Shown piece by piece: positions 1 to 64,000 of a DNA stretch of 64,000 bases. A program made the position numbers and the translations under genes. The stretch covers positions 1,612,001 through 1,676,000 of the forward strand of contig NZ_CP038157.1 in assembly GCF_007641235.1 (NCBI RefSeq). Direction: 5' to 3'. The DNA is from Corynebacterium sanguinis (GTDB taxonomy: Bacteria; Actinomycetota; Actinomycetes; Mycobacteriales; Mycobacteriaceae). How positions within the stretch are numbered: position 1 is the stretch's first letter; each line of letters opens with the position of its first letter. Under the pieces are notes generated by a model. That model worked only from the letters and a program-made list of their open reading frames with translations, had not been told where the DNA came from and did no database searches.

Positions 1-111
1 TTCGTCGCCGCCGTGGAAAACGGGCCGCTGTGGGCGACCCAGTTCCATCCGGAGAAGTCCGGGGAGGCGGGCTTGGCGCTGCTGCGAAACTGGGTCCGCA
101 CCCTGCGTTAG
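1..111 (+). CDS. hisH: Imidazole glycerol phosphate synthase, glutaminase subunit (C-terminal end only)
   Basis: The window opens inside this gene, and only the last 36 residues and the TAG stop are present. The fragment carries the motif QFHPEKSG, which holds the His and Glu of the class I glutamine amidotransferase triad; the nucleophile Cys lies upstream of the window. HisH releases ammonia from glutamine and channels it to HisF. The stop is 11 bp before hisA, and the downstream his genes fix the identity within the amidotransferase class. Confidence 0.9.
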
Positions 112-122
112 ACTTGGTCGCT

Positions 123-866
123 ATGAGTTTCACACTTCTCCCCGCCGTTGACGTCGTCAACGGCCAAGCGGTGCGCCTCGACCAGGGCGAGGCCGGAACC
201 GAAAAGAGCTACGGCTCTCCTCTCGAGGCCGCCGAGCGGTGGCGCGACGAGGGAGCGCAGTGGCTGCATTTCGTGGACCTCGACGCCGCCTTCGGTCGCG
301 GCTCCAACCACGAGCTGATGGCTGAGATCACCCGAAACCTCGGCATCGCCGTGGAGCTGACGGGGGGCATTCGTGACGACGCCTCCCTCGAACGCGCCCT
401 CGCCACCGGTGCGAAGAGGGTCAACATCGGGACCGCAGCGCTGAACAACCCGCAGTGGACGGCAGACGCGATCAAGCGCCACGGCGACGCGATTGCCATC
501 GACATCGCGGTGCGCGAGGAAGACGGCCAGTGGCGCACCAAGGGCCACGGGTGGACTTCCGACGGCGGGGACCTGTGGGAGGTCGTCGAGTTTTTCGACG
601 CCGCCGGGTGCGCGCGCTTCGTGGTCACCGACGTCAGCCGAGACGGCACGCTGACCGGGCCGAACGTGGATCTGCTGCGGGATGTGTCGGCGGCAACTGA
701 CGCTTTTGTTACGGCGAGTGGCGGGGTGTCGTCGATAAGCGATGTGCTCGAGATTGCGCAGTTCGCGCAGGAGGGGATCGACTCGGTCATCATCGGTAAG
801 GCGCTCTACGAGCACAAATTCACCCTGCGCGAGGCGCTGGATGCGCTGGGACGCAGCGAGAGCTGA
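123..866 (+). CDS. hisA: Phosphoribosyl isomerase A (HisA / PriA type)
   Basis: A 247-residue TIM barrel that isomerises ProFAR to PRFAR in histidine synthesis. The reading frame is open further upstream, but the ATG at 123 gives the canonical N-terminus [14 protein letters not shown] with catalytic Asp10 and leaves a short gap after hisH. The second catalytic Asp is in [15 protein letters not shown], and the phosphate-binding loops TGGIRD and ASGGV are intact. In many actinobacteria this protein (PriA) also does the TrpF reaction. In corynebacteria with a trpCF fusion it is usually HisA-only; which applies here cannot be read from the sequence. Confidence 0.95.
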
Positions 867-910
867 TACCGCGGCGTTTTCTTATAAGGAGTTTCGAGTA
901 AAGTAGCGAT

Positions 911-1702
911 ATGGATAGCAACGAGCACTACCTCGAGATCGCGGAGTCGGTCGTGGACGAGGCGCGCGAGCTATTCATCTCCCACCTCGGCGCGGCGCCG
1001 GCGCTTTTCAAGGCGTCCGGGGACTTCGCGACGGAGGCGGATCTCGCGATTGAAAAGCTCATGCGGTCCCGGCTGACCCGGGAGACCGGGATCCCCGTCT
1101 ACGGCGAGGAACAGGGCGGCGACCTCAACTCGTCGGCGTGCTGGGTAGTCGACCCCATCGACGGCACCTCGAACTACTCATCCGGCAACCCGAACTGTTC
1201 GATTCTGGTCTCGCTGATTCTGAACGGGCAGCCGGTGGTTGCCGTGACCGATATTCCGCTGATGAATATGCGGCTGACCGGGGTGGATGGCTCGCCGGTG
1301 TACCTCAACGGCCAGGAGCTGCCGCCGATTGGCACGGACACGACCGCCGCGTCGCAGGTCGGGGTGGGCTCGGTGCGCTCGCCCGACTCCGAGCGCTTTC
1401 CAGCGGACGTGCGCCTGAACATGATCGCGACGCTGGCCGACACCGACTTGCGGCCACGTATCTCCGGGTCGGTGGGCGTGGACTTCGCGTTCGTTGCCCA
1501 GGGCATTTATCAGGCGGCGGTGAGTTTCTCGCCGCACCTGTGGGACAATTCCGCGGGCATTTTGCTGTCGCGCTGCGCGGGTGCTGTGGTGACCGGACCG
1601 GACGGGGAGCCGTGGACGATGGACGCCGTCGGAGTGATCGCTGGCACGCGCAGAGCGCACAAGATTGCGCTGAGCACGATGCGATCCGTTTCCTCTAAGT
1701 GA
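911..1702 (+). CDS. impA: Inositol monophosphatase family phosphatase (ImpA)
   Basis: A 263-residue member of the Mg-dependent, Li-sensitive phosphomonoesterase family. Metal-binding motifs are [18 protein letters not shown] and, near the C-terminus, LWDNSAG. Corynebacteria keep an impA gene between hisA and hisF, as here. The substrate is not decided by sequence; inositol phosphate or histidinol phosphate are candidates for the family. A TAAAGT box at 899-904 lies 6 nt before the ATG, suggesting an internal leaderless promoter within the his operon. An AAGGAG at 886-891 is too far away (about 19 nt) to be a good ribosome site for this start. Confidence 0.88.
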
Positions 1703-1718
1703 AAGGGCAATGTCAAAG

Positions 1719-2492
1719 ATGGGTGTCGCGATACGGGTTATTCCCTGCCTCGATGTGGATAACGGCCGCGTGGTCAAGGGGGTCAACTTTGAGAACCTGT
1801 GTGACGCGGGCGACCCCGTCGAGCTGGCCAAGCGCTACGGCGAGGAGGGCGCGGACGAGCTGACGTTCCTCGATGTCACCGCGTCGACAGCTGGCCGCGG
1901 GACCATGCTCGACGTCGTGCGGCGCACCGCGGAGCAGGTCTTCATCCCGCTCACCGTGGGTGGGGGAGTGCGCTCGGTTGACGACGTCCGGGAGCTGCTG
2001 CGCGCCGGCGCCGACAAGGTCAGCGTCAACACCGCGGCGATCGCCAACCCCGGCCTGATCCGCGAGCTTGCCGAGCGCTTCGGCGCCCAGTGCGTTGTGC
2101 TGTCCGTCGACGCGCGGTGCGTGCCGGAGGGTGGGACGCCCCAGCCCTCCGGTTTTGAAGTGACGACGCACGGTGGCACCCGCTCGGCGGGCATCGACGC
2201 GATCGAGTGGGCGCGCCGGGGCGAGGAGCTCGGAGCGGGTGAGATCCTGCTCAACTCGATGGACGGCGACGGCACCAAGGCGGGCTTTGACATCGGGCTC
2301 ATTGAGAAGGTGCGTGCGGCGGTGACCGTTCCCGTGATCGCTTCCGGAGGTGCCGGCGAGGCGGCGCATTTCCCGCCCGCTGTTTCGGCTGGTGCTGACG
2401 CGGTGCTGGCGGCGTCGATTTTCCACTTTGGCGAGGTTTCCATTTCGTCGGTGAAGGATTCGTTGCGCGCTGCTGGGCGGGATGTCCGGTGA
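1719..2492 (+). CDS. hisF: Imidazole glycerol phosphate synthase, cyclase subunit
   Basis: A TIM-barrel cyclase that uses ammonia from HisH to turn PRFAR into IGP and AICAR. The start [21 protein letters not shown] is the usual family N-terminus and gives 257 residues, the normal length. An ATG at 1710 would add three residues and lies only 2-3 nt after an AAAGGG, so it is less likely. The catalytic Asp residues are in CLDVDNG and [15 protein letters not shown], and the phosphate sites are GGGVRS and ASGGAG. The 3' end overlaps hisI by 4 bp (GTGA). Confidence 0.96.
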
Positions 2493-2842
2493 CGAACCCC
2501 GCCGAGTACACTCTCGACCCCGCGATTGCGGCGCGGCTAAAGCGCAACAGTGCAGGTCTTGTGCCCGCGATCGTTCAGGCTCACGGCACCGGGGAGGTGC
2601 TCATGATGGCCTGGATGGATGATCACGCGCTGGCCCACACCCTGGCTACGCGCCAGGGCACGTACTATTCGCGGTCGCGAGACGAATACTGGATCAAGGG
2701 TCTGACCTCGGGAAATACGCAGGAAGTAACCGGGGTGCGCCTCGACTGCGACGGGGACACCCTGCTTGTCACCGTCAAGCAGGTCGGCGGGGCGTGCCAC
2801 ACGGGGGACCGGACTTGTTTTGACGCCGACGCGTTGTTGTGA
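2489..2842 (+). CDS. hisI: Phosphoribosyl-AMP cyclohydrolase
   Basis: A 117-residue stand-alone cyclohydrolase domain, without the HisE pyrophosphohydrolase, as is usual in actinobacteria. It opens the adenine ring of PR-AMP. Visible motifs are MMAWMD near residue 38, [11 protein letters not shown] and the metal-binding DCDGDTLL followed by a Cys-containing [12 protein letters not shown]. The GTG start overlaps the hisF stop in a GTGA, so translation is probably coupled. It is the last his gene here; the repeat array at 2861 follows directly. Confidence 0.95.
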
Positions 2843-2860
2843 GGTGCGTTGTGGGTCTCG

Positions 2861-3130
2861 TTGAGGTCCAGTTGCTATACCTCAGCGGTTTTCGTGTCAC
2901 ATGCGTAACAGGTGACCTGGGCTTTTGTGTGGGGCGGTGCGCTCAGGTCTAGTAGCTATACTTCAGCGGTGTGGGTGCCACACGCGTCACAGGTGTGCTG
3001 GGCTTTTGTGTGGAGCGGTGCGTTGAGGTCTAGTGGCCATACCCCAACGGTGTAGGTGCCACATGTGTAACAGGTGACCTGCGCTTTTCCGCAGCGCCAG
3101 GTGCTGAGGTCTAGCTCCTATACCTCAGCA
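2861..3130. repeat. 81-bp tandem repeat array, about 3.3 copies
   Basis: Three full units start at 2861, 2942 and 3023 and a partial one at 3104. The landmark AGGTC recurs at 2864, 2945, 3026 and 3107, an exact 81-bp period. Each unit begins with an inverted repeat of the form TGAGGT-(11 nt)-ACCTCA and later contains a GTCAC/GTGAC-like motif. The array fills the gap between hisI and the convergent small membrane gene. No reading frame or family is recognised in it. Confidence 0.85.
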
Positions 3131-3137
3131 ACAAAAC

Positions 3138-3359
3138 CTAACCCGCCTTAAACGAGTACCGACCCGTCAAGCCGTTGTAAATAATTACGGAGTAGCTCTG
3201 CCCTGCGGCTTCCGCGCCATCCACCAAAGTCTTGAGCTCCTGCGCGTTGAAGTAGCGGCTCAGCCCCAGATACAGCAGCAGCAGAAGGAACATCCCCACT
3301 GCAAGAATTGCTCCGACCACTGCCCACGTCGATGGAGTGGACCTGTCTACCTCTGTCAT
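3138..3359 (-). CDS. Small single-pass membrane protein of unknown function
   Basis: About 73 residues from the ATG at 3359, which has AAGGGAG about 12 nt upstream. A TTG at 3398 could extend it by 13 residues but has no good ribosome site. A short polar N-terminus is followed by one hydrophobic segment (WAVVGAILAVGMFLLLLLYL) and a polar C-terminal part with a Tyr-rich ending. It converges on the end of the 81-bp array. No family is recognised. It is a plausible real gene because of the clean membrane segment and start site. Confidence 0.55.
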   Translation of the reverse strand: MTEVDRSTPSTWAVVGAILAVGMFLLLLLYLGLSRYFNAQELKTLVDGAEAAGQSYSVIIYNGLTGRYSFKAG

Positions 3360-3498
3360 TTGAATCAGAAACTCCCTTCCAACGGCCCCGCCACTCAACC
3401 GGCGGGCCTTACTCGCACGCTATCAAAGCGCGCTCAACCTCGTAAGCCCAACAAACCTGCACACATCACCTCCCGGCCCCTGCTCTAGGATCAAGCAC

Positions 3499-4179
3499 AT
3501 GGCACAGCAAACAGCGGATAGGGGCGCCTCGCGCATTGGCGCAGCCGGCATCGGCGTGGGCGGGATCATCGTGGCGGCGTTTAGCCGCGCGCCGTGGATG
3601 CAGGTCAGCTACTTCGATGACCGCGTCGGCGGCGGGGTCCGCGCGCTGTCGGGGGCGCAGTGGTCCACCGAAGCCTCGGCGGTTGCGCTTCTTCTGCTGG
3701 CCGCTGCAGTCGCCGCGCTTGCTTTACGACGCCTCCCCCGACGCATCATCGGCGCAATCGCGGCCGTCGCCGCCGTGGGCGCGGCACTATCTCCGCTGAA
3801 CCTCCTTGTTTCCGGCGCGGACCCCGAGCGGGTGCGCGCCCTGCTTACCGCCGGCGCCGAGGAGGCGCAGGCGCGCGAGGGCACGATCTCTGCCATGGCG
3901 GAGATAACCTCCATCCAGGTCAACCCCGCCTACCTGGTGTTGACGCTGCTCGGTTTTCTGCTCGCCGCGGCGGGCGGGGCGGTGGTGGCGGCGCGCCCCG
4001 GTGTGGATTCCGCGAAGCTGAACAAGTACGAAACCGAGGCGGTGCGCAGGCAGAAGATCGGTTCCGATCTCGAGGAGAACCCGGATTCGGGCAGGGTGTT
4101 GTGGGATGCGTTGGACGCGGACATCGACCCGACGGATCCGGCCGGTGGTGTTGGGGAGGGCGTCGATAAGCGGCGCTAG
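3499..4179 (+). CDS. Trp-operon-associated membrane protein, TIGR02234 family
   Basis: A 226-residue protein with four predicted membrane segments and a charged C-terminal tail rich in Glu and Asp. The family is typical of actinobacteria and sits between his and trp genes, as here; its biochemical role is not established. TAGGAT at 3486-3491 lies 7 nt before the ATG, so the transcript is probably leaderless. The trpC-like gene follows after 67 bp. Confidence 0.8.
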   Translation: MAQQTADRGASRIGAAGIGVGGIIVAAFSRAPWMQVSYFDDRVGGGVRALSGAQWSTEASAVALLLLAAAVAALALRRLPRRIIGAIAAVAAVGAALSPLNLLVSGADPERVRALLTAGAEEAQAREGTISAMAEITSIQVNPAYLVLTLLGFLLAAAGGAVVAARPGVDSAKLNKYETEAVRRQKIGSDLEENPDSGRVLWDALDADIDPTDPAGGVGEGVDKRR

Positions 4180-4246
4180 CGTGCGCCCGATTTTTTGTCG
4201 GCGCGCTTGGGCGGTTACCCTTATGCGCAGCGGAAGGGAGACGGTT

Positions 4247-5074
4247 ATGCATACGGCAAAAGTCGCGAACGGCGTTGTCGCCGCCGTGTTGCGTGACGTC
4301 GAAAAGCGTGAAGCCGTCGTCCCTTTTCAAGACATCAAGGCGCGCTCGCGGGAGATGGAGCCGACCCGTGATGTGCGCGCCGCGCTGTTGCGCCACGGTT
4401 GCGGGGTGATCGTCGAGATCAAGCGCAACTCGCCCGTCTTCGGCCCGACGGCCCCGTTCGCCCAGAGCGAAACCCCGGTCGAGGACGTGGCCCGCGCGAT
4501 CGAGGCCGGCGGCGCGCATCTTATCGCCTGCCAGACCGAGCGGCTGCGTTTCGACGGCTCCCTGACCGACATGGCGAACGCCCGCGACGCCGTGGACCTT
4601 CCCATGGTGTGCCGCGATGTGATCGTCGACCCGTACCAGATCCACGAGGCCCGCTGTTTTGGCGCCGACATGATCCCCTTACAGGTAGGCATCCTCGACC
4701 AAAACCGGCTCGAGGCGCTGATAGACCGCGCGGAGTCCTTAGGCATGGTGGTGATGGCGGAAGTACGCACCGGCGAGGAGGCCGACCGGGCGCTGTGCGC
4801 CGGCGCCACCGTCATCGCCGTGAACTCCTGGACCTTCGATACCAACTCCCTCAACCCCGCTGCTTTCGCTGAGATTGCACCGGGGTTGCCGTCTGCTGTG
4901 ATCAAGATCAGCCTCGGCGGGGTGCGCACCGCCCGCGATCTCATCGACGCCGCCTCTTCCGGCGCCGACGCCGTCTTGGCTGCTGAGGCTGTGATGAGCT
5001 CCGACGATGTCACCGCAGCGACGCGCCGGCTCGCGGCAGCGGGCCAGCACCCGGCCTGCCCCTCGCGCAGCTAA
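4247..5074 (+). CDS. Divergent indole-3-glycerol phosphate synthase paralogue (TrpC-like)
   Basis: A 275-residue TIM barrel of the TrpC family. GGAAGGGAG at 4232-4240 supports the ATG at 4247. The first active-site motif is intact (VEIKRNSP, Glu57 and Lys59), as are Glu172 (MAEVR) and Asn193. Other family-invariant positions differ: the Lys of the KDF motif is Arg123 (CRDVIVD), the Arg of NNR is Trp195, and the Glu-Ser of ESGI are Leu223-Gly224 (LGGV). This suggests altered or lost synthase activity. In mycobacteria the equivalent place holds trpC-trpB-trpA before lgt; trpBA are absent here. Confidence 0.75.
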
Positions 5075-5117
5075 CCGCGTTTCCGTTTCCCCTTTGGCCA
5101 CCGAGTCGGGCACACTA

Positions 5118-6089
5118 ATGGGCGTGGAAACCATGATCCTGGCCAACATCCCTTCGCCGCCGCAGGGCGTCTGGCACATCGGGCCTGTGCCCATCCGTGC
5201 CTACTCGCTGTGCATCATCACCGGCATCATCATCGCCCTGTGGCTGACGCTGAAGCGCTACAAGGCGAGGGGCGGGGACCCGGACGTGGTGTGGGACGCG
5301 GCGATCGTCGCAATCCCAGCCGGAATTATCGGCGGGCGCCTCTATCACGTGATCACGGACTACGACAAGTACTTCGGCCCGGGGCGCGATCCGTGGCAGG
5401 CGTTCAACGTCGCCGGCGGCGGCCTGGGCATCCTCGGCGCGGTGGCGTTGGGCACGCTCGCGGTGTGGGCGCTGTTTCGCTACAAGAAGGTCCCGCTCGC
5501 GCCGTTTGCCGACGCGGTCGCGCCGACGATCATTCTCGCGCAGGCCATTGGCAGGCTCGGCAACTGGTTCAACCAGGAGCTTTACGGCCGGCCGACGGAC
5601 GTGCCGTGGGCGCTGGACATTTACTACCGCGTGGACGAGGCCGGTAACTACGCCCCGCTGACCGGCCGCTCCACCGGCGAGATCGTGGCCAGCGTGCACC
5701 CCACGTTCCTCTACGAGCTGGTGTGGAACCTCGCCGTGTTCGCCTTCCTGCTCTGGGCCGAGCGGGCCTGGCGCCTCGGCCACGGCCGCGTGTTCGCCTT
5801 CTACCTGGCCGGCTACGCCCTGGGGCGCTTTTTCGTCGAGCTCATGCGTGCCGACGAGGCCAACCTCATCCTGGGGCTACGCGTGAACACGTGGGTGTCC
5901 GGAATCCTCTTCGTCGTCGCGCTGATTATCTTCCTGCGGCTGCCGCGGGGGCAGGAAACGCCCGACGAGGTTGACCCCCGCAACGACCGGGAGGGAGAGC
6001 CGGCCAGCGCCGATTCCGACTCAGCGAACCTGCCCGCGACGCGGTACGGTGGGGAAGCGCACGACGGCTCTAAGCCGCGCACTTATTGA
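5118..6089 (+). CDS. lgt: Prolipoprotein diacylglyceryl transferase
   Basis: A 323-residue polytopic membrane enzyme that moves diacylglycerol from phosphatidylglycerol to the lipobox Cys of prolipoproteins. Hallmarks are [19 protein letters not shown] at the N-terminus, [11 protein letters not shown], and the Lgt signature [15 protein letters not shown] with its invariant Arg and Asn. A second catalytic segment is [12 protein letters not shown] charged tail of about 45 residues follows the last membrane segment. The start could also be ATG 5133; neither has a strong ribosome site. Lgt followed by pyk is conserved in corynebacteria. Confidence 0.93.
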
Positions 6090-6114
6090 ACCTCGAGCGA
6101 AGCTGGTGCACGAA

Positions 6115-7536
6115 GTGGATAGAAGAACCAAAATTGTTTGTACGCTTGGCCCAGCCGTGGCCAGCAAGGAAGCTATCGTCGGTCTTGTCCGTGATGGAAT
6201 GAACGTCGCTCGCCTCAACTTCTCCCACGGCGACCACGCGGACCACGAACGCAACTACCGGTGGGTGCGCGAGGCCACCGACGAAACCGGCCACGCGGTC
6301 GGGATCCTCGCCGATTTACAGGGCCCGAAGATCCGCCTCGGCCGCTTCGAGGAGGGCTCCACGCAGTGGGATACCGGAGAAGAAGTCCGCATCACCGTTG
6401 AGGACGTCGTGGGCACACACGACCGCGTCTCCACCACGTACAAGCAGCTCGCGGAGGACGCGAAGCCGGGCGATCGCCTGCTTGTCGACGACGGCAAGGT
6501 CGCACTCGTGGTCACCGAGGTCGATGGCAACGACGTCGTCGCCCGCGTCACCGAGGGCGGGCCGGTGTCCAACAACAAGGGTGTGTCCCTTCCGGGGATG
6601 AACATCTCCGTCCCGGCGCTGAGCGAGAAAGACATCGACGATCTCAAGTTCGCGCTCAACCTGGGCGTCGATTTCATCGCGCTGTCGTTCGTGCGTTCGC
6701 CGTCCGATGTCGACCTCGTGCACGAGGTGATGGACGAGGTGGGTCGTCGCGTGCCGGTGATTGCGAAACTGGAAAAGCCCGAGGCTGTCGACGCGCTCGA
6801 GTCCATCATTCTGGCGTTTGACGCGGTGATGGTGGCGCGCGGCGACTTGGGCGTGGAGATCCCGCTCGAGCAGGTGCCGCTCGTGCAAAAGCGCGTAATC
6901 CAGATCGCGCGCGAGAACGCGAAGCCGGTGATCGTCGCTACGCAGATGCTCGACTCGATGATTGAGAATTCCCGCCCGACTCGCGCGGAGGCCTCCGACG
7001 TGGCGAACGCCGTGCTCGATGGGGCAGATGCGGTGATGCTGTCCGGCGAGACCTCCGTCGGTGTTGACCCGCACAACGTCGTGCGCACGATGAGCCGCAT
7101 CGTGCGGGTAGCGGAGTCGATGGGCACCGTCCCACCGCTCAACCACATCCCGCGCACCAAGCGCGGCGTGATCGCGTACTCCGCGCACGACATCGCAACG
7201 CGCCTGAACGCGCGCGCGATCGTGACGTTTACCAAGTCCGGCGACACCGCGCGCCGCGTCGCTCGCCTGCACCCGGACCACCCGTTGCTGGTATTCACCC
7301 CGGTGCAGCAGGTGCGCTCGCAGTTGGCGCTGACGTGGGGCGCGGAGACCTTCTTGTGCCCGCAGACCAACGGCACTGATGAGATGGTCCGGTTGGTCGA
7401 CGAGTACCTGCTCAGCATCGGAACCTACAGCAAGGGCGACACGATGGTGATCGTCGCCGGCACCCCGCCCGGAGTCAGTGGCACGACGAACACGATCCAC
7501 GTCCACCAACTGGGCGAGGACACGCGCAACCCGTAG
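6115..7536 (+). CDS. pyk: Pyruvate kinase
   Basis: A 473-residue glycolytic enzyme converting PEP and ADP to pyruvate and ATP. The chosen GTG gives the family start VDRRTKIVCTLGPA; a GTG at 6106 is an alternative. Motifs include RLNFSHGDH, DLQGPKIRLG, the catalytic stretch VIAKLEKPEAV, the metal-binding VMVARGDLGVEIP and the signature MLDSMIENSRPTRAEASDVANAVLDG. The C-terminal allosteric domain is complete. A bidirectional-looking hairpin follows the stop and separates it from the convergent dehydrogenase gene. Confidence 0.97.
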   Translation: MDRRTKIVCTLGPAVASKEAIVGLVRDGMNVARLNFSHGDHADHERNYRWVREATDETGHAVGILADLQGPKIRLGRFEEGSTQWDTGEEVRITVEDVVGTHDRVSTTYKQLAEDAKPGDRLLVDDGKVALVVTEVDGNDVVARVTEGGPVSNNKGVSLPGMNISVPALSEKDIDDLKFALNLGVDFIALSFVRSPSDVDLVHEVMDEVGRRVPVIAKLEKPEAVDALESIILAFDAVMVARGDLGVEIPLEQVPLVQKRVIQIARENAKPVIVATQMLDSMIENSRPTRAEASDVANAVLDGADAVMLSGETSVGVDPHNVVRTMSRIVRVAESMGTVPPLNHIPRTKRGVIAYSAHDIATRLNARAIVTFTKSGDTARRVARLHPDHPLLVFTPVQQVRSQLALTWGAETFLCPQTNGTDEMVRLVDEYLLSIGTYSKGDTMVIVAGTPPGVSGTTNTIHVHQLGEDTRNP

Positions 7537-7561
7537 CGGGCGATTGCGCACCATAAACAAA

Positions 7562-7590
7562 GTTCCCGGCACCCATCAGGGGCCGGGAAC
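7562..7590. terminator. Hairpin terminator between pyk and the alcohol dehydrogenase gene
   Basis: Perfect 9-bp stem GTTCCCGGC (7562-7570) and GCCGGGAAC (7582-7590) with an 11-nt loop. It lies between two convergent genes, so it may serve both strands. The T-run is weak on the plus side. Confidence 0.75.
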
Positions 7591-7612
7591 TATTCACGTC
7601 GGATGAAGGGCG

Positions 7613-8794
7613 TTATCCAGCGACGGGGTCGAGGACGACCTTGATGCAGTTGTCCTCCTTGTCGCGGAACTTCTTGTACGCCTCTGGAGCTTCGGACAGC
7701 GGCACGCGGTGGGTTACTAGGTCATCGACACCGAGCGGATCGGAAGGATCCTCGACCAGCGGCATGAGGTCGGAGATCCACTTCTTCACGTTGCACTGGC
7801 CCATGCGCATCTGAATCTGCTTATCAAAAAGGGTCAGCAGTGGCATCGGGCTGGCCGCGCCGCCGTAGACTCCGCTGATGGAAATCGTGCCACCGCGGCG
7901 GACGAGGTCGATGGCCTCGTGCAAAGCGCTGAGGCGATCGACTCCTGCGGTCTCCATGACCTTCTGCGCCGCGGCGTCCGGAAGGAAACCGGCGGCGGTC
8001 TGAATGGCACCGCCGACGGGTGATCCGTGTGCCTCCATCCCCACGGCATCAAGCACCGCATCGGGGCCGCGGCCGTCGGTCATGTCTCGCAGCTCGGCGA
8101 CAGTCTCATCACCGCCGGCGAATACCTCGATGCCGTGGCGTGCGGCCATCTCGCGGCGCTCCGCGACGGGGTCAATTCCGAACACGCGCGCACCCATGTG
8201 GCGTGCCATGCGAGCTGCCATCTGGCCGATCGGGCCAAGGCCGTACACGGCGATGGTGTCGCCCTCGCCCACGTCGGCGTACTTAACGCCCTGCCACGCG
8301 GTCGGCAGCACGTCGCTGAGGAACACGTAGCGGTGATCCTCAAGTTCGTTGCCCACCTTGATGGCGCCGAAGTCGGCGTGCGGCACGCGCAGGTATTGGG
8401 CCTGGCCGCCGGGGACGGAACCGTAAAGCTCGGAGAAGCCGAGCAGGGAGGCGCCGGAGCCCTTCTCGGTGACCTGGGTGGTTTCGCACTGGGAGTACAG
8501 GCTGTGGTCACACATCCAGCAGTGACCGCAGGAGATGTTAAACGGCACGACGATGCGGTCGCCGACTTTCAGGCCGGACGCGGAGCCGGCCTCGACGACG
8601 CGGCCCATCGGCTCGTGGCCCATGATGTCGCCCTCGTTCATGTACGGGGCCAAAACGGAGATGAGGTGGAGGTCGGAGCCGCATACGCCGCTCGAGGTGA
8701 CCTCAATTATCGCGTCAGTGGGTTTCTCAATCGTGGGGTCGTCGACTGTTTCAACTGAGACTTTACCGGCCCCTTGCCACGTCAGTGCTTTCAT
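7613..8794 (-). CDS. Zinc-dependent alcohol dehydrogenase, medium-chain family
   Basis: A 393-residue MDR-family dehydrogenase resembling glutathione-independent formaldehyde dehydrogenases. The catalytic zinc site has Cys in GVCGSDLH and His-Glu in GHEPMGRV. The structural zinc site is a C-x2-C-x2-C-x7-C cluster (CGHCWMC then QC). The NAD-binding loop is YGLGPIGQMA, followed by GIDPVAERR. AGAGG lies about 9 nt before the ATG. The natural substrate is not decided by sequence. It is transcribed alone, with about 195 bp of AT-richer DNA upstream. Confidence 0.88.
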   Translation of the reverse strand: MKALTWQGAGKVSVETVDDPTIEKPTDAIIEVTSSGVCGSDLHLISVLAPYMNEGDIMGHEPMGRVVEAGSASGLKVGDRIVVPFNISCGHCWMCDHSLYSQCETTQVTEKGSGASLLGFSELYGSVPGGQAQYLRVPHADFGAIKVGNELEDHRYVFLSDVLPTAWQGVKYADVGEGDTIAVYGLGPIGQMAARMARHMGARVFGIDPVAERREMAARHGIEVFAGGDETVAELRDMTDGRGPDAVLDAVGMEAHGSPVGGAIQTAAGFLPDAAAQKVMETAGVDRLSALHEAIDLVRRGGTISISGVYGGAASPMPLLTLFDKQIQMRMGQCNVKKWISDLMPLVEDPSDPLGVDDLVTHRVPLSEAPEAYKKFRDKEDNCIKVVLDPVAG

Positions 8795-8886
8795 GTGTTA
8801 ATCCTCTCGTCGTTTGCGGAGCACGAGGTCGGCGCGCTCACTGGGTACGTGAATCACGATACGCCTCATGTGCGTGACGTGTCAGT

Positions 8887-8897
8887 AATCATTTTCA
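8887..8897 (-). promoter_or_regulatory. Possible Zur/Fur-like half site upstream of the zinc alcohol dehydrogenase
   Basis: Read on the minus strand, the segment TTGAAAATGATTACTGA has one good half of the actinobacterial Zur consensus (TGAAAATNATTTTCA); the other half is poor. It lies about 100 bp before the dehydrogenase start. A Zn-enzyme gene of this type is reported as Zur-controlled in C. diphtheriae, which motivated the search. Confidence 0.3.
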
Positions 8898-8989
8898 ATT
8901 AGGGGGACTAAACGCACTGGCTGAGGTATTTTCGCATTTCAGCGGTCCCTTTAAAGTTTCAAGAAATTTTGGCTAAGCGTCGGTACATG

Positions 8990-9697
8990 CTAAAAATCTA
9001 ATTGTTTATACCGCCACCAGCTGTGCCACTCCGACTCGCCGGGGCTGCGAGGTAGAAGCACCACAGCGGTATGCGAGACGATCCGGCGCACCGGGCTGAT
9101 CCCGTGCAGGGCGTTGAGAAACCACATCGGCTTGGCCGGATCGAGGACACCGTGCGCGACATCGCAGCCGAGCTTTTTGGCTCGCTCGACGACGAGCGCC
9201 TCAGTCGTGCTGGGCAGGCGCGTGGCTTCGGGTAGCACGAGGGTCCGGCCATTCCAGCCGACGAGCGTGCCGGTGGTGGTTTCCGCGAAGTCTCCGAGAA
9301 TGACGTCGTCCGTCCCCGCGATGGCGTGCGCGCGCCGGTGCTCGGCTAGCCGCATCAGATCGGGGCCCTTGAGCAGCGGCATCGTTCTGGGATCCGGTGC
9401 GGACACCAGAGTCAGGTCGGTCGATTCTCGCACCGGCGGCGCTGGGCGGATGTCGAGGCGGAATCTTTCCTCGTACACCGAGATGCGGGGGAACAGATCG
9501 GCGGAGGCGTCGAGAAGCGCGAGCGCGCTTTCCCACATCCCGGCCGGAAGCGGGCCAACCCCTGCGGCGAAGCGCATCCGGTGCAGCTCGAGCCCGCGGG
9601 CGCGGCCATATTCGTGGCGCCACGAGTCCGCGCAGTCGAAACCCTGCGGCGTATCACGCGTGGGAACCCAGCGGCCCTGCCACACGTAGGACGTCAC
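8990..9697 (-). CDS. Aminotransferase class IV protein, probable 4-amino-4-deoxychorismate lyase
   Basis: A 235-residue PLP enzyme of fold type IV. It begins at GTG 9697, overlapping the pabAB stop in a GTGA, so it is translationally coupled; the longer frame upstream is inside pabAB. Segments seen are LLKGPDLMRLAEHRRA, with a Lys in the expected region, and TTTGTLVGWNGRTLVLP. Following pabAB, the likely role is to release pyruvate from aminodeoxychorismate to give p-aminobenzoate for folate synthesis. Family assignment is good; the reaction is inferred from the neighbour. Confidence 0.78.
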   Translation of the reverse strand: MTSYVWQGRWVPTRDTPQGFDCADSWRHEYGRARGLELHRMRFAAGVGPLPAGMWESALALLDASADLFPRISVYEERFRLDIRPAPPVRESTDLTLVSAPDPRTMPLLKGPDLMRLAEHRRAHAIAGTDDVILGDFAETTTGTLVGWNGRTLVLPEATRLPSTTEALVVERAKKLGCDVAHGVLDPAKPMWFLNALHGISPVRRIVSHTAVVLLPRSPGESEWHSWWRYKQLDF

Positions 9698-11607
9698 GTC
9701 AGCCCCGCGATCACAGCGTTGGCCTTGAGCTGCAGCTCGGTGTATTCCGCATCGGCGCGAGAATCCCACACGATCGCGCCCCCGGCGCCCACTGTGAGCC
9801 GCTCACCCTGCTTGACCGCGGTGCGGATGACGACGCTGAGCTCCGCGTTGCCGTCGAAACCGAAATAACCGATCGCGCCCGAGTACACCCCGCGCGGGCC
9901 GGGCTCGAGGGCGTCGATAAGCGCGCACGTGCGCTCCTTCGGTGCCCCCGTCATCGAACCCGGTGGGAAGGTCGCACGCACCAGGTCGATCAGCCCGCGG
10001 TCGGGACGCAACCGCCCGGTAATCGTGGAGACGAGCTGATGTACCGTGGCATACGTTTCCACGGTCATGAGCTGCGCAACGTCCACAGTGCCGGGGACGG
10101 ACACGCGCGCGAGGTCGTTGCGCAGCAGGTCGACGATCATGAGGTTTTCCGCCCGCGTCTTGGCGTCTTCCTGCAGTTCTTGGGCTCGGCGCTCGCGCGG
10201 CAGAGTGCCTTTGATCGGTTTCGTTTCCACCCGGTCGCCGCGCACGCGGAGGAAGCGCTCGGGCGAGCTGGAGAGCACCTCGATACCGCCGAGGCGCAGG
10301 TACGCCCCGAAGGGCGCGGGGTTGGTTCTGCGCAGCCGCGAATACAGATCGATTCCCTCGCCTGCAACGCGGGCCTCGTAGGTGTCGGTGAGGCACACCT
10401 CGTAGGAGTCGCCGCGCTCCAGCGCCCGCTTTACCTCACCGAAGCGCGCGTCGTACTCGCCGCCCGCGAGCCGCCACGAGCCTTCGCTTATCGACGCCCG
10501 CCCGCGGTGCGCGGATCGGGTTGTCACCGCGTTGCGCAGAGCGGCCATCAGGTGTTCAACCTCAGCCGTCTTCTCGTCTCCCCGGGCACAGACCATGAGG
10601 TGAGCGCGTTCTTGGACATGGTCGTAGACGATGAAGGACTGCGGCCGGATAAAGTACGCGTCCGGGTGCGCTCTGGCGTGGGTCGGGGAAAGCCCCGGCA
10701 GGGTCAGCGCGGCGCATTCATAGCCGATGAAGCCGACCCAGCCGCCGCGAAACGGCAGGTCGGGGAGCGTACTGGCAGCCACGCCGGCGGAGAGCTCGTC
10801 GGCAAGCAGGCTCAACACGTCGGGTCCGGGATCCGTCAGGCGGTAGCTCAGCGTTTTCGACAGCGACCCAGCCGTCGAGCCGATGATGCTGAATCCGTCG
10901 CCGGTTGCGGAGTCCAGCCAGAAGGCGTCTCCGCTCGAGCCCATAAGCGCTCGCGCGGTAGCCTCTGTGTCGATTGCTTCACCGACGCATTCGTGGTGCA
11001 CTCTCCACGCGCCGAGGGCGAGGAAGTTGCGGAGCAGCTCTGCGCCGTACTCGGTCAGCACCGACTCGGGGTGGAACTGCACACCCCAGTGAGGCTGGCC
11101 TGCCACCTCGAGGCCCTGGACCACACCGTCCTCGCTGCGGGCGTGGACAACCACCCCGTCCGGGACGTTGTCGATGTGCAGCGAGTGGTAGCGCACGGCC
11201 GTGAAACCTTGCGGCAGCCCGGCGAAGATGCCCTCGCCGGAGTGGGTGATCGTGCTGGTGTATCCGTGCCTGGGGTCGGTGCGCCCGACCTCGGCCCCGG
11301 CGAGGTGGGCGAGGCCCTGATGACCCAGGCAGACCCCGAGGACGGGAATCCCGCCCGCCGCCTCGATCACGGCGCGCGAGCCCACGAAGTCGGCTTCGCA
11401 CGAAGGGGTCCCCGGACCGGGAGAGATGACGATGTGCGAGAACTCACCCGCCTTTATGCGGCGGGGGAGGTCGAGGACCGTGACATCGTCCGCGCGCACG
11501 ACCACCGGCTCGCTACCGGAGACTTTGGCGATGAGGTGGGCGAGGTTGAAGGTGTAGGAGTCGCGGTTGTCGATAAGCAGGATCAAATGCGGGCACGCGC
11601 CTTTCAT
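9694..11607 (-). CDS. pabAB: Fused aminodeoxychorismate synthase (PabA-PabB)
   Basis: About 637 residues. Residues 1-190 form a glutamine amidotransferase with nucleophile motif GVCLGHQG and the His-Glu pair in QFHPES. The rest is a chorismate-binding PabB domain with PIKGTLPRERR, ENLMIVDLLRND and GSMTGAPKERT. The product is aminodeoxychorismate for folate. The PabB PIKG Lys distinguishes it from anthranilate synthase. The ATG at 11607 is chosen for homology; a TTG a few codons later (LILLIDNRDSYTFN) is an alternative, and the open frame upstream lacks PabA features. A TACACT box about 50 bp upstream is a candidate -10. Confidence 0.93.
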   Translation of the reverse strand: MKGACPHLILLIDNRDSYTFNLAHLIAKVSGSEPVVVRADDVTVLDLPRRIKAGEFSHIVISPGPGTPSCEADFVGSRAVIEAAGGIPVLGVCLGHQGLAHLAGAEVGRTDPRHGYTSTITHSGEGIFAGLPQGFTAVRYHSLHIDNVPDGVVVHARSEDGVVQGLEVAGQPHWGVQFHPESVLTEYGAELLRNFLALGAWRVHHECVGEAIDTEATARALMGSSGDAFWLDSATGDGFSIIGSTAGSLSKTLSYRLTDPGPDVLSLLADELSAGVAASTLPDLPFRGGWVGFIGYECAALTLPGLSPTHARAHPDAYFIRPQSFIVYDHVQERAHLMVCARGDEKTAEVEHLMAALRNAVTTRSAHRGRASISEGSWRLAGGEYDARFGEVKRALERGDSYEVCLTDTYEARVAGEGIDLYSRLRRTNPAPFGAYLRLGGIEVLSSSPERFLRVRGDRVETKPIKGTLPRERRAQELQEDAKTRAENLMIVDLLRNDLARVSVPGTVDVAQLMTVETYATVHQLVSTITGRLRPDRGLIDLVRATFPPGSMTGAPKERTCALIDALEPGPRGVYSGAIGYFGFDGNAELSVVIRTAVKQGERLTVGAGGAIVWDSRADAEYTELQLKANAVIAGLT

Positions 11608-11826
11608 TGACGTCGCGGCAGCGCAGCTCGCCGTGCGCCGTCCGTGGTTGGGTGGAAAGTGTAGCCCAGTTGCCCAGCGAGACAGCAGCACAGGCGCCTT
11701 AGAGCGGGCGGGGAGGAGTAGGGTTTTTTCTAACGCATTCGCACGACGCTTTTGCTCCCCGCACCGCAGTGAACAAACGCGCCGCTGAAGTTCCGAAGAA
11801 TCACGTGAAAAGGAGTGTGACGCTGG

Positions 11827-12129
11827 ATGTACATGGTGCCACGGGACAAGGAGAAGCTGCTGATCGTTGTCGCGGCAGATCTGGCCAGGCGTCGACAAGC
11901 GCGCGGGCTGAAACTGAACTACCCGGAGGCGACGGCGATCATCACCTACGAGCTTCTCGAAGGCGCGCGGGACGGGCGCAGCGTCGCCGAGCTGATGAAC
12001 TGGGGAACAACGATCCTCACCCGCGACGACGTCATGGAAGGGGTGCCCGAAATGATTGAATCCGTGCAGGTGGAGGCCACCTTCCCCGACGGAACGAAAC
12101 TGGTCACCGTCCACAACCCGATCCGCTAA
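11827..12129 (+). CDS. ureA: Urease gamma subunit
   Basis: A 100-residue structural subunit of urease, with the family stretch [11 protein letters not shown] at the start, then LNYPEA and the conserved C-terminal [25 protein letters not shown] at 11811-11815 precedes the ATG by 11 nt. It opens a seven-gene ureABCEFGD cluster, the same order as in C. glutamicum. In that species the operon answers to AmtR, but no CTATN6ATAG-like box is visible in the 219 bp between pabAB and ureA. Confidence 0.97.
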
Positions 12130-12138
12130 GGAGTCACG

Positions 12139-12549
12139 ATGCGCCCAGGAGAATACGTCCTAGCCAGCGAGCCCATTGAGTGCAACGCTGGCCGGGAGGC
12201 AATCGAACTAGAAGTCACCAACACCGGAGATCGTCCCGTGCAAGTCGGGTCCCACTACCACTTCGCCGAAATCAATCCATGCGTGGTTTTCGACCGGGAT
12301 CGCACGCTCGGACACCGGCTCGACATTCCGGCGGGCACCGCCGTGCGCCTCGAGCCGGGCGACACAAGGACGGTTCGGCTCATTGCCCTCGGCGGCAAGC
12401 GCAAGGTCTACGGCTTCCACAACCTGGTCAACGGGCCGCTTGACGTGCGCAAGCCCGCGCGCGTCAACGTGATGGGAGAAGCCGGATACGGTTTTGCCGA
12501 GTACGGGGCCGACCTCTCGGATCCGAAGATCGTCGATAAGGAGGCTTAG
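12139..12549 (+). CDS. ureB: Urease beta subunit
   Basis: A 136-residue beta subunit starting [20 protein letters not shown]. The typical [12 protein letters not shown] and [20 protein letters not shown] segments are present, and the protein ends with [11 protein letters not shown] plus a short tail. It packs with gamma and alpha subunits in the trimeric holoenzyme. AAGGAG 6 nt before the ATG gives a strong ribosome site. Gene spacing is 9 bp from ureA and 5 bp to ureC. Confidence 0.97.
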
Positions 12550-12554
12550 AGCCC

Positions 12555-14270
12555 ATGAGCTTCACAATGGACCGCGACAACTACACGGGACTCTACGGCC
12601 CGACGACCGGGGACTCCGTCCGTTTGGCGGATACCGACCTGTTCGCCACCGTCGAGCACGACTACACCACCTACGGCGAGGAAGCCACCTTCGGCGGCGG
12701 CAAGGTCATCCGCGACGGCATGGGGCAAAACTCCCGCCACGTGCGCGGTGACAACGTGCCCGATGTGGTAATCACCAACGTGCTGGTCATCGACTACACC
12801 GGCGTGTACAAGGCCGACGTCGCGGTGCGCGACGGCTACATCTCGCAGATCGGCAAGGCCGGCAACATGGACGTGATGGACGGTGTCGACATCACCATCG
12901 GCGTGGCCACCGACATCATCTCCGGCGAGGGCAAAATCCTCACCGCGGGCGGAATCGACACCCACATCCACTTCATCAGCCCGGACCAGATCCCCACCGC
13001 ACTCGCATCGGGGATCACCACCATGTTCGGCGGAGGCACCGGCCCGAGCGAATCCACCCGCGCCACAACGATCACCCCGGGCGAGTGGAACATCTTCAAC
13101 ATGCTGCGCTCCTTCGAGCACTACCCGATGAACTTCGGCATCCTCGGCAAAGGGCACGGTTCATCCGTCGCCCCGCTCGCAGAGCAGGTGCGCGCAGGTG
13201 CTGCGGGCCTGAAAGTTCATGAGGACTGGGGTGCGACACCGGCGTCGATCGATACCGCGCTCAAGGTCGCCGACGAGTTCGACATCCAGGTCGCCTTGCA
13301 CACCGATACCCTCAACGAGGCTGGCTTCGTGGAAAACACCCGAAACGCCATCGGGGGCCGCGTCATCCACACCTTCCACACCGAGGGCGCCGGCGGTGGG
13401 CATGCGCCGGACATCATCAAACTCGCTGGGGAATCCAACATCTTGCCGGCATCGACCAACCCGACGCTTCCATACACCGTCAACACCGTCGACGAGCACC
13501 TCGACATGCTCATGGTGTGCCACCACCTCAACCCCAACCTGCCGGAGGATGTTGCGTTTGCTGATTCGCGCATCCGTCCCGAGACGATCGCTGCGGAGGA
13601 CGTGCTGCACGACATGGGGATTTTCTCGATTACCTCCTCCGACTCCCAGGCGATGGGGCGCGTCGGCGAGGTCATCATCCGCACCTGGCAGGTCGCTGAT
13701 TCGATGAAGAAGCAGCGCGGCAAGCTCGCCGAGGACGAGGGAATCTTCGGCGACAACTTCCGCATCCGCCGCTACATTGCCAAGTACACGATTAACCCGG
13801 CCATCGCGCAAGGCATCGATGACTGGGTCGGTTCGGTCGAGGTGGGCAAATTCGCCGACCTCGTGCTGTGGGAGCCGCAGATGTTCGGCGTACGCCCCGA
13901 GTCCGTGATCAAGGGCGGCCAGGTCGTCTACACCGCACTCGGCGACCCCAACGCCTCGATCCCGACGCCCCAGCCGAACATGTACCGCGAATCCTTCGGC
14001 GCCCACGGGCTTGCGCTTTACCGCTCGTCGATCACGTTCATGTCCCAGGCCGCCATCGAGCGCGGCGTACCGGAGATCCTGCAGCTGCGCAAAAAGGTGC
14101 GCCCCGTCCACGGGATCAGGAACTTGACCAAGGCGGATTTGAAGCTCAACGACGCCACTCCCACGATCGCGGTGGACCCGGAGACCTACGAGGTCACGGT
14201 CGACGGCGAGCGGATCACCTGCGAGCCGGCGGCGACGGTCCCGCTGGCCCAGCGCTACATGCTGTTCTAG
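12555..14270 (+). CDS. ureC: Urease alpha subunit (catalytic)
   Basis: A 571-residue Ni enzyme hydrolysing urea to ammonia and carbamate. All nickel-site elements are seen: the His pair of THIHFISP, the carbamylated Lys in GLKVHEDWG, the His of [12 protein letters not shown], the His in [13 protein letters not shown], and the Asp of [13 protein letters not shown]. The mobile flap Cys-His is in MVCHHLNP. Length is normal for the family. An AGGAGG follows at the stop and serves ureE. Confidence 0.98.
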
Positions 14271-14281
14271 GAGGAAGTCTC

Positions 14282-14773
14282 ATGATCATCACCGAGATTG
14301 CAGGCACCATCGACGAGCCCGAGATGGCGCGTCGGCTCGAGGGGGTGCACGTGGAAAAGGTCTCGCTGCCGAGCGAGGACCTGGTCAAGCGCATCCAGCG
14401 GGTGAGTACGGACCACGGGCGCGAGCTCGGCATCCGGCTGGTGCCGGGCGCGCCCGACCTGAAAGACGGCGACGTGTTGCTTCTTGAGGAAAACGAGGGC
14501 GGGCTCAACGCGGTGGTGGTGGCGACGCTTCCGAGCGACGTCATCGTCATCCGCCCCGACTCCATCCGCCAGATGGGGTTTGTCGCGCACTCGCTGGGAA
14601 ACCGCCACCTGCAAGCCCAGTTCTTCGGCGCTGAGAGCGAGTTCGGCGCCGAGGTCATGGTGGTGCTCTACGACCACACCGTGGAGGACTTCCTCGCCCA
14701 CCACGGCGTCGCGTTCGAGCGCCGCGAGCGCGTCATGGAAGTGCCCTTCCGCCACGCGGAGCACACCCACTGA
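14282..14773 (+). CDS. ureE: Urease accessory protein UreE (nickel carrier)
   Basis: A 163-residue nickel metallochaperone. The N-terminal peptide-binding domain is followed by the metal-binding domain with SLGNRHLQAQFF, and the C-terminal His cluster is short (FRHAEHTH). Strong AGGAGG at the end of ureC drives the ATG. The long frame open upstream is inside ureC and is not used. The stop shares one base with the ureF start (TGATG). Confidence 0.93.
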   Translation: MIITEIAGTIDEPEMARRLEGVHVEKVSLPSEDLVKRIQRVSTDHGRELGIRLVPGAPDLKDGDVLLLEENEGGLNAVVVATLPSDVIVIRPDSIRQMGFVAHSLGNRHLQAQFFGAESEFGAEVMVVLYDHTVEDFLAHHGVAFERRERVMEVPFRHAEHTH

Positions 14774-15456
14774 TGGCGGATGTGGCCCGCCTGCTCACCG
14801 GCATGCAGCTGGCAGATTCAGCGCTGCCGACCGGGGCGTTCGCGCACTCCTTCGGTTTCGAGAGCTACCTCGAAACCGGAGCGATCGATAGCGCCGAGGG
14901 CTTTGCACACTGGCTGGAGTCCTTTATCGCCCAGCAGCTGACGTTTACCGACGCGCTGGCGGTCCGTGCGGTGATGGCCGCGCGGGAAGCGCACGAGGTC
15001 GAGCGCCTTGATCAGCTGGTCACCGCCCAGGCCCTGCCCGCCCAGGTGCGCGAGGCCGGGATGACAATGGGCAAGCGCATGCTCACCATCTCGGCGGCGA
15101 ACTACCCCAGCGATGCCCTTTCCGCCTACGCCGAGGCTCTCAAGGCGGGCCGCGCGTTCGGCCACCCGGCGATCGTGTGGGCGCTCGTGGCGCGGGATGC
15201 GGGCATCGACTCCGATTCCGCGGTGGCCCAGCACGTCTACGCCTGCGTCATCTCGCTGGTGCAGAACGCGGTGCGCGCCATCCCGCTCGGGCAAAACGCC
15301 GGGCAGCGCCTCATCCGGCAGGCGCAGCCGTGGGTGGTGGGCGCGGTGGAGGCGTCGCAAAGCCTGCGCGAAGAAGACCTCGGTGCGATCGCGCCGGGCT
15401 TGGAGATCGCGCAGATGAACCACGAGCGCCAGCTTTCGCGCTTGTTTATGAGTTAA
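14773..15456 (+). CDS. ureF: Urease accessory protein UreF
   Basis: A 227-residue all-helical accessory factor. Typical segments are [22 protein letters not shown] near residue 10, then [17 protein letters not shown] and [11 protein letters not shown]. It joins UreD and UreG in the activation complex that loads nickel and CO2 into the apoenzyme. Translation is coupled to ureE through TGATG. Confidence 0.95.
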
Positions 15457-15467
15457 GGAGAAATCAC

Positions 15468-16082
15468 ATGGATCCGGTCATTATCGGCGTCGGCGGCCCC
15501 GTCGGGGCGGGAAAGACGCAGCTGCTCGAGCGCATCTCGCGCGCGGTCGAGGGTGAGCTACACATGGCGGCGATCACCAACGACATCTACACCATCGAGG
15601 ATGCGCACATCCTGGCGCGCAACTCCGTGCTTGACGACGCCCACATCGTCGGCCTGGAGACAGGCGGCTGCCCCCACACCGCGATCCGCGAGGACACCTC
15701 CATGAACGAGGCGGCCATCGAGGAGCTGAAGTCCCGCTTCCCGGACCTCGACGTCATCTTCGTCGAATCCGGCGGCGACAACCTCTCGGCGACGTTCTCG
15801 CCGGAGCTGGTGGACTTTTCCATCTACATCATCGACGTCGCCCAGGGCGAGAAGATCCCGCGCAAGGCGGGCCAGGGGATGATCAAGTCCGACCTGTTCA
15901 TCATCAACAAGACCGACCTCGCGCCCTACGTCGGCGCCGACCTGGCGGTGATGGAGCGCGACTCGCAGGTGTTCCGCAAAGACAAGCCGTTCGCGTTTAC
16001 CAACTTGAAGACCGACGAGGGCCTCGACCGGGTGCTGGACTGGCTGCGTCACGACGCCCTCATGCTGGACCTCAACCAGTGA
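15468..16082 (+). CDS. ureG: Urease accessory GTPase UreG
   Basis: A 204-residue SIMIBI-class GTPase that drives nickel delivery. Walker A is [11 protein letters not shown], followed by [10 protein letters not shown], the metal-binding Cys-Pro-His ([11 protein letters not shown]), [16 protein letters not shown] and the base-recognition [16 protein letters not shown] precedes the ATG at 15468; the frame is open upstream inside ureF, which is not coding in that phase. The stop overlaps ureD in a GTGA. Confidence 0.97.
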
Positions 16083-16924
16083 GGGGAGGCCGCCTGCGCC
16101 TGCGCGTCGCCCGCGACGCGTCCGGCAGGAGCTTTGCGGCGCAGCAGGAGTTCTCCGGCGCGCTGCGGGTGATCCGCCCGCACTACCTCGACGACTCCGG
16201 CCAGGTCACCTACACGGTGATCAACCCTGGCGGGGCGTACTTCGGCGCGGATTCCTACTCGTTGGACTTCGACGTCGAAGACGCCGCCTCGCTTTTGGTG
16301 ACCACCCAGTCGGCCACGAAAGTCTACCGCACCCCGCAAGGCCCGGCCGTCCAGCGGATGCGGGTTAACGTGGGGCGCGATGCGACGTTCGAGTACCTGC
16401 CCGACCAGCTCATCGTCTACCGCGAGGGCACCTACCGCCAGGAGTCCGTGGCGGTGATCGAACCGTCATCGCGGCTGGTGATGGGGGAGATCGTCACACC
16501 GGGGTGGTCACCGGAAGGAACGGCGTTTTCCTTCGACGAGCTGCGGATGCGCACCGAGCTGCGGCTCTCCACTGATGGTAGGGAGGTGCCGTTCGCCGTG
16601 GACAACTTGCGGCTCATCCCGGCGGCCGGCGACCTCGGTATGGGAGTGATGGAGGGATACAGCCACAGCGGGCAGCTCATCGTCGCTGGCCCGCAGCTCG
16701 CCTCGCGTGCCGACGCCTTAGCCGGCGCCGTCGACGCCGCACGCTCGCCGAACCTCCACTGCGCGCTCAGCCGCATCGGCGCGCCATGGCCGGGAGCGCC
16801 CGCGGCGTTTTCGATCCGCTCGCTCTCATCGAACACAGCTGACATCGCAGCACTCCACGACGCGGTGGTCGAGATCTGCCGAGAGGCGGATGGCCGCGGG
16901 CCGCTGCGGCTGCGCAAGTACTAG
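16079..16924 (+). CDS. ureD: Urease accessory protein UreD (UreH)
   Basis: A 281-residue scaffold for urease maturation. It has the family features [34 protein letters not shown] and [22 protein letters not shown] start overlaps the ureG stop. It is the last accessory gene; the urea channel follows after 31 bp. The gene order EFGD matches C. glutamicum. Confidence 0.93.
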
Positions 16925-16955
16925 TTTTTATCAAGGACAAGGAGGCAATCGCGCC

Positions 16956-17882
16956 ATGAGCGCGCTGAGTATGCACACCCCGGCGGGCGCCGTCGCGCCG
17001 GTGCTACGGGGCGTATCCCAGATTTTCTTCATCGCCGACTGGCGCACAGGCCTGCTCATCACCGCCGGAGTAGCGGTGTACAACCCGCTAGCGGCCATCT
17101 TCATGCTGCTCGGCGCCGCCGCGCAGGAGGTCGGCGCGTGGGCGATGGGGCAGGACCGGCAAACACGGAGCGAGGGCATCGCGGGCTTCAACAGGGCCCT
17201 CGTCGGTGTCGTCTCGTGGCTTGTGGCACCGACCATCGCGTCGGGGGTGTTGCTCGCGGTGTGCGGTGGCTTTGCCACCGTCGTTGTCTTCCAGCTTGTC
17301 GAGCGGGCCTTCAGCGCTCCCGCCTTGGCGCGCTTCGGCCTGCCCGTGTCCACGGCGCCGTTTTGTCTGCTTGCTTCCGCAATGTTCCTGCTTATCCCGA
17401 CTCAGTCCGCGGGGACGGGCCCGACCTCGGACGGCGGTGTGATCGAGGGGTTCGGCCTGGGAGTGCTCAATGGCTTCGCGGAGGTCGTGCTTGCCGACGG
17501 CCCCCTTACCGGCGCACTCATCCTCGCCGGTGTGGCCCTGGGGGCGCCCGCGGTGGCGGGGTTCGGTCTGCCCGGGGCGGTCATTGCCACCGCCGCGGCC
17601 GACGTGGTGGTCGGTATCGAGCCCGCATCGACTGGACTGATGACGTACTCCGGTGTGCTCACAGCCATGGCGCTGGGGGCGGTTGTCCCGGTCGCATCGT
17701 CGCTGAAGTCGCGCGTCGGTTGGGCCGCGGCCGGGGTGCTGGTGAGCGTGGCGCTGACCGCCGCGCTACGCAGCGATTCCCTGCCAACGTTCACGTGGCC
17801 GTTCCTCTTCTCAACGTGGGTTGTCCTGGCCGCTGCTGCGGTGGGTAGATGCCGGCGCCGGGATGGTTCAGGCACACGCTAG
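16956..17882 (+). CDS. Urea channel/transporter, UT family
   Basis: A 308-residue integral membrane protein with about ten hydrophobic segments in two homologous halves. The UT hallmark LRGVSQIFFIADWRTGLLI opens the first half and GIAGFNRALVGVV follows. The second half has VLNGFAEVVLADGPLTGALI and TGLMTYSGVLTAMALGAV. AAGGAGG at 16939-16945 supports the ATG at 16956. Placed directly behind ureD, it very likely admits urea for the urease. Confidence 0.87.
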   Translation: MSALSMHTPAGAVAPVLRGVSQIFFIADWRTGLLITAGVAVYNPLAAIFMLLGAAAQEVGAWAMGQDRQTRSEGIAGFNRALVGVVSWLVAPTIASGVLLAVCGGFATVVVFQLVERAFSAPALARFGLPVSTAPFCLLASAMFLLIPTQSAGTGPTSDGGVIEGFGLGVLNGFAEVVLADGPLTGALILAGVALGAPAVAGFGLPGAVIATAAADVVVGIEPASTGLMTYSGVLTAMALGAVVPVASSLKSRVGWAAAGVLVSVALTAALRSDSLPTFTWPFLFSTWVVLAAAAVGRCRRRDGSGTR

Positions 17883-18121
17883 GTGGCGCTGAACGAAGAT
17901 CTGCCGGTGAGCCCATTGTGGGTGCCGTTATCGACAACTCCGTGCCAGCAGATAGAGGCGTCACTTTGAAAGACCGGGAAGCGGACGTTCCAGGCGGAGC
18001 CATTTTCAGGTGTGGTCGCGCCTTCAAACCTGGCCCACTTCCGACGTGCCTTAATAACCCGCACCACCGCGCGAGCCGTACCGCAGGCCCCGAAGAACGG
18101 CACATGCTGCCGATGAGCCTT
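17883..18121. other. Unassigned 239-bp gap with a degenerate-looking frame
   Basis: Between the urea channel and the arsR gene. On the minus strand a 74-codon frame (18103-17879) reads through it, with a Trp/Arg/Phe-rich composition that might be a decayed transposase or other mobile remnant. I see no conserved motif, ribosome site or inverted repeats to prove it. No hairpin terminator was found. Confidence 0.3.
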
Positions 18122-18430
18122 CTAGCTTCCCGCGTGCCCGGCGCCGAAGAAGTGCAGCAGCTCGTGGACGCGGTCGTCGCGCATCCCGTAGAAGACCGAT
18201 CGGCCCTCGCGCCGAGCGGTGACCGTGCCCGCGGCCTGAAGCGCCCGCAGCGCGGCCGATGCGGTGGCAAGTCTGATCCCGGTGGCCTCGGCGAGCTCGC
18301 CGACGGTCAGTGCGTGCTGCCCGGAGAAGTGGATCGCGCAGAGGAGTTTGAGGCGTGTGGCGTCGCCAAGCAGGCGAAACGTCGGCGCCCACTCGTCGGC
18401 GATGGCGATGGTGTGTTCGAGATCAGACAT
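18122..18430 (-). CDS. ArsR/SmtB-family transcriptional regulator
   Basis: A 102-residue winged-helix repressor. The helix-turn-helix is LTVGELAEATGIRLATASAALRAL, followed by the wing TARREGRSVFYGM. The C-terminal helix VHELLHFFGAGH carries three His residues and a preceding Asp pair, in the region of the alpha-5 metal site of SmtB/NmtR-type sensors. The first His of the canonical DxH is Arg here, so the metal specificity is open. It is divergent from the FecBCD-type importer and probably controls it. Confidence 0.87.
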   Translation of the reverse strand: MSDLEHTIAIADEWAPTFRLLGDATRLKLLCAIHFSGQHALTVGELAEATGIRLATASAALRALQAAGTVTARREGRSVFYGMRDDRVHELLHFFGAGHAGS

Positions 18431-18489
18431 TCCGGCTCCTCACAGGCTCCATTATTCACCTGGGGAGTAGTGTGTGCTTGTGTGCAATA

Positions 18490-18511
18490 GTCAAACGATC
18501 AATTGAATGAC
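18490..18511. promoter_or_regulatory. Imperfect palindrome, candidate ArsR operator
   Basis: A 22-bp imperfect inverted repeat (14 of 22 positions symmetric) starting GTCAAAC and ending AATGAC, with a perfect TCAATTGA core at 18499-18506. It lies in the 98-bp divergent region between the regulator and the permease gene, just upstream of the AGGGAGG that serves the permease. Confidence 0.45.
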
Positions 18512-18528
18512 CGATTAGGGAGGTGCCC

Positions 18529-19587
18529 ATGGGCGACACGCTGGGGCTGCATCGCGCGCGCACCCGCGCGCTGGGGTGGTCGGCCGCGGCATTGTCCGCA
18601 ACGGTCGCCGTCTGCGTGATCGCCGTGGCCGCCGGCCCCACGGTCGTACCCCCGGGAGTCGCCGCCGACGTCATCGGCCGCCACCTCGCGGGCGCTACGA
18701 TCCCCGAGGAACTGGCCACGTACAGCAGCGTTGTCTGGGACATCCGCCTGCCGCGGGTCCTGCTCGGGGCGACGGTGGGTGCGGGGTTGGCGGTGGCCGG
18801 CGTCGTGCTTCAAGCGCTGGTGGCCAACGTGTTGGCTGATCCCTACATCCTCGGGATCAACGCCGGAGCGTCGACGGGCGCGGCGGCCGCGATCCTCTTC
18901 GGGGTCGGCACCGGGATCTTCGGCGCGCTCGCGCTGCAGGCGATGGCTTTTTTCGGTGCCGCCGCCGCATCCGTGCTCATGCTCGCTCTGGCGCGGGGCG
19001 GGGGCGGGTTGTCGTCGGCACGCTTGCTCATGGGCGGGGTGGCTGTCGGTTACGCGCTCACGGCCGTGACCTCCCTGCTCGTCTTCGCTTCCGATAATGC
19101 GCAGGGCGCGCGTTCGGTGATGTTTTGGCTGCTGGGCTCGCTGTCCATGGCCGCCTTCGGCCCGGTCCTCTGGGCCACCATCGCGGTGGTTTGTGCCTGC
19201 TGCCTGGCTTTTTGGGTTCTGGGCACGCGTATCGACGCCCTCACGCTCGGCGACGACGCCGCCCGAACACTCGGGGTGCACCCGGATCGCACCCGGCTTA
19301 TCTTCGTCGTGGTGTGCTGCCTCGTGGTCGGTGCCGTGGTGTCGGTGGCCGGCTCGATCGGTTTCGTTGGCCTCGTTGTCCCCCACATCGCCCGCCGCCT
19401 CGTCGGCGGTCTGCACCGTCACGTCCTCCCCGTCGCGGCCGCGCTCGGTGCGGGCCTTACCGTGGCCGCCGACGTGGCCTCGCGCACGCTCTTGGCACCC
19501 CAGGAAATCCCGATTGGCGTGCTCACCGCGCTGGTGGGCGCCCCGCTTCTGGTCGTTCTGGTGGCACGATCGGGGGAGAAACAGTGA
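18529..19587 (+). CDS. ABC importer permease, FecCD/BtuC family
   Basis: A 352-residue permease of a type II importer for iron chelates, cobalamin or other metal complexes. Hallmarks are WDIRLPRVLLGATVGAGLAVAGVVLQ, LADPYILGINAGASTGA and, near the end, SIGFVGLVVPHIARRLVG. ATG 18529 is preferred because AGGGAGG ends 5 nt before it; GTG 18523 overlaps that ribosome site. A single permease gene implies a homodimer. The stop overlaps the ATPase start in GTGA. Confidence 0.9.
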   Translation: MGDTLGLHRARTRALGWSAAALSATVAVCVIAVAAGPTVVPPGVAADVIGRHLAGATIPEELATYSSVVWDIRLPRVLLGATVGAGLAVAGVVLQALVANVLADPYILGINAGASTGAAAAILFGVGTGIFGALALQAMAFFGAAAASVLMLALARGGGGLSSARLLMGGVAVGYALTAVTSLLVFASDNAQGARSVMFWLLGSLSMAAFGPVLWATIAVVCACCLAFWVLGTRIDALTLGDDAARTLGVHPDRTRLIFVVVCCLVVGAVVSVAGSIGFVGLVVPHIARRLVGGLHRHVLPVAAALGAGLTVAADVASRTLLAPQEIPIGVLTALVGAPLLVVLVARSGEKQ

Positions 19588-20312
19588 TCGAGGCACGCGG
19601 TATCGAGTACCGCTCCATCTTGCGCGGGGTAGACGTAGAATGCGCGGACCGGTCAGTCACCGGCATCGTCGGGCCGAACGGGGCGGGCAAGACAACCCTA
19701 CTGAAGTGCTTGTTCGGAGCGCTCACACCGACGGCGGGCCGGGTGCGTATCGACGCCACGGACCTCAACACACTCTCCCCGCGCGAGCTCGCCCGGAGAG
19801 TCGCGGTGGTCAGCCAAGAGCCCTCATTCAACGACCGGTTGAGCGTGGCCGAGCTCGTCTCGCTCGGGCGCCTACCGCACCGGGACCGGCGCGGTCGCGG
19901 GGTAGAAGAGGTCGCCACCGCATTGGAGAAGGTGGGCTTGCTGGGGCTGGCGCACCGGCCGCTGGACCAGCTCTCCGGCGGGGAGCGGCAACGCGCGATG
20001 ATCGCCCGCGCGCTCGCGCAGCGCCCGCGCTACCTGCTTCTCGACGAACCCGGCAACCACCTCGACATCCACCACCAGCTCGACCTCTTCCACATTCTGC
20101 GCGAGTTCGACGGCGGCGCCGTGGTGGTGCTCCACGACCTCAACCACGCCCTCGACTACTGCGATGAGGTCTACGTCCTGGCTGACGGTCGCGTCGCCGC
20201 CGCGGGAGCCCCACGCGAGGTGCTCGTCCCCGAGGTGCTCGAGCCGATCTACAACGTCCGCGTCCACCGCGCGGGCAACCATGTGACATTCACACGAGAG
20301 GAACAACCGTGA
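19584..20312 (+). CDS. ABC importer ATPase, FecE type
   Basis: A 242-residue ATP-binding subunit. Walker A is GPNGAGKTTLL, the Q-loop is SQEPSF, the signature is LSGGERQR, Walker B is YLLLDEPGNHLD and the switch His is in VVVLHDLNHAL. The GTG at 19584 overlaps the permease stop and the gene's own stop overlaps the binding-protein start, so all three are translationally coupled. Confidence 0.93.
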   Translation: MIEARGIEYRSILRGVDVECADRSVTGIVGPNGAGKTTLLKCLFGALTPTAGRVRIDATDLNTLSPRELARRVAVVSQEPSFNDRLSVAELVSLGRLPHRDRRGRGVEEVATALEKVGLLGLAHRPLDQLSGGERQRAMIARALAQRPRYLLLDEPGNHLDIHHQLDLFHILREFDGGAVVVLHDLNHALDYCDEVYVLADGRVAAAGAPREVLVPEVLEPIYNVRVHRAGNHVTFTREEQP

Positions 20313-21253
20313 AACCCACCTTTGCCCTAACCGGGATGACGCTTGCGGCCGCAACGCTGCTGTGCTCCTGCGCGCCGGCCCCGCACTCCGAGGCCGCCTA
20401 CACCGTGGGCAACTGCGGGCGCGAGGTGGCGTTTACCCACGCCCCCGAGCGCGTCGTGCTGCAGGACTCCACAGCGGTGGCCACGCTGGATGGCCTCGGG
20501 GTGCTTGACAAGGTCGTGGCCAAGGCGGGCTTCTTCCCGCCCGAGTACTTCACCGATGCCGTCAACGCCCAGCTCGACGCCATTGCGTCGCTGTCAGACC
20601 GCCTCAACAGCACCGGGCACATCCAGATCACCAAAGAGGCCGTCATGGCCGAAAACCCCGACCTCATCATCGGCTACAGCGACACCGTCAACCCGCAGAC
20701 CGCCGGGGAAGTCCCGATTCTCTCCGAGCCGGGGTTTTGCGGTGAGATCACCTCCGCGAGCTGGGCGGATGTCGACGCCCACATCGACCTCTACGCCCGC
20801 GCGATGGGCGTGCCGGAACGCGCCGGGGCGGTGAAGGAGGGCGTCGATACGCGCGTAGCCCAGCTCGATGCCTCCGTGGGCTCGGGCAGAAGCGTCGCGT
20901 TCGTCTACCCCGGAGTCGAGGGCGGGACGACCTACGGCTACGGCGCGGCTTCGATGGCGGCGCCGGTGTCCGAGTCGCTGGGCCTGCGCAACGTCTTCGC
21001 GGATGTCAGCGAGCGCGTCTTCGAGATCAGCGCCGAGCAGCTCGTTGCGGCGAACCCCGACGTCATCGTCGTGCTCAACTCAGGCGAGGACAACGCCGCA
21101 GGCGCCGTGACCTCCCTGCCCGGGGCGGACTCGATCGCGGCGGTGCGCTCGGGAGAGGTTATTCCGATGTACCTGTCATTTGTCGAACCGGCCTCACCGC
21201 TGAGCGTGGCAGGAGCCGAGGAGTTGCAGCGGGTGCTCGAGCTAAAGAGCTAG
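20309..21253 (+). CDS. ABC importer substrate-binding lipoprotein, FecB/FhuD family
   Basis: A 314-residue helical-backbone binding protein. It has a signal peptide with a lipobox (LLCSC, Cys near residue 21), so it should be an Lgt substrate. Family features include ERVVLQDSTAVATLDGLGV, the binding-site region NPDLIIGYSDT and AANPDVIVVLNSG. Substrate is not determined by sequence. Its 3' end overlaps the convergent guaD stop by 4 bp, with no terminator between them. Confidence 0.87.
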   Translation: MKPTFALTGMTLAAATLLCSCAPAPHSEAAYTVGNCGREVAFTHAPERVVLQDSTAVATLDGLGVLDKVVAKAGFFPPEYFTDAVNAQLDAIASLSDRLNSTGHIQITKEAVMAENPDLIIGYSDTVNPQTAGEVPILSEPGFCGEITSASWADVDAHIDLYARAMGVPERAGAVKEGVDTRVAQLDASVGSGRSVAFVYPGVEGGTTYGYGAASMAAPVSESLGLRNVFADVSERVFEISAEQLVAANPDVIVVLNSGEDNAAGAVTSLPGADSIAAVRSGEVIPMYLSFVEPASPLSVAGAEELQRVLELKS

Positions 21254-21702
21254 TACTCCACCCGATCGGAGTTGGCCGCCCACGCCTCGAAGGGCGCGTT
21301 GGACTGATCCAGCGGCACGTGGCGGAAGGGTGAGGGATCCGGGACACGCCCGACCATGACGTCGGAGATGAAGGAATCGTCGAAACCCGCGTCGGCGGCC
21401 TGAGCGTATGTCGCGGCGTAGTAGACCTCATCGATGCGGGCCCAGCGAATCGCCGCGAAACACATCGGGCACGGCTGGCCCGAGGCGTACAGCACGGCCC
21501 CCGATAACTGGTGGGTGCGTTGCGCCCGCGCGGCGGCGCGGATCGCCTGAACCTCGGCGTGCGCCGAGGGGTCACAGCGCGAAACTACCTCGTTGTGCCC
21601 CTCGTAGACGCCGCGTTCCGTAACCACCACGCACCCGAACGGGCCACCGCCCGTTCGCGCCGACTCCACGGCAATCTCGACCGCGCGCGCGAGGTGATCC
21701 AT
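21250..21702 (-). CDS. guaD: Guanine deaminase, cytidine-deaminase fold
   Basis: A 150-residue zinc nucleobase deaminase close to the GuaD type of Bacillus. The catalytic HAEVQAIR and zinc-binding PCPMC are intact. The C-terminal AAEAGFDDSFI-like region (AADAGFDDSFIS) and the final PFEAWAANSDRVEY match guanine deaminases rather than tRNA adenosine deaminase. The ATG shares one base with the glgP stop (TAATG), so it is coupled to glycogen phosphorylase, an unexpected partner. Confidence 0.82.
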   Translation of the reverse strand: MDHLARAVEIAVESARTGGGPFGCVVVTERGVYEGHNEVVSRCDPSAHAEVQAIRAAARAQRTHQLSGAVLYASGQPCPMCFAAIRWARIDEVYYAATYAQAADAGFDDSFISDVMVGRVPDPSPFRHVPLDQSNAPFEAWAANSDRVEY

Positions 21703-24092
21703 TACCGGCCCTCAATAGGCGTGCGCTCGAGTTTCCACACCTCGGTGGCGTAGTCGCTGATCGTGCGGTCGGAGGAGAAGCGGCCGGACTCGCAGATGTT
21801 GATCCAGCACATCCGCGCCCAGTGGTCCGGATCGGCGTAAAACTCCTCGCTCATGCGGTCGCGGGTGGCGCGGTAGTCGGCGAAGTCCCCCAGCACGTAA
21901 TACACGTCGGGCTCGGCGCCCTGGCCGTCGAGAAGCGAGCCGCGGATGTCGTGGAAGACGCCGGTGGAGGCGTCGTCAAGCGTGCCATCGACGAGCGCGT
22001 CGAGCACGCGCTTGAGACCCGGGACGGACTCGTAGAGGGCGTGCGGGTTGTAGCCGCGCTTGAGCTCGGGCAGCTCCTCCTCGCGCGCACCGAAGACGTA
22101 GGCGTTGTCTTCGCCGACCGCTTCGACGATCTCGACGTTCGCGCCGTCCATCGTGCCCAGGGTCAGCGCACCGTTCATCATGAACTTCATGTTGGACGTG
22201 CCCGATGCCTCCTTGCCGGCGGTGGAGATCTGCTCGGAGATGTCGGTGGCCGGGATGATCTGCTCAGCGGGGGAGACGTTGTAGTTCTCCACGAACACCA
22301 CCGTCAGGTACTTCGACACCTCGGGGTCGTTGTTGACCAGCTCTGCGATGGAGTTGATCAGCTTGATAATTCCCTTGGCGCGCGTGTAGCCGGGAGCGGC
22401 CTTCGCTCCGAAAATGAACGTGCGCTTCGGCACGTCACGTTCCCCGTCGTCCTTGATGCGGAAGTACAGATCGAGGATGTACAGGGCGTTCATCAGCTGG
22501 CGCTTGTACTCGTGCAGGCGCTTGATCTGGGTGTCAAAGATGGAGTCCGGGTCGATCTCGATGCCCTGGTGGTCGTAGATCCACGCGGCGAAGTCGCGCT
22601 TGTTCGCGTCCTTGATCTCGCGCAGCTCGCGCATCACCTCTGCATCGTCGGCGAAGTGGCGCAGCTCTTTGAGCTTGGGCAGGTCCGTGACCCAGGCATC
22701 CGATCCCAGCAGCCGGTCGAGCAGGGCGGAGAGTCGCGGGTTGCACATGCGCAGCCAGCGGCGCGGGGTCACGCCGTTGGTCTTGTTGTTGAAGCGCTCC
22801 GGGTACATCTCATACCAGTAGTTCAGCGTCTCGCGCTTGAGAATCTCGGTGTGCATCGCCGCCACGCCGTTGACGGAGTAGGAGCCGTAGCAGGCGATCC
22901 ACGCCATGTGGACCTGCCCGTCGTGCACGGGCGAGAAGTGGTGCGCCGCCTCCGGGGCGATGCCGCGCGACTCCATGTCGATGCGGTAGCGGCGGTCGAT
23001 CTCCACCACGATCTCCCAGATGCGCCAGAAGAGCTGCTTGAAAATCGCCACGTCCCAGCGCTCCAGCGCCTCCTCCAGCACTGTGTGGTTGGTGTAGGCG
23101 AAGGTCTTCGTGGTCACCTCCCACGCGTCCTCCCAACCCATGCCGTGGGAGTCCATGAGCAGGCGCATCAGCTCGGGGATGCCCAGCACCGGGTGGGTGT
23201 CGTTGAGCTGCACGGAGTTGTACTTGTGGAAGTCGCGAAGGTCCTCGCCGTGATGGACGATGTAGTTGTCAATCATCTCCTGCAGCGAGGCGGAGACGAA
23301 GAAGTACTGCTGGCGCACGCGCAGCACCTTGCCCGCGAAGGTGGTGTCGTTCGGGTAGAGCACACGCGTCAGATCGTGAACCGCCTCGCGCTCCAGGATG
23401 GCGTCGGAGAAGCGCTGCGAGTTGAACGCGTCGTAGTCGAACTCGTGCATCGGCTTGGCGTCCCACAGCCGCAGCGTGCCGACGTTCTTGGTGCCGTAGC
23501 CGGTGATCGGCATGTCGTAGGGCACCGCGCGCACGCTCATGTCGTCGAAGGTGACCACACGCTGCTGCGTGCCGCGGCGCACGATGAACGGGTAAAAGGA
23601 TTCCTTCCAGGCGTCCGGGTGCTCCTTTTGGAAGCCGTTGACAAACTCCTGGCGGAAGAGGCCGTAGCGGTACAACAGGCCGTAACCGGTCAGCGGGTAC
23701 TCCAGGGTTACGGCGGAGTCGAGGAAGCAGGCGGCGAGGCGGCCCAGGCCACCGTTGCCCAGCGCGGCGTCGTGCTCGGCGTCGAGCACGTCGGTGAGGT
23801 TGAAGCCGTGCTCGTTTGCTACCTGCTTGGCCTCGTCGACAAGCCCGAGGTTGGTGAGGTTGTTCAGCAGCGCGCGGCCCTGGAGGAACTCGGCGGAGAA
23901 GTACGCTTGACGACGCGTCGCCGCGTAGGCCTTGCGCGTCGCGTCCCAATCATCAGCGATTTGGTCGATAACGGCCGCGGACAAACCGGTCCAGTACTTC
24001 TTAACGGTTGAATTTTGCGGTGTCGCCCCGGAAAACCCCCGGACGTGGCCGGGGATGGATTCGACGAATGTTGGCTGGGCAGATTCGGACAT
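21702..24092 (-). CDS. glgP: Glycogen/maltodextrin phosphorylase
   Basis: A 796-residue PLP enzyme releasing glucose 1-phosphate from alpha-glucans. The PLP lysine is in the signature EASGTSNMKFMMNGALTLGTMDGANVEI. Other features are ALGNGGLGRLAACFLDS, NGVTPRRWL and KRLHEYKRQ. The ATG at 24092 follows AGGTGG by 5 nt; a GTG three codons earlier is less likely. A perfect palindrome at 24143-24160 sits about 51 bp upstream. It is followed by guaD in a coupled pair. Confidence 0.95.
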   Translation of the reverse strand: MSESAQPTFVESIPGHVRGFSGATPQNSTVKKYWTGLSAAVIDQIADDWDATRKAYAATRRQAYFSAEFLQGRALLNNLTNLGLVDEAKQVANEHGFNLTDVLDAEHDAALGNGGLGRLAACFLDSAVTLEYPLTGYGLLYRYGLFRQEFVNGFQKEHPDAWKESFYPFIVRRGTQQRVVTFDDMSVRAVPYDMPITGYGTKNVGTLRLWDAKPMHEFDYDAFNSQRFSDAILEREAVHDLTRVLYPNDTTFAGKVLRVRQQYFFVSASLQEMIDNYIVHHGEDLRDFHKYNSVQLNDTHPVLGIPELMRLLMDSHGMGWEDAWEVTTKTFAYTNHTVLEEALERWDVAIFKQLFWRIWEIVVEIDRRYRIDMESRGIAPEAAHHFSPVHDGQVHMAWIACYGSYSVNGVAAMHTEILKRETLNYWYEMYPERFNNKTNGVTPRRWLRMCNPRLSALLDRLLGSDAWVTDLPKLKELRHFADDAEVMRELREIKDANKRDFAAWIYDHQGIEIDPDSIFDTQIKRLHEYKRQLMNALYILDLYFRIKDDGERDVPKRTFIFGAKAAPGYTRAKGIIKLINSIAELVNNDPEVSKYLTVVFVENYNVSPAEQIIPATDISEQISTAGKEASGTSNMKFMMNGALTLGTMDGANVEIVEAVGEDNAYVFGAREEELPELKRGYNPHALYESVPGLKRVLDALVDGTLDDASTGVFHDIRGSLLDGQGAEPDVYYVLGDFADYRATRDRMSEEFYADPDHWARMCWINICESGRFSSDRTISDYATEVWKLERTPIEGR

Positions 24093-24142
24093 TGTCGCCA
24101 CCTTCGGTGTCGTGTGCTGGTGCAGTCAGCTACCGAGCCTAC

Positions 24143-24160
24143 CGGGATAACGTTATCCCG
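24143..24160. promoter_or_regulatory. Perfect 18-bp palindrome upstream of glgP
   Basis: CGGGATAACGTTATCCCG is fully symmetric, with the central AACGTT typical of LacI/GalR-family operators. Read toward glgP, a TAGGCT -10-like box follows immediately. The palindrome overlaps the last codons of the M20 gene. A repressor binding here would block glgP transcription. Confidence 0.55.
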
Positions 24161-25406
24161 CCAGATAAGTCAGCACCGCGGCCGCGGCCGCGCGGGTCGC
24201 GGCGTTGATCGTCGGCTCGTACTCCGGCAGGAAGTTGGCCATGTGGTTGACCGGCACGTCCTCCGCCACCCTGTCGGCGGCAACAGCCACGTCCCACTGC
24301 TCGCGCGGGGTGCAGCCGATCAGCCAGAAGAAGTAGGGCACGCCGAACGCCATGGGAATGAACGGGAAGTCCTCCGACACCGTCTTACGCGGGGCGTTGA
24401 CCGAGTCCTTGCCGAACACCGCGTCGAAAGTGGGGCGAACCTTGCGGTAAACGATGGCGTCGTTGGTCAAGAGCTCACCGTGGGCGAAGTACTCGATGGT
24501 GGGCTTTTCTGTCATGCCGGACGCGAGCACCTCGGCGTGGACGACGCGCTCGATGGAGGCGCACACTTTCTCCTTCGTCTTGTCGGAGTAGAAGCGGCAG
24601 TTCAGCGTCAGCTCCGCGCTGGCCGGGATGATGTTGGTCACCGAGCCGGCGCGCATGGTGCCCACGGAGATCACAGCGAAGTCGTTCGGGTCCACTTCGC
24701 GGCCCACAATCGCCTGCATCCGGGTGATGATCATCGCCGCGGTGTACGTCGGGTCGATAGCGTTGTGCGGCATCGAGCCGTGCGCGCTGCGCCCGGGGAT
24801 GACGATGCGGATCGAGTCGCAGGCCGCAAACTGGGGCCCTGCCTTGGACATCACCTGGCCGGCGCGGCCCGGCATGACGTGCTGGCCGAAGCACACTGCG
24901 GGGCGCGGCACGCGGCTGGTCAGGTCGTCATCGACCATAGACATCGCGCCTTCCGAGGTTTCTTCCCCGGGCTGGAACAGCGCCACGAACGTGCCCGACC
25001 AGCTGTCACGAGTGTGGTCGAGGAAATCGCACAGGCTCAACAGCGCGGTGGTGTGGATGTCGTGGCCGCAGGCGTGCATGGTGCCCACGGTTTTCCCGTC
25101 GCGCCCGGTCATCATCTTGTGGGAGGCGTAGGATACGTTGGTGTCCTCGGTGACGGGCAGGCCATCGAAGTCGGCGCGGAAGAGCACCGTCGGCCCCTCG
25201 CCGTTGCGGAACACCGCCACCACCCCGTAGGGGCCGATGGGGCTAATGACCTCGCAGTCAAAGCGTTTGAGCTCGTGGAGGATCCGGCGGTGCGTCTCCT
25301 CCTCCTGCATGGACAGCTCGGGGTTGGCGTGCAGCAGCTCGTAGAGCCGGCGCTGCCACACGGGGTCTACTTCGTAGCTGTCCAGTATGGCGCTGATGTC
25401 GTTCAC
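24153..25406 (-). CDS. M20 family amidohydrolase (HipO/AbgB-like)
   Basis: A 417-residue zinc amidohydrolase. Metal-binding motifs are HACGHDIHT and the catalytic GEETSEGA, with a dimerisation domain containing GRSAHGSMPHNAIDP. Members cleave N-acyl amino acids or related amides; the substrate is not predictable here. The GTG at 25406 has AGAAGGA upstream; the much longer frame reaching 25931 overlaps the next gene and is rejected. It lies 44 bp downstream of the DUF4921 gene and may be cotranscribed with it. Confidence 0.85.
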   Translation of the reverse strand: MNDISAILDSYEVDPVWQRRLYELLHANPELSMQEEETHRRILHELKRFDCEVISPIGPYGVVAVFRNGEGPTVLFRADFDGLPVTEDTNVSYASHKMMTGRDGKTVGTMHACGHDIHTTALLSLCDFLDHTRDSWSGTFVALFQPGEETSEGAMSMVDDDLTSRVPRPAVCFGQHVMPGRAGQVMSKAGPQFAACDSIRIVIPGRSAHGSMPHNAIDPTYTAAMIITRMQAIVGREVDPNDFAVISVGTMRAGSVTNIIPASAELTLNCRFYSDKTKEKVCASIERVVHAEVLASGMTEKPTIEYFAHGELLTNDAIVYRKVRPTFDAVFGKDSVNAPRKTVSEDFPFIPMAFGVPYFFWLIGCTPREQWDVAVAADRVAEDVPVNHMANFLPEYEPTINAATRAAAAAVLTYLAG

Positions 25407-25450
25407 TGTGTTCCTTCTCACTTCCTCCGCTTGTGTACCCGCCACCCTAG

Positions 25451-26776
25451 CTAGGTCAGCCGCGGGTTGTAGCGCAAGACGTTGCGCGCCGGGTGGCACT
25501 CGGTGGCGATCCTGATGTCGGCAGCAATCGCGCCCGCTTTTCGACGCCCATACAAACGCGTCACCATCCGATCCCGAATGTCGGTCGGCGACAGCGTGTT
25601 GACGTAAATTTTTGTCCCGCCCTCGAAACCGGCGAGGGTGGACACGCGCCACTTCAGGTTCACGCGCAGCGGCATGGGCACGTCCACGTCGACAGGCTTG
25701 TGGTGCCACTCCTCGTTGCACGCGACGTCGGGCCCCGTCGCCGCGTGCGCGGCGTGCAACAGGTCGGAAAAACCGCGGACTTCCGTATCGCTCATGTCCC
25801 ACGGGTGCGTCGCGGCGGACTTGGAGTAGATGCTCATGGTGGGGTAGCGGTGCCCGATGCCTGCGATCAGGATTGCCTCGTCGTTTTCCGCGATGACGAG
25901 GTTGTTGTAAAACGCGTAGTTTACTCCCCACTCGTTGTACATGTTGAGGTTCTGCCGCAGCTTGGCCAGCTCCATCTCGCCCTGCACGCCGCGCTCGTCG
26001 ATAGCTACGAGCTGTTTGTGCAGGTGGTCGAAGGAAGCGCCCGCCGGGGCGAGCCAGTTTTGGAAGACCACCACGTAGGGCGCGTAGCGGTTGCGGTCGT
26101 AGAGCTCGTGCATGGAGGCAATGGTGAAGGAGATAAACGCGTAGTGCTCGTCCACCGACAGGGTGCCGGAGGAGGCGAGCTGGGAGGAATCGGTGGCGTC
26201 GTCGACGAAGTGGCGCCGCGCGATGATCACGTCGTGCCCACCGCCGAAGTAGGCCGGGGCGAGCGCGAGCAGTTCCTCCTCGCTGACGTCGGCGCTTTTG
26301 CCGCTGGCGCGCAGGCGGGTGCGCACGGTGTCGAAGACGTGCTCGCGCCCGGCGGGGTCGCCCAGGTAGCGCTCCATGTGTCGCTGCTGCTCGTCGGGCA
26401 TGACGTAGCCGTAGTTCTTGTTCCAGTAGTTGTACGAGACGATCTCAAACAGGTTGGGTACGCGGCGGAACTCGGCGCGGATGGCGGCCAGCTCGTGGGG
26501 CAGGAGGTTTTTCAAGATGCGCCAGCCGGCGTCGTCGCGGACGATGCGCGCCTTCTCCGGCGGTGTGGACAGCGCGTGGGCCTCGCAGAAGTTGCAGCTG
26601 TGGGTGAAGTCGTGCGGCGTCAGCTCCGTCGGGTCCTTGGTAGCGGTGGACAATGGGCGGTTGCCGCGACCCGGCACCGTCCACACTTCGGTGCCCGAAA
26701 AGGGGTTGATCTGCTTGATCGTCCCGTCCGCCATGGTGGTAAGGGCATTGCGGTAGGGGTGCGCGGGGAAGGTCAT
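25451..26776 (-). CDS. DUF4921 family protein, galactose-1-phosphate uridylyltransferase-like
   Basis: A 441-residue protein typical of corynebacteria. It resembles GalT/HIT nucleotidyl transferases. A zinc-type CNFC motif lies near residue 62 and a HxHxQ-like motif in SFDHLHKQL, equivalent in place to the GalT HPH-x-Q nucleophile. NLFEIVSYN and the Trp-rich ending region are also GalT-like. The true reaction is unknown; nucleotide or sugar-phosphate transfer is inferred. TACGCT at 26785-26790 (minus strand) lies 8 nt before the ATG, so it may be leaderless. Confidence 0.7.
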   Translation of the reverse strand: MTFPAHPYRNALTTMADGTIKQINPFSGTEVWTVPGRGNRPLSTATKDPTELTPHDFTHSCNFCEAHALSTPPEKARIVRDDAGWRILKNLLPHELAAIRAEFRRVPNLFEIVSYNYWNKNYGYVMPDEQQRHMERYLGDPAGREHVFDTVRTRLRASGKSADVSEEELLALAPAYFGGGHDVIIARRHFVDDATDSSQLASSGTLSVDEHYAFISFTIASMHELYDRNRYAPYVVVFQNWLAPAGASFDHLHKQLVAIDERGVQGEMELAKLRQNLNMYNEWGVNYAFYNNLVIAENDEAILIAGIGHRYPTMSIYSKSAATHPWDMSDTEVRGFSDLLHAAHAATGPDVACNEEWHHKPVDVDVPMPLRVNLKWRVSTLAGFEGGTKIYVNTLSPTDIRDRMVTRLYGRRKAGAIAADIRIATECHPARNVLRYNPRLT

Positions 26777-26784
26777 GACGTTAA

Positions 26785-26801
26785 AGCGTATTAGCTAACC
26801 T
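26785..26801. promoter_or_regulatory. Back-to-back -10 boxes of two divergent, probably leaderless genes
   Basis: The 31-bp gap between the DUF4921 gene and the unknown gene at 26808 holds TACGCT on the minus strand (26790-26785) and TAACCT on the plus strand (26796-26801). Each is 6-8 nt from its start codon, so the two promoters must overlap in their upstream parts. Confidence 0.5.
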
Positions 26802-26807
26802 AGCGTC

Positions 26808-27206
26808 ATGCCCGTCATCCAATTCGACGTTCTCGTGCCCGACGCCGCCGCCGGCGAGGTTGAAGGCGCCTTCGCCCGCGCCCTCGACATCCTGGTCTCC
26901 CGCGGCGTGCTCGACTCGGCCTCGGTCAGCCACGAGTCGCACCCGCTTCTCGACGCCCACACCCACGCCCAGCTCAAGGGAGTCTACGAGGCCGACCGCG
27001 GTGAAGACCCGGATGAGGCCGGGGCGCAGCCGCACCGTTTCTCCATTTCGGCTGCCGGCGCGTCGAGCTACAACCAGCTCGCGATGGGGCTCTCGCGCAT
27101 CCTCACACCCAAGGCGCAGCTGCCGCGCGACCCGGCTGCCCTGGAGCAGGAGCAGCGCTTTGAGCAACCGTCGATTTACCCCTGGGTCGTGGAGATCCTG
27201 CGGTAG
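26808..27206 (+). CDS. Conserved-looking protein of unknown function
   Basis: A 132-residue soluble protein that I do not recognise. The N-terminal half (PVIQFDVLVPDAAAGEVEGAF, then LDILVSRGVLDSASV) looks like an alpha/beta fold. A His-rich stretch (SHESHPLLDAHTHAQLKG) follows, then IYPWVVEILR at the end. It has a leaderless-type start with TAACCT 6 nt upstream. Its last 31 bp overlap the convergent glycerate kinase gene. GC and codon use look like those of its neighbours. Confidence 0.6.
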   Translation: MPVIQFDVLVPDAAAGEVEGAFARALDILVSRGVLDSASVSHESHPLLDAHTHAQLKGVYEADRGEDPDEAGAQPHRFSISAAGASSYNQLAMGLSRILTPKAQLPRDPAALEQEQRFEQPSIYPWVVEILR

Positions 27207-28306
27207 CGTGCAGCGACCTCCGTGCCGGCGCGGGTGAGTTGCTCCTGCACGTCGTCCAGCTCCTCGAGCGTGACGGTCACGGCCGGGTTGGCGGAGTCGA
27301 CCTCGGCCTCGAAGGAGCCGGCCACCACCGCGGCCACGGCGTCCGTGTGGGAAACGAGATCGAGGACCGTTTTCACCACCTTGCCCTCGGCGGTTTGCGA
27401 GTCGAAGCGCCCCTCGCCGGTGACAACGAGCGAAGCCGTCGCGACTTTGTCGGGGAGATCGTTCGCCTGGGCCATGACCTGGGCTCCCGGCAGCACGCGC
27501 ACGTGCTCCTCCGTGCCGTGCAGGAGCTTCGACACCCAGCTCAGGCCCACTGCGATCCCGCCCGCAGCGCCGTAGCCGGGGCGGGAGCCGTCGACGCCGG
27601 TAACTTCGCACAACTGGGCCAGCGCGCGGTCGAGCTTTTCCACGTCCTCCTCGCTCGCGCCCTTTTGTGGCCCGAAGATGCGCGCCGCGCCGCGCTCGCC
27701 GGTGGCGGGGACGAGGGCGTCGGCAAGCAGGATCCACTCCATGGAGGCGGCGGGGATGTTCATCTTCGCCGTGTCGAAGTCGGCGAGGTCGACTAGGGCG
27801 CCGCCGCCGGGCGGGAGGTTGTAGCCCGCGGCGTTGAGCGGGTTGACCCCGAGCGCGACGAGGATGCCGGTGCCGCCGTCGACGGTGGCCGATCCGCCGA
27901 GGCCGAGCACGATGCGGCGCGCGCCGCGGGTCTCGGCGTCGGCGATGAGCACGCCCGTGCCGTACGTGTCGCCTGTCATCGCGACGGGGTTGTCCTTGAC
28001 CGCGGGCATCCCGGTCGCCGCGGCGACGTCGATGTAGGCGGTTTCGGTTTCGGCATCAAAGGTGTAGGTCGCCTCGGTGAGCCGGCCCGCCGCGTCGGTG
28101 GTGGGCAGCGTGATGCGCTCGCCCTCAAACAGGCTTGACGTTCCTTCTCCGCCGTCGGCCATGGGGACGGCGATGATGTTCGCGTCTTGGATCACGCTGA
28201 TGATGCCGTCGGCAAGCCAGCTCGCGGCCTGCTGAGCGCTCGCCGTTCCCTTGAACGCGTCGGGCGCGATGACGACAGTGGGGGATCCTTGCGTGATACG
28301 CGTCAT
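27176..28306 (-). CDS. glxK: Glycerate kinase, GK1 family
   Basis: A 376-residue glycerate 2-kinase that feeds glycerate into lower glycolysis. Motifs are VVIAPDAFKGTASA at the start, MADGGEGT, the nucleotide-binding LGLGGSATVDGGTG and the late VVTGEGRFDSQTAEGK. The ATG at 28306 has AAGGAG upstream; 18 further upstream codons are open but unsupported. The 3' end overlaps the convergent unknown gene by 31 bp. Confidence 0.92.
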   Translation of the reverse strand: MTRITQGSPTVVIAPDAFKGTASAQQAASWLADGIISVIQDANIIAVPMADGGEGTSSLFEGERITLPTTDAAGRLTEATYTFDAETETAYIDVAAATGMPAVKDNPVAMTGDTYGTGVLIADAETRGARRIVLGLGGSATVDGGTGILVALGVNPLNAAGYNLPPGGGALVDLADFDTAKMNIPAASMEWILLADALVPATGERGAARIFGPQKGASEEDVEKLDRALAQLCEVTGVDGSRPGYGAAGGIAVGLSWVSKLLHGTEEHVRVLPGAQVMAQANDLPDKVATASLVVTGEGRFDSQTAEGKVVKTVLDLVSHTDAVAAVVAGSFEAEVDSANPAVTVTLEELDDVQEQLTRAGTEVAARYRRISTTQG

Positions 28307-28324
28307 AGTGCTCCTTGGAAGTAG

Positions 28325-29905
<1,581 letters not shown>

Positions 29906-29954
29906 CCTCTTTGCTGGGGTGTGTCCCTGGTCGCTTGAGCGGCGGGGCCTGCTG

Positions 29955-30593
29955 TGGACTGCGCAGTTTGGCTCCGCGGGTTGTTTGCGACCAGGGGCTT
30001 TGCTGTCTCTGGTGGGTGGATTGCGCGGTTTAAACTGCGCGGATGCGTGGGGTGGGTCGGTTTTTGGGTCGGGCGCGGGCTTGGGTTCCTAGTCGTGGAT
30101 GGGCGGGGCCGACTGCGCAATGTGGACTGCGCAATTTAGCTGAGCGGGCCTGTTGCGACCAGGGACTTTGCTGACGCAAATTTACTAAATTGCGCAGTCC
30201 AAACTGCGCGGACGCGTTGCTGGCCGCCCGAGACCTACGGCAAGCGCGCCGGTGTTGTTTGTGGGGCGGGTGAGGGCTGTGTTCCTGGTCATGGATGGGC
30301 GGGGCCGACTGCGCAATGTGGACTGCGCAAACTAACTGAGCGGGCCTGCCGCGAACAGGGACTTTGCTGGTGCAGATTCGCTATATTGCGCAGTCCAAAC
30401 TGCGCGGACGTGTTGGGGCAACCTGAGACCTACGGCAAGCGCACCGTTGCTGCTTGTGGGGCGATCGAGACTCGTGTTCCTTGCCGCGTGCGCGGCGGAG
30501 CCGACTGCGCAATGGGCATTGCGCAATTTACCTGAGCGGCCTACCCACGAACAGGGACTTTGCTACTACAGATTCCCTAAATCGCGCAGTCCA
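29955..30593. repeat. Cluster A of a 78-80 bp palindromic element, four copies, 196-bp period
   Basis: Four elements lie at 29955-30032, 30123-30201, 30319-30397 and 30514-30593. Each runs from a left arm like TGGACTGCGCAATTTA to a right arm like TAAATTGCGCAGTCCA, able to form a 16-bp stem. The inner part keeps GCGACCAGGGACTTTGC or close variants, and AACYGCGC follows the right arm. The last three copies are spaced exactly 196 bp apart, and the DNA between them is also repeated. The 816-bp gap between gdhA and the next gene contains nothing else recognisable. Confidence 0.88.
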
Positions 30594-30721
30594 AACCGCG
30601 CACACGCGCACATCCACCCGGTCAACACGAACCACACCCGCTTAGACCCAACCAGCCGCGCCAACAAACCCCCGCGCGCCGAACCCGAGGCAGGCGCGCT
30701 GGCGCAGTACTCTAAAGCACT

Positions 30722-31528
30722 ATGTACCGCGTATTCGAAGCTCTCGATGAACTTGTCCAGACCGTGGAGCAGGCCTACGGCGTGCCGATGACTTCCAACT
30801 GCATGGTGCCGCGCAACGAGGTGCTCGCACTTCTTGACGACATCCGCAACGCTTACCCCGTCGAGATCGACGACGCCCAGGACGTGCTGGACAACCAGGA
30901 CGAGATCCTGCGCGGGGCCCAGGAGCGCGCCGACGCGATCGTCGGCAGCGCCGAGGCCGAGGCGCGCGAGATTATGTCCGACGTCCACACCCGCACTGAG
31001 GACATGCTTTCCGACGCCCAGTCGCGCGCGACCCTGCTCGTCGCCAACGCCGAGGAGGACGCGGAGCTGACCGTCACTCGCGCGCGCGAGGAGGCGGACT
31101 CGACCATCGCCGGCGCGCAGCGCGAGGCGGAGCGCCTGATCCAGAACGGCAACCAGGAGTACCAGCGCTCGGTTGAGCAGGGCCTGGCGGAGCAGGAGCG
31201 TCTGATCTCGGAATCAGAGGTCATGCGTCGCGCCGACGAAGAGGCGCACCGCCTGGTTGAGCAGGCGCACTCGGAATCCTCGCGCTTGCGCGCCGAGTGC
31301 GATAGCTACGTTGATTCGAAGCTCGCCGATTTCGAGGAATCACTTTCTTCTGTGTTGCGCACGGTCTCCTCTGACCGCTCCGCGCTCCGTCGCGGCGCCG
31401 GGGCTTCTGGAGCGGCTGGCGAGCGCTACGATCGCCCGCGCTCGGGCGAGCGGATTGAGCGCGTCGAGCGCCGCGAGCGGGTGCGCCGCCCGCGTAACGA
31501 CGGCTCCGGCTCGGAGCTCGATTACTAG
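30722..31528 (+). CDS. sepIVA: DivIVA-like septation protein SepIVA
   Basis: A 268-residue protein with a short N-terminal DivIVA-like part (MYRVFEALDELVQTVEQAYG) and a long Ala/Glu/Arg-rich coiled coil at about residues 55-220. A basic, Arg-rich tail follows. Position before DUF177, rnc and mutM matches mycobacterial SepIVA (Rv2927c), which acts in septation and envelope growth. TACTCT at 30708-30713 is 8 nt before the ATG, so it is probably leaderless. The assignment rests on synteny and coiled-coil character. Confidence 0.8.
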   Translation: MYRVFEALDELVQTVEQAYGVPMTSNCMVPRNEVLALLDDIRNAYPVEIDDAQDVLDNQDEILRGAQERADAIVGSAEAEAREIMSDVHTRTEDMLSDAQSRATLLVANAEEDAELTVTRAREEADSTIAGAQREAERLIQNGNQEYQRSVEQGLAEQERLISESEVMRRADEEAHRLVEQAHSESSRLRAECDSYVDSKLADFEESLSSVLRTVSSDRSALRRGAGASGAAGERYDRPRSGERIERVERRERVRRPRNDGSGSELDY

Positions 31529-31560
31529 TTCCCGTTCATCGTTGTAGGGTGGTGGCTGTT

Positions 31561-32091
31561 ATGGCTAATCCTTTTGTCTTTAACGTCGCCGAAGCAGTTC
31601 ACGGAGATGGTCTTCCGGTCACCACAACGCAGACGGGGCCCTCGCCGTCACGCATCGGCCCGGAAATGATTGCCCTGCCCAAGGGCGCCGAAGTCACGGT
31701 CGAAGCGACGATCACCCCGCTCGGCTCGGGCGTGCTCGTCGATGCCACCGCCACCGGCACCCTCGAGGGCGAGTGCGTGCGCTGCCTGGCCAGGCTGACC
31801 CCGGAGTTTTCCGCGACGGTGAACCAGGTCTTTTCCGCCTCCGACGACTTCATCGTCGGCGCAGACGATGACGACCAGGACAAGGGCTCCGGCGACGAGA
31901 TCATGGCCGTCGTCGACGATACGGTCGACCTTGAACAGGCGTTTATCGACGAGATGGGCATGACCCTGCCGTTCAACCCGGTCTGCGAGCCCGAGTGCGT
32001 CAACGCGGGTGAGGTGCCCAGCCCGGACGGGATCTCGGGCGAGGAGGAGCGGGTTGATCCGCGCTGGGCCGGATTGGAGAAGTTCTTGTGA
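31561..32091 (+). CDS. DUF177 (YceD) family protein
   Basis: A 176-residue protein of the family found upstream of rpmF or rnc and linked to 23S rRNA biogenesis in other bacteria. The core VTVEATITPLGSGVLVDATATGTLEGECVRC contains the conserved CxxC, and a second Cys pair appears in CEPEC. The acidic middle (DDDDQDKGSGDE) is typical. ATG 31561 is preferred to two GTG codons just upstream. It overlaps rnc by 4 bp (GTGA). No rpmF is nearby. Confidence 0.82.
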   Translation: MANPFVFNVAEAVHGDGLPVTTTQTGPSPSRIGPEMIALPKGAEVTVEATITPLGSGVLVDATATGTLEGECVRCLARLTPEFSATVNQVFSASDDFIVGADDDDQDKGSGDEIMAVVDDTVDLEQAFIDEMGMTLPFNPVCEPECVNAGEVPSPDGISGEEERVDPRWAGLEKFL

Positions 32092-32852
32092 GTCGCTCCC
32101 GCCGCACCAAAATAACCGGCGAGGAGGCGTGGAACGAGGCATTCGGGCGCGTCGACCACGCCCCGCTGCTCGCCGCCCTCGGCGTCGAGGTTGAGCCCGA
32201 GATCCTGCGTCTGGCGCTGACGCACCGCTCGTTTGCCAACGAGCACGGTCCGCTGCCCAACAACGAGCGCCTCGAGTTCCTCGGTGATGCCGTGCTCGGC
32301 CTGTCCGTGGCGAACAGCCTCTACGAGCGATTTCCTTCGCGTCCTGAGTCGGACATTTCGAAGATGCGGGCGTCGATAGTTTCGCGCTATGGCCTGGCGT
32401 ATGTGGCGCGCGAGATTGGCCTCGGGGCGCATGTGCTGCTGGGCAAGGGCGAGGAGGTCACGGGTGGCCGTGACAAGGACTCGATCCTGGCGGATACCAC
32501 CGAGGCCCTGTTCGGCGCGATCTACCGCCAGCACGGTTTCGAGCCCGCGCGCGACGTCGTGCTGCGGCTGTTTGAATCGAAGCTGGAGAGCGCGACGGCC
32601 ACGGGCCGCCACCAGGACTGGAAGACGGTGCTGCAGGAGCGCCTCGCGGAGCTCAAGGCCCCGGCGGCGGAGTACCGCGCGACCTCGGTCGGCCCCGATC
32701 ACGACCAGACGTTCACCGCCGACGTGCTCGTCGGCGAGCAGTCGCGCGGGCGCGGCGTCGGGCCGAACAAGAAGCTCGCGGAGCAGGAGGCGGCGCGTGT
32801 CGCGGTGGCGTTCTTGCGCGATCACCCCGAGGCCGTGGCGAGGCAGGGGTAG
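32088..32852 (+). CDS. rnc: Ribonuclease III
   Basis: A 254-residue double-strand RNA endonuclease for rRNA and mRNA processing. The signature NNERLEFLGDAVLGL holds the catalytic carboxylates with DTTEALFGAIY. The C-terminal double-strand RNA-binding domain (about 165-245) ends with GPNKKLAEQEAARVAVAFL. The GTG start overlaps the DUF177 stop and the TAG stop overlaps mutM by one base. Confidence 0.96.
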   Translation: MSRSRRTKITGEEAWNEAFGRVDHAPLLAALGVEVEPEILRLALTHRSFANEHGPLPNNERLEFLGDAVLGLSVANSLYERFPSRPESDISKMRASIVSRYGLAYVAREIGLGAHVLLGKGEEVTGGRDKDSILADTTEALFGAIYRQHGFEPARDVVLRLFESKLESATATGRHQDWKTVLQERLAELKAPAAEYRATSVGPDHDQTFTADVLVGEQSRGRGVGPNKKLAEQEAARVAVAFLRDHPEAVARQG

Positions 32853-33676
32853 TGCCGGAGCTGCCTGAGGTTGAGGTGGTGCGCCGCGGCCTCGACACCC
32901 ATCTTGTCGGACGGACTTTCAGCACCGTGGAGGTGCTGCACCCGCGGGCGGTGCGCGGCAACTCCGTCGACCTCCGCGAAATGCTGCCGGGCCGGCGGGT
33001 CACCGGCACGGGGCGGCGCGGCAAGTTCATGTGGCTGACGCTTGACGACGGCGCCGCGCTCATGGTTCACCTCCGCATGAGCGGCCAAATGCTCGTCGGC
33101 TCTCCCGGCACCGCGGTGAGCCCTCACCTGCGGATTCGAGCATTGCTTGACGACGTCGAGCTGGCGTTCGTGGACCAGCGGACCTTCGGCTCCTGGCAGT
33201 ACGTCTCGCTGGGCGAAGATGGCGTCCCGGAGTCGATTGGCCACATTGCGCCGGACCCGTTCGAGGCAGACTTCGACATCGTCGAGCGCGCCCGCCTCGT
33301 GCGCACGCGCAGCTCCGCGATTAAGACGGTGCTGCTCAACCAGGCGATCGTCAGCGGAATTGGCTCCATCTACGCCGACGAGGCGCTGTGGGCGGCGGGC
33401 GTAAAGCCCACGCGGCGGGCCAGGTCGCTGCGCCAGTCGGACGCGGTACGGGTGCTTGAGCACTCCCGCGACGTCATGGCCAAGGCGTTGGAACAGGGCG
33501 GGACCAGCTTCGATTCCCTCTACGTCAACGTCAACGGCGCGAGCGGGTACTTCTCACGCTCGCTCAACGCCTATGGCAGGGAGGGCCAGCCGTGCCTGCG
33601 CTGCGGCACCGAGATGCGCAAGGTTGTGGTCAACGGGCGCTCGAGCTGTTTCTGCCAGGGGTGCCAGACACTGTGA
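32852..33676 (+). CDS. mutM: Formamidopyrimidine-DNA glycosylase
   Basis: A 274-residue base-excision enzyme for oxidised purines. The N-terminal PELPEVEVVRRGL supplies the catalytic Pro and Glu after removal of Met. The helix-two-turn-helix region includes GIGSIYADEALW, and the C-terminal zinc finger is C-x2-C-x16-C-x2-C (CLRC and CQGC). A GTG start overlaps the rnc stop. Confidence 0.96.
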   Translation: MPELPEVEVVRRGLDTHLVGRTFSTVEVLHPRAVRGNSVDLREMLPGRRVTGTGRRGKFMWLTLDDGAALMVHLRMSGQMLVGSPGTAVSPHLRIRALLDDVELAFVDQRTFGSWQYVSLGEDGVPESIGHIAPDPFEADFDIVERARLVRTRSSAIKTVLLNQAIVSGIGSIYADEALWAAGVKPTRRARSLRQSDAVRVLEHSRDVMAKALEQGGTSFDSLYVNVNGASGYFSRSLNAYGREGQPCLRCGTEMRKVVVNGRSSCFCQGCQTL

Positions 33677-33681
33677 GTTAT

Positions 33682-33722
33682 TGTGATTAGTTACACATAG
33701 CCTGGCACCCACCCGTTAAGAT
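33682..33722 (+). promoter_or_regulatory. GlxR/CRP-like site and -10 box upstream of the AGCS symporter
   Basis: TGTGATTAGTTACACA at 33682-33697 matches the TGTGA-N6-TCACA consensus at 9 of 10 positions. TAAGAT at 33717-33722 is 7 nt before the ATG, so the start site would be at the start codon. The site centre falls near -40, a place used by activators. GTGCCAG/CTGGCAC arms (33661-33667, 33702-33708) flank it. Confidence 0.5.
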
Positions 33723-33729
33723 TTGGCGC

Positions 33730-35229
33730 ATGGAAAAAGCATACGAGATCGTCGATGGGACGATTAACGGGTTCATCTGGAACATCGTCCCCTGGTTCCT
33801 CGTGCTGGCGGGCATCTACTTCGGGTTCCGGACGCTGTTCGTGCAGGTCCGCTTGCTGCCGTCGATGTTCCGCGCGGTCGCCGAGACCCCGAAAGGCAAG
33901 GACCGCGAGGGCCGCGACCTGGATGCGGACTACGGCGGCATCTCGGCGTTCAAGGCGTTCACCATTTCGGCCGCTTCGCGCGTGGGCACGGGAAACATCG
34001 CGGGCGTCGCGCTCGCGATCTCGATCGGCGGCCCGGGCGCGGTGTTCTGGATGTGGATGATCGCCCTGATCGGTGGAGCGACCTCGTTCGTCGAATCCAC
34101 CCTGGCGCAGCTGTGGAAGACCAAAGACCCCGAGGGTAGCTACCACGGCGGCCCGGCGTACTACATGACACGCGGGCTCGGCTGGAGGCCCGTGGCGATC
34201 ATCTTTTCCATCTTCCTAGCCTTCACCTACGGCTTCGTCTACAACGCGATTCAGACCAACTCCATCGTGGAAGCGGTGGGAGGCTCCCTGGACAACAACA
34301 GCAACACTCTCAAGGGCATCGTCGCGGTTGTCATCGCCGCGCTGACCGCGGCCATCATCTTCGGTGGCGTGACCCGCATTGCGTCCGCGACGCAGGTGAT
34401 CGTTCCGTTTATGGCCGGCGCCTATGTCATCATCGGTCTGATCGTGGTGATTGTGAACATCGGCGAGGTCCCGAACATGATCGCCACCATCGTCGGCAGC
34501 GCGCTTGGACTACGTGAGGTCGCTGGCGCCACGCTGGCGATGGCGTTCATGCACGGCATGCGCCGCGGGCTCTTCTCCAACGAGGCGGGTATGGGCTCGG
34601 CACCGAATGCGGCCGCGACGGCGACCGTGTCGCACCCGGTGAAGCAGGGTCTTGTTCAGACCCTCGGCGTGTACTTCGATACCCTGTTGGTCTGTTCGAT
34701 CACCGCGTTCATCGTCCTGCTCGGCCCACAGGTGACCTACGGCAAGGAAAACATCCAGGGTGCCGCGCTGACGCAGGCGGCGCTGGCTGATTCGGTCGGC
34801 GCCTGGGGCGCGCACGCGATCACCTTCATCCTGTTCTTCCTCGCGTTCTCTTCTGTGATCGGCAACTACTACCTCGCGCAGGCCAACATTGAGTATCTGA
34901 CCAAGTCGAAGGCCGTGATGACCGGGTTCCGCGTGCTCGTGATCGGGTTTGTTTTCTTTGGCGCGTTCGGCTCGCTGCCGCTGGTGTGGGCGCTCGGCGA
35001 CACCATGGCCGGCAGCCTGGCCATTATCAACATCATCGCGATCGTCCCGCTGGGCGGTGTTGCGATCAAGCTGCTGAAGAACTTCAACGAGCAGCGCCGC
35101 CAGGGCGTCGACCCGGTCTTCCACCGCGACATGCTGCCCGAGCTGAAGAACGTCGAGTTCTGGGACGGCTCCGACCCCGTGACGCGGCGCAGCATCGAGG
35201 ACCGCATCACGCTGGCGGACAATGAGTAG
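33730..35229 (+). CDS. Sodium:alanine/glycine symporter, AGCS family
   Basis: A 499-residue integral membrane symporter with about ten to eleven segments. Family motifs are [54 protein letters not shown] and [19 protein letters not shown]. It should import alanine, glycine or a related amino acid with sodium. Probably leaderless. The 3' end overlaps acyP by 8 bp. Confidence 0.93.
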
Positions 35230-35506
35230 CGTCCGCCTCGCCGCCCACGTGCACGGTCACGTTCAGGGGGTGGGTTTTCGCTGGTGGACCCGCTCGCGCG
35301 CGCTCGAGCTCGGGTTGGCGGGTTACGCGAAGAACCTTGACGACGGCCGCGTCGAGGTGGTTGCTGAAGGCGCACGTGAGGGCGTCGATAAGTTCCTGCG
35401 GCTCTTGAGGGAGCAGCCGTCGACGGCCGGGCGGCCGGGTCGGGTGGACACGGTGGTGGAGCGGTGCTCGGAGCCGAAGGGTGCGCGAGGCTTCGAGGAG
35501 CGCTAG
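35222..35506 (+). CDS. acyP: Acylphosphatase
   Basis: A 94-residue small hydrolase of acyl phosphates. The phosphate-binding loop [15 protein letters not shown] carries the catalytic Arg, and the catalytic Asn is in [13 protein letters not shown]. An acylphosphatase gene before smc is also seen in mycobacteria. It starts inside the end of the symporter gene. Confidence 0.92.
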
Positions 35507-35520
35507 GGCCTTCGGGCTTA

Positions 35521-35573
35521 TACCTTGCACTGCAAAGTACTTAGGGATAGAATGTACCTTGCATTGCAAAGTA
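35521..35573 (+). promoter_or_regulatory. Two 19-bp palindromes around a promoter, probable PadR operators
   Basis: TACCTTGCACTGCAAAGTA (35521-35539) and TACCTTGCATTGCAAAGTA (35555-35573) are near-perfect inverted repeats 34 bp apart. A good promoter lies across them: TTGCAC at 35525-35530 as -35, a 17-bp spacer and TAGAAT at 35548-35553 as -10. The first palindrome covers the -35 and the second lies at the start site. The PadR gene follows at once, so autorepression is expected. Confidence 0.75.
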
Positions 35574-35585
35574 AGGAGGAGGTTA

Positions 35586-35927
35586 TTGACACCGACAAGA
35601 CCCCCAATGACCCAGCTACGCAAGGGTGCGCTCGAACTGGCGATCCTGTCGCTGCTCGAGCGCGAGGAGCTCTACGGCGCGGCGCTTGTTGAGCGGCTCG
35701 GAAACTACCCGAGCCTCGCTGCGCCGGCCGGCACCGTGTACCCGCTTCTGAGCCGGCTGACCAGCAACAACATCGTGCAAACGCGCTGGGAGGAGTCGCC
35801 GAAGGGGCCGCCGCGCAAATACTACTCGCTAAGCGACGCCGGCACCGACGCCCTGCGCCACCTACAAGGAGACTTCCACACCCTGACCCGGGACATCGCA
35901 GCACTGTTCGGAGAGGACAAGCAATGA
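35586..35927 (+). CDS. PadR-family transcriptional repressor
   Basis: About 113 residues. The winged helix is QLRKGALELAILSLLEREELYGAALVERL, followed by GTVYPLLSRLTSNNIVQTRW and KYYSLSDAG. The TTG at 35586 fits the strong AAGGAGGAGG at 35573-35582; ATG 35607 is the alternative, seven codons on. It overlaps the next gene in an ATGA, forming a two-gene operon. PadR regulators often act on an adjacent membrane protein. Confidence 0.85.
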   Translation: MTPTRPPMTQLRKGALELAILSLLEREELYGAALVERLGNYPSLAAPAGTVYPLLSRLTSNNIVQTRWEESPKGPPRKYYSLSDAGTDALRHLQGDFHTLTRDIAALFGEDKQ

Positions 35928-36667
35928 GCACAATTGATACATACACAGCCGCCATCGAGCGCGCGCTGGCCACCACGCGGCTTGGCCGCGCCCGCATTAA
36001 CGCGATCGTGGGGGAGCAGCGGGACCTGCTGGAAGAGCTTGCGTCGGACGGAGCATCGCTTTGCGATGAGCTCGGGACCCCACGCGACTACGCCGCGAGC
36101 GTGGCGCGGGAGTACGAGGGCGTGGGATACGACGACCACGGCCGGCGCACCACCCCGTTCGGCGCGCTGTTCGCTTCCTCGCGCCGGAGGATTTTCGACC
36201 CCGAGGACGAGAAGATTCTCCAACCGCACCTGATGGGCCTGGGTTGGTCCATCAACTGGGGTGCCGTCGCCGTCAAGGCCGGGTGGCTGCGCCCCGATGA
36301 CCTCGACGCAACGACCCTGGCCAACACGCCCGCGGCTGCCCGGGTCGCGGCGTGGCTGACGCCGGTTGCGCTGACGGCGGGCGCCGTCACGGTGGCGCGC
36401 AGGGCCGGGGCGTCCGGCGTCGGGCCCGCGCTGGCGCTCGCCGCGAGCATGGCGCTGCCGATTGCATCGCTGAAGCATAGAGACGTCCGCGACGAGCTCG
36501 CCGGGATCTCGCTGGCCACCCTGCTCAGCGCCGCTGGTCTCGCCCGCGCGGTATCGGAGACCCCTCGTGCAGGAGGACGCTTACAGGCGGCCGCGGTGTT
36601 TGCGGCTGGGTTTGCGCTTTCCGGGGCGGTGGTTGTGGTGCCCCTCGTGGGGGCGGCGCGGGGTTAG
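35924..36667 (+). CDS. Membrane protein paired with PadR
   Basis: A 247-residue protein. The N-terminal 60 residues resemble DUF1700-like partners of PadR regulators (short helices, GEQRDLLEELASDG, LGTPRDYAASVAREYEG). The middle has LGWSINWGAVAVKAGWLRPDD. Two to four hydrophobic segments occupy the C-terminal half. Function is not known; the PadR/DUF1700 pairing suggests an envelope-stress or membrane role. Translation is coupled to the regulator. Confidence 0.65.
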   Translation: MSTIDTYTAAIERALATTRLGRARINAIVGEQRDLLEELASDGASLCDELGTPRDYAASVAREYEGVGYDDHGRRTTPFGALFASSRRRIFDPEDEKILQPHLMGLGWSINWGAVAVKAGWLRPDDLDATTLANTPAAARVAAWLTPVALTAGAVTVARRAGASGVGPALALAASMALPIASLKHRDVRDELAGISLATLLSAAGLARAVSETPRAGGRLQAAAVFAAGFALSGAVVVVPLVGAARG

Positions 36668-36776
36668 CTTCCCCCCTAAACCCGGACGGGTAAATGTCAC
36701 GCAAAAACGGCCGTTCTGGGCGCGTTCTTAGGTCTCCGAGTTTAGGTTGAAGGGGTGCGTGAACCCACCCGTGTCC

Positions 36777-36782
36777 TAGAAT
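36777..36782 (+). promoter_or_regulatory. -10 box of smc
   Basis: TAGAAT ends 7 nt before the smc ATG, predicting a leaderless mRNA. The remaining gap since 36668 shows no gene. Confidence 0.6.
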
Positions 36783-36789
36783 CCGAACA

Positions 36790-39700
36790 ATGCACCTGAA
36801 ATCGCTCACGCTTAAGGGGTTTAAGTCCTTCGCGTCGGCGACGACGATGAAGTTCGAGCCGGGTATTTGTGCTGTTGTGGGGCCTAACGGTTCGGGCAAG
36901 TCGAACGTCGTCGACGCGTTGGCGTGGGTGATGGGCGAGCAGGGGGTGAAAAACCTGCGTGGCGGGAAGATGGAGGACGTCATTTTCGCGGGCGCGGGGG
37001 ATCGTAAGCCTTTGGGCCGCGCGGAGGTGACGCTGACCTTTGACAATACGGATAAGCGGCTACCTATTGACTACACGGATGTGGCGATTACGCGGCGGAT
37101 GTTCCGCGACGGCGCGTCCGAGTACGAGGTCAATGGGTCGAAGGCCCGCCTGATGGATATCCAGGAGTTGCTGTCGGATTCGGGCATTGGCCGTGAGATG
37201 CACATCATCGTTGGCCAGGGCAAGCTCGCGGAGATCCTGGAATCACGCCCGGAGGAGCGCCGCGCCTTCATCGAGGAAGCCGCCGGCGTGCTCAAGCACC
37301 GCCGCCGCAAAGAGAAGGCGCAGCGCAAGCTCACCGGGATGCAGGCGAACCTCGATCGCCTCACCGATCTTACCGAGGAGCTGGGCAAGCAGCTCGCCCC
37401 CTTGGCCCGGCAGGCGGAAACGGCCCAGCGCGCGGCGAGCGTGCAGGCGACGGTGCGCGAGGCCCGCCTTATCCTCGCGGCCGATGAGGTGCTCACTCTT
37501 CGCGCGAAGCGTGACGACGCCTCCTCCAACGTCGCGCTTGTCACCGCCAAGGTTGAAGCCGTCGCCGCAGAACTGGATGAAGCTGAGGCGCAGCAGGAGG
37601 CCGTTGAGGCCCGCCAGCGGGAGGTTGAGCCGGCGGCCGAGGAGGCGCAGCAGCTGTGGTTTACGCTGTCTACGCTGGCCGAGCGCGTGAGCGCCACGGT
37701 GCGCATTGCTTCGGAGCGCGCCGCGAACTCCGTCGGGCAGACCACCTACCACGGCCAAGACCCGGACGACCTGTTGGCGCGGGCGAGCGTGGCCGACGAG
37801 CAGTACGCCGAGGCGCTGGAGCGCGCCGAGGAGGCGGCGGAGAAGCTCGAATCGATCCGGGAGGAGATCGCCGAGCGCCGTGAGGTCTTCGACGCCGCGG
37901 AGCGCGAGCACCTCGCGCAGGTGCGCGCGATCGCGGACCGCCGCGAGGGCGTGGTGCGCCTGCTGGCGCAGGAGGAAAGCCAGCTTGCCGCCGTCGCCGC
38001 CGCCGAAGAGGAGATTTCCCGGATCGAGGAAGCACTGGGCGAGACCCGCCAGCGCGCGCACGTCGCCGCGAGGGAGGCCGAGGAGCTGGCCCGCGCCATT
38101 ACCGGCGACGGCGAGCAGCGTGATGAGCTTTACCAGGCCCACGTGCGCGCGGCCGCGGAGTCGGACGCGGCCGATAAGCGCCTCGAGCAGCTGCGCGCGG
38201 TACAGCGGGAGCGCGAGCGCACGGTGTTTACGTTGGAGTCGCGCATCGCCACCCTGTCCGAGCAGGCTCCGAAGCAGGCTGCCGCGGACGCGCTCGGCGG
38301 CGATGTCGGCGTGTTGGCGGGGCTGATCAGCGCTGATCAGGGCGTCGCTAAGGCGCTTGCCGCGGCTCTGGGCCCGTTCGCGGAAGCGCTCGTCGGGGCG
38401 GGGGACGTGGCGGATGCGCTGGCTCAGGCCGAGCGTGCCATCGTGGTGGATCCGGTTGGCGGCAGCACCTGGCGGATGGACACCGACGCGCCCGTCGACT
38501 GGCTGCTCGACCACGTCCGCCTCGACCCGTCGATCGCGGGGCCGCTCACGCGCGTGCTTGTCGACGTCGCCCTCGCCGACACAGTCGAGGAAGCTAGGCG
38601 CATCGTCGCGGACGACCCACGCCTGCGGGCGGTCACGCGCACCGGGGTGCTCGCCGGCGAGGGCTGGATCGCCGCCGGCACCGGGCAGGTGTCGACCGTC
38701 GAGGTCTCCGCGCGCATCGAGCGCGCCGCGGCGGAGCTGGAGACCGCGCGCGCCGGGCTGCGCGAGCTCTCCGGAACGCTCGAAGGCGCCAAGCTGTCGG
38801 CCGAGGAGGCGCGGGTGGCCGCGGCGAGCGCGAAGGCGGCGCTGCGCGAGCACGATGCGACTCTGGAGGCGACCCGCCGCGAGGCGCAGCGCGCGGCGCG
38901 ACACCGCGACGCCCAGCGCGCCGAGCACGAGCGCGCAGCGCAGCGCGCCACCGATGCCGAGGCGCGTCTACACAGCCGCCAGGAGGAGCTTGCCGAGACC
39001 CGCGATCGCCTGTCGCGCATCGACTCGGACTCCACCGAGGCAGACGAGCCTTCAAGCGCCGAGCGCGATCGGGCCCAGGCCGCGCTGACCGAGGTCACGG
39101 CACTAGAGATGGAGGCCACGCTGTCGGCGCGCACCGCGCAGCAGACGGCGGAGGCAGCGGCGGGCAAGGGCGACGCGCTGCGTCGTCAGGCGGAGCACGA
39201 GCGGGCGGCGAAGGCGCGCTTTCTGGCGGGCGTCGCCAAGCAGAAGGCGCAGGCCGAGCTAGCCGCGACGGTCGCCGAGCACGCGCGGGTTCTCGCTGGG
39301 CGCGTTGGCGATGCGGTGGCGCGGGCCGCGGCGCGCCGCGACGAGCTCTCCGCCGAGGTCGCGCAACTTCGAGGCCGCGCGCAGCAGGCGAAACAGCAGG
39401 TCAGCGCGACGCGGCAGCAGCTGAGCCGGCTGACGGACAGCGCGCACGCCGCCGACATCGCCCGCGAGCAGGCGCAGGTGCGCATCGACGAGGCCGAGGC
39501 GAAGGCCACCGAATCCCTCGGCATCGCGATCGCCGACCTTCTCGCCCAGCACAGCCCCGGCGAGGGCTTCGACCGCGCCGCCGAGCGGGCGCGCCTCGCG
39601 CAGGCGGAAAAGGACCTGCGCGCGCTCGGCAAGGTCAACCCGCTGGCGCTGGAGGAGTACAAGGCACTCGAGGAGCGCTACTCGTTTTTGAGTACCCAGC

Positions 39701-40230
39701 TTGACGACGTCAACCAGGCGCGCAGGGACCTGCTCGGCGTGATCAACGACGTCGACGATCAGATCCTGAAGCTGTTTACGGATGCGTGGGCGGACGTCGA
39801 AAAGCAATTCCCCGCGGTGTTTGGCACGCTGTTTCCGGGCGGGGAGGCGCGGCTGATCCTCACCGAGCCCGGCGACATGCTCGCCACCGGCATCGAGATC
39901 GAAGCGCGCCCGCCCGGCAAGCGAGTCAAGCGGCTCTCTCTGCTCTCGGGCGGGGAGAAGTCTCTGACTGCGCTGGCTTTTCTCGTGGCCATCTTCCGCG
40001 CCCGCCCCAGCCCCTTCTACGTGTTCGACGAGGTCGAGGCGGCGCTTGACGACGTCAACCTGCGCCGGCTCATCGCGCTACTCGAAGAACTTCGCCGCGA
40101 CTCGCAGCTGATCGTGATCACGCACCAGAAGCCCACGATGGACGTGGCCAACGTGCTCTATGGCGTCACGATGCGCGGCGACGGGGTCACCCGCGTGATC
40201 TCGCAGCGGATGAGCCCCGCCAGTTCCTAG
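36790..40230 (+). CDS. smc: Chromosome segregation ATPase SMC
   Basis: A 1146-residue condensin subunit that compacts and segregates the chromosome with ScpA and ScpB. The N-terminal Walker A is GPNGSGKSNVVDALAWVMGEQ. Two long Ala/Arg/Glu-rich coiled coils flank a hinge at about residues 490-640. The C-terminal head has the signature LSGGEKSLTALAFLVAIF and Walker B YVFDEVEAALDD. Length is normal. Its stop overlaps the 3' end of the convergent broken lipoprotein gene. Confidence 0.97.
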   Translation: MHLKSLTLKGFKSFASATTMKFEPGICAVVGPNGSGKSNVVDALAWVMGEQGVKNLRGGKMEDVIFAGAGDRKPLGRAEVTLTFDNTDKRLPIDYTDVAITRRMFRDGASEYEVNGSKARLMDIQELLSDSGIGREMHIIVGQGKLAEILESRPEERRAFIEEAAGVLKHRRRKEKAQRKLTGMQANLDRLTDLTEELGKQLAPLARQAETAQRAASVQATVREARLILAADEVLTLRAKRDDASSNVALVTAKVEAVAAELDEAEAQQEAVEARQREVEPAAEEAQQLWFTLSTLAERVSATVRIASERAANSVGQTTYHGQDPDDLLARASVADEQYAEALERAEEAAEKLESIREEIAERREVFDAAEREHLAQVRAIADRREGVVRLLAQEESQLAAVAAAEEEISRIEEALGETRQRAHVAAREAEELARAITGDGEQRDELYQAHVRAAAESDAADKRLEQLRAVQRERERTVFTLESRIATLSEQAPKQAAADALGGDVGVLAGLISADQGVAKALAAALGPFAEALVGAGDVADALAQAERAIVVDPVGGSTWRMDTDAPVDWLLDHVRLDPSIAGPLTRVLVDVALADTVEEARRIVADDPRLRAVTRTGVLAGEGWIAAGTGQVSTVEVSARIERAAAELETARAGLRELSGTLEGAKLSAEEARVAAASAKAALREHDATLEATRREAQRAARHRDAQRAEHERAAQRATDAEARLHSRQEELAETRDRLSRIDSDSTEADEPSSAERDRAQAALTEVTALEMEATLSARTAQQTAEAAAGKGDALRRQAEHERAAKARFLAGVAKQKAQAELAATVAEHARVLAGRVGDAVARAAARRDELSAEVAQLRGRAQQAKQQVSATRQQLSRLTDSAHAADIAREQAQVRIDEAEAKATESLGIAIADLLAQHSPGEGFDRAAERARLAQAEKDLRALGKVNPLALEEYKALEERYSFLSTQLDDVNQARRDLLGVINDVDDQILKLFTDAWADVEKQFPAVFGTLFPGGEARLILTEPGDMLATGIEIEARPPGKRVKRLSLLSGGEKSLTALAFLVAIFRARPSPFYVFDEVEAALDDVNLRRLIALLEELRRDSQLIVITHQKPTMDVANVLYGVTMRGDGVTRVISQRMSPASS

Positions 40231-40735
40231 TTGTCGCGGACCAGCTTCAGTGCGCCATATGCACCGGCGACGTAGAGGGTGTCCTCGCCGACGGTGTAGA
40301 AGCCGGTGCCGTTGCGAAACGCCTCGGTGACCGCGCCGTCGTAGGCCATGGTGTCGCAGGCCATGCGAGTGACCGGGAGGCTCGTGGTGGTGTAGGCGCC
40401 GGTGTGGCGGTGCCGTAGCCGTTGCAGGGGCCGCCCTCAACGCGGAAGCCCTCCATGCTGCCCTGCGGGACGAAGCTGACGCGGATGCCGTCGACGGCAG
40501 GCTGGGGGACCCAGGTGCTGTTCATGACGTGGAGCAGCGTCTCACCGGTGGCCGGGGTGGCGTCGGCGGGCAGGTCAACGATCTCGGGGACAGCAGAATA
40601 GTCGGTAGTCACGTATGTGTCGGGTGTAGTCGGGGTGGACGAGTGTGCGGACGCGTTGGTCAGGGGAGCGCAGGCCGCGAGGAACGCGACAGAGCCGGCG
40701 CCGATGAGCTTGAACACGTTGTGTCGATTGGTCAT
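40227..40735 (-). pseudogene. META-domain lipoprotein, interrupted by a 2-bp frameshift
   Basis: From ATG 40735 the first frame gives a lipoprotein signal (GSVAFLAAC) and a domain start ending SMEGFRVEGGPCNGYGTAT. After that, good coding sense continues only in another frame: TTTSLPVTRMACDTMAYDG, then EAFRNGTGFYTVGEDTLYVAG and LKLVRDN before a stop at 40227. Removing two bases of the AC repeat (plus-strand gtgt at 40402-40405) restores one frame of about 168 residues. The GPCNGYG and MACD motifs are those of META/HslJ-like domains. A sequencing error is possible. Confidence 0.75.
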
Positions 40736-40810
40736 GCCTTTTACGCAACCACCGCCGGCCGTGCGAGCGCTATACACAAAAGTATCCAATTGGCTGGCAC
40801 TATGGAGGGC

Positions 40811-42355
40811 ATGAACACGACTCTCATTTGGATCCTGATCGCCATTGTGGTGATCGCCCTGATCATCGTCGGAATCGTGGTGATCGGTAACAGCCGCAAG
40901 AAGTCGAAGACCATCTCCTTCGACAAACCCGCAGATCAGGCCCCGAAAGAACTGACGCAGCAGGAGAAATCAGGTAACTACCAGGCCAAGGGCGGATTCG
41001 CCTTCGCACCGGCGGAGGTCCCCGAGCCGGTGCGCGTGGACAATCCCGTTGAGCCCGCCGAACCCGCGCCGGGCGGCTCGACCGCGATGTCGCAGCTCAA
41101 CGAGCAGCTCGCTCAAGAACCAGTCGCCGCTCCGGAGCCTGAGATTGAACTGAGCGATGATGCGGCCGACGCAGTGGAAGAGCTCAACGACGACGTGGTC
41201 GAGGAGGGCGTCGAGAAGCCTGCTGTCGATGGCCTGTCTGAGGATGGCCGCGACATCGTGGAGGAGGCGTTCGAGGCTGAGCAGGATCCCGAGGAGGATC
41301 CGGAGGCGGAGGAGGCCGCCAACATCGCTGCGGTCACCGCCGAGGTGGCTGACGCCGCGCGCCAGGAGGGGGCTGAAGTTTCGGAGGAGGCGATCGTCGA
41401 TACGCCCGCGGCGAGCGAGCCGATCGACGAGATCGCCCCGGCCGCGGGCCGCATTGGCAAGCTGCGCGGGCGCCTGTCGCGCTCGCAGAACGCCATCGGC
41501 CAGGGCCTGCTGGGCATCCTGACCGCGGGCGACCTCGACGAGGACGCTTGGGAGGAGATCGAAGACACGCTGATCATGGCCGATCTGGGCACCCAGCTCA
41601 CGCTGAAGGTGACCGAGTCGCTGCGCGCCAAGATCGCCGAGCGGGGTGTGAGCAGCGAAGCCGAGGCCCGCGCCATGCTGCGCGAAGCGCTGATCGAGGC
41701 CGCTCACCCCGAGATGGATCGTTCGATCAAGGCGATGCCCAACGAGGGAAAGCCCGCCGTGATCCTGGTCGTGGGTGTCAACGGTACGGGCAAGACGACC
41801 ACCACCGGCAAGCTCGCCCGCGTGCTGGTGTCCATGGGCCACTCGGTGGTGCTCGGGGCGGCCGATACATTCCGCGCCGCGGCGGCGGATCAGCTGGAAA
41901 CGTGGGGGCGCCGCGTGGGTGCCTCCACCGTGCGCGGCAAGGAGGGCGCGGACCCGGCATCGGTCGCCTTCGATGCGGTGGCTACGGGTGTGGACCAGGG
42001 TGCTGACGTGGTTCTCGTCGATACCGCGGGGCGCCTGCACACGGCGACCGGCCTGATGGATCAGCTGGGCAAGGTCAGGCGCGTGGTGGAGAAGAAGTCG
42101 CATGTCGACGAGGTGCTGCTGGTCCTCGACGCCACGGTGGGGCAAAACGGCATCACCCAGGCGCGCGTGTTCCGCGAGGTCGTCAACATCACCGGCGTGG
42201 TGCTGACCAAGCTCGACGGGACGGCCAAGGGCGGAATCGTTTTCCAGGTCCAGGAAGAGCTCGGCGTGCCGGTCAAGCTCGTCGGACTGGGAGAGGGCGC
42301 CGACGACCTCGCGCCGTTCGAGGTGGAAAGCTTCGTCGACGCGCTGCTCGGCTAA
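40811..42355 (+). CDS. ftsY: Signal recognition particle receptor FtsY
   Basis: A 514-residue SRP receptor GTPase. An N-terminal membrane anchor (residues 3-27) is followed by an acidic linker of about 180 residues, then the NG domain. Motifs are VNGTGKTTTTGKLA, DTFRAAAADQLETW, VDTAGRLHTATGLMDQL and TKLDGTAKGG. ATG 40811 has GGAGGG just upstream and starts the anchor cleanly. It docks Ffh-ribosome complexes to the membrane. A terminator hairpin follows. Confidence 0.95.
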   Translation: MNTTLIWILIAIVVIALIIVGIVVIGNSRKKSKTISFDKPADQAPKELTQQEKSGNYQAKGGFAFAPAEVPEPVRVDNPVEPAEPAPGGSTAMSQLNEQLAQEPVAAPEPEIELSDDAADAVEELNDDVVEEGVEKPAVDGLSEDGRDIVEEAFEAEQDPEEDPEAEEAANIAAVTAEVADAARQEGAEVSEEAIVDTPAASEPIDEIAPAAGRIGKLRGRLSRSQNAIGQGLLGILTAGDLDEDAWEEIEDTLIMADLGTQLTLKVTESLRAKIAERGVSSEAEARAMLREALIEAAHPEMDRSIKAMPNEGKPAVILVVGVNGTGKTTTTGKLARVLVSMGHSVVLGAADTFRAAAADQLETWGRRVGASTVRGKEGADPASVAFDAVATGVDQGADVVLVDTAGRLHTATGLMDQLGKVRRVVEKKSHVDEVLLVLDATVGQNGITQARVFREVVNITGVVLTKLDGTAKGGIVFQVQEELGVPVKLVGLGEGADDLAPFEVESFVDALLG

Positions 42356-42373
42356 CTCCTCCCAGCTAAACCG

Positions 42374-42404
42374 AACCCGCCTCCCAGCTCGGGTGGCGGG
42401 TTTT
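42374..42404 (+). terminator. Rho-independent terminator after ftsY
   Basis: Stem AACCCGCC (42374-42381) with GGCGGGTT (42395-42402), then a short T-run. It separates ftsY from the amt promoter. Confidence 0.8.
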
Positions 42405-42449
42405 GTGATGTCCGTCGCATTACGGGTGTCTGGCTTTCACACGGGATAT

Positions 42450-42492
42450 CTGTCGCTCTACAGTAAACAGGGTCCAAACTGTCGACCGATAG
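42450..42492 (+). promoter_or_regulatory. Two AmtR-like boxes upstream of amt
   Basis: CTGT-N6-ACAG at 42450-42463 is a perfect inverted repeat. CTGT-N6-ATAG at 42479-42492 follows 29 bp later. Both fit the C. glutamicum AmtR consensus CTAT-N6-ATAG with one or two changes. The second ends 21 bp before the amt start. Nitrogen-limited derepression of amt-glnB is expected. Confidence 0.6.
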
Positions 42493-42513
42493 ATTTACTG
42501 AGAGGTGAAAACT

Positions 42514-43965
42514 GTGGAAGCTGACCAAATGGCCGTCGTCGCAGGCAATTCGAGCTGGATGCTGATATCGGCGTCACTAGTTCTGCTCATGACCCCCGCG
42601 CTGGCGCTGTTCTACGGCGGAATGTCCTCGCGCCGAAGCGTGCTCAACATGATGATGATGTCTTTCACCAGCCTCGGCATTGTCACGATCGTGTACGTGC
42701 TGTGGGGCTGGTCCATGTCGTACGGCACGCAATCCATTGGCGGGGTGTTCGCCAACCCCTTCGAGTTCTTCGGCCTGGCCAACGCCATCGTCGACGCCGA
42801 GGGTAACTACATCGAAGGTGCCGCCGGTTACGCCAACGTCATTGACATTGGCTTCCAGCTCACCTTCGCCGTGATCTCCACCGCGATCATCTCCGGCGCG
42901 GTTGCAAGCCGTGTCAAGATCGGCTCCTGGGTGGTCTTCGCCGCCCTGTGGTCGACCCTGGTCTACTTCCCGCTCGCTCACATGGTGTGGGGTGGCGGCC
43001 TGCTCGGCCATGCGGAAGGCTCCATCGCGGCGCGCCTGTTCGGCGTCGTCGACGGCGAAGCGGCAGTCTCCCCGATTGACTTCGCCGGCGGCACCGTCGT
43101 TCACATCTCCGCCGGCACCGCAGCGCTCGTGCTCGCGCTGGTCATCGGGCGCCGCCAGGGCTTCCCGACGTCCAACTCACGCCCCCACAACCTCCCGCTC
43201 GTCATGATCGGCGCGGCCCTGCTGTGGTTCGGCTGGTTCGGTTTCAACGGCGGCTCCGCGTTCGCGGCCGACGGCCTCGCCGGCATGGCGTGGATCAACA
43301 CCACCGCCGCAGCGGCCGCAGCCATGATGGGCTGGTTGCTCATTGAGAAGCTTCGCGACGGCTACGCCACCTCCCTCGGCGCATCCTCCGGCCTCGTCGC
43401 AGGCCTGGTCACAATCACCCCGGCTGCAGGCGATCTCGCTCCCGTCTCATCCCTGATCCTCGGCTTCATCGGCGGCGTGCTCGCATGCTTCGGCGTCGGC
43501 CTCAAATACGTGCTCAACTACGACGACTCCCTCGACGTGGTCGGCGTGCACCTCGTCGCTGGCCTGTGGGGCACCGTCGGACTCGCGTTCTTTGCCGGCG
43601 AGCGCGGTATCTTCACCGGTGATGTCACCGAGGGCTTCAAGCTCCTCGGTATCCAGATCATCATCGCGCTGGTGTCCATGGTCTTCGCGGGCGTGATCAC
43701 TCTGGTGATCGCGCTGGCGATCAAGTACACGATGGGTTGGAGGGTCACCCGCGAGGAAGAGTTCGAAGGCGTCGACTACTCCGTGCACCGCGAGACCGGC
43801 TACGACTTCGGCGGCCCCGGCATGCGCCCGGGTGGCCTTCCGGCAGGCAACAAGTCCGCGGCAGAACTCGGCCTCAACGAGGCCCGCGGAGACCACCACA
43901 ACACCCAGCACCCCCGCGGCGACGCTGACGCGGCCGCTTCGCGCAAAATTGAGCCGAAGGTCTAA
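42514..43965 (+). CDS. amtB: Ammonium channel, Amt/MEP/Rh family
   Basis: A 483-residue channel with eleven membrane segments. It shows MLISASLVLLMTPALALFYGG at the start, the pore His pair in GTVVHISAG and in VGVHLVAGLWGT, and FGWFGFNGGSA. The C-terminal cytoplasmic tail, with the EEEFEGVDYSVHRETGY motif, is the part bound by PII. GTG 42514 fits AGAGGTG upstream; GTG 42505 is the alternative. The glnB gene follows by 9 bp. Confidence 0.94.
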   Translation: MEADQMAVVAGNSSWMLISASLVLLMTPALALFYGGMSSRRSVLNMMMMSFTSLGIVTIVYVLWGWSMSYGTQSIGGVFANPFEFFGLANAIVDAEGNYIEGAAGYANVIDIGFQLTFAVISTAIISGAVASRVKIGSWVVFAALWSTLVYFPLAHMVWGGGLLGHAEGSIAARLFGVVDGEAAVSPIDFAGGTVVHISAGTAALVLALVIGRRQGFPTSNSRPHNLPLVMIGAALLWFGWFGFNGGSAFAADGLAGMAWINTTAAAAAAMMGWLLIEKLRDGYATSLGASSGLVAGLVTITPAAGDLAPVSSLILGFIGGVLACFGVGLKYVLNYDDSLDVVGVHLVAGLWGTVGLAFFAGERGIFTGDVTEGFKLLGIQIIIALVSMVFAGVITLVIALAIKYTMGWRVTREEEFEGVDYSVHRETGYDFGGPGMRPGGLPAGNKSAAELGLNEARGDHHNTQHPRGDADAAASRKIEPKV

Positions 43966-43974
43966 GGAGAAGTC

Positions 43975-44313
43975 ATGAAACTAATCACTGCAGTGGTCAA
44001 GCCTTTCACCGTGATCTACATCATGGAGGCGCTTGAAGAAATCGGCGTGTGCGGTATCACCGTCACGGATGCGCAGGGCCGCGGCCGCCAGGGCGGCAAC
44101 GTGGAGTACTACCGCGGCGCGAAGTACTCCTCGCCGTTCGTGGCCAAGGCCAAGGTTGAAGTGCTCGTGACAGACGAGCAGGTTGACGTGGCCGTCGATA
44201 CGCTCGTGAAAAGCGCTTATACCGGCGAGGTCGGCGACGGCAAGGTGTGGGTCACCTCGATCGACAACGTCGTGCGCGTGCGCACTGGTGAGAAGGACGA
44301 TCAAGCCATCTAA
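43975..44313 (+). CDS. glnB: PII signal transduction protein
   Basis: A 112-residue PII protein (GlnK type by position after amt). The T-loop keeps Tyr51 in EYYRGAKYSSPFVAKAKVE, the residue adenylylated in corynebacterial GlnK. The B-loop is TGEVGDGKVWV. AAGGAG precedes the ATG. It should gate the Amt channel and, in corynebacteria, sequester AmtR when modified. The modifying enzyme gene glnD, normally next, is absent: ffh follows after 91 bp. Confidence 0.94.
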   Translation: MKLITAVVKPFTVIYIMEALEEIGVCGITVTDAQGRGRQGGNVEYYRGAKYSSPFVAKAKVEVLVTDEQVDVAVDTLVKSAYTGEVGDGKVWVTSIDNVVRVRTGEKDDQAI

Positions 44314-44404
44314 GGGTGGGCGGAAAGTTCTGCATCACGGGGATACGCGCTAGGCTGTAACGAGCCAATCGCCGTATCTCACCTTTAAAGGAGCGTGCAC
44401 CTCA

Positions 44405-46036
44405 GTGTTTGAGTCGCTGTCCGACCGCCTACAAACTGCCCTCGGCGGCCTGCGCGGTAAGGGCAAGCTGACCGAGGCAGACATCAACAACACCGCCCGT
44501 GAGATCCGCCTCGCGCTGCTCGAGGCCGATGTTTCCCTCACCGTGGTGCGCGCCTTTATTAAACGAGTCAAGGAGCGCTCCCTCGGCGCCGATGTCTCCG
44601 AGGCGCTCAACCCGGCGCAGCAAGTCATCAAAATCGTCGACGAGGAGCTCACCAACATCCTCGGCGGCGAGACCCGCCGGCTGAACCTGGCGAAAACCCC
44701 GCCGACCGTGATCATGCTCGCCGGGCTGCAGGGCGCCGGTAAGACCACGCTCGCCGGCAAGCTGGCGAACCACCTGACCAAGCAGGGCCACACCCCGATG
44801 CTGGTGGCCTGCGACCTGCAGCGCCCCGGGGCGGTGCAGCAGCTGCAAATCGTCGGCGAGCGCGCTGGCGTCCCGACGTTCGCGCCGGACCCCGGCACGT
44901 CGCTGGATTCGCTAGATCACGAGATGGGCACCTCCCACGGTGACCCCGTCGCCGTGGCCACGGCGGGTATTGAGCACGCCGTTCGCGCCAAGAACGACGT
45001 GGTCATCATCGATACCGCCGGTCGCCTCGGCATCGACGAAACCCTGATGACGCAGGCGCGCAACATCCGCGATGCCGTCAACCCCGATGAAGTCCTCTTC
45101 GTCATCGACGCGATGATCGGCCAGGACGCCGTCGCCACCGCGCAGGCGTTCGCCGACGGCGTCGACTTCACCGGTGTGGTGCTGACCAAGCTTGACGGCG
45201 ACGCCCGCGGCGGCGCAGCGCTGTCGATCCGCGAGGTCACGGGCAAACCGATCTTGTTCGCCTCCACGGGTGAGAAGCTCGACGACTTCGACATCTTCCA
45301 CCCCGACCGCATGTCCAGCCGCATCCTCGGCATGGGCGATGTGCTCTCGCTCATCGAGCAGGCCGAGACCATGTTCGACCAGCAGGAGGCCGAAAAGGCC
45401 GCCGCGCGCCTCGGCTCCGGCGAGCTCACTTTGGAGGACTTCCTCGACCAGCTGCTCATGGTCCGCCGCATGGGGCCGATCGGCAACCTGCTGAAGATGA
45501 TGCCCGGTGGCAAGCAGATGAACGAGATGGCCGACATGGTCGACGAGAAGCAGCTCGACCGCATCCAGGCGATCATCCGCGGCATGACTCCCGCCGAGCG
45601 CGAGGACCCGAAGATCCTCAACGCCTCGCGCCGCAAGCGCATCGCCAACGGTTCCGGCGTGTCCGTCTCCGACGTCAACCAGCTCGTGGAGCGCTTCTTC
45701 GAGGCGAAGAAGATGATGGGGCAGATGGCCAGCCAGTTCGGCCTGCCCGGCATGCCTGGAATGGGCGGGGGGCGCAGCGCCACGAAGAAGAAGCCGAAGG
45801 GACGCAAGGGCAAGAACGGCAAGCGCAAGCCGGTGAAGAACCGTGGCGGCGCGAAGCCGGGAATGCCCGGTGGCATGCCGAGCATGGCGGACCTGCAAAA
45901 AATGCAGGAGCAGCTGGGCGGGGGTATGCCCGGTATGCCCGGAGCAGGGAAGATGCCGCCGGGCATGGAGGGCCTCGACCTGAATAACCTCGACTTCTCC
46001 CAGGCGATGAAGAATCTGGGGAAGAAAGGGAAGTAG
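44405..46036 (+). CDS. ffh: Signal recognition particle protein Ffh
   Basis: A 543-residue SRP GTPase. The NG domain has LAGLQGAGKTTLAGKLA, DTAGRLGIDE and TKLDGDARGGAAL. The M domain (about 310-440) includes the RNA-binding ILNASRRKRIANGSGVSVSDVNQL. A long C-terminal tail, rich in Lys then Gly, Met and Pro (GMPGMPG repeats), extends about 100 residues and is common in actinobacteria. It binds signal sequences and 4.5S RNA. A GC stem at 46044-46064 lies at the convergent end, without a T-run. Confidence 0.96.
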   Translation: MFESLSDRLQTALGGLRGKGKLTEADINNTAREIRLALLEADVSLTVVRAFIKRVKERSLGADVSEALNPAQQVIKIVDEELTNILGGETRRLNLAKTPPTVIMLAGLQGAGKTTLAGKLANHLTKQGHTPMLVACDLQRPGAVQQLQIVGERAGVPTFAPDPGTSLDSLDHEMGTSHGDPVAVATAGIEHAVRAKNDVVIIDTAGRLGIDETLMTQARNIRDAVNPDEVLFVIDAMIGQDAVATAQAFADGVDFTGVVLTKLDGDARGGAALSIREVTGKPILFASTGEKLDDFDIFHPDRMSSRILGMGDVLSLIEQAETMFDQQEAEKAAARLGSGELTLEDFLDQLLMVRRMGPIGNLLKMMPGGKQMNEMADMVDEKQLDRIQAIIRGMTPAEREDPKILNASRRKRIANGSGVSVSDVNQLVERFFEAKKMMGQMASQFGLPGMPGMGGGRSATKKKPKGRKGKNGKRKPVKNRGGAKPGMPGGMPSMADLQKMQEQLGGGMPGMPGAGKMPPGMEGLDLNNLDFSQAMKNLGKKGK

Positions 46037-46064
46037 GTCTACGCGCGCTCTGGAAGTCAGCGCG

Positions 46065-48164
46065 TCAACTCCCGGCCGTCTCCTCCAAGAGGGGGCCGAG
46101 GTGGTGCCAGATAAGCGGTGCCAGAGTGAGAGAGTAAGCGTTGGAGATGTGGTTCTGGTCCCGGTAGACGGTGACGTTTCCGATCACGGGCGGGCACAGC
46201 CCGTCGGGACAGTACCAGCCGGAGGTGTCCACCATGTGGCGCATGGCGTCCGCATCGGAGTAGTCGGCGGCCGGGTCTTCGGGCGAGTACATCGTCGTGG
46301 CGGGCATGCTGCATTCGGCGACCGAGCCGCCGTTGACTACACAGCCGTTGGGGTTCAAGGGGGTCCCGTCGGCATCGAAAATCCACGGGTTGTCTCTGAG
46401 CCCGAGAAACGGGATCTCGGCCTCGGCGAAGGCATCCCACACCTCCACGTACTCCGGGGGAACGGAATCCGTGGATGGGCTCGCTTCTCCGGCTGAGCCG
46501 GCCGGGCGTGTCGAGGTAGAGACCACCACGGCCGGGTCGAGGGATGCGAGCTCGTTGAATGTGTTGAGCGACCACTTCGCGCACCGGTGGCTGACCAGGT
46601 CTCCGGGGGTAAACACCATCGGGCACGTCTGGCGGATGAAAGTGATGACCTTAAACCCGTGTTTCTTGCCCAGCTCGTCGAGTGCCACACCGTATGTTTC
46701 GGCGTGGGAGCCGCCGACCAAGGCCACGGTTGTTTCGGCCTCGGGGTCTCCGTAGACGCAATCTGCTTCCGGCGCGGCATCCCCCGGCTCATCCTGGGAA
46801 ATCACGCAGCCGTCGCGGAAGATGTGGGTGGTGATGCTGGAGGCCAGCATGGGTGCCGGCTGAGCAGGCACATCCGGAACTGAGGCGCCGCGCAGAGCCA
46901 TTGCCCCCGGATGCTGCTCCGCACTGGAGGGGGAATCGGCGATGGTGACGTGTCGCTCCCACATCGGTGACAGCGACAGGATCGCTGCCGTGCTGGTGGC
47001 GATGAGGACACCGCCCGCCGCCCGCGCGGCACCCGCGGGCCGCCGCAGAGAACCCAGCGCTGCCGTGACGGGTGCGTCTTGTTTCGTCGGGCGCTTGCCG
47101 TGCATGCGCAAGGGCTCCTCGACCGCCGTGTGCGTTGCCTGGGCAAGGACAATGGAAAGCGCGATAACTCCCAGGCCGACGGACAGGGGTGGAATGGTAT
47201 GCGAGCCTATGGTGACGGCGATGATCAACAGTGGCCAGTGCCATAGATAGAGGGGATAGGCGACGGAACCGAGCCAGGTAATCGGCCGCGACGAAAGAAT
47301 CGATGACACGGGATTGGCTGGGTTGCTCAGCACAATCAGTGCAGCCCCGCCAATCGGCATCAGGGTGAGCGGTCCGGGATATGCCAGGGTTGTGGGAATG
47401 ACAACACCGGTCAACGCTATCAGTGTGAGACCGCTGCCGGCGGTGAGGGCGCTGAACCGCCTCGGAATCTGCACCTGTGCGGCCAGGGCGAGCAATCCTC
47501 CCAGCGTCAGCTCCCAGGCGCGGGAAAAGAAGGAGTAATAGTTCGGTTCCGTGCCGAAAAGGCCGAAGCGCGATGCCCAGCTCAACGATGCCACGGTCAC
47601 CACCACGAGCAACGCGATGGTCCCGCGTCGCACCCAGGTTCGGGATATGCCCGTCCGAGTGACAAGCACTGCAATGACCGTTCCGAGCAGGATGGCGGCG
47701 AGATAGAACTGCCCCTGAATGCTGATGGACCACAAGTGCTGCAGCGGCGATGCTTCCGGGCTCACAGCGGCGTAATCAGAGCCCTGGGCGGCGAGCTCGC
47801 GGTTCTGGGCGAAGAAGATGGTGGCGGTGAACTGCCGCAGGAGTTCTCCGCTCACCAGTCCCGGAACGAGCGCGAACACGAGGATGACGGTCGCCGCCAG
47901 TACCACCACCAGCGAGGGTATGAGACGGCGGGCGGTGCGCCACATGGGCCACCACGGATTTACGCGGGGGTTCTCGCGTAGCGCGTAGCGCACCTGTGAC
48001 CCGACGAAGAAGTACCCCGAGAGGAAAAGGAACACGTCCACACCGCCGGATACGCGCCCCACGAAAATATGGAACACCACGACGAGGGCGATGGCGATGC
48101 CGCGCAAACCTTCGAGGTCGTTGCGGAATTGGGGGGTGCTACTGGCTGCCCTCCCACTGTCCAT
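46065..48164 (-). CDS. OafA-type acyltransferase with C-terminal SGNH domain
   Basis: A 699-residue protein. The N-terminal 390 residues form an acyltransferase-3 membrane domain with about ten to eleven segments (DLEGLRGIAIALVVVFHIF with its key His, and GVDVFLFLSGYF). The C-terminal part is an extracellular SGNH hydrolase-like domain. Its Ser block is VGGSHAETYG, with Gly in place of the usual Asp, and its His block is DQNHIS. Such proteins O-acetylate cell-wall glycans or surface polymers; the target is unknown. AGGAGG 6 nt before ATG 48164 fixes the start. Confidence 0.87.
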   Translation of the reverse strand: MDSGRAASSTPQFRNDLEGLRGIAIALVVVFHIFVGRVSGGVDVFLFLSGYFFVGSQVRYALRENPRVNPWWPMWRTARRLIPSLVVVLAATVILVFALVPGLVSGELLRQFTATIFFAQNRELAAQGSDYAAVSPEASPLQHLWSISIQGQFYLAAILLGTVIAVLVTRTGISRTWVRRGTIALLVVVTVASLSWASRFGLFGTEPNYYSFFSRAWELTLGGLLALAAQVQIPRRFSALTAGSGLTLIALTGVVIPTTLAYPGPLTLMPIGGAALIVLSNPANPVSSILSSRPITWLGSVAYPLYLWHWPLLIIAVTIGSHTIPPLSVGLGVIALSIVLAQATHTAVEEPLRMHGKRPTKQDAPVTAALGSLRRPAGAARAAGGVLIATSTAAILSLSPMWERHVTIADSPSSAEQHPGAMALRGASVPDVPAQPAPMLASSITTHIFRDGCVISQDEPGDAAPEADCVYGDPEAETTVALVGGSHAETYGVALDELGKKHGFKVITFIRQTCPMVFTPGDLVSHRCAKWSLNTFNELASLDPAVVVSTSTRPAGSAGEASPSTDSVPPEYVEVWDAFAEAEIPFLGLRDNPWIFDADGTPLNPNGCVVNGGSVAECSMPATTMYSPEDPAADYSDADAMRHMVDTSGWYCPDGLCPPVIGNVTVYRDQNHISNAYSLTLAPLIWHHLGPLLEETAGS

Positions 48165-48408
48165 CGCCGTCCTCCTTCCCGCGCAGGTAAGCAACGGGTA
48201 GTCTACTCCGGCCCGTTTTGGACTCTGAAACCGACCGGTTGTAAGGTAATGCAGGTTGCGCAGCGCTCTGCGTGCGCACACCCTGCGTTAGCGCCGGACC
48301 CGAGTACGCTCGACCGGCCCGTCACACGCAAGTAAATCCAAAGGGTTGAACCGGCCCGCAGACAAGCTGCGGGTGTCTGAACTGCCCAGTGACCACGAAG
48401 GACTTTTC

Positions 48409-48930
48409 ATGGCTGTCAAGATTAAGCTGCAGCGTCTCGGCAAGATCCGCAACGCCCAGTACCGCGTCGTCATCGCCGACGCACGTGCCCGCCGCGACGG
48501 CAAGGTGATCGAGAACATCGGCATCTACCACCCGAAGGAGGAGCCGTCGCTGATCCGCATCAATTCCGAGCGTGCACAGTACTGGCTCGGCGTCGGCGCC
48601 CAGCCGACCGAGCCGGTTCTCGCGCTGCTCAAGGTGACCGGCGATTGGCAGAAGCACAAGGGCCTCGACGGCGCCGAGGGCACCCTGAAGGTTGCTCCGG
48701 AGAAGCCGTCCAAGCTCGAGCTGTTCAACCAGGCTCTCGAGGAGGCCAACAACGGCCCGACCGCCGAGGCCATCACCGAGAAGCGCAAGAAGGCCAAGGA
48801 TGAGGCAGAGGCTAAGGCTGCCGCCGAGGCTGAGGCTGCTGCGAAGGCTGAGGCAGAGGCTGCCGCAGAGTCCGCAGCAGAGTCTTCCGAGGAAGCTCCG
48901 GCTGAGGAAGATGCCGCTGAGGAGAACTAG
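48409..48930 (+). CDS. rpsP: 30S ribosomal protein S16 with an extended acidic tail
   Basis: 173 residues. The S16 core (about 1-85) starts [21 protein letters not shown] and contains [19 protein letters not shown]. The remaining part is a low-complexity Ala/Glu tail from about residue 130, ending in acidic residues; corynebacterial S16 is often longer than the 80-90 residues of E. coli. AAGGAC precedes the ATG. TACGCT at about 48304 is a candidate -10, giving a leader of about 90 nt. Confidence 0.95.
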
Positions 48931-48945
48931 TATCCGTCACTAGGT

Positions 48946-48986
48946 GACTGCAATGCACATTGTGCGTTGCAGTCTTCCTTTGTTTT
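48946..48986 (+). terminator. Strong terminator after rpsP
   Basis: GACTGCAA (48946-48953) pairs with TTGCAGTC (48967-48974), extended by an inner GCAC/GTGC stem. A T-rich tail follows. It isolates rpsP from rimM. Confidence 0.85.
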
Positions 48987-49040
48987 CGGGGTGTGGGTGG
49001 GGCGTCGATAAGCAAAAAGGCCCTGCTAGAATACGCGCTC

Positions 49041-49541
49041 ATGGAGCTGCTCATCGGCAAGGTCGTTAAATCCCACGGCATCAAGGGAGAGGTCGCCGTC
49101 GAGGTGCTTACCGATGACCCCGGCGAGCGCTTCGTCGTCGGGGAGGTGCTGACTGGCCGGCAGCCGGGCAAGGAGCGCGAGCTGACCATCAAGACGCTGC
49201 GACCGCACCAAAACCGCCTGCTGATGAGCTTTGAAGAGGTGCCCGACCGCACGCAGGCGGACTCGCTGCGCGGGATGCAGTTCTTCGCCCCGCCGCTCGA
49301 GCGCGAGGAGGACTCGGAGGAGTTCTACGACCACGAGCTCATCGGGCTCAAGGTGATCCACGAGGGCCGCGAAGTCGGTGAGGTCACCGGCGTGATGGAC
49401 ACGCCGAACCGGAAGATCCTGGAGATCGACTACGACGGCCGCGAGGTGTTAGTCCCGTTCGTGATCGACTTCGTTCCGGAGATTGATCTGGGCGAGCAGA
49501 CGCTGACGATCACCCCGCCGGAGGGCCTGCTGGATGTCTAA
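49041..49541 (+). CDS. rimM: Ribosome maturation factor RimM
   Basis: A 166-residue 16S processing factor that binds S19. The N-terminal barrel starts MELLIGKVVKSHGIKGEVAVEVLTDDP. The PRC domain has the HELIGLKV motif and ends near EVLVPFVIDFVPEIDL. TAGAAT at 49027-49032 is 8 nt before the ATG, so the message is probably leaderless. It overlaps trmD by 8 bp. Confidence 0.94.
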   Translation: MELLIGKVVKSHGIKGEVAVEVLTDDPGERFVVGEVLTGRQPGKERELTIKTLRPHQNRLLMSFEEVPDRTQADSLRGMQFFAPPLEREEDSEEFYDHELIGLKVIHEGREVGEVTGVMDTPNRKILEIDYDGREVLVPFVIDFVPEIDLGEQTLTITPPEGLLDV

Positions 49542-50565
49542 GCTGCGCCTGGACATCATCACCATCTTCCCCGAGTACCTCGAGCCGCTGCGCCACGCTC
49601 TGCTGGGCAGGGCGATTGAGCAGGGGATCCTCACCGTCGCCATCCACAACCTGCGCGATTGGGCGACGGGCCGGCACAAGTCCGTCGACGCGCCGCCGTT
49701 GGGTGGTGGGCCCGGGATGGTGATGAAGCCCGAGGTGTGGGGGCCCGCCCTCGACGCCGTTGCTGCCGGGCGCGAGGGGTTCGAGATCGACTCGGCTGCG
49801 GCGCACCGCAACGACAAGGCGCGTCACGACGACGTGGCAAGAGTCGCGCCCCGCCCGTACGAGGCGCAGGATCAGGACCGCTCCCTGCCGCTGCTGCTCG
49901 TGCCCACCCCGGCCGGCACGCCGTTTACGCAGGCGGACGCGCAGGCGTTCTCGCGCGAGGAGCATATTGTGATCGCGTGCGGCCGCTACGAGGGCATCGA
50001 CCAGCGCGTGTTCGAGGACGCGCGGAAGCGCTACAGGGTGCGCGAGGTCTCCATCGGCGACTACGTGCTCATCGGCGGCGAGGTGGCCGCGCTCGTCATC
50101 GCCGAGGCCGTCACCCGGTTGATCCCGGGCGTGCTGGGAAACACGGAGAGCCACGAGGAGGACTCCTTTTCCGACGGCCTGCTCGAAGGCCCCGCGTACA
50201 CCAAGCCCAGGCAGTGGCGCGGCATCGACGCCCCGGAGGTGCTGCTCTCCGGCGATCACGCCAAGGTGCGCAGGTGGCGCCGCGACCAGGCCCTGCTGCG
50301 CACCCAGCGGGTGCGACCCGAGCTGCTGGAGCATGCCGAGCTTGACGCGGCGGATGAGTTTACGCTTCACGCCCGCGAGGTGGAGCTCGTTATCGACGCC
50401 GAGATCGCGGATGCAGAGCGCGCTGTGCGCAAGGCGCTGCGCCGATCGGGCGTCGAGGTCGACTCGGTCGAGGTGGCCGGCGCGCGCGTGATCGTGCGGG
50501 GGCGCACGGCGTTGAGCGAGGGGGACGTGAAAAAGGTCGTCGATAAGGCGCGGCGAGTGCTGTAA
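49534..50565 (+). CDS. trmD: tRNA (guanine37-N1)-methyltransferase with C-terminal extension
   Basis: 343 residues; most TrmD proteins have 230-280. The SPOUT knot is seen in GGGPGMVMKPE, EEHIVIACGRYEGIDQRV, SIGDYVLIGGEVAALV and the family motif EEDSFSDGLLEGPAYTKP. It methylates G37 of several tRNAs to prevent frameshifting. The core ends around residue 260. A 70-80 residue tail follows, with alternating acidic and basic residues (VIDAEIADAERAVRKALRRS), whose role I do not recognise. Confidence 0.93.
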   Translation: MSKLRLDIITIFPEYLEPLRHALLGRAIEQGILTVAIHNLRDWATGRHKSVDAPPLGGGPGMVMKPEVWGPALDAVAAGREGFEIDSAAAHRNDKARHDDVARVAPRPYEAQDQDRSLPLLLVPTPAGTPFTQADAQAFSREEHIVIACGRYEGIDQRVFEDARKRYRVREVSIGDYVLIGGEVAALVIAEAVTRLIPGVLGNTESHEEDSFSDGLLEGPAYTKPRQWRGIDAPEVLLSGDHAKVRRWRRDQALLRTQRVRPELLEHAELDAADEFTLHAREVELVIDAEIADAERAVRKALRRSGVEVDSVEVAGARVIVRGRTALSEGDVKKVVDKARRVL

Positions 50566-50591
50566 AAGGCGGCTGCGATACACTCACACGA

Positions 50592-52859
50592 ATGACCACC
50601 ATCGCAGCCACCATCGCGACAGAACTCGGCGCCACGCAGGCGCAGGTAGACACCGCCCTGGCCCTTTTGGCCGAGGGCAACACCGTGCCGTTCATTTCCC
50701 GCTACCGCAAGGAAGCCACCGGCGGGCTTGACGACGCTCAACTGCGCCACATCGAACAACGCCACGCCTACCTCGCCGAGCTGGAGGATCGCCGCGCCAC
50801 CGTGCTCGCCGCTATCGAAGAGCAGGGCAAACTCACCGACGAGCTACGCGCCCAGGTCCTCGCCGCCGACACTAAAGCGCGCCTGGAGGACCTCTACCTG
50901 CCGTACAAGAAGCGCCGCGCCACGAAGGCGGACATCGCGCGCGAGGCGGGCCTGGACAACCTGCTGAGCACACTTATCGACGCCCCCTCGTCCGACCCGG
51001 AGGTCACGGCCGCGGGCTTTGTCACCGAGGGCTTCCCGGACGCGAAAAGCGCGCTCGACGGCGCCCGCGTGATCCTCGCGGAGCGTCTCGCGCTCGACGC
51101 CGACCTGGTGGGGGCGCTGCGCGAGCGCTTCTTCAACACCGCGACGATGCGCGCCAGCGTCATCGCGGGCAAGGAGAGCGACGGGGCGAAGTTCAAGGAC
51201 TACTTCGACTTCGCCGAGCCTCTCGACACCCTGCCCAGCCACCGCATCCTCGCCCTGTTCCGCGCCGAAAATGAGGGGGTGCTCACCCTGTTGCTCGATC
51301 CGGGCGAGGAGGAGGTCTTTACCGGCATGATTGCCCGCCACGCGGACCTCGCGGTAAAAGAGTCGTCGTGGCTGGCCAAGAGCGTCGGGTGGGCGTGGCG
51401 CACCAAGCTGCAGGTTTCCGCCACGGTGGACGCGCGGATGCGCCTGAAGGAAAAGGCCGAGCTCGGCGCGCTGGAAGTGTTCTCCACAAACCTGCGCGAT
51501 GTGTTGCTCGCCGCCCCAGCGGGCCAGCGCGTCACACTCGCGCTCGATCCCGGTTACCGCAACGGGGTCAAGTGCGCCGTGGTCGACGGCACCGGAAAGG
51601 TGCTCGAGACGGCCATTGTCTACCCGCACCAGCCCCAGAACCGCTGGGCGGAGGCCGTCGAGAAGCTGTCCACCATGGCGGCGGCCCACCGCGCGGAGCT
51701 CATCGCGGTGGGCAACGGCACCGCGAGCCGCGAATCGGAAAAGCTCGCCGGCGAGGTGGCGGATCTCATCGCCCGCGCCGGCGGTACGCGGCCGACGCCG
51801 GTGATGGTGTCCGAGTCGGGCGCGTCGGTCTACTCCGCCTCCGAGATCGCTGCGGCCGAGTTCCCGGACATGGACGTCTCGTTGCGCTCTGCGGTCTCCA
51901 TCGCGCGGCGCTTGCAGGACCCTTTGGCGGAACTGGTCAAGGTCGATCCGAAGTCGATCGGGGTGGGGCAGTACCAGCACGACGTGAACCAGGCCGCGCT
52001 CGCCCACGCGCTCGATGCCGTGGTCGAGGATGCGGTCAACGCCGTGGGCGTGGATCTCAACACCGCCTCGGTGCCGCTGCTCGAGCGGGTCGCCGGGATT
52101 AGCGCGACGCTGGCGAAAAACATCGTTGACTACCGCGACGAGCACGGGGCGTTTCACACGCGCAAGGAGCTGACCCAGGTGCCCCGCCTCGGGCCGAAGG
52201 CTTTCGAGCAGGCGGCGGGGTTCATGCGCATCCGGGGAGGGGGCGATCCGCTCGATGCTTCGGCTGTGCACCCGGAGGCCTACCCGGTGGTCGAGCGCAT
52301 CGCCGCGTCGACGGGCCTGGACACCCAGGCGCTGATCGGCAACACCGCAGTTCTTACGCGATTGAGCGCCGCGGACTTCGCCGACGACACCTTCGGCGTT
52401 CCCACCGTCACCGACATCATTTCCGAGTTGGAGAAGCCGGGCCGCGACCCGCGTCCGGAGTTCGTCACGGCCGCGTTCAAGGAGGGGGTGCACAAGGTCT
52501 CGGACCTCACTCCGGGCATGATCCTGGAGGGCACCGTCACCAACGTCGCCGCCTTCGGTGCCTTCGTCGATGTCGGGGTGCACCAGGACGGTCTGGTCCA
52601 CGTCTCGGCGATGAGCCGGAAATTCGTTTCCGACCCGCACGAGGTGGTCCGCTCGGGACAGGTGGTCACGGTCAAAGTGATGGAGGTCGACGTCGAACGC
52701 CAGCGCATCGGGCTGTCGCTACGGCTTGACGACGACCCCGGCAACGCAACCCCGCCCGCGAAGGCGGGGCGGCGTTCGGGTGGGCGTCGACAAGCGAAGC
52801 CCGCGTCGGGGTCGATGGCCGAGGCCCTTAAGCAGGCGGGATTTGGTAAAGGCCGCTGA
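50592..52859 (+). CDS. Tex-like RNA-binding protein
   Basis: A 755-residue Tex/YhgF family protein. In order it has an N-terminal helical region, a YqgF-like RNase H fold (LALDPGYRNGVKCAVVDG, AVGNGTASRESE), helix-hairpin-helix motifs (NTASVPLLERVAGISATLAKNIV) and an S1 domain at about 640-710 (GMILEGTVTNVAAFGAFVDVGV). A basic tail closes it. It is implicated in RNA handling and transcription in other bacteria. TACACT at 50579-50584 is 7 nt before the ATG (leaderless). Confidence 0.9.
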   Translation: MTTIAATIATELGATQAQVDTALALLAEGNTVPFISRYRKEATGGLDDAQLRHIEQRHAYLAELEDRRATVLAAIEEQGKLTDELRAQVLAADTKARLEDLYLPYKKRRATKADIAREAGLDNLLSTLIDAPSSDPEVTAAGFVTEGFPDAKSALDGARVILAERLALDADLVGALRERFFNTATMRASVIAGKESDGAKFKDYFDFAEPLDTLPSHRILALFRAENEGVLTLLLDPGEEEVFTGMIARHADLAVKESSWLAKSVGWAWRTKLQVSATVDARMRLKEKAELGALEVFSTNLRDVLLAAPAGQRVTLALDPGYRNGVKCAVVDGTGKVLETAIVYPHQPQNRWAEAVEKLSTMAAAHRAELIAVGNGTASRESEKLAGEVADLIARAGGTRPTPVMVSESGASVYSASEIAAAEFPDMDVSLRSAVSIARRLQDPLAELVKVDPKSIGVGQYQHDVNQAALAHALDAVVEDAVNAVGVDLNTASVPLLERVAGISATLAKNIVDYRDEHGAFHTRKELTQVPRLGPKAFEQAAGFMRIRGGGDPLDASAVHPEAYPVVERIAASTGLDTQALIGNTAVLTRLSAADFADDTFGVPTVTDIISELEKPGRDPRPEFVTAAFKEGVHKVSDLTPGMILEGTVTNVAAFGAFVDVGVHQDGLVHVSAMSRKFVSDPHEVVRSGQVVTVKVMEVDVERQRIGLSLRLDDDPGNATPPAKAGRRSGGRRQAKPASGSMAEALKQAGFGKGR

Positions 52860-52966
52860 GGCTCTGTAAACTCACTCAGGTTGTTGTAGGCGACACGAAC
52901 CGGTCGAGCGCTCGTAATTCGGGCGCCGCTAGGGTCCTCTGTCCGTAAACGAAAAGGATTGCTTCC

Positions 52967-53314
52967 ATGAGCAATGGCATTATTGACCTCGTCGACGCAG
53001 GTCAGCTGCGCGAGGATATCCCGAACTTCCGCCCGGGCGACACCCTCGGCGTGCACGTCAAGGTTATCGAGGGTTCCGTGACCCGTACCCAGCTCTTCGA
53101 GGGCTTCGTTGTGCGCCGCCAGGGCGGCGGCATCCGCGAGACCTTCACGGTGCGCAAGATCTCCTTCGGCATCGGCGTTGAGCGTACCTTCCCGGTGCAC
53201 TCCCCGAACATCGAGAAGATCGAGGTGCTGCGCAAGGGTGACGTGCGCCGCGCGAAGCTGTACTACATGCGCGATCTGCGCGGCAAGGCAGCCCGCATCA
53301 AGGAGCGCCGCTAG
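52967..53314 (+). CDS. rplS: 50S ribosomal protein L19
   Basis: A 115-residue protein at the 30S/50S interface. Family segments are [38 protein letters not shown] and [18 protein letters not shown], ending [24 protein letters not shown] lies about 8 nt before the ATG. The 107 bp upstream separate it from the Tex gene and probably hold its own promoter. A clear terminator follows. Confidence 0.97.
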
Positions 53315-53335
53315 TTTTCACTGGCTCGCGCCTGA

Positions 53336-53364
53336 CCCCGTCCACGTTTGTGGGCGGGGTTTTT
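53336..53364 (+). terminator. Terminator after rplS
   Basis: CCCCGTCCAC (53336-53345) pairs with GTGGGCGGGG (53350-53359), followed by a T-run. Confidence 0.85.
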
Positions 53365-53465
53365 GTGTGTAGGCGGTGGTCCTGTCTGCGCGTGTGTGGG
53401 GGTTTCCGCTGCTGTTGCGGGGTTCGCTGCTGATCCTGTCCGTGCGGGTGGGTTTGTGCGCGGTT

Positions 53466-53812
53466 TGGACTGCGCAATTTAAGTGGTTCGCCGTTTCGCG
53501 ACCTGGGGTTTTGCTTACGGTTCGTGGCTAATTGCGCAGTCTAAACTGCGCAGACCGCGGCCGGCATCCAAGCGCGTGGCCAAGACTCTCTCGCGCACTA
53601 TGGACTGCGTAATTTACGCGTCCCGCCAGAACGCGACCTGGGGTTTTGCCGACAGGGCGCGGCAAATTGCGCAGTCCAAACCACGCAGACCTTTGCCGGT
53701 GTCCAAGCCCGTGGCCGGGATTCCCCGCGCACTGTGGACTGCGCAATTTACGTATACCGCCATTACGCGACCTGGGATTTTTCCAACAACCCGCGCCAAA
53801 TTACGCAGTCCA
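53466..53812. repeat. Cluster B of the palindromic element, three copies, about 134-bp period
   Basis: Three 78-bp elements lie at 53466-53543, 53601-53678 and 53735-53812. They have the same arms as cluster A (TGGACTGCGCAATTTA and its complement on the right) and the shared inner motif GCGACCTGGG. AACYGCGC or a variant follows the right arm. The DNA between the elements differs from that in cluster A, so only the 78-80 bp unit is the common element. Apart from the rplS terminator, the 550-bp gap between rplS and lepB holds nothing else. Confidence 0.87.
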
Positions 53813-53864
53813 AACCGCGCTGCCTCCCACCGCCGCCCAAGGTCGCGCTGCTAAGGTGTTGCGG

Positions 53865-54590
53865 GTGAGTAACAGGAATCAGCCCGAGGCCGAAAAGCAG
53901 ATGCCGTGGTACATCGAGATCCCGGTGGTCATCGCGCTGACCTTGGCGTTCATCTTCATCATCCAGACGTTCATCGGCCGCATGTACGTCATCCCCTCGG
54001 CCTCGATGGAGCCCACGCTGCACGGCTTCAACGGCACTGGCGACCGCGTGGCGGTGGAGAAAGTCAGCTACTACTTCCGCGACCCGGCACCGGGCGACGT
54101 CGTCGTGTTCGAGGGCACGGACGCGTGGAACTCCAGCTACGTTTCCACCCGCTCGGACAACCCGCTCGTGGCGGGTCTGCAGACCGTCGGTTCCTGGGTT
54201 GGTCTCGTGCCCCCGGACGAGAACAACCTGGTCAAGCGCATCATCGCCGAGGGCGGGCAGACCGTGTCGTGCCAGGCGGGCGACCCCGCCGTGATGGTCG
54301 ATGGCGCCCCGATCGACCAGTCGTACATTCTGCAGCCGCCGGAGAACCCGATCAACCCGGCGACCGGCTCGCGGGAGTGCGGCGGTGATTACTTTGGCCC
54401 GGTCACCGTGCCGGAGGGGCACTACTTCATGATGGGCGACAACCGCACCAACTCGCTCGACTCCCGCGCGCACATGGTCGATGAACTCCAGGGCACGATC
54501 CCGCGCGAGAACCTGCGCGGCAAGGTCGCCGCCGTGGTGTTCCCGCTGAACCGCTTCGGCGGCGTCGCGTCGCCCGACATCCAGGGCTAA
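53865..54590 (+). CDS. lepB: Signal peptidase I
   Basis: A 241-residue membrane serine protease cutting signal peptides. One membrane anchor (about residues 18-36) precedes the catalytic Ser47 in IPSASMEPTLHG. The Lys is in LVKRIIAEGG and the box E motif is MGDNRTNSLDSR. GTG 53865 is chosen because TAAGGT at 53852-53857 ends 7 nt before it (leaderless). The stop abuts the rnhB start. Confidence 0.93.
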   Translation: MSNRNQPEAEKQMPWYIEIPVVIALTLAFIFIIQTFIGRMYVIPSASMEPTLHGFNGTGDRVAVEKVSYYFRDPAPGDVVVFEGTDAWNSSYVSTRSDNPLVAGLQTVGSWVGLVPPDENNLVKRIIAEGGQTVSCQAGDPAVMVDGAPIDQSYILQPPENPINPATGSRECGGDYFGPVTVPEGHYFMMGDNRTNSLDSRAHMVDELQGTIPRENLRGKVAAVVFPLNRFGGVASPDIQG

Positions 54591-55232
54591 GTGCGCCGGC
54601 TGAAACAGCTGCGGACCTACGAGGTCGCGCTGGACAAGGCCGGCCTCGGCCCGGTCGCGGGTGTCGACGAGGCCGGCCGCGGCGCCTGCTTCGGCCCCGT
54701 CACCATCGCCGCCTGCGTGCTGCCGCCGCGCCCGATCGCCCAGCTCGATCGCTTGACGGACTCCAAGCAGCTAGCCCCCTCCACGCGTGCCTCGCTTTAC
54801 GACGCCATCTGCGACGTCGCCGATAGCTTCGCGGTGGTGCACATCTCCGCCGCCGAGATCGACAGGCGGGGCATACAGGTGGCGAATGTGGATGGCGCTC
54901 GTCGGGCCGTCGCAAAGCTTGATGCGCGCCCTGGCTACGTGCTTGTCGACGCCCTGCGCGTGTCCGGGCTAACCGCCCCGCAGCTGCCGATCATCGGCGG
55001 CGACTACACCGCGCGCTGTATCGCCGCGGCGAGCGTGCTGGCGAAAGTCTCGCGCGACAGGCTGGTCACCGAGATGGCGCAGCGCTACGCCGACTACGGC
55101 ATCGCCGGGCACAAGGGCTACGGCACGCAAGCGCACATGGCTGCGGTGCGTCGCCACGGTGCGAGCCCGGAGCATCGTTATAGTTATGCCAACGTGAGAC
55201 AAGCCCACGAGTACTTTATGAGGTCACAATGA
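54591..55232 (+). CDS. rnhB: Ribonuclease HII
   Basis: A 213-residue enzyme removing RNA and single ribonucleotides from DNA. The catalytic carboxylates are in GVDEAGRGACFGP and YVLVDALRV; further motifs are DSKQL and GGDYTARCIAAASVLAKVSRD. A GTG start follows the lepB stop without a gap. It overlaps the DUF2469 gene by 4 bp (ATGA). Confidence 0.95.
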   Translation: MRRLKQLRTYEVALDKAGLGPVAGVDEAGRGACFGPVTIAACVLPPRPIAQLDRLTDSKQLAPSTRASLYDAICDVADSFAVVHISAAEIDRRGIQVANVDGARRAVAKLDARPGYVLVDALRVSGLTAPQLPIIGGDYTARCIAAASVLAKVSRDRLVTEMAQRYADYGIAGHKGYGTQAHMAAVRRHGASPEHRYSYANVRQAHEYFMRSQ

Positions 55233-55537
55233 GCGCAGAGGAACTGGACAACTACGAGGCAGAGGTCGAACTCTCCCTGTACCGCGAGTACCGCGACGTG
55301 GTCAGCCAGTTCTCCTACGTGGTGGAAACGGATCGCCGCTTCTACCTGGCCAACGCCGTCGAGCTGATCCCGCACACCGAGGGCAGCGACGTGTACTACG
55401 AGGTGCGCATGTCGGACTGCTGGGTGTGGGACATGTACCGGGCGGTGCGATTCGTGCGCTACGTGCGCGTGATCACCTTCAAGGACGTCAACATCGAAGA
55501 GCTGGACAAGCCCGATCTGACCTTCCCGGAGCGCTAG
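55229..55537 (+). CDS. DUF2469 family protein
   Basis: A 102-residue acidic protein strongly conserved next to rnhB in actinobacteria. It starts MSAEELDNYEAEVELSLYREY and has the aromatic-rich core YYEVRMSDCWVWDMYRAVRFVRYVRV. Function is unknown. Translation is coupled to rnhB and a terminator follows. Confidence 0.9.
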   Translation: MSAEELDNYEAEVELSLYREYRDVVSQFSYVVETDRRFYLANAVELIPHTEGSDVYYEVRMSDCWVWDMYRAVRFVRYVRVITFKDVNIEELDKPDLTFPER

Positions 55538-55554
55538 CGTTTTAACCCTTTTTG

Positions 55555-55584
55555 ACCCCCGGCGGGAACCACGCGGGGGTTTTT
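55555..55584 (+). terminator. Terminator after the DUF2469 gene
   Basis: ACCCCC (55555-55560) pairs with GGGGGT (55575-55580), followed by a T-run. It closes the lepB-rnhB-DUF2469 unit. Confidence 0.8.
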
Positions 55585-55639
55585 CCAGTCCAATGAGTGC
55601 AACGACATTCGCTGCATCTCTTGGGGGGACAACACAACA

Positions 55640-56014
55640 ATGGCGCAACCAAACTACGCCGAAAACTACGCGCTGGCGCTGGCGGGCGAGGAACTCGCCG
55701 CGTCCGTTTACGCCGACATGGGATACTCCATCATCGCTGCCCGGGTGCGCACCAAGGTCGGCGAGATCGACCTGATTGTGCGCGATGCGACGGGCAACGT
55801 CGTGTTCGTGGAGGTGAAAACCCGCCGCGGGCGCGGTTTCGGGGCGGCAGAGGCGGTTACCGCGAAGAAGCTGCGCACCATGCGTCGCTGCGCCGCGGAA
55901 TGGCTGGAGGACAAGCCCTACTCGCCCGTGCGTTTCGACGTCGCCGAAGTCATCGCCACCGACGAGAGTATGGACATCCGCCTTTTCGAGGACGTGGACC
56001 ATGGCGCTTGCTAG
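55640..56014 (+). CDS. YraN/UPF0102 family nuclease-like protein
   Basis: A 124-residue restriction-endonuclease-like fold. The core GEIDLIVRDATGNVVFVEVKTRRG has the Asp and the ExK of the fold. It is conserved between rnhB and the YifB/DprA competence-type genes in many bacteria; its role is not settled. GGGGGGA lies about 10 nt before the ATG. It overlaps the next gene by 14 bp. Confidence 0.9.
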   Translation: MAQPNYAENYALALAGEELAASVYADMGYSIIAARVRTKVGEIDLIVRDATGNVVFVEVKTRRGRGFGAAEAVTAKKLRTMRRCAAEWLEDKPYSPVRFDVAEVIATDESMDIRLFEDVDHGAC

Positions 56015-57503
56015 CACCTGCGCGGCCACCGTCGAGGGCGTCGCGGCGCACGTGGTCAAGGTCGAAGCCAACGTCGGGCCCGGCCTGCCGGGGATGTACG
56101 TGGTGGGCCTAGGCGACGCCGCCGTCAAAGAATCGCGCGAGCGCATCCGCACCGCGGTGGCCAACTCGATCCTGCCGTGGCCGCGCACGAAGATCATGGT
56201 GTCGCTCTCGCCGGCGCACCTGCCGAAATCCGGCTCTCACTTCGACCTACCGATAGCGCTGGCCGTGCTCGCCAGCCTGGATCCGCTGCTGCGCGACAAG
56301 CTCGCCGACGTGCTCGTCCTCGGCGAGCTCGGCCTGGGCGGGACGCTGCGCCGCGTCGAGGGGATCGTGCCCATGCTCACCGCCGCACACTTTGACACCA
56401 TCATCGTCCCGCGCGCCAACAGCGCCGAGGCCGCTTTGGTCAACCGCGGGCACATCCTCGTCGCTGATTCGCTCCTCGACGTCTACCACTGGGCGCTCGG
56501 GAGGAACACCCTCGACGTGGCCGCTGCCGCCGCGCCCGCGGAGCCACCGCCGCGCCCAGACTTTCGCGACGTCGCCGGCCAGGCCGATGCGAAGTTCGCG
56601 CTCGAGGTCGCGGCCGCCGGCGGGCACCACCTGTTCATGGTTGGCCCGCCCGGGTCCGGAAAATCCATGTTGGCCGAGCGCGTGGCGTCGATCCTGCCGG
56701 AGCTGACGTTGGACGAGAAGATCGAGGCCACCGCGATCCACTCGGTTTCCGGGCTGCCGTCGGGGGCGGTCGTTGAGCAGCGCCCGTTTGTCGCCCCGCA
56801 TGCGTCGTTAAGCAAATCAGCTCTCATTGGCGGCGGCTCGGGGCACCCGCGCCCTGGGGCGGTGAGCCATGCGCACCACGGCGTGCTCTTCCTCGACGAG
56901 GCCAGCGAGATCCCCGCGGCCACCTTGGACGCGCTGCGCACCCCCTTGGAAAAGGGGCAGGTCAGGCTCACACGGGCGCGGCGTGAAGTCGTGTACCCGG
57001 CGAACTTCCAGCTCATCCTCGCCGCCAACCCCTGCCCGTGCGGCGCGGAGCACACCACGGACTGCCGGTGCACCGCAACGCAGCGGGCGCACCACCTACG
57101 CAACGTCTCCGGGCCGCTGCGGGATCGGATCGACATTTCCCTGGCCACGACCACACGCGGGGCCGTGATTGGGCGCGGGGACGCGGAGCCTTCTGCCGCG
57201 ATCGCCGAACGCGTCGGTGAGGCACGGCTGCGCTCCGCCCACCGCTGGGCGGCGGTGGGGGAGAGTTTGAACGCGCGGGTTAACGCCACTGTGATTCGCC
57301 GGGAGTACCCAGCGGAGGATTCCGCCATGGCACTGCTTGCCGCCTATCTGGCGCGCGGCGAGCTGACGCAGCGTGGCGTCGACCGGGTGCTCAAGCTCGC
57401 CTGGACGCTCGCCGACCTGGAGAACGCCGCGCGCCCCGATCTTGGCCATATCGCGGCGGCCACGCAGCTGCGTGCGCCCGCTGCCTTCGAGGTGGTCGCG
57501 TGA
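56001..57503 (+). CDS. YifB/ComM-family AAA+ ATPase (Mg-chelatase-like)
   Basis: A 500-residue helicase-like ATPase. The N-terminal ChlI-type domain starts ALASTCAATVEGVAAHVVKVEANVG. The AAA+ module has GPPGSGKSMLAERV, the Walker B VLFLDEASEI and a Cys-rich insertion (NPCPCGAEHTTDCRC). ComM in other bacteria drives branch migration in natural transformation. It overlaps dprA by 4 bp (GTGA), keeping the pair together. Confidence 0.92.
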   Translation: MALASTCAATVEGVAAHVVKVEANVGPGLPGMYVVGLGDAAVKESRERIRTAVANSILPWPRTKIMVSLSPAHLPKSGSHFDLPIALAVLASLDPLLRDKLADVLVLGELGLGGTLRRVEGIVPMLTAAHFDTIIVPRANSAEAALVNRGHILVADSLLDVYHWALGRNTLDVAAAAAPAEPPPRPDFRDVAGQADAKFALEVAAAGGHHLFMVGPPGSGKSMLAERVASILPELTLDEKIEATAIHSVSGLPSGAVVEQRPFVAPHASLSKSALIGGGSGHPRPGAVSHAHHGVLFLDEASEIPAATLDALRTPLEKGQVRLTRARREVVYPANFQLILAANPCPCGAEHTTDCRCTATQRAHHLRNVSGPLRDRIDISLATTTRGAVIGRGDAEPSAAIAERVGEARLRSAHRWAAVGESLNARVNATVIRREYPAEDSAMALLAAYLARGELTQRGVDRVLKLAWTLADLENAARPDLGHIAAATQLRAPAAFEVVA

Positions 57504-58675
57504 GCTCGCCGGAATCGTGGGCCTACCTCAGCCGCGTCATCGAAGGGCCCTCACGACACCTGCAGGCGCTGCTGGCTGCGGGGCGCGACGCTGATGAAGT
57601 CGCCGCCGGGGTTCGAGCCCGGGCCAGCTGGCTCGGCGGCTTAGCAAGGGAGACGGAGTCGCGCCACGCCTGGGACCAGCCGCAGCGCGACCTCGAGGCG
57701 GCGCATGTTGCGGGGTTTCGCCTTGTCACACCCGACACCGAGGGCTGGCCGGGAGAGGTAATCACCGAGGCGTTTGTCACCGGAGTCGCCATCAGCCAGG
57801 CGAACCTCGCCGAGGCGAAACCAGACGGCGTGGCACCCCACGCGTTGTGGGTGAAGGGGGAGACCAACCTGGACCAGTTGTTCGCGCGGTCGGTGGCGAT
57901 CGTCGGCACGCGGGCGTCGACAGCGTATGGGCACCACGCCACCGCGGATTTGGTCACGGGCCTGGCGGGATTCGGCTATACCGTCGTTTCCGGCGGGGCG
58001 CTGGGGATTGACACGGTGGCGCACGAGTCGGCGCTGTCGGCCGGGGCTCCTACCGTCGTCGTCGCTGCGTGCGGGCCTGGGGTGACGTATCCGCGTCGTA
58101 ACACTGAGCTGTTTGATCGTGTCACTTCGGTGATCACGGAGTACCCGCCTGCGGTCACCCCGGACCGACACCGCTTCCTCACCCGCAACCGGCTGGTCGC
58201 GGGCTTGAGCCAAGGCAGCGTCATCGTCGAGGCGGCGTTTCGCTCCGGGGCGCTGAATACCTTGACGTGGGCGCACTACTTCAACCGCAGGGTGATGGCG
58301 GTGCCCGGGCCAATCCTCGGGCCCGGCTCGTTGGGGACCAACTTGGCTATCCAGGAGGGGCGCGCGGACATGGTGCTCAGCGCGGAGCAGATCCACGCGC
58401 TGTTCAGCAGCGTCGGCGAGATCGACCCCGACGCGCAGCTTGAGCTCGCTTTCGTGGCGGATGATGTTCAGCGCCTCAGCCGCAACGAGCTGCGGATTTA
58501 CGACGCCCTGCCTCTGACCTCACGCGGAGCCGCGGCCGAGGACATCGCGTCGCGCGCCGGGCTCACCGTCGCCTTGAGCGTGCACATCCTAGTGGAGCTC
58601 GAAGCCCGCGGGCTCGTTGTCCGCGCGGGACGGCACTGGCGGCGTGGCGACGCGCCCCCGGCGCCACAGGAGTAA
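57500..58675 (+). CDS. dprA: DNA processing protein DprA
   Basis: 391 residues. The Rossmann-like core has VAIVGTRASTAYGHH, VVSGGALGIDTVAH, YPRRNTELF and RFLTRNRLVAGLSQ, and binds single-stranded DNA to load RecA. The C-terminal 60 residues form a winged helix (AAEDIASRAGLTVALSVHILVELEARGLV). The role in natural transformation is known elsewhere; competence in this organism is not shown. The xerC -10 box overlaps its stop codon. Confidence 0.94.
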   Translation: MSSPESWAYLSRVIEGPSRHLQALLAAGRDADEVAAGVRARASWLGGLARETESRHAWDQPQRDLEAAHVAGFRLVTPDTEGWPGEVITEAFVTGVAISQANLAEAKPDGVAPHALWVKGETNLDQLFARSVAIVGTRASTAYGHHATADLVTGLAGFGYTVVSGGALGIDTVAHESALSAGAPTVVVAACGPGVTYPRRNTELFDRVTSVITEYPPAVTPDRHRFLTRNRLVAGLSQGSVIVEAAFRSGALNTLTWAHYFNRRVMAVPGPILGPGSLGTNLAIQEGRADMVLSAEQIHALFSSVGEIDPDAQLELAFVADDVQRLSRNELRIYDALPLTSRGAAAEDIASRAGLTVALSVHILVELEARGLVVRAGRHWRRGDAPPAPQE

Positions 58676-58686
58676 ACTTATGCCAC

Positions 58687-59583
58687 ATGGGTAACGGCGG
58701 CAGTGGGCAGCTCAGCGAGGCGATCGAAGACTTCGCCGAGCACGCCGAGCTCGTCCTCGGCCGCTCCCCGGCGACGGTCAAGGCGTACCGCTCCGACCTG
58801 GCCACAATGTTGCCCTTCGCCAGCTCATTTGGCGAGTTCACCCTGCCCACCCTGAGGGCTTGGCTTGCCGACGCCGTGTCCCGAGGCCTTGCGCGCTCCA
58901 CGCTCGCGCGGCGCACGGCGGCAGTGCGGGCGTTTTCCTCGTGGGCACACAACCAGGGCTACCTGGACACCGACTGTGCGGCGCGCCTGATGTCGCCGAA
59001 GGTCAACCGGCACCTGCCGACCGTCGTCGAAGCTAAAGCGGCGGGGGCGTTGGTCGAGGCAGAAATTAACGACGATGACCACCACGCCGAGGCGTTGCGC
59101 GACCGCGCGATGCTCGAGCTGCTCTACGCCACAGGCATGCGCGTCGCCGAGCTGAGCACACTTGACGTCGGTGACATTGATCTGGGGAGGGGAGCAGTTA
59201 AGGTCACTGGCAAGGGCAATAAGCAGAGGATCGTGCCCTTCGGCGATGCTGCGTCGCATGCTGTTCAGCGCTGGCTTACTGCCGGACGCGGTGAGTTGGC
59301 AGGCGACACTGGTGCGCTGTTTGTCGGCTCGCGTGGCAAGCGCATTGACCAGCGCCAGGTGCGCCGTATCGTTGAGCGCGCTGCCGTGCGCACCGGGGCG
59401 GGGGAGGTCAGCCCGCACTCGCTGCGCCATAGCGCGGCGACCCACATGATCGAAGGCGGGGCTGACCTGCGCGTCGTGCAGGAGTTGCTCGGGCACTCCA
59501 GCCTGCAGACGACGCAAATTTATACCCACGTTTCCGCGCAACGACTCAAGAACGTCTATAACCAGGCCCATCCACGGGCTTGA
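58687..59583 (+). CDS. xerC: Tyrosine recombinase XerC
   Basis: A 298-residue site-specific recombinase that resolves chromosome dimers at dif. The catalytic Arg is in TGMRVAELS, the Lys in GKGNKQRIVPFG, HxLR in SPHSLRHSAATHM, the His in LLGHSSLQTTQIYTHV, and the nucleophile Tyr in that last motif. TAAACT at 58673-58678 is 8 nt before the ATG (leaderless). Its 3' end overlaps the convergent M23 gene by 38 bp. Confidence 0.93.
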   Translation: MGNGGSGQLSEAIEDFAEHAELVLGRSPATVKAYRSDLATMLPFASSFGEFTLPTLRAWLADAVSRGLARSTLARRTAAVRAFSSWAHNQGYLDTDCAARLMSPKVNRHLPTVVEAKAAGALVEAEINDDDHHAEALRDRAMLELLYATGMRVAELSTLDVGDIDLGRGAVKVTGKGNKQRIVPFGDAASHAVQRWLTAGRGELAGDTGALFVGSRGKRIDQRQVRRIVERAAVRTGAGEVSPHSLRHSAATHMIEGGADLRVVQELLGHSSLQTTQIYTHVSAQRLKNVYNQAHPRA

Positions 59584-60043
59584 GCCTGATCGCCGGGGCT
59601 TCGAGAAGCGTCAGCGGATTGAGGTAGGTGTCCTCGCCTGTGCGCGCGCCCCAGTGCAACCCGTCGTGCTCGGCTCGTGGTGCTGGGGCGAGGCGGCCGA
59701 TCACGTCTCCCTCCGCGACCCGCTCGCCGGCTTTGACCTGGGCGTACACGGGTTGATAGGTGGTGCGGATCCCATCCGGGTGGTCGATCGAGACGACTGG
59801 TGTGCCGGCGACGACGCCCTCAAACGCGACGGTGCCGCCACCGGATGCGAGAACGTTGTCTCCGACGTTGAGCGCGAGGTCAACACCGCGGTGGCCCGGG
59901 AGCCAGTTCTTCTCCGGGATATCAGCGGACCGGGTGATACGCGTGGCGTAGGGCTTTCCGGTTGTGGGGTCAACATAAGCGTGGGCGGGTGCGGGCGTGG
60001 TCAGAAGTACAGCAGTGAGTACCAAGAGCAGAAGACGGCGCAT
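59546..60043 (-). CDS. Secreted M23-family (LytM-like) peptidase
   Basis: A 165-residue exported protein. The signal peptide RRLLLLVLTAVLLTTPAPAHA is followed by a LytM domain. Metal ligands are in GHRGVDLAL (His and Asp) and the late HDGLHWGAR (HxH-type), so it may be active on peptidoglycan. ATG 60043 is chosen because it begins the signal peptide; TAGATA lies 5 nt upstream and may be a -10. The 62-bp repeat array starts about 100 bp upstream. Confidence 0.85.
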   Translation of the reverse strand: MRRLLLLVLTAVLLTTPAPAHAYVDPTTGKPYATRITRSADIPEKNWLPGHRGVDLALNVGDNVLASGGGTVAFEGVVAGTPVVSIDHPDGIRTTYQPVYAQVKAGERVAEGDVIGRLAPAPRAEHDGLHWGARTGEDTYLNPLTLLEAPAIRLKPVDGPGYRRS

Positions 60044-60145
60044 GCTTTTATCTAGCACTCTCGCGGATCGTCGTGTTTCAGCTCAGCGAAATGCTGTGGA
60101 TAACTTGTCTGTTGGGGATAACGTTCGTGCCGGCTGGGGCTGGGT

Positions 60146-60590
60146 GAAGAGCTCAGCGCGATTTTGGGTGCTCTGGTGTGCGTTGTTGGTGCTGAGGTTT
60201 TTGGGGCGAAGAGCTCAGGGTGTTTCTGCGTGTCTGTGGGTGCGCTTTTGACGCTGACATCTTCATAGTGAAGATCTCAGAGAAGTTCAGAGCGCCCTGA
60301 AGCGCATTTTCTACGCTGAAATCTTCGTGGTGATGATCTCGGCGTGCTTCGGGGCGTCTGGGTGAGCGATTTTGACGCTGACATCTTCGGCATGAAGAGC
60401 TCAGTGTGTTTTAGCGCATTCAAGTGCACGTTTTCAGCGCTGACATCTTCGCAGTGAAGATCTCGGCGAGTTTTCTGGCGGCCAGGTGCGCATCTTCAAC
60501 GCTGACATCTTCGGGGAGAAGAGCTCAGCGATTCTCTGCGCGCTCTGAAGCACGTCTGCAACGTTGGCATCTTCGCACCGAAGACCCCAG
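60146..60590. repeat. 62-bp tandem repeat array, seven units plus a partial eighth
   Basis: Units start with GAAGAKCTCAG or a variant at 60146, 60208, 60270, 60332, 60394, 60456, 60518 and 60580. Every interval is exactly 62 bp although the units differ by many substitutions. At most junctions ACATCTTC and GAAGATCT/GAAGAGCT form a short hairpin. The array lies in the 817-bp gap between the divergent M23 gene and rpsB. The other 270 bp before rpsB are AT-richer and probably carry the rpsB promoter (TATATT near 60669). Confidence 0.9.
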
Positions 60591-60860
60591 CAACAGACCC
60601 CAGCAAAAAACACAAAACCCTACAGCACCAGACCCGCAGCTCAATTATGATTTTACTGACAATTGCCGTATATTTGTCGACGCAGTTTGTCGCAGTCTGA
60701 CCAAGCCTGCAGCAGATTGACTTCGCGCGCCGGAAAATGCCAGCTCAGCAACGGTCCCACAGTACGAGGGTGCCGGGCGGGCACGGTGCCAGGGCGCGGG
60801 ATAAAAACCCGCGCAGTACGACCAGTAACCGAACTATTTCTCTCCGAAGGAGAACTTCCC

Positions 60861-61814
60861 ATGGCAGTTGTAACCATGCGCGAACTCCTCGACGCGGGTG
60901 TGCACTTTGGCCACCAGACGCGTCGCTGGAACCCGAAGATGCGTCGCTTCATCTTCACCGACCGCAACGGCATCTACATCATCGACCTTCAGCAGACCCT
61001 GACTTACATCGACGAGGCGTTCGAGTTTGTCAAGGAGACCGTCGCTCACGGCGGCACGATCCTGTTCGTCGGTACGAAGAAGCAGGCTCAGGAGCCCATC
61101 CAGGAAGAGGCCGAGCGCGTCGGCATGCCGTATGTCACCCACCGCTGGCTCGGTGGCATGCTCACCAACTTCCAGACCGTGTCCAAGCGTATCGCCCGCA
61201 TGAAGGAGCTCCAGGCTATGGACGCTGCTGAAGAGGGCTACGCAGGCCGCGGCAAGAAGGAAGTCCTCATGCTTAACCGCGAGCGCATCAAGCTCGAGCG
61301 TGTTCTCGGTGGCATTGCCGATATGACCAAGGCTCCCTCCGCACTCTGGATCGTGGACACCAACAAGGAGCACATCGCGATCTCCGAGGCGCAGAAGCTG
61401 CGCATCCCGGTCGTCGCCGTGCTGGACACCAACTGCGACCCGGACGTTGTCAACTTCCCGATCCCGGGCAACGACGACGCCATCCGCGCTGTCAAGCTGC
61501 TCACCCACATCGTGGGCGAGGCAGTGGTGCAGGGCAAGCAGCAGCGCGAGGAGCGCCAGCTCGCAGCCGCTCGTGAGGCAGCAGGCGACACCGACGCGAA
61601 GCGCCAGGCAGAGGCCGCTGAGGCAGCAGCCACCGCCGCTTCCAGCGACGACGTTTCCGCAGCCGACGCTGCCGCCGCAGCTGCCGCAGCCGAGGCTTCC
61701 AAGGAGCAGGTCGTTGCTCCGGTCGAGCAGCCGCACGCAGTGCGCGCCGCCGAGCAGGCCGACGCGGAGCAGCCCTCCCAGATCTCCGGCACCGAAAGCG
61801 CCACCCAGGCGTAA
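60861..61814 (+). CDS. rpsB: 30S ribosomal protein S2 with Ala-rich tail
   Basis: 317 residues; the S2 core of about 230 starts [25 protein letters not shown] and includes [14 protein letters not shown] and [12 protein letters not shown]. The last 80 residues are low-complexity Ala/Glu/Ser/Gln, longer than in E. coli. GAAGGAGA precedes the ATG. It pairs with tsf in the usual rpsB-tsf-pyrH-frr order. The terminator between rpsB and tsf suggests that much of the transcription stops here. Confidence 0.97.
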
Positions 61815-61856
61815 CACGGCCCCGGCGGTGCCGTCGCAGACGCGACTTCCATGACG

Positions 61857-61914
61857 TAAAACCCCGCAGCCCACGCCAGCGCCCATGTCGGGCGCGTTAC
61901 GGGCGCGGGGTTTT
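61857..61914 (+). terminator. Terminator between rpsB and tsf
   Basis: AAAACCCCGC and GCGGGGTTTT form the outer stem, with an inner GCGCCC/GGGCGC hairpin and a trailing T-run. Confidence 0.85.
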
Positions 61915-62048
61915 GTCACCAGCGCACCGCGAAGCCGACATGCCGTGCTCACGCAAGTCGGCTAGTCTGTAAAACCGTTCATCACGTACCTGCGCGCGTT
62001 AGGGTGCTGGTACAACAATCGTTCCACTACGAGGAGGATCGCCCCGCT

Positions 62049-62867
62049 ATGGCGAACTACACCGCTGCAGATGTCAAGAGGCTCCGCGAAGCCACCGGCT
62101 CCGGCATGCTTGACTGCAAGAAGGCTCTTGAGGAGTCCAACGGCGACTACGAAAAGGCAGTCGAGGTGCTGCGCATTAAGGGTGCGAAGGACGTCGGCAA
62201 GCGCGCCGAGCGCAACGCTCTCGAGGGCCTCGTCGCTGTTCACGAGAACACCATCGTGGAGATCAACTCCGAGACCGACTTCGTCGCTAAGAACGCTGAG
62301 TTCAAGGACGTCGCTCAGGAGATTGCGAAGGCTGCATCCGCGTCGAAGGCTAACTCCCAGGAGGAGCTCGCCAACGCTGACGTCTCCGGCGAGACCGCAC
62401 ACGACGTCCTCGAGCGCCTCTCCGCGAAGATCGGCGAGAAGCTCGAGCTGCGCCGCGCTCGCACCCTCGAGGGTGACAACGTCGAGGTTTACCTGCACCA
62501 GCGCTCCGCTGACCTGCCGCCGGCCGTCGGCGTGCTCGTCGCTTACACCGGTGACAACGCTGAGGCAGCTCACCAGGTCGCTCTCCAGATCGCTGCGATG
62601 AAGGCTCGCTTCCTCAAGCAGGAGGACGTGCCGGCCGACGTCATCGAGAAGGAGCGCGCGGTCCAGGAGGAGATCACCCGGAACGAGGGCAAGCCCGAGG
62701 CTGCGATCGCCAAGATTGTCGAGGGCCGCATGGGTGGCTTCTTCAAGGACGTCGTCCTGCTCGACCAGCCGTCGCTGTCCGACTCCAAGAAGTCCGTCAA
62801 GCAGTTCGCTGACGAGGCCGGCATCGAGATCACCGACTTCGTTCGCTTCGAGGTCGGCCAGGCTTAA
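62049..62867 (+). CDS. tsf: Elongation factor Ts
   Basis: A 272-residue nucleotide exchange factor for EF-Tu. The N-terminal UBA-like domain is [24 protein letters not shown]. The core has [13 protein letters not shown], which contacts EF-Tu. GAGGAGG about 13 nt upstream of the ATG is the ribosome site; the frame is open further upstream without support. A terminator follows. Confidence 0.97.
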
Positions 62868-62917
62868 CGCCTGCTTATCGACGCCCTCCCCAAGGCGCCG
62901 GATTTACCCCACGTGAC

Positions 62918-62940
62918 AAACCCCGCTACGGCGGGGTTTT
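62918..62940 (+). terminator. Terminator after tsf
   Basis: AAACCCCGC (62918-62926) pairs with GCGGGGTTT (62931-62939) across a 4-nt loop and runs into a T-run. Confidence 0.85.
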
Positions 62941-63040
62941 CGCATGTGCGCACCGGTGGGCGCCGAGGAAAGCGGGGCCGACTATGATCGGCGGTGGCCT
63001 ATTCCTTGGTAACCAACCACGTTTTTAAGGAGCCTCGACG

Positions 63041-63775
63041 GTGACTGACGCAAACCCAACCAACGCAAACTCCGGCGGTTACAAGCGCGTGATGCTCAAG
63101 CTGGGCGGTGAGATGTTCGGTGGAGGTAACGTCGGGATCGACCCGGACGTGGTGGAGAGCGTCGCTACGCAAATTGCGGAAGTGGCCCGCTCCGGCACCC
63201 AAGTGGCGGTGGTGATTGGCGGCGGAAACTTCTTCCGCGGCGCCCAGCTGCAGCAGCGCGGCATGGACCGCGCGCGCTCCGACTACATGGGCATGCTCGG
63301 CACGGTGATGAACTGCCTGGCGCTGCAGGACTTCCTGCAACAAAAGGGCGTTGATTGCCGCGTGCAGACGGCGATCAACATGGCGCAGATCGCGGAGCCC
63401 TACCTGCCGCTGCGCGCCGCCCGGCACCTGGAGAAGGGCCGCGTGGTCATCTTCGGCGCCGGCATGGGCATGCCGTACTTCTCCACCGACACCACGGCCG
63501 CGCAGCGCGCGCTGGAAATCGGTTGCGACGTGCTGCTGATGGCCAAGGGCGTTGACGGCGTCTACGACGACGACCCGCGCACCAACCCCAATGCCACCCT
63601 GTACAGCGAAGTCACCCCCCGCGAGGTCATTGAGAAGGGCCTCAAGGTCGCCGACGCCACCGCGTTTTCGCTGTGCATGGACAACGACATGCCGATTTTG
63701 GTGTTCAACCTGCTCAAGGAGGGCAACATCGCCCGGGCGGTCGCCGGCGAGCGGATCGGCACGCTGGTGAAGTAG
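63041..63775 (+). CDS. pyrH: UMP kinase
   Basis: A 244-residue hexameric amino-acid-kinase-fold enzyme making UDP. Motifs are [41 protein letters not shown] and the ATP-site [20 protein letters not shown] lies upstream of the GTG start. In the usual order, frr follows after about 80 bp. Confidence 0.96.
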
Positions 63776-63856
63776 TGGCCTAGAAGGCCCGTACGCGCTG
63801 GTAGGTTAGTGGGGCAACGCCCCTTTTTAACGACGACGAACTCAAGGATGAACAAA

Positions 63857-64000
63857 ATGATTGATGACGTATTGCTTGACGCGGAAGATCGCATGTCCAA
63901 GGCTGTGGAGCACACGCGTGATGAGCTCGTGTCCATCCGCACCGGCCGCGCCAACCCGGCGATGTTCAACGGCGTCATCGCCGACTTCTACGGAGCGCCG
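63857..64000 (+). CDS. frr: Ribosome recycling factor (N-terminal part; continues past the window)
   Basis: The first 48 residues are present: [21 protein letters not shown], then [17 protein letters not shown], a strong RRF signature. The frame runs off the window end. AAGGA lies 10 nt before this ATG; an ATG at 63848 would add three residues but has no separate ribosome site. RRF frees ribosomes after termination together with EF-G. Confidence 0.93.

Follow-up and report, generated by a model that had tools for sequence, protein, structure and literature searches.

A dispersed repeat family of Corynebacterium and Coriobacteriia with a constant 17-bp core, exchangeable inverted arms and helical spacing

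Introduction

RIB is the name given to inverted REP sequences placed around an IHF site. In BIME-1, IHF is described as binding the inter-REP sequence between two inverted REPs (PMC2817692). This is the closest known architecture to the repeat family reported here, which likewise has inverted arms around a central segment (protein-binding in BIME-1), is intergenic and multi-copy, and has tandem forms, as in BIME-2. The differences are that each REP arm is a palindrome that carries a GTAG-type head and has kinship to RAYT, whereas the arms of the present family are swapped wholesale; no GTAG-type head common to the arms was found when the printed arm sequences were inspected by eye. Helical-turn spacing and actinobacterial hosts also set the family apart from BIME-1/RIB. 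The asymmetric 17-mer at its centre is unlike the IHF consensus.

Correia elements measure about 100-150 bp and have one fixed arm family and a conserved body. The Correia repeat enclosed element of Neisseria carries inverted repeats and a conserved core able to bind IHF (PMC2649163). In the family described here, by contrast, only the core is constant. REPIN copies that are related share the whole element, middle included. A REPIN is a short non-autonomous element with two inverted arms (PMC3116915). The present family differs from it in having no Y1 transposase, no head motif that could be seen, a constant core and spacers that are unlike between copies.

In C. diphtheriae, Cod-1 and Cod-5 are intergenic stem-loop families of 140 and 74 bp with tens of copies (PMC2267715). 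Compared by description, not by sequence, they may be members of the present family, in which case part of it would already have been tallied with its logic unrecognised; the portion of the description available to us gives no core, arm exchange or phasing. In lambda-type attP and in invertasome enhancers, a core and phased arm sites act in one nucleoprotein complex. These are single recombination sites, not dispersed repeats, and no recombinase was linked to the family studied here. A search of the PMC literature, whose coverage excludes subscription papers, found no description of such a core and arm family among the papers listed, and the core and arm strings occurred in PMC text only in papers unrelated by title and abstract start.

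Results

Palindromic elements in the window

The host is a Corynebacterium with a genome of 2.36 Mb in a single contig. The stretch under analysis (64 kb, referred to as the window) holds three clusters, A, B and C (Table 1). Four palindromic copies had been predicted in cluster A, and they are present far above chance: the arm TGGACTGCGCAATTTA has 15 matches in the window with up to 3 mismatches against 0.18 expected, and none of 100 shuffles reached 15. Cluster A is flanked by a glutamate dehydrogenase gene, which ends at 29905, and a gene for an ATP-synt_B/DivIVA-like product, which starts at 30722. Its copies 2 to 4 share a common 138-bp repeat at an exact spacing of 196 bp.

Table 1. Positions of elements and clusters in the window.
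Feature	Position	Strand	Inner-arm span or arms	Core	Remarks
A1, cluster A	29940..30047	+	29955-30032 (3' half degenerate)	29987-30003	degenerate; model score 66 bits
A2, cluster A	30108..30216	+	30123-30201 (arms 30123-30138 and 30186-30201)	30155-30171	best preserved; 107 bits
A3, cluster A	30304..30412	+	30319-30397	30351-30367	core with 1 mismatch
A4, cluster A	30500..30608	+	30515-30593	30547-30563	core with 2 mismatches
Cluster B, whole	53451-53827				between L19 and signal peptidase genes
B1, cluster B	53451..53558	+		53498-53514	arms as cluster A; after ribosomal protein L19 gene
B2, cluster B	53586..53693	+		53633-53649	
B3, cluster B	53720..53827	+		53767-53783	core with 1 mismatch; before signal peptidase gene
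Cluster C	2859..3130	+			other arms; period 81; between PRA-CH (hisI-type) gene and Trp_oprn_chp gene
Cluster C arms		+	2859-2887, 2940-2968, 3021-3049, 3102-3130		four palindromic arms like CGCTGAGGTCTAGTAGCTATACCTCAGCG
Cluster C cores		+		2912-2928, 2993-3009, 3074-3090 (decayed)	three cores amid four arms

These palindromes are a small part of something larger. The predicted length of 79 bp stands for the span of the inner arms; the whole element, with its outer boxes, takes about 106 bp. The middle between the arms, which had been called variable, varies in its spacers but contains a constant core. The conserved inner GCGACCAGGGACTTTGC of the original prediction is the part common to all arm classes.

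The core GCGACCWGGGRYTTTGC is asymmetric, 17 bp long and located between mirror-image arms. In class 1 (the arms of clusters A and B), the layout from outside in is a TGCGCA-like box, 14 bp, a second TGCGCA box (the arm as first noted), about 15-18 variable bases and the core. On the 3' side, the core is followed by about 14 variable bases and then by the mirror image of the arm boxes, so that element A2 reads outer box, inner arm, core, inner arm, outer box. The outer TGCGCA-like boxes are less well kept than the inner arms.

Class 1 comprises 16 elements in the genome. Fifteen of these were used to build a covariance model, and the sixteenth lies at 2138617. The 15 copies were aligned without gaps save for one extra base common to A2-A4; identity between copies was 79-81% in arms and core and about 40% in spacers. 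Arms were paired in 76.8% of cells against 76.2% after shuffling, and covariation was absent from the class-1 arms of the 15 copies (score 0.114 against 0.126 shuffled), which indicates that each arm is kept as a sequence and not as half of a stem. A lack of arm covariation across copies had been named as grounds against the original prediction: inside this genome covariation is indeed lacking, while between species both arms of a pair change together and still match. The edges of the core are sharp in 60 cores, with 1.1-2.0 bits inside (inflated, as the cores were picked by pattern) and at most 0.4 just outside.

The same model detected a second class, made of tandem arrays with a period of 85 bp, which has the arms TTGACCGTGACAT and their complement and the same core in a similar relative place. 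Arrays of 85-bp units number at least 11 in the genome; the 11 that were read contain between 4 and 11 cores apiece, and further core matches at 85-bp spacing occur, for example, near 99.9k and 459k. Cluster C represents a third arm class, and its cores deviate from the consensus, two of the three strongly. Over the whole genome, the core has 84 matches with up to 2 mismatches and 71 with up to 1, against 0 for the reversed control in both cases. The genome-wide arm search gave 22 matches with up to 2 mismatches and 0 in the reversed control, in support of the predicted dispersed intergenic inverted-repeat family.

Some further observations concern single sites. Inverted core-like words, GTGTCCCTGGTCGC and GTGTTCCTGGTC, precede the outer arm in cluster A (window 29920-29935 and 30278-30290), and such words lie outside the arms in another Corynebacterium too (L142, L144 and L225). 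A lone arm without core beside the element near 1694k (L086:2137-2153) is probably a truncated neighbour unit. Elsewhere in the window, the minus strand of 12707-12999 matched the 5' ureB sRNA of Rfam (RF02514; 96 bits, E 6.6e-24).

Core and arms across Corynebacterium

The core is abundant in part of Corynebacterium. With up to 1 mismatch, CGACCWGGGRYTTTGC was detected in 167 of 242 genomes, mostly with one to three matches, and the reversed control likewise gave one to three matches in many of the 242. At least 10 core sites were present in 14 genomes (counted by eye), against at most 6 for the reversed control (6 in G044). The richest genomes, with the control given second, were the host (71/0), G218 (65/1), C. 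lipophiloflavum DSM 44291 (G095; 36/2), G190 (35/0) and G158 (26/0). Throughout the genus, the exact pattern of arm and core was confined to the host genome and its close relative C. lipophiloflavum because the arms differ; the class-1 model and a search with the core alone were therefore needed. The model reached an E value of 0.01 or better in at least 55 of the 242 genomes (16 candidates scored per genome).

The core stays constant while whole sets of arms are replaced, both from class to class inside one genome and from species to species, as in GAGTGACAAAGGACGCAA, CACTATGCGATG, GTGACAATGTTGTGTTTTG, AAACGCCGATATCGGCGTTTA and GGTGTCGAGCCGTCGG. Matched inverted flanks with a score of at least 9 were found at 12 of 32 core sites of the genus (30 loci, one or two per genome), against 2.2% with swapped flanks. 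Clear arms were absent from the other 20 of the 32, which are probably chance cores or decayed. Six of the seven core sites read in G049 have one arm class and the seventh a variant, and all those read in G017 have another, common arm class. Repeated boxes of 14 bp were seen by eye in the arms of other species.

Occurrence beyond the genus

The exact core occurs in at least 120 stretches among named genomes. Inverted flanks with a score of at least 12 within 60 bp were present at 29 of 124 core sites (2 of the 124 viral) among the matches listed, a count for which no null was run. These 29 comprise 10 sites in Corynebacterium, 2 in Gordonia, 3 in Williamsia and 14 in Coriobacteriia, one of them in a MAG assigned by its arms. 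The layout in Williamsia is different, with arms that nearly touch the core. In a sample of 396 genomes of the phylum, the core was enriched in its own genus and in families f26, f40 and f19, which we take to be Coriobacteriia, and was near background elsewhere. A genome of another family, G465, had ten core matches (control 3), eight of which are the variant core GCCACCTGGGGTTTTGC. A phage origin was considered and rejected: the viral collection has the exact core in just 2 stretches, and neither shows clear inverted arms.

Two Eggerthellaceae were rich in cores, Enterorhabdus sp. P55 with 42 and Adlercreutzia faecimuris with 17, and two other Coriobacteriia genomes had 7 each; the control gave 0 for all four. 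Inverted arms with a score of at least 12 flanked 60 of 67 Coriobacteriia core sites, against 16% in a swapped null that is inflated by shared arm classes. The 67 were drawn from 73 matches, the rest being at contig ends or outside the fetched loci. Within one arm class of P55 and A. faecimuris, arm variants were matched within the element in 88% of cases against 60% when shuffled (seven variable columns; 0 of 2000 shuffles). In a crude ORF test, 40 of 62 Coriobacteriia sites lay between co-directional, 15 between convergent and 7 between divergent frames, with no apparent promoter-side preference.

The core, flanked by GCAAGCCACC arms, also occurs inside a dispersed unit of about 400 bp, whose sharp ends lie near CAACTCAT and at GAGTGGGAGTAG. 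This unit was located at L206:5344-5743, with relatives in L148, L165, L216, L226, L227, L229, L232 and L251, and is common to Collinsella, Olsenella, Slackia, Atopobium, Ellagibacter, Senegalimassilia and Arcanobacterium haemolyticum. When 841 ORFs of the L139-L258 loci were compared all-against-all, the 25 largest clusters contained no recurrent neighbour gene linkable to the element beyond the Collinsella group, and the comparison found no trans-acting protein.

Distances between arms and core

Arm and core are separated by distances that rise in steps of about 10.5 bp, even though the spacers are near random in sequence. The commonest arm of P55, searched without the core, gave 73 matches against 0, which form 36 inverted pairs and one single. 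Read by eye, 13 pairs are spaced 126-127 bp and 23 pairs 136-139 bp, with none between. A looser arm pattern, applied to loci of P55 and A. faecimuris, gave 32 pairs with spacings of 126 (1 pair), 127 (12), 131 (1), 137 (7), 138 (10) and 139 bp (1). Nine of these were reached by the arm alone, and in seven of the nine a phased position is taken by a core with 2 to 6 mismatches. A recognisable core was absent from 2 of the 32 pairs, both among the nine, and some other cores were decayed.

The positions of the core relative to the 5' and 3' arms were 54/31, 64-65/31 or 54/41-42, with one exception (48/41) among 23 elements. This out-of-phase element belongs to the TGACGAC class (d5 = 48), and its pair spacing was 131 in the looser search. 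In nine elements of the TTTGGTA class, d5 was 25, 35, 36, 46, 46, 46, 56, 56 and 57, and d3 was 33, 33, 43, 43, 44, 44, 54, 54 and 54. The test covered 42 of the 67 Coriobacteriia sites, the other 25 being without exact anchor words or arms, and its distances are not fully independent, as elements may share descent. When spacers of the same length were compared in P55 and A. faecimuris, identity was 32-35%, against 27-30% after shuffling.

Similar steps were observed in Corynebacterium G010, where the motif GAKCCGT lies 17/18, 28, 38/39, 59/60 and 80/82 bp before the core and its complement 14, 25, 46 and 68 bp after it (also at 5 in three sites). The steps equal one or two helical turns, and the motif is present in 9 of 12 distinct sites. 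At some sites of this genome, the arm motifs recur at intervals of 21-22 bp to the left and right of the core. Whole-turn lengths combined with nearly random spacer sequence suggest that selection acts on the geometry of the double helix.

Comparison with C. lipophiloflavum

The element is present in both genomes at all nine sites compared between the host and C. lipophiloflavum, namely clusters A, B and C, the loci near 874k, 1449k, 1565k, 1694k and 2138k, and the array near 1409k; host sites near 318k, 365k and 401k and most arrays lie outside this comparison. Copy numbers in tandem differ, with 4 copies in the host against 5 in cluster A and 3 against 1 in both B and C, which bears out the predicted growth by tandem duplication. 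The array near 1409k is about 420 bp (some five units) shorter in C. lipophiloflavum.

One class-1 element of C. lipophiloflavum (L103:1521-1628) has no counterpart in the host, and its right flank is unmatched in the host genome. No core with up to 3 mismatches was found at the corresponding place. Homology stops about 90 bp before the element, which marks DNA that was rearranged or lost; this is no clean empty site. The case indicates that the sites of the element are not wholly stable. In P55 and A. faecimuris, one class of 32 elements gave no target-site duplication signal, as direct-repeat length was 5.56 compared with 5.29 (sd 0.19). Copy number changes by tandem duplication, and spread to new sites looks old or rare.

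Search for Y1 transposase genes

The original prediction had assigned the elements to REPINs, with a RAYT/Y1 gene flanked by the same arms to be expected. No Y1_Tnp gene was present in the 12 core-richest Corynebacterium genomes (at least 12 cores each, host included), nor in G591, which has 18 core matches, and the assignment failed on this count. Three of the four Coriobacteriia genomes tested contain four Y1 genes between them, which sit between their own, different palindromes. None of the four loci has a core with up to 3 mismatches within about 1.5 kb; the arm search gave one match with 6 mismatches at one locus of the four, and no Y1 gene flanked by the arms of the element was seen in the four loci read. 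The Y1_Tnp frames at these loci (L421, L422, L423 and L424) are of 265-316 aa and lie amid inverted or palindromic repeats of their own, such as TGGCATAAAAGGGGAC. They are apparently true REP/RAYT-type units.

Discussion

The family combines a constant core with matched, exchangeable arms, a helical register to which one exception was found, tandem growth and mostly shared sites. Helical-turn distances over near-random spacers point to a nucleoprotein complex on double-stranded DNA, not to RNA or a single-stranded hairpin, and we regard a double-strand complex as very probable. Taken as a whole, the reading that this short non-coding chromosomal family serves as protein-DNA assembly sites on intact double-stranded DNA is the one we favour with moderate confidence. 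One conserved, perhaps DNA-bending, protein would read the core, and a putative fast-evolving protein, dimeric or oligomeric, would read the arms. An actinobacterial IHF was considered as a candidate reader of the core. A bend at the core would let the two arm-bound complexes meet. Only spacings that hold core and arms on one face of the helix would then survive.

An alternative is that the elements are MITEs, whose arms are ends mobilised by transposases or recombinases of several specificities and whose core is an internal accessory or enhancer site. Such an origin would fit the dispersed copies, the patchy occurrence and the presence of several arm classes in one genome, as well as the sharp-ended dispersed unit of about 400 bp that carries the core in Collinsella and relatives. 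The C. lipophiloflavum element with no counterpart at the corresponding place in the host also fits, though homology there breaks off before the element. Against mobility of this kind are the missing target-site duplication signal and the presence of the element in both genomes at the nine compared sites. Recent copies would have common spacers, and the spacers here differ. Moreover, the commonest P55 arm forms 36 pairs, every one of them short and none with a gene inside, as read in a draft assembly with one arm unpaired. We consider the MITE explanation unlikely, with some weight left to it.

A centromere-like or nucleoid-organising role would make the elements iteron sites: a partition-type protein would bind them, and their form would be that of a central segment with an iteron block on either side. 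In G010, the arm motifs that recur at 21-22 bp to the left and right of some cores would suit such blocks, as would the 14-bp boxes seen by eye in the arms of other species and the positions kept between sister species at the nine compared sites; the resemblance to plasmid partition sites is one that we assume. The many loci per genome and the arms that differ by species argue the other way, and no cognate gene is known. This explanation appears doubtful.

The elements might instead encode a structured RNA, such as an antitoxin RNA of Abi/AbiF type, an RNase III substrate or a terminator. Coriobacteriia stems are near-perfect and matched within elements, and Collinsella copies adjoin an Abi_2 gene. 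That neighbour proved a false lead: 242 Corynebacterium genomes were searched for Abi_2, and among the best 30 loci examined the core was found beside the gene at one with up to 1 mismatch and at one more with 2 mismatches. Helical-turn spacing over near-random spacers and class-1 arms without covariation are not expected of an RNA, and no element in the window or in 16 loci matched Rfam at gathering scores. We judge an RNA very unlikely. Mobilisation as a REPIN by a RAYT (Y1) transposase would account for two inverted arms flanking a middle in intergenic, multi-copy elements, yet it is hardly credible given the Y1 results above, the constant core, the lack of a GTAG-type head in arms inspected by eye and related copies without a common middle (class-1 spacers about 40% identical).

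We return to assembly sites for proteins on double-stranded DNA. Whether such sites would be of service to the cell, as in loop or domain organisation of the RIB kind, or to the element, as a transposition or recombination complex, is close to even; we lean slightly to the element type, with co-evolving recognition. More tentatively, and at somewhat less than even confidence, the family may be a selfish or architectural actinobacterial element of a new kind. In such an element, a conserved protein would read the 17-bp core, and each lineage would devise its arms anew, along with a reader for them, all in helical register. The partner of the core would stay fixed across two distant classes while arm and reader co-diversify.

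For the classification of intergenic palindromes, the case is a caution that shape alone is not sufficient to file them as REPINs. The family would be an actinobacterial counterpart to REP/BIME elements without RAYT. Whole-turn spacing around a constant centre suggests a protein machine, of which we found no description, and makes a dispersed repeat readable as such a machine, with a constant site, exchangeable arms and a strict register. The model predicts at least two DNA-binding activities, for which a single synthetic DNA could serve as bait. Should the arms co-evolve with a protein that changes fast, the many species of Corynebacterium and Eggerthellaceae would amount to a natural experiment in which DNA recognition shifts and its partner remains fixed.
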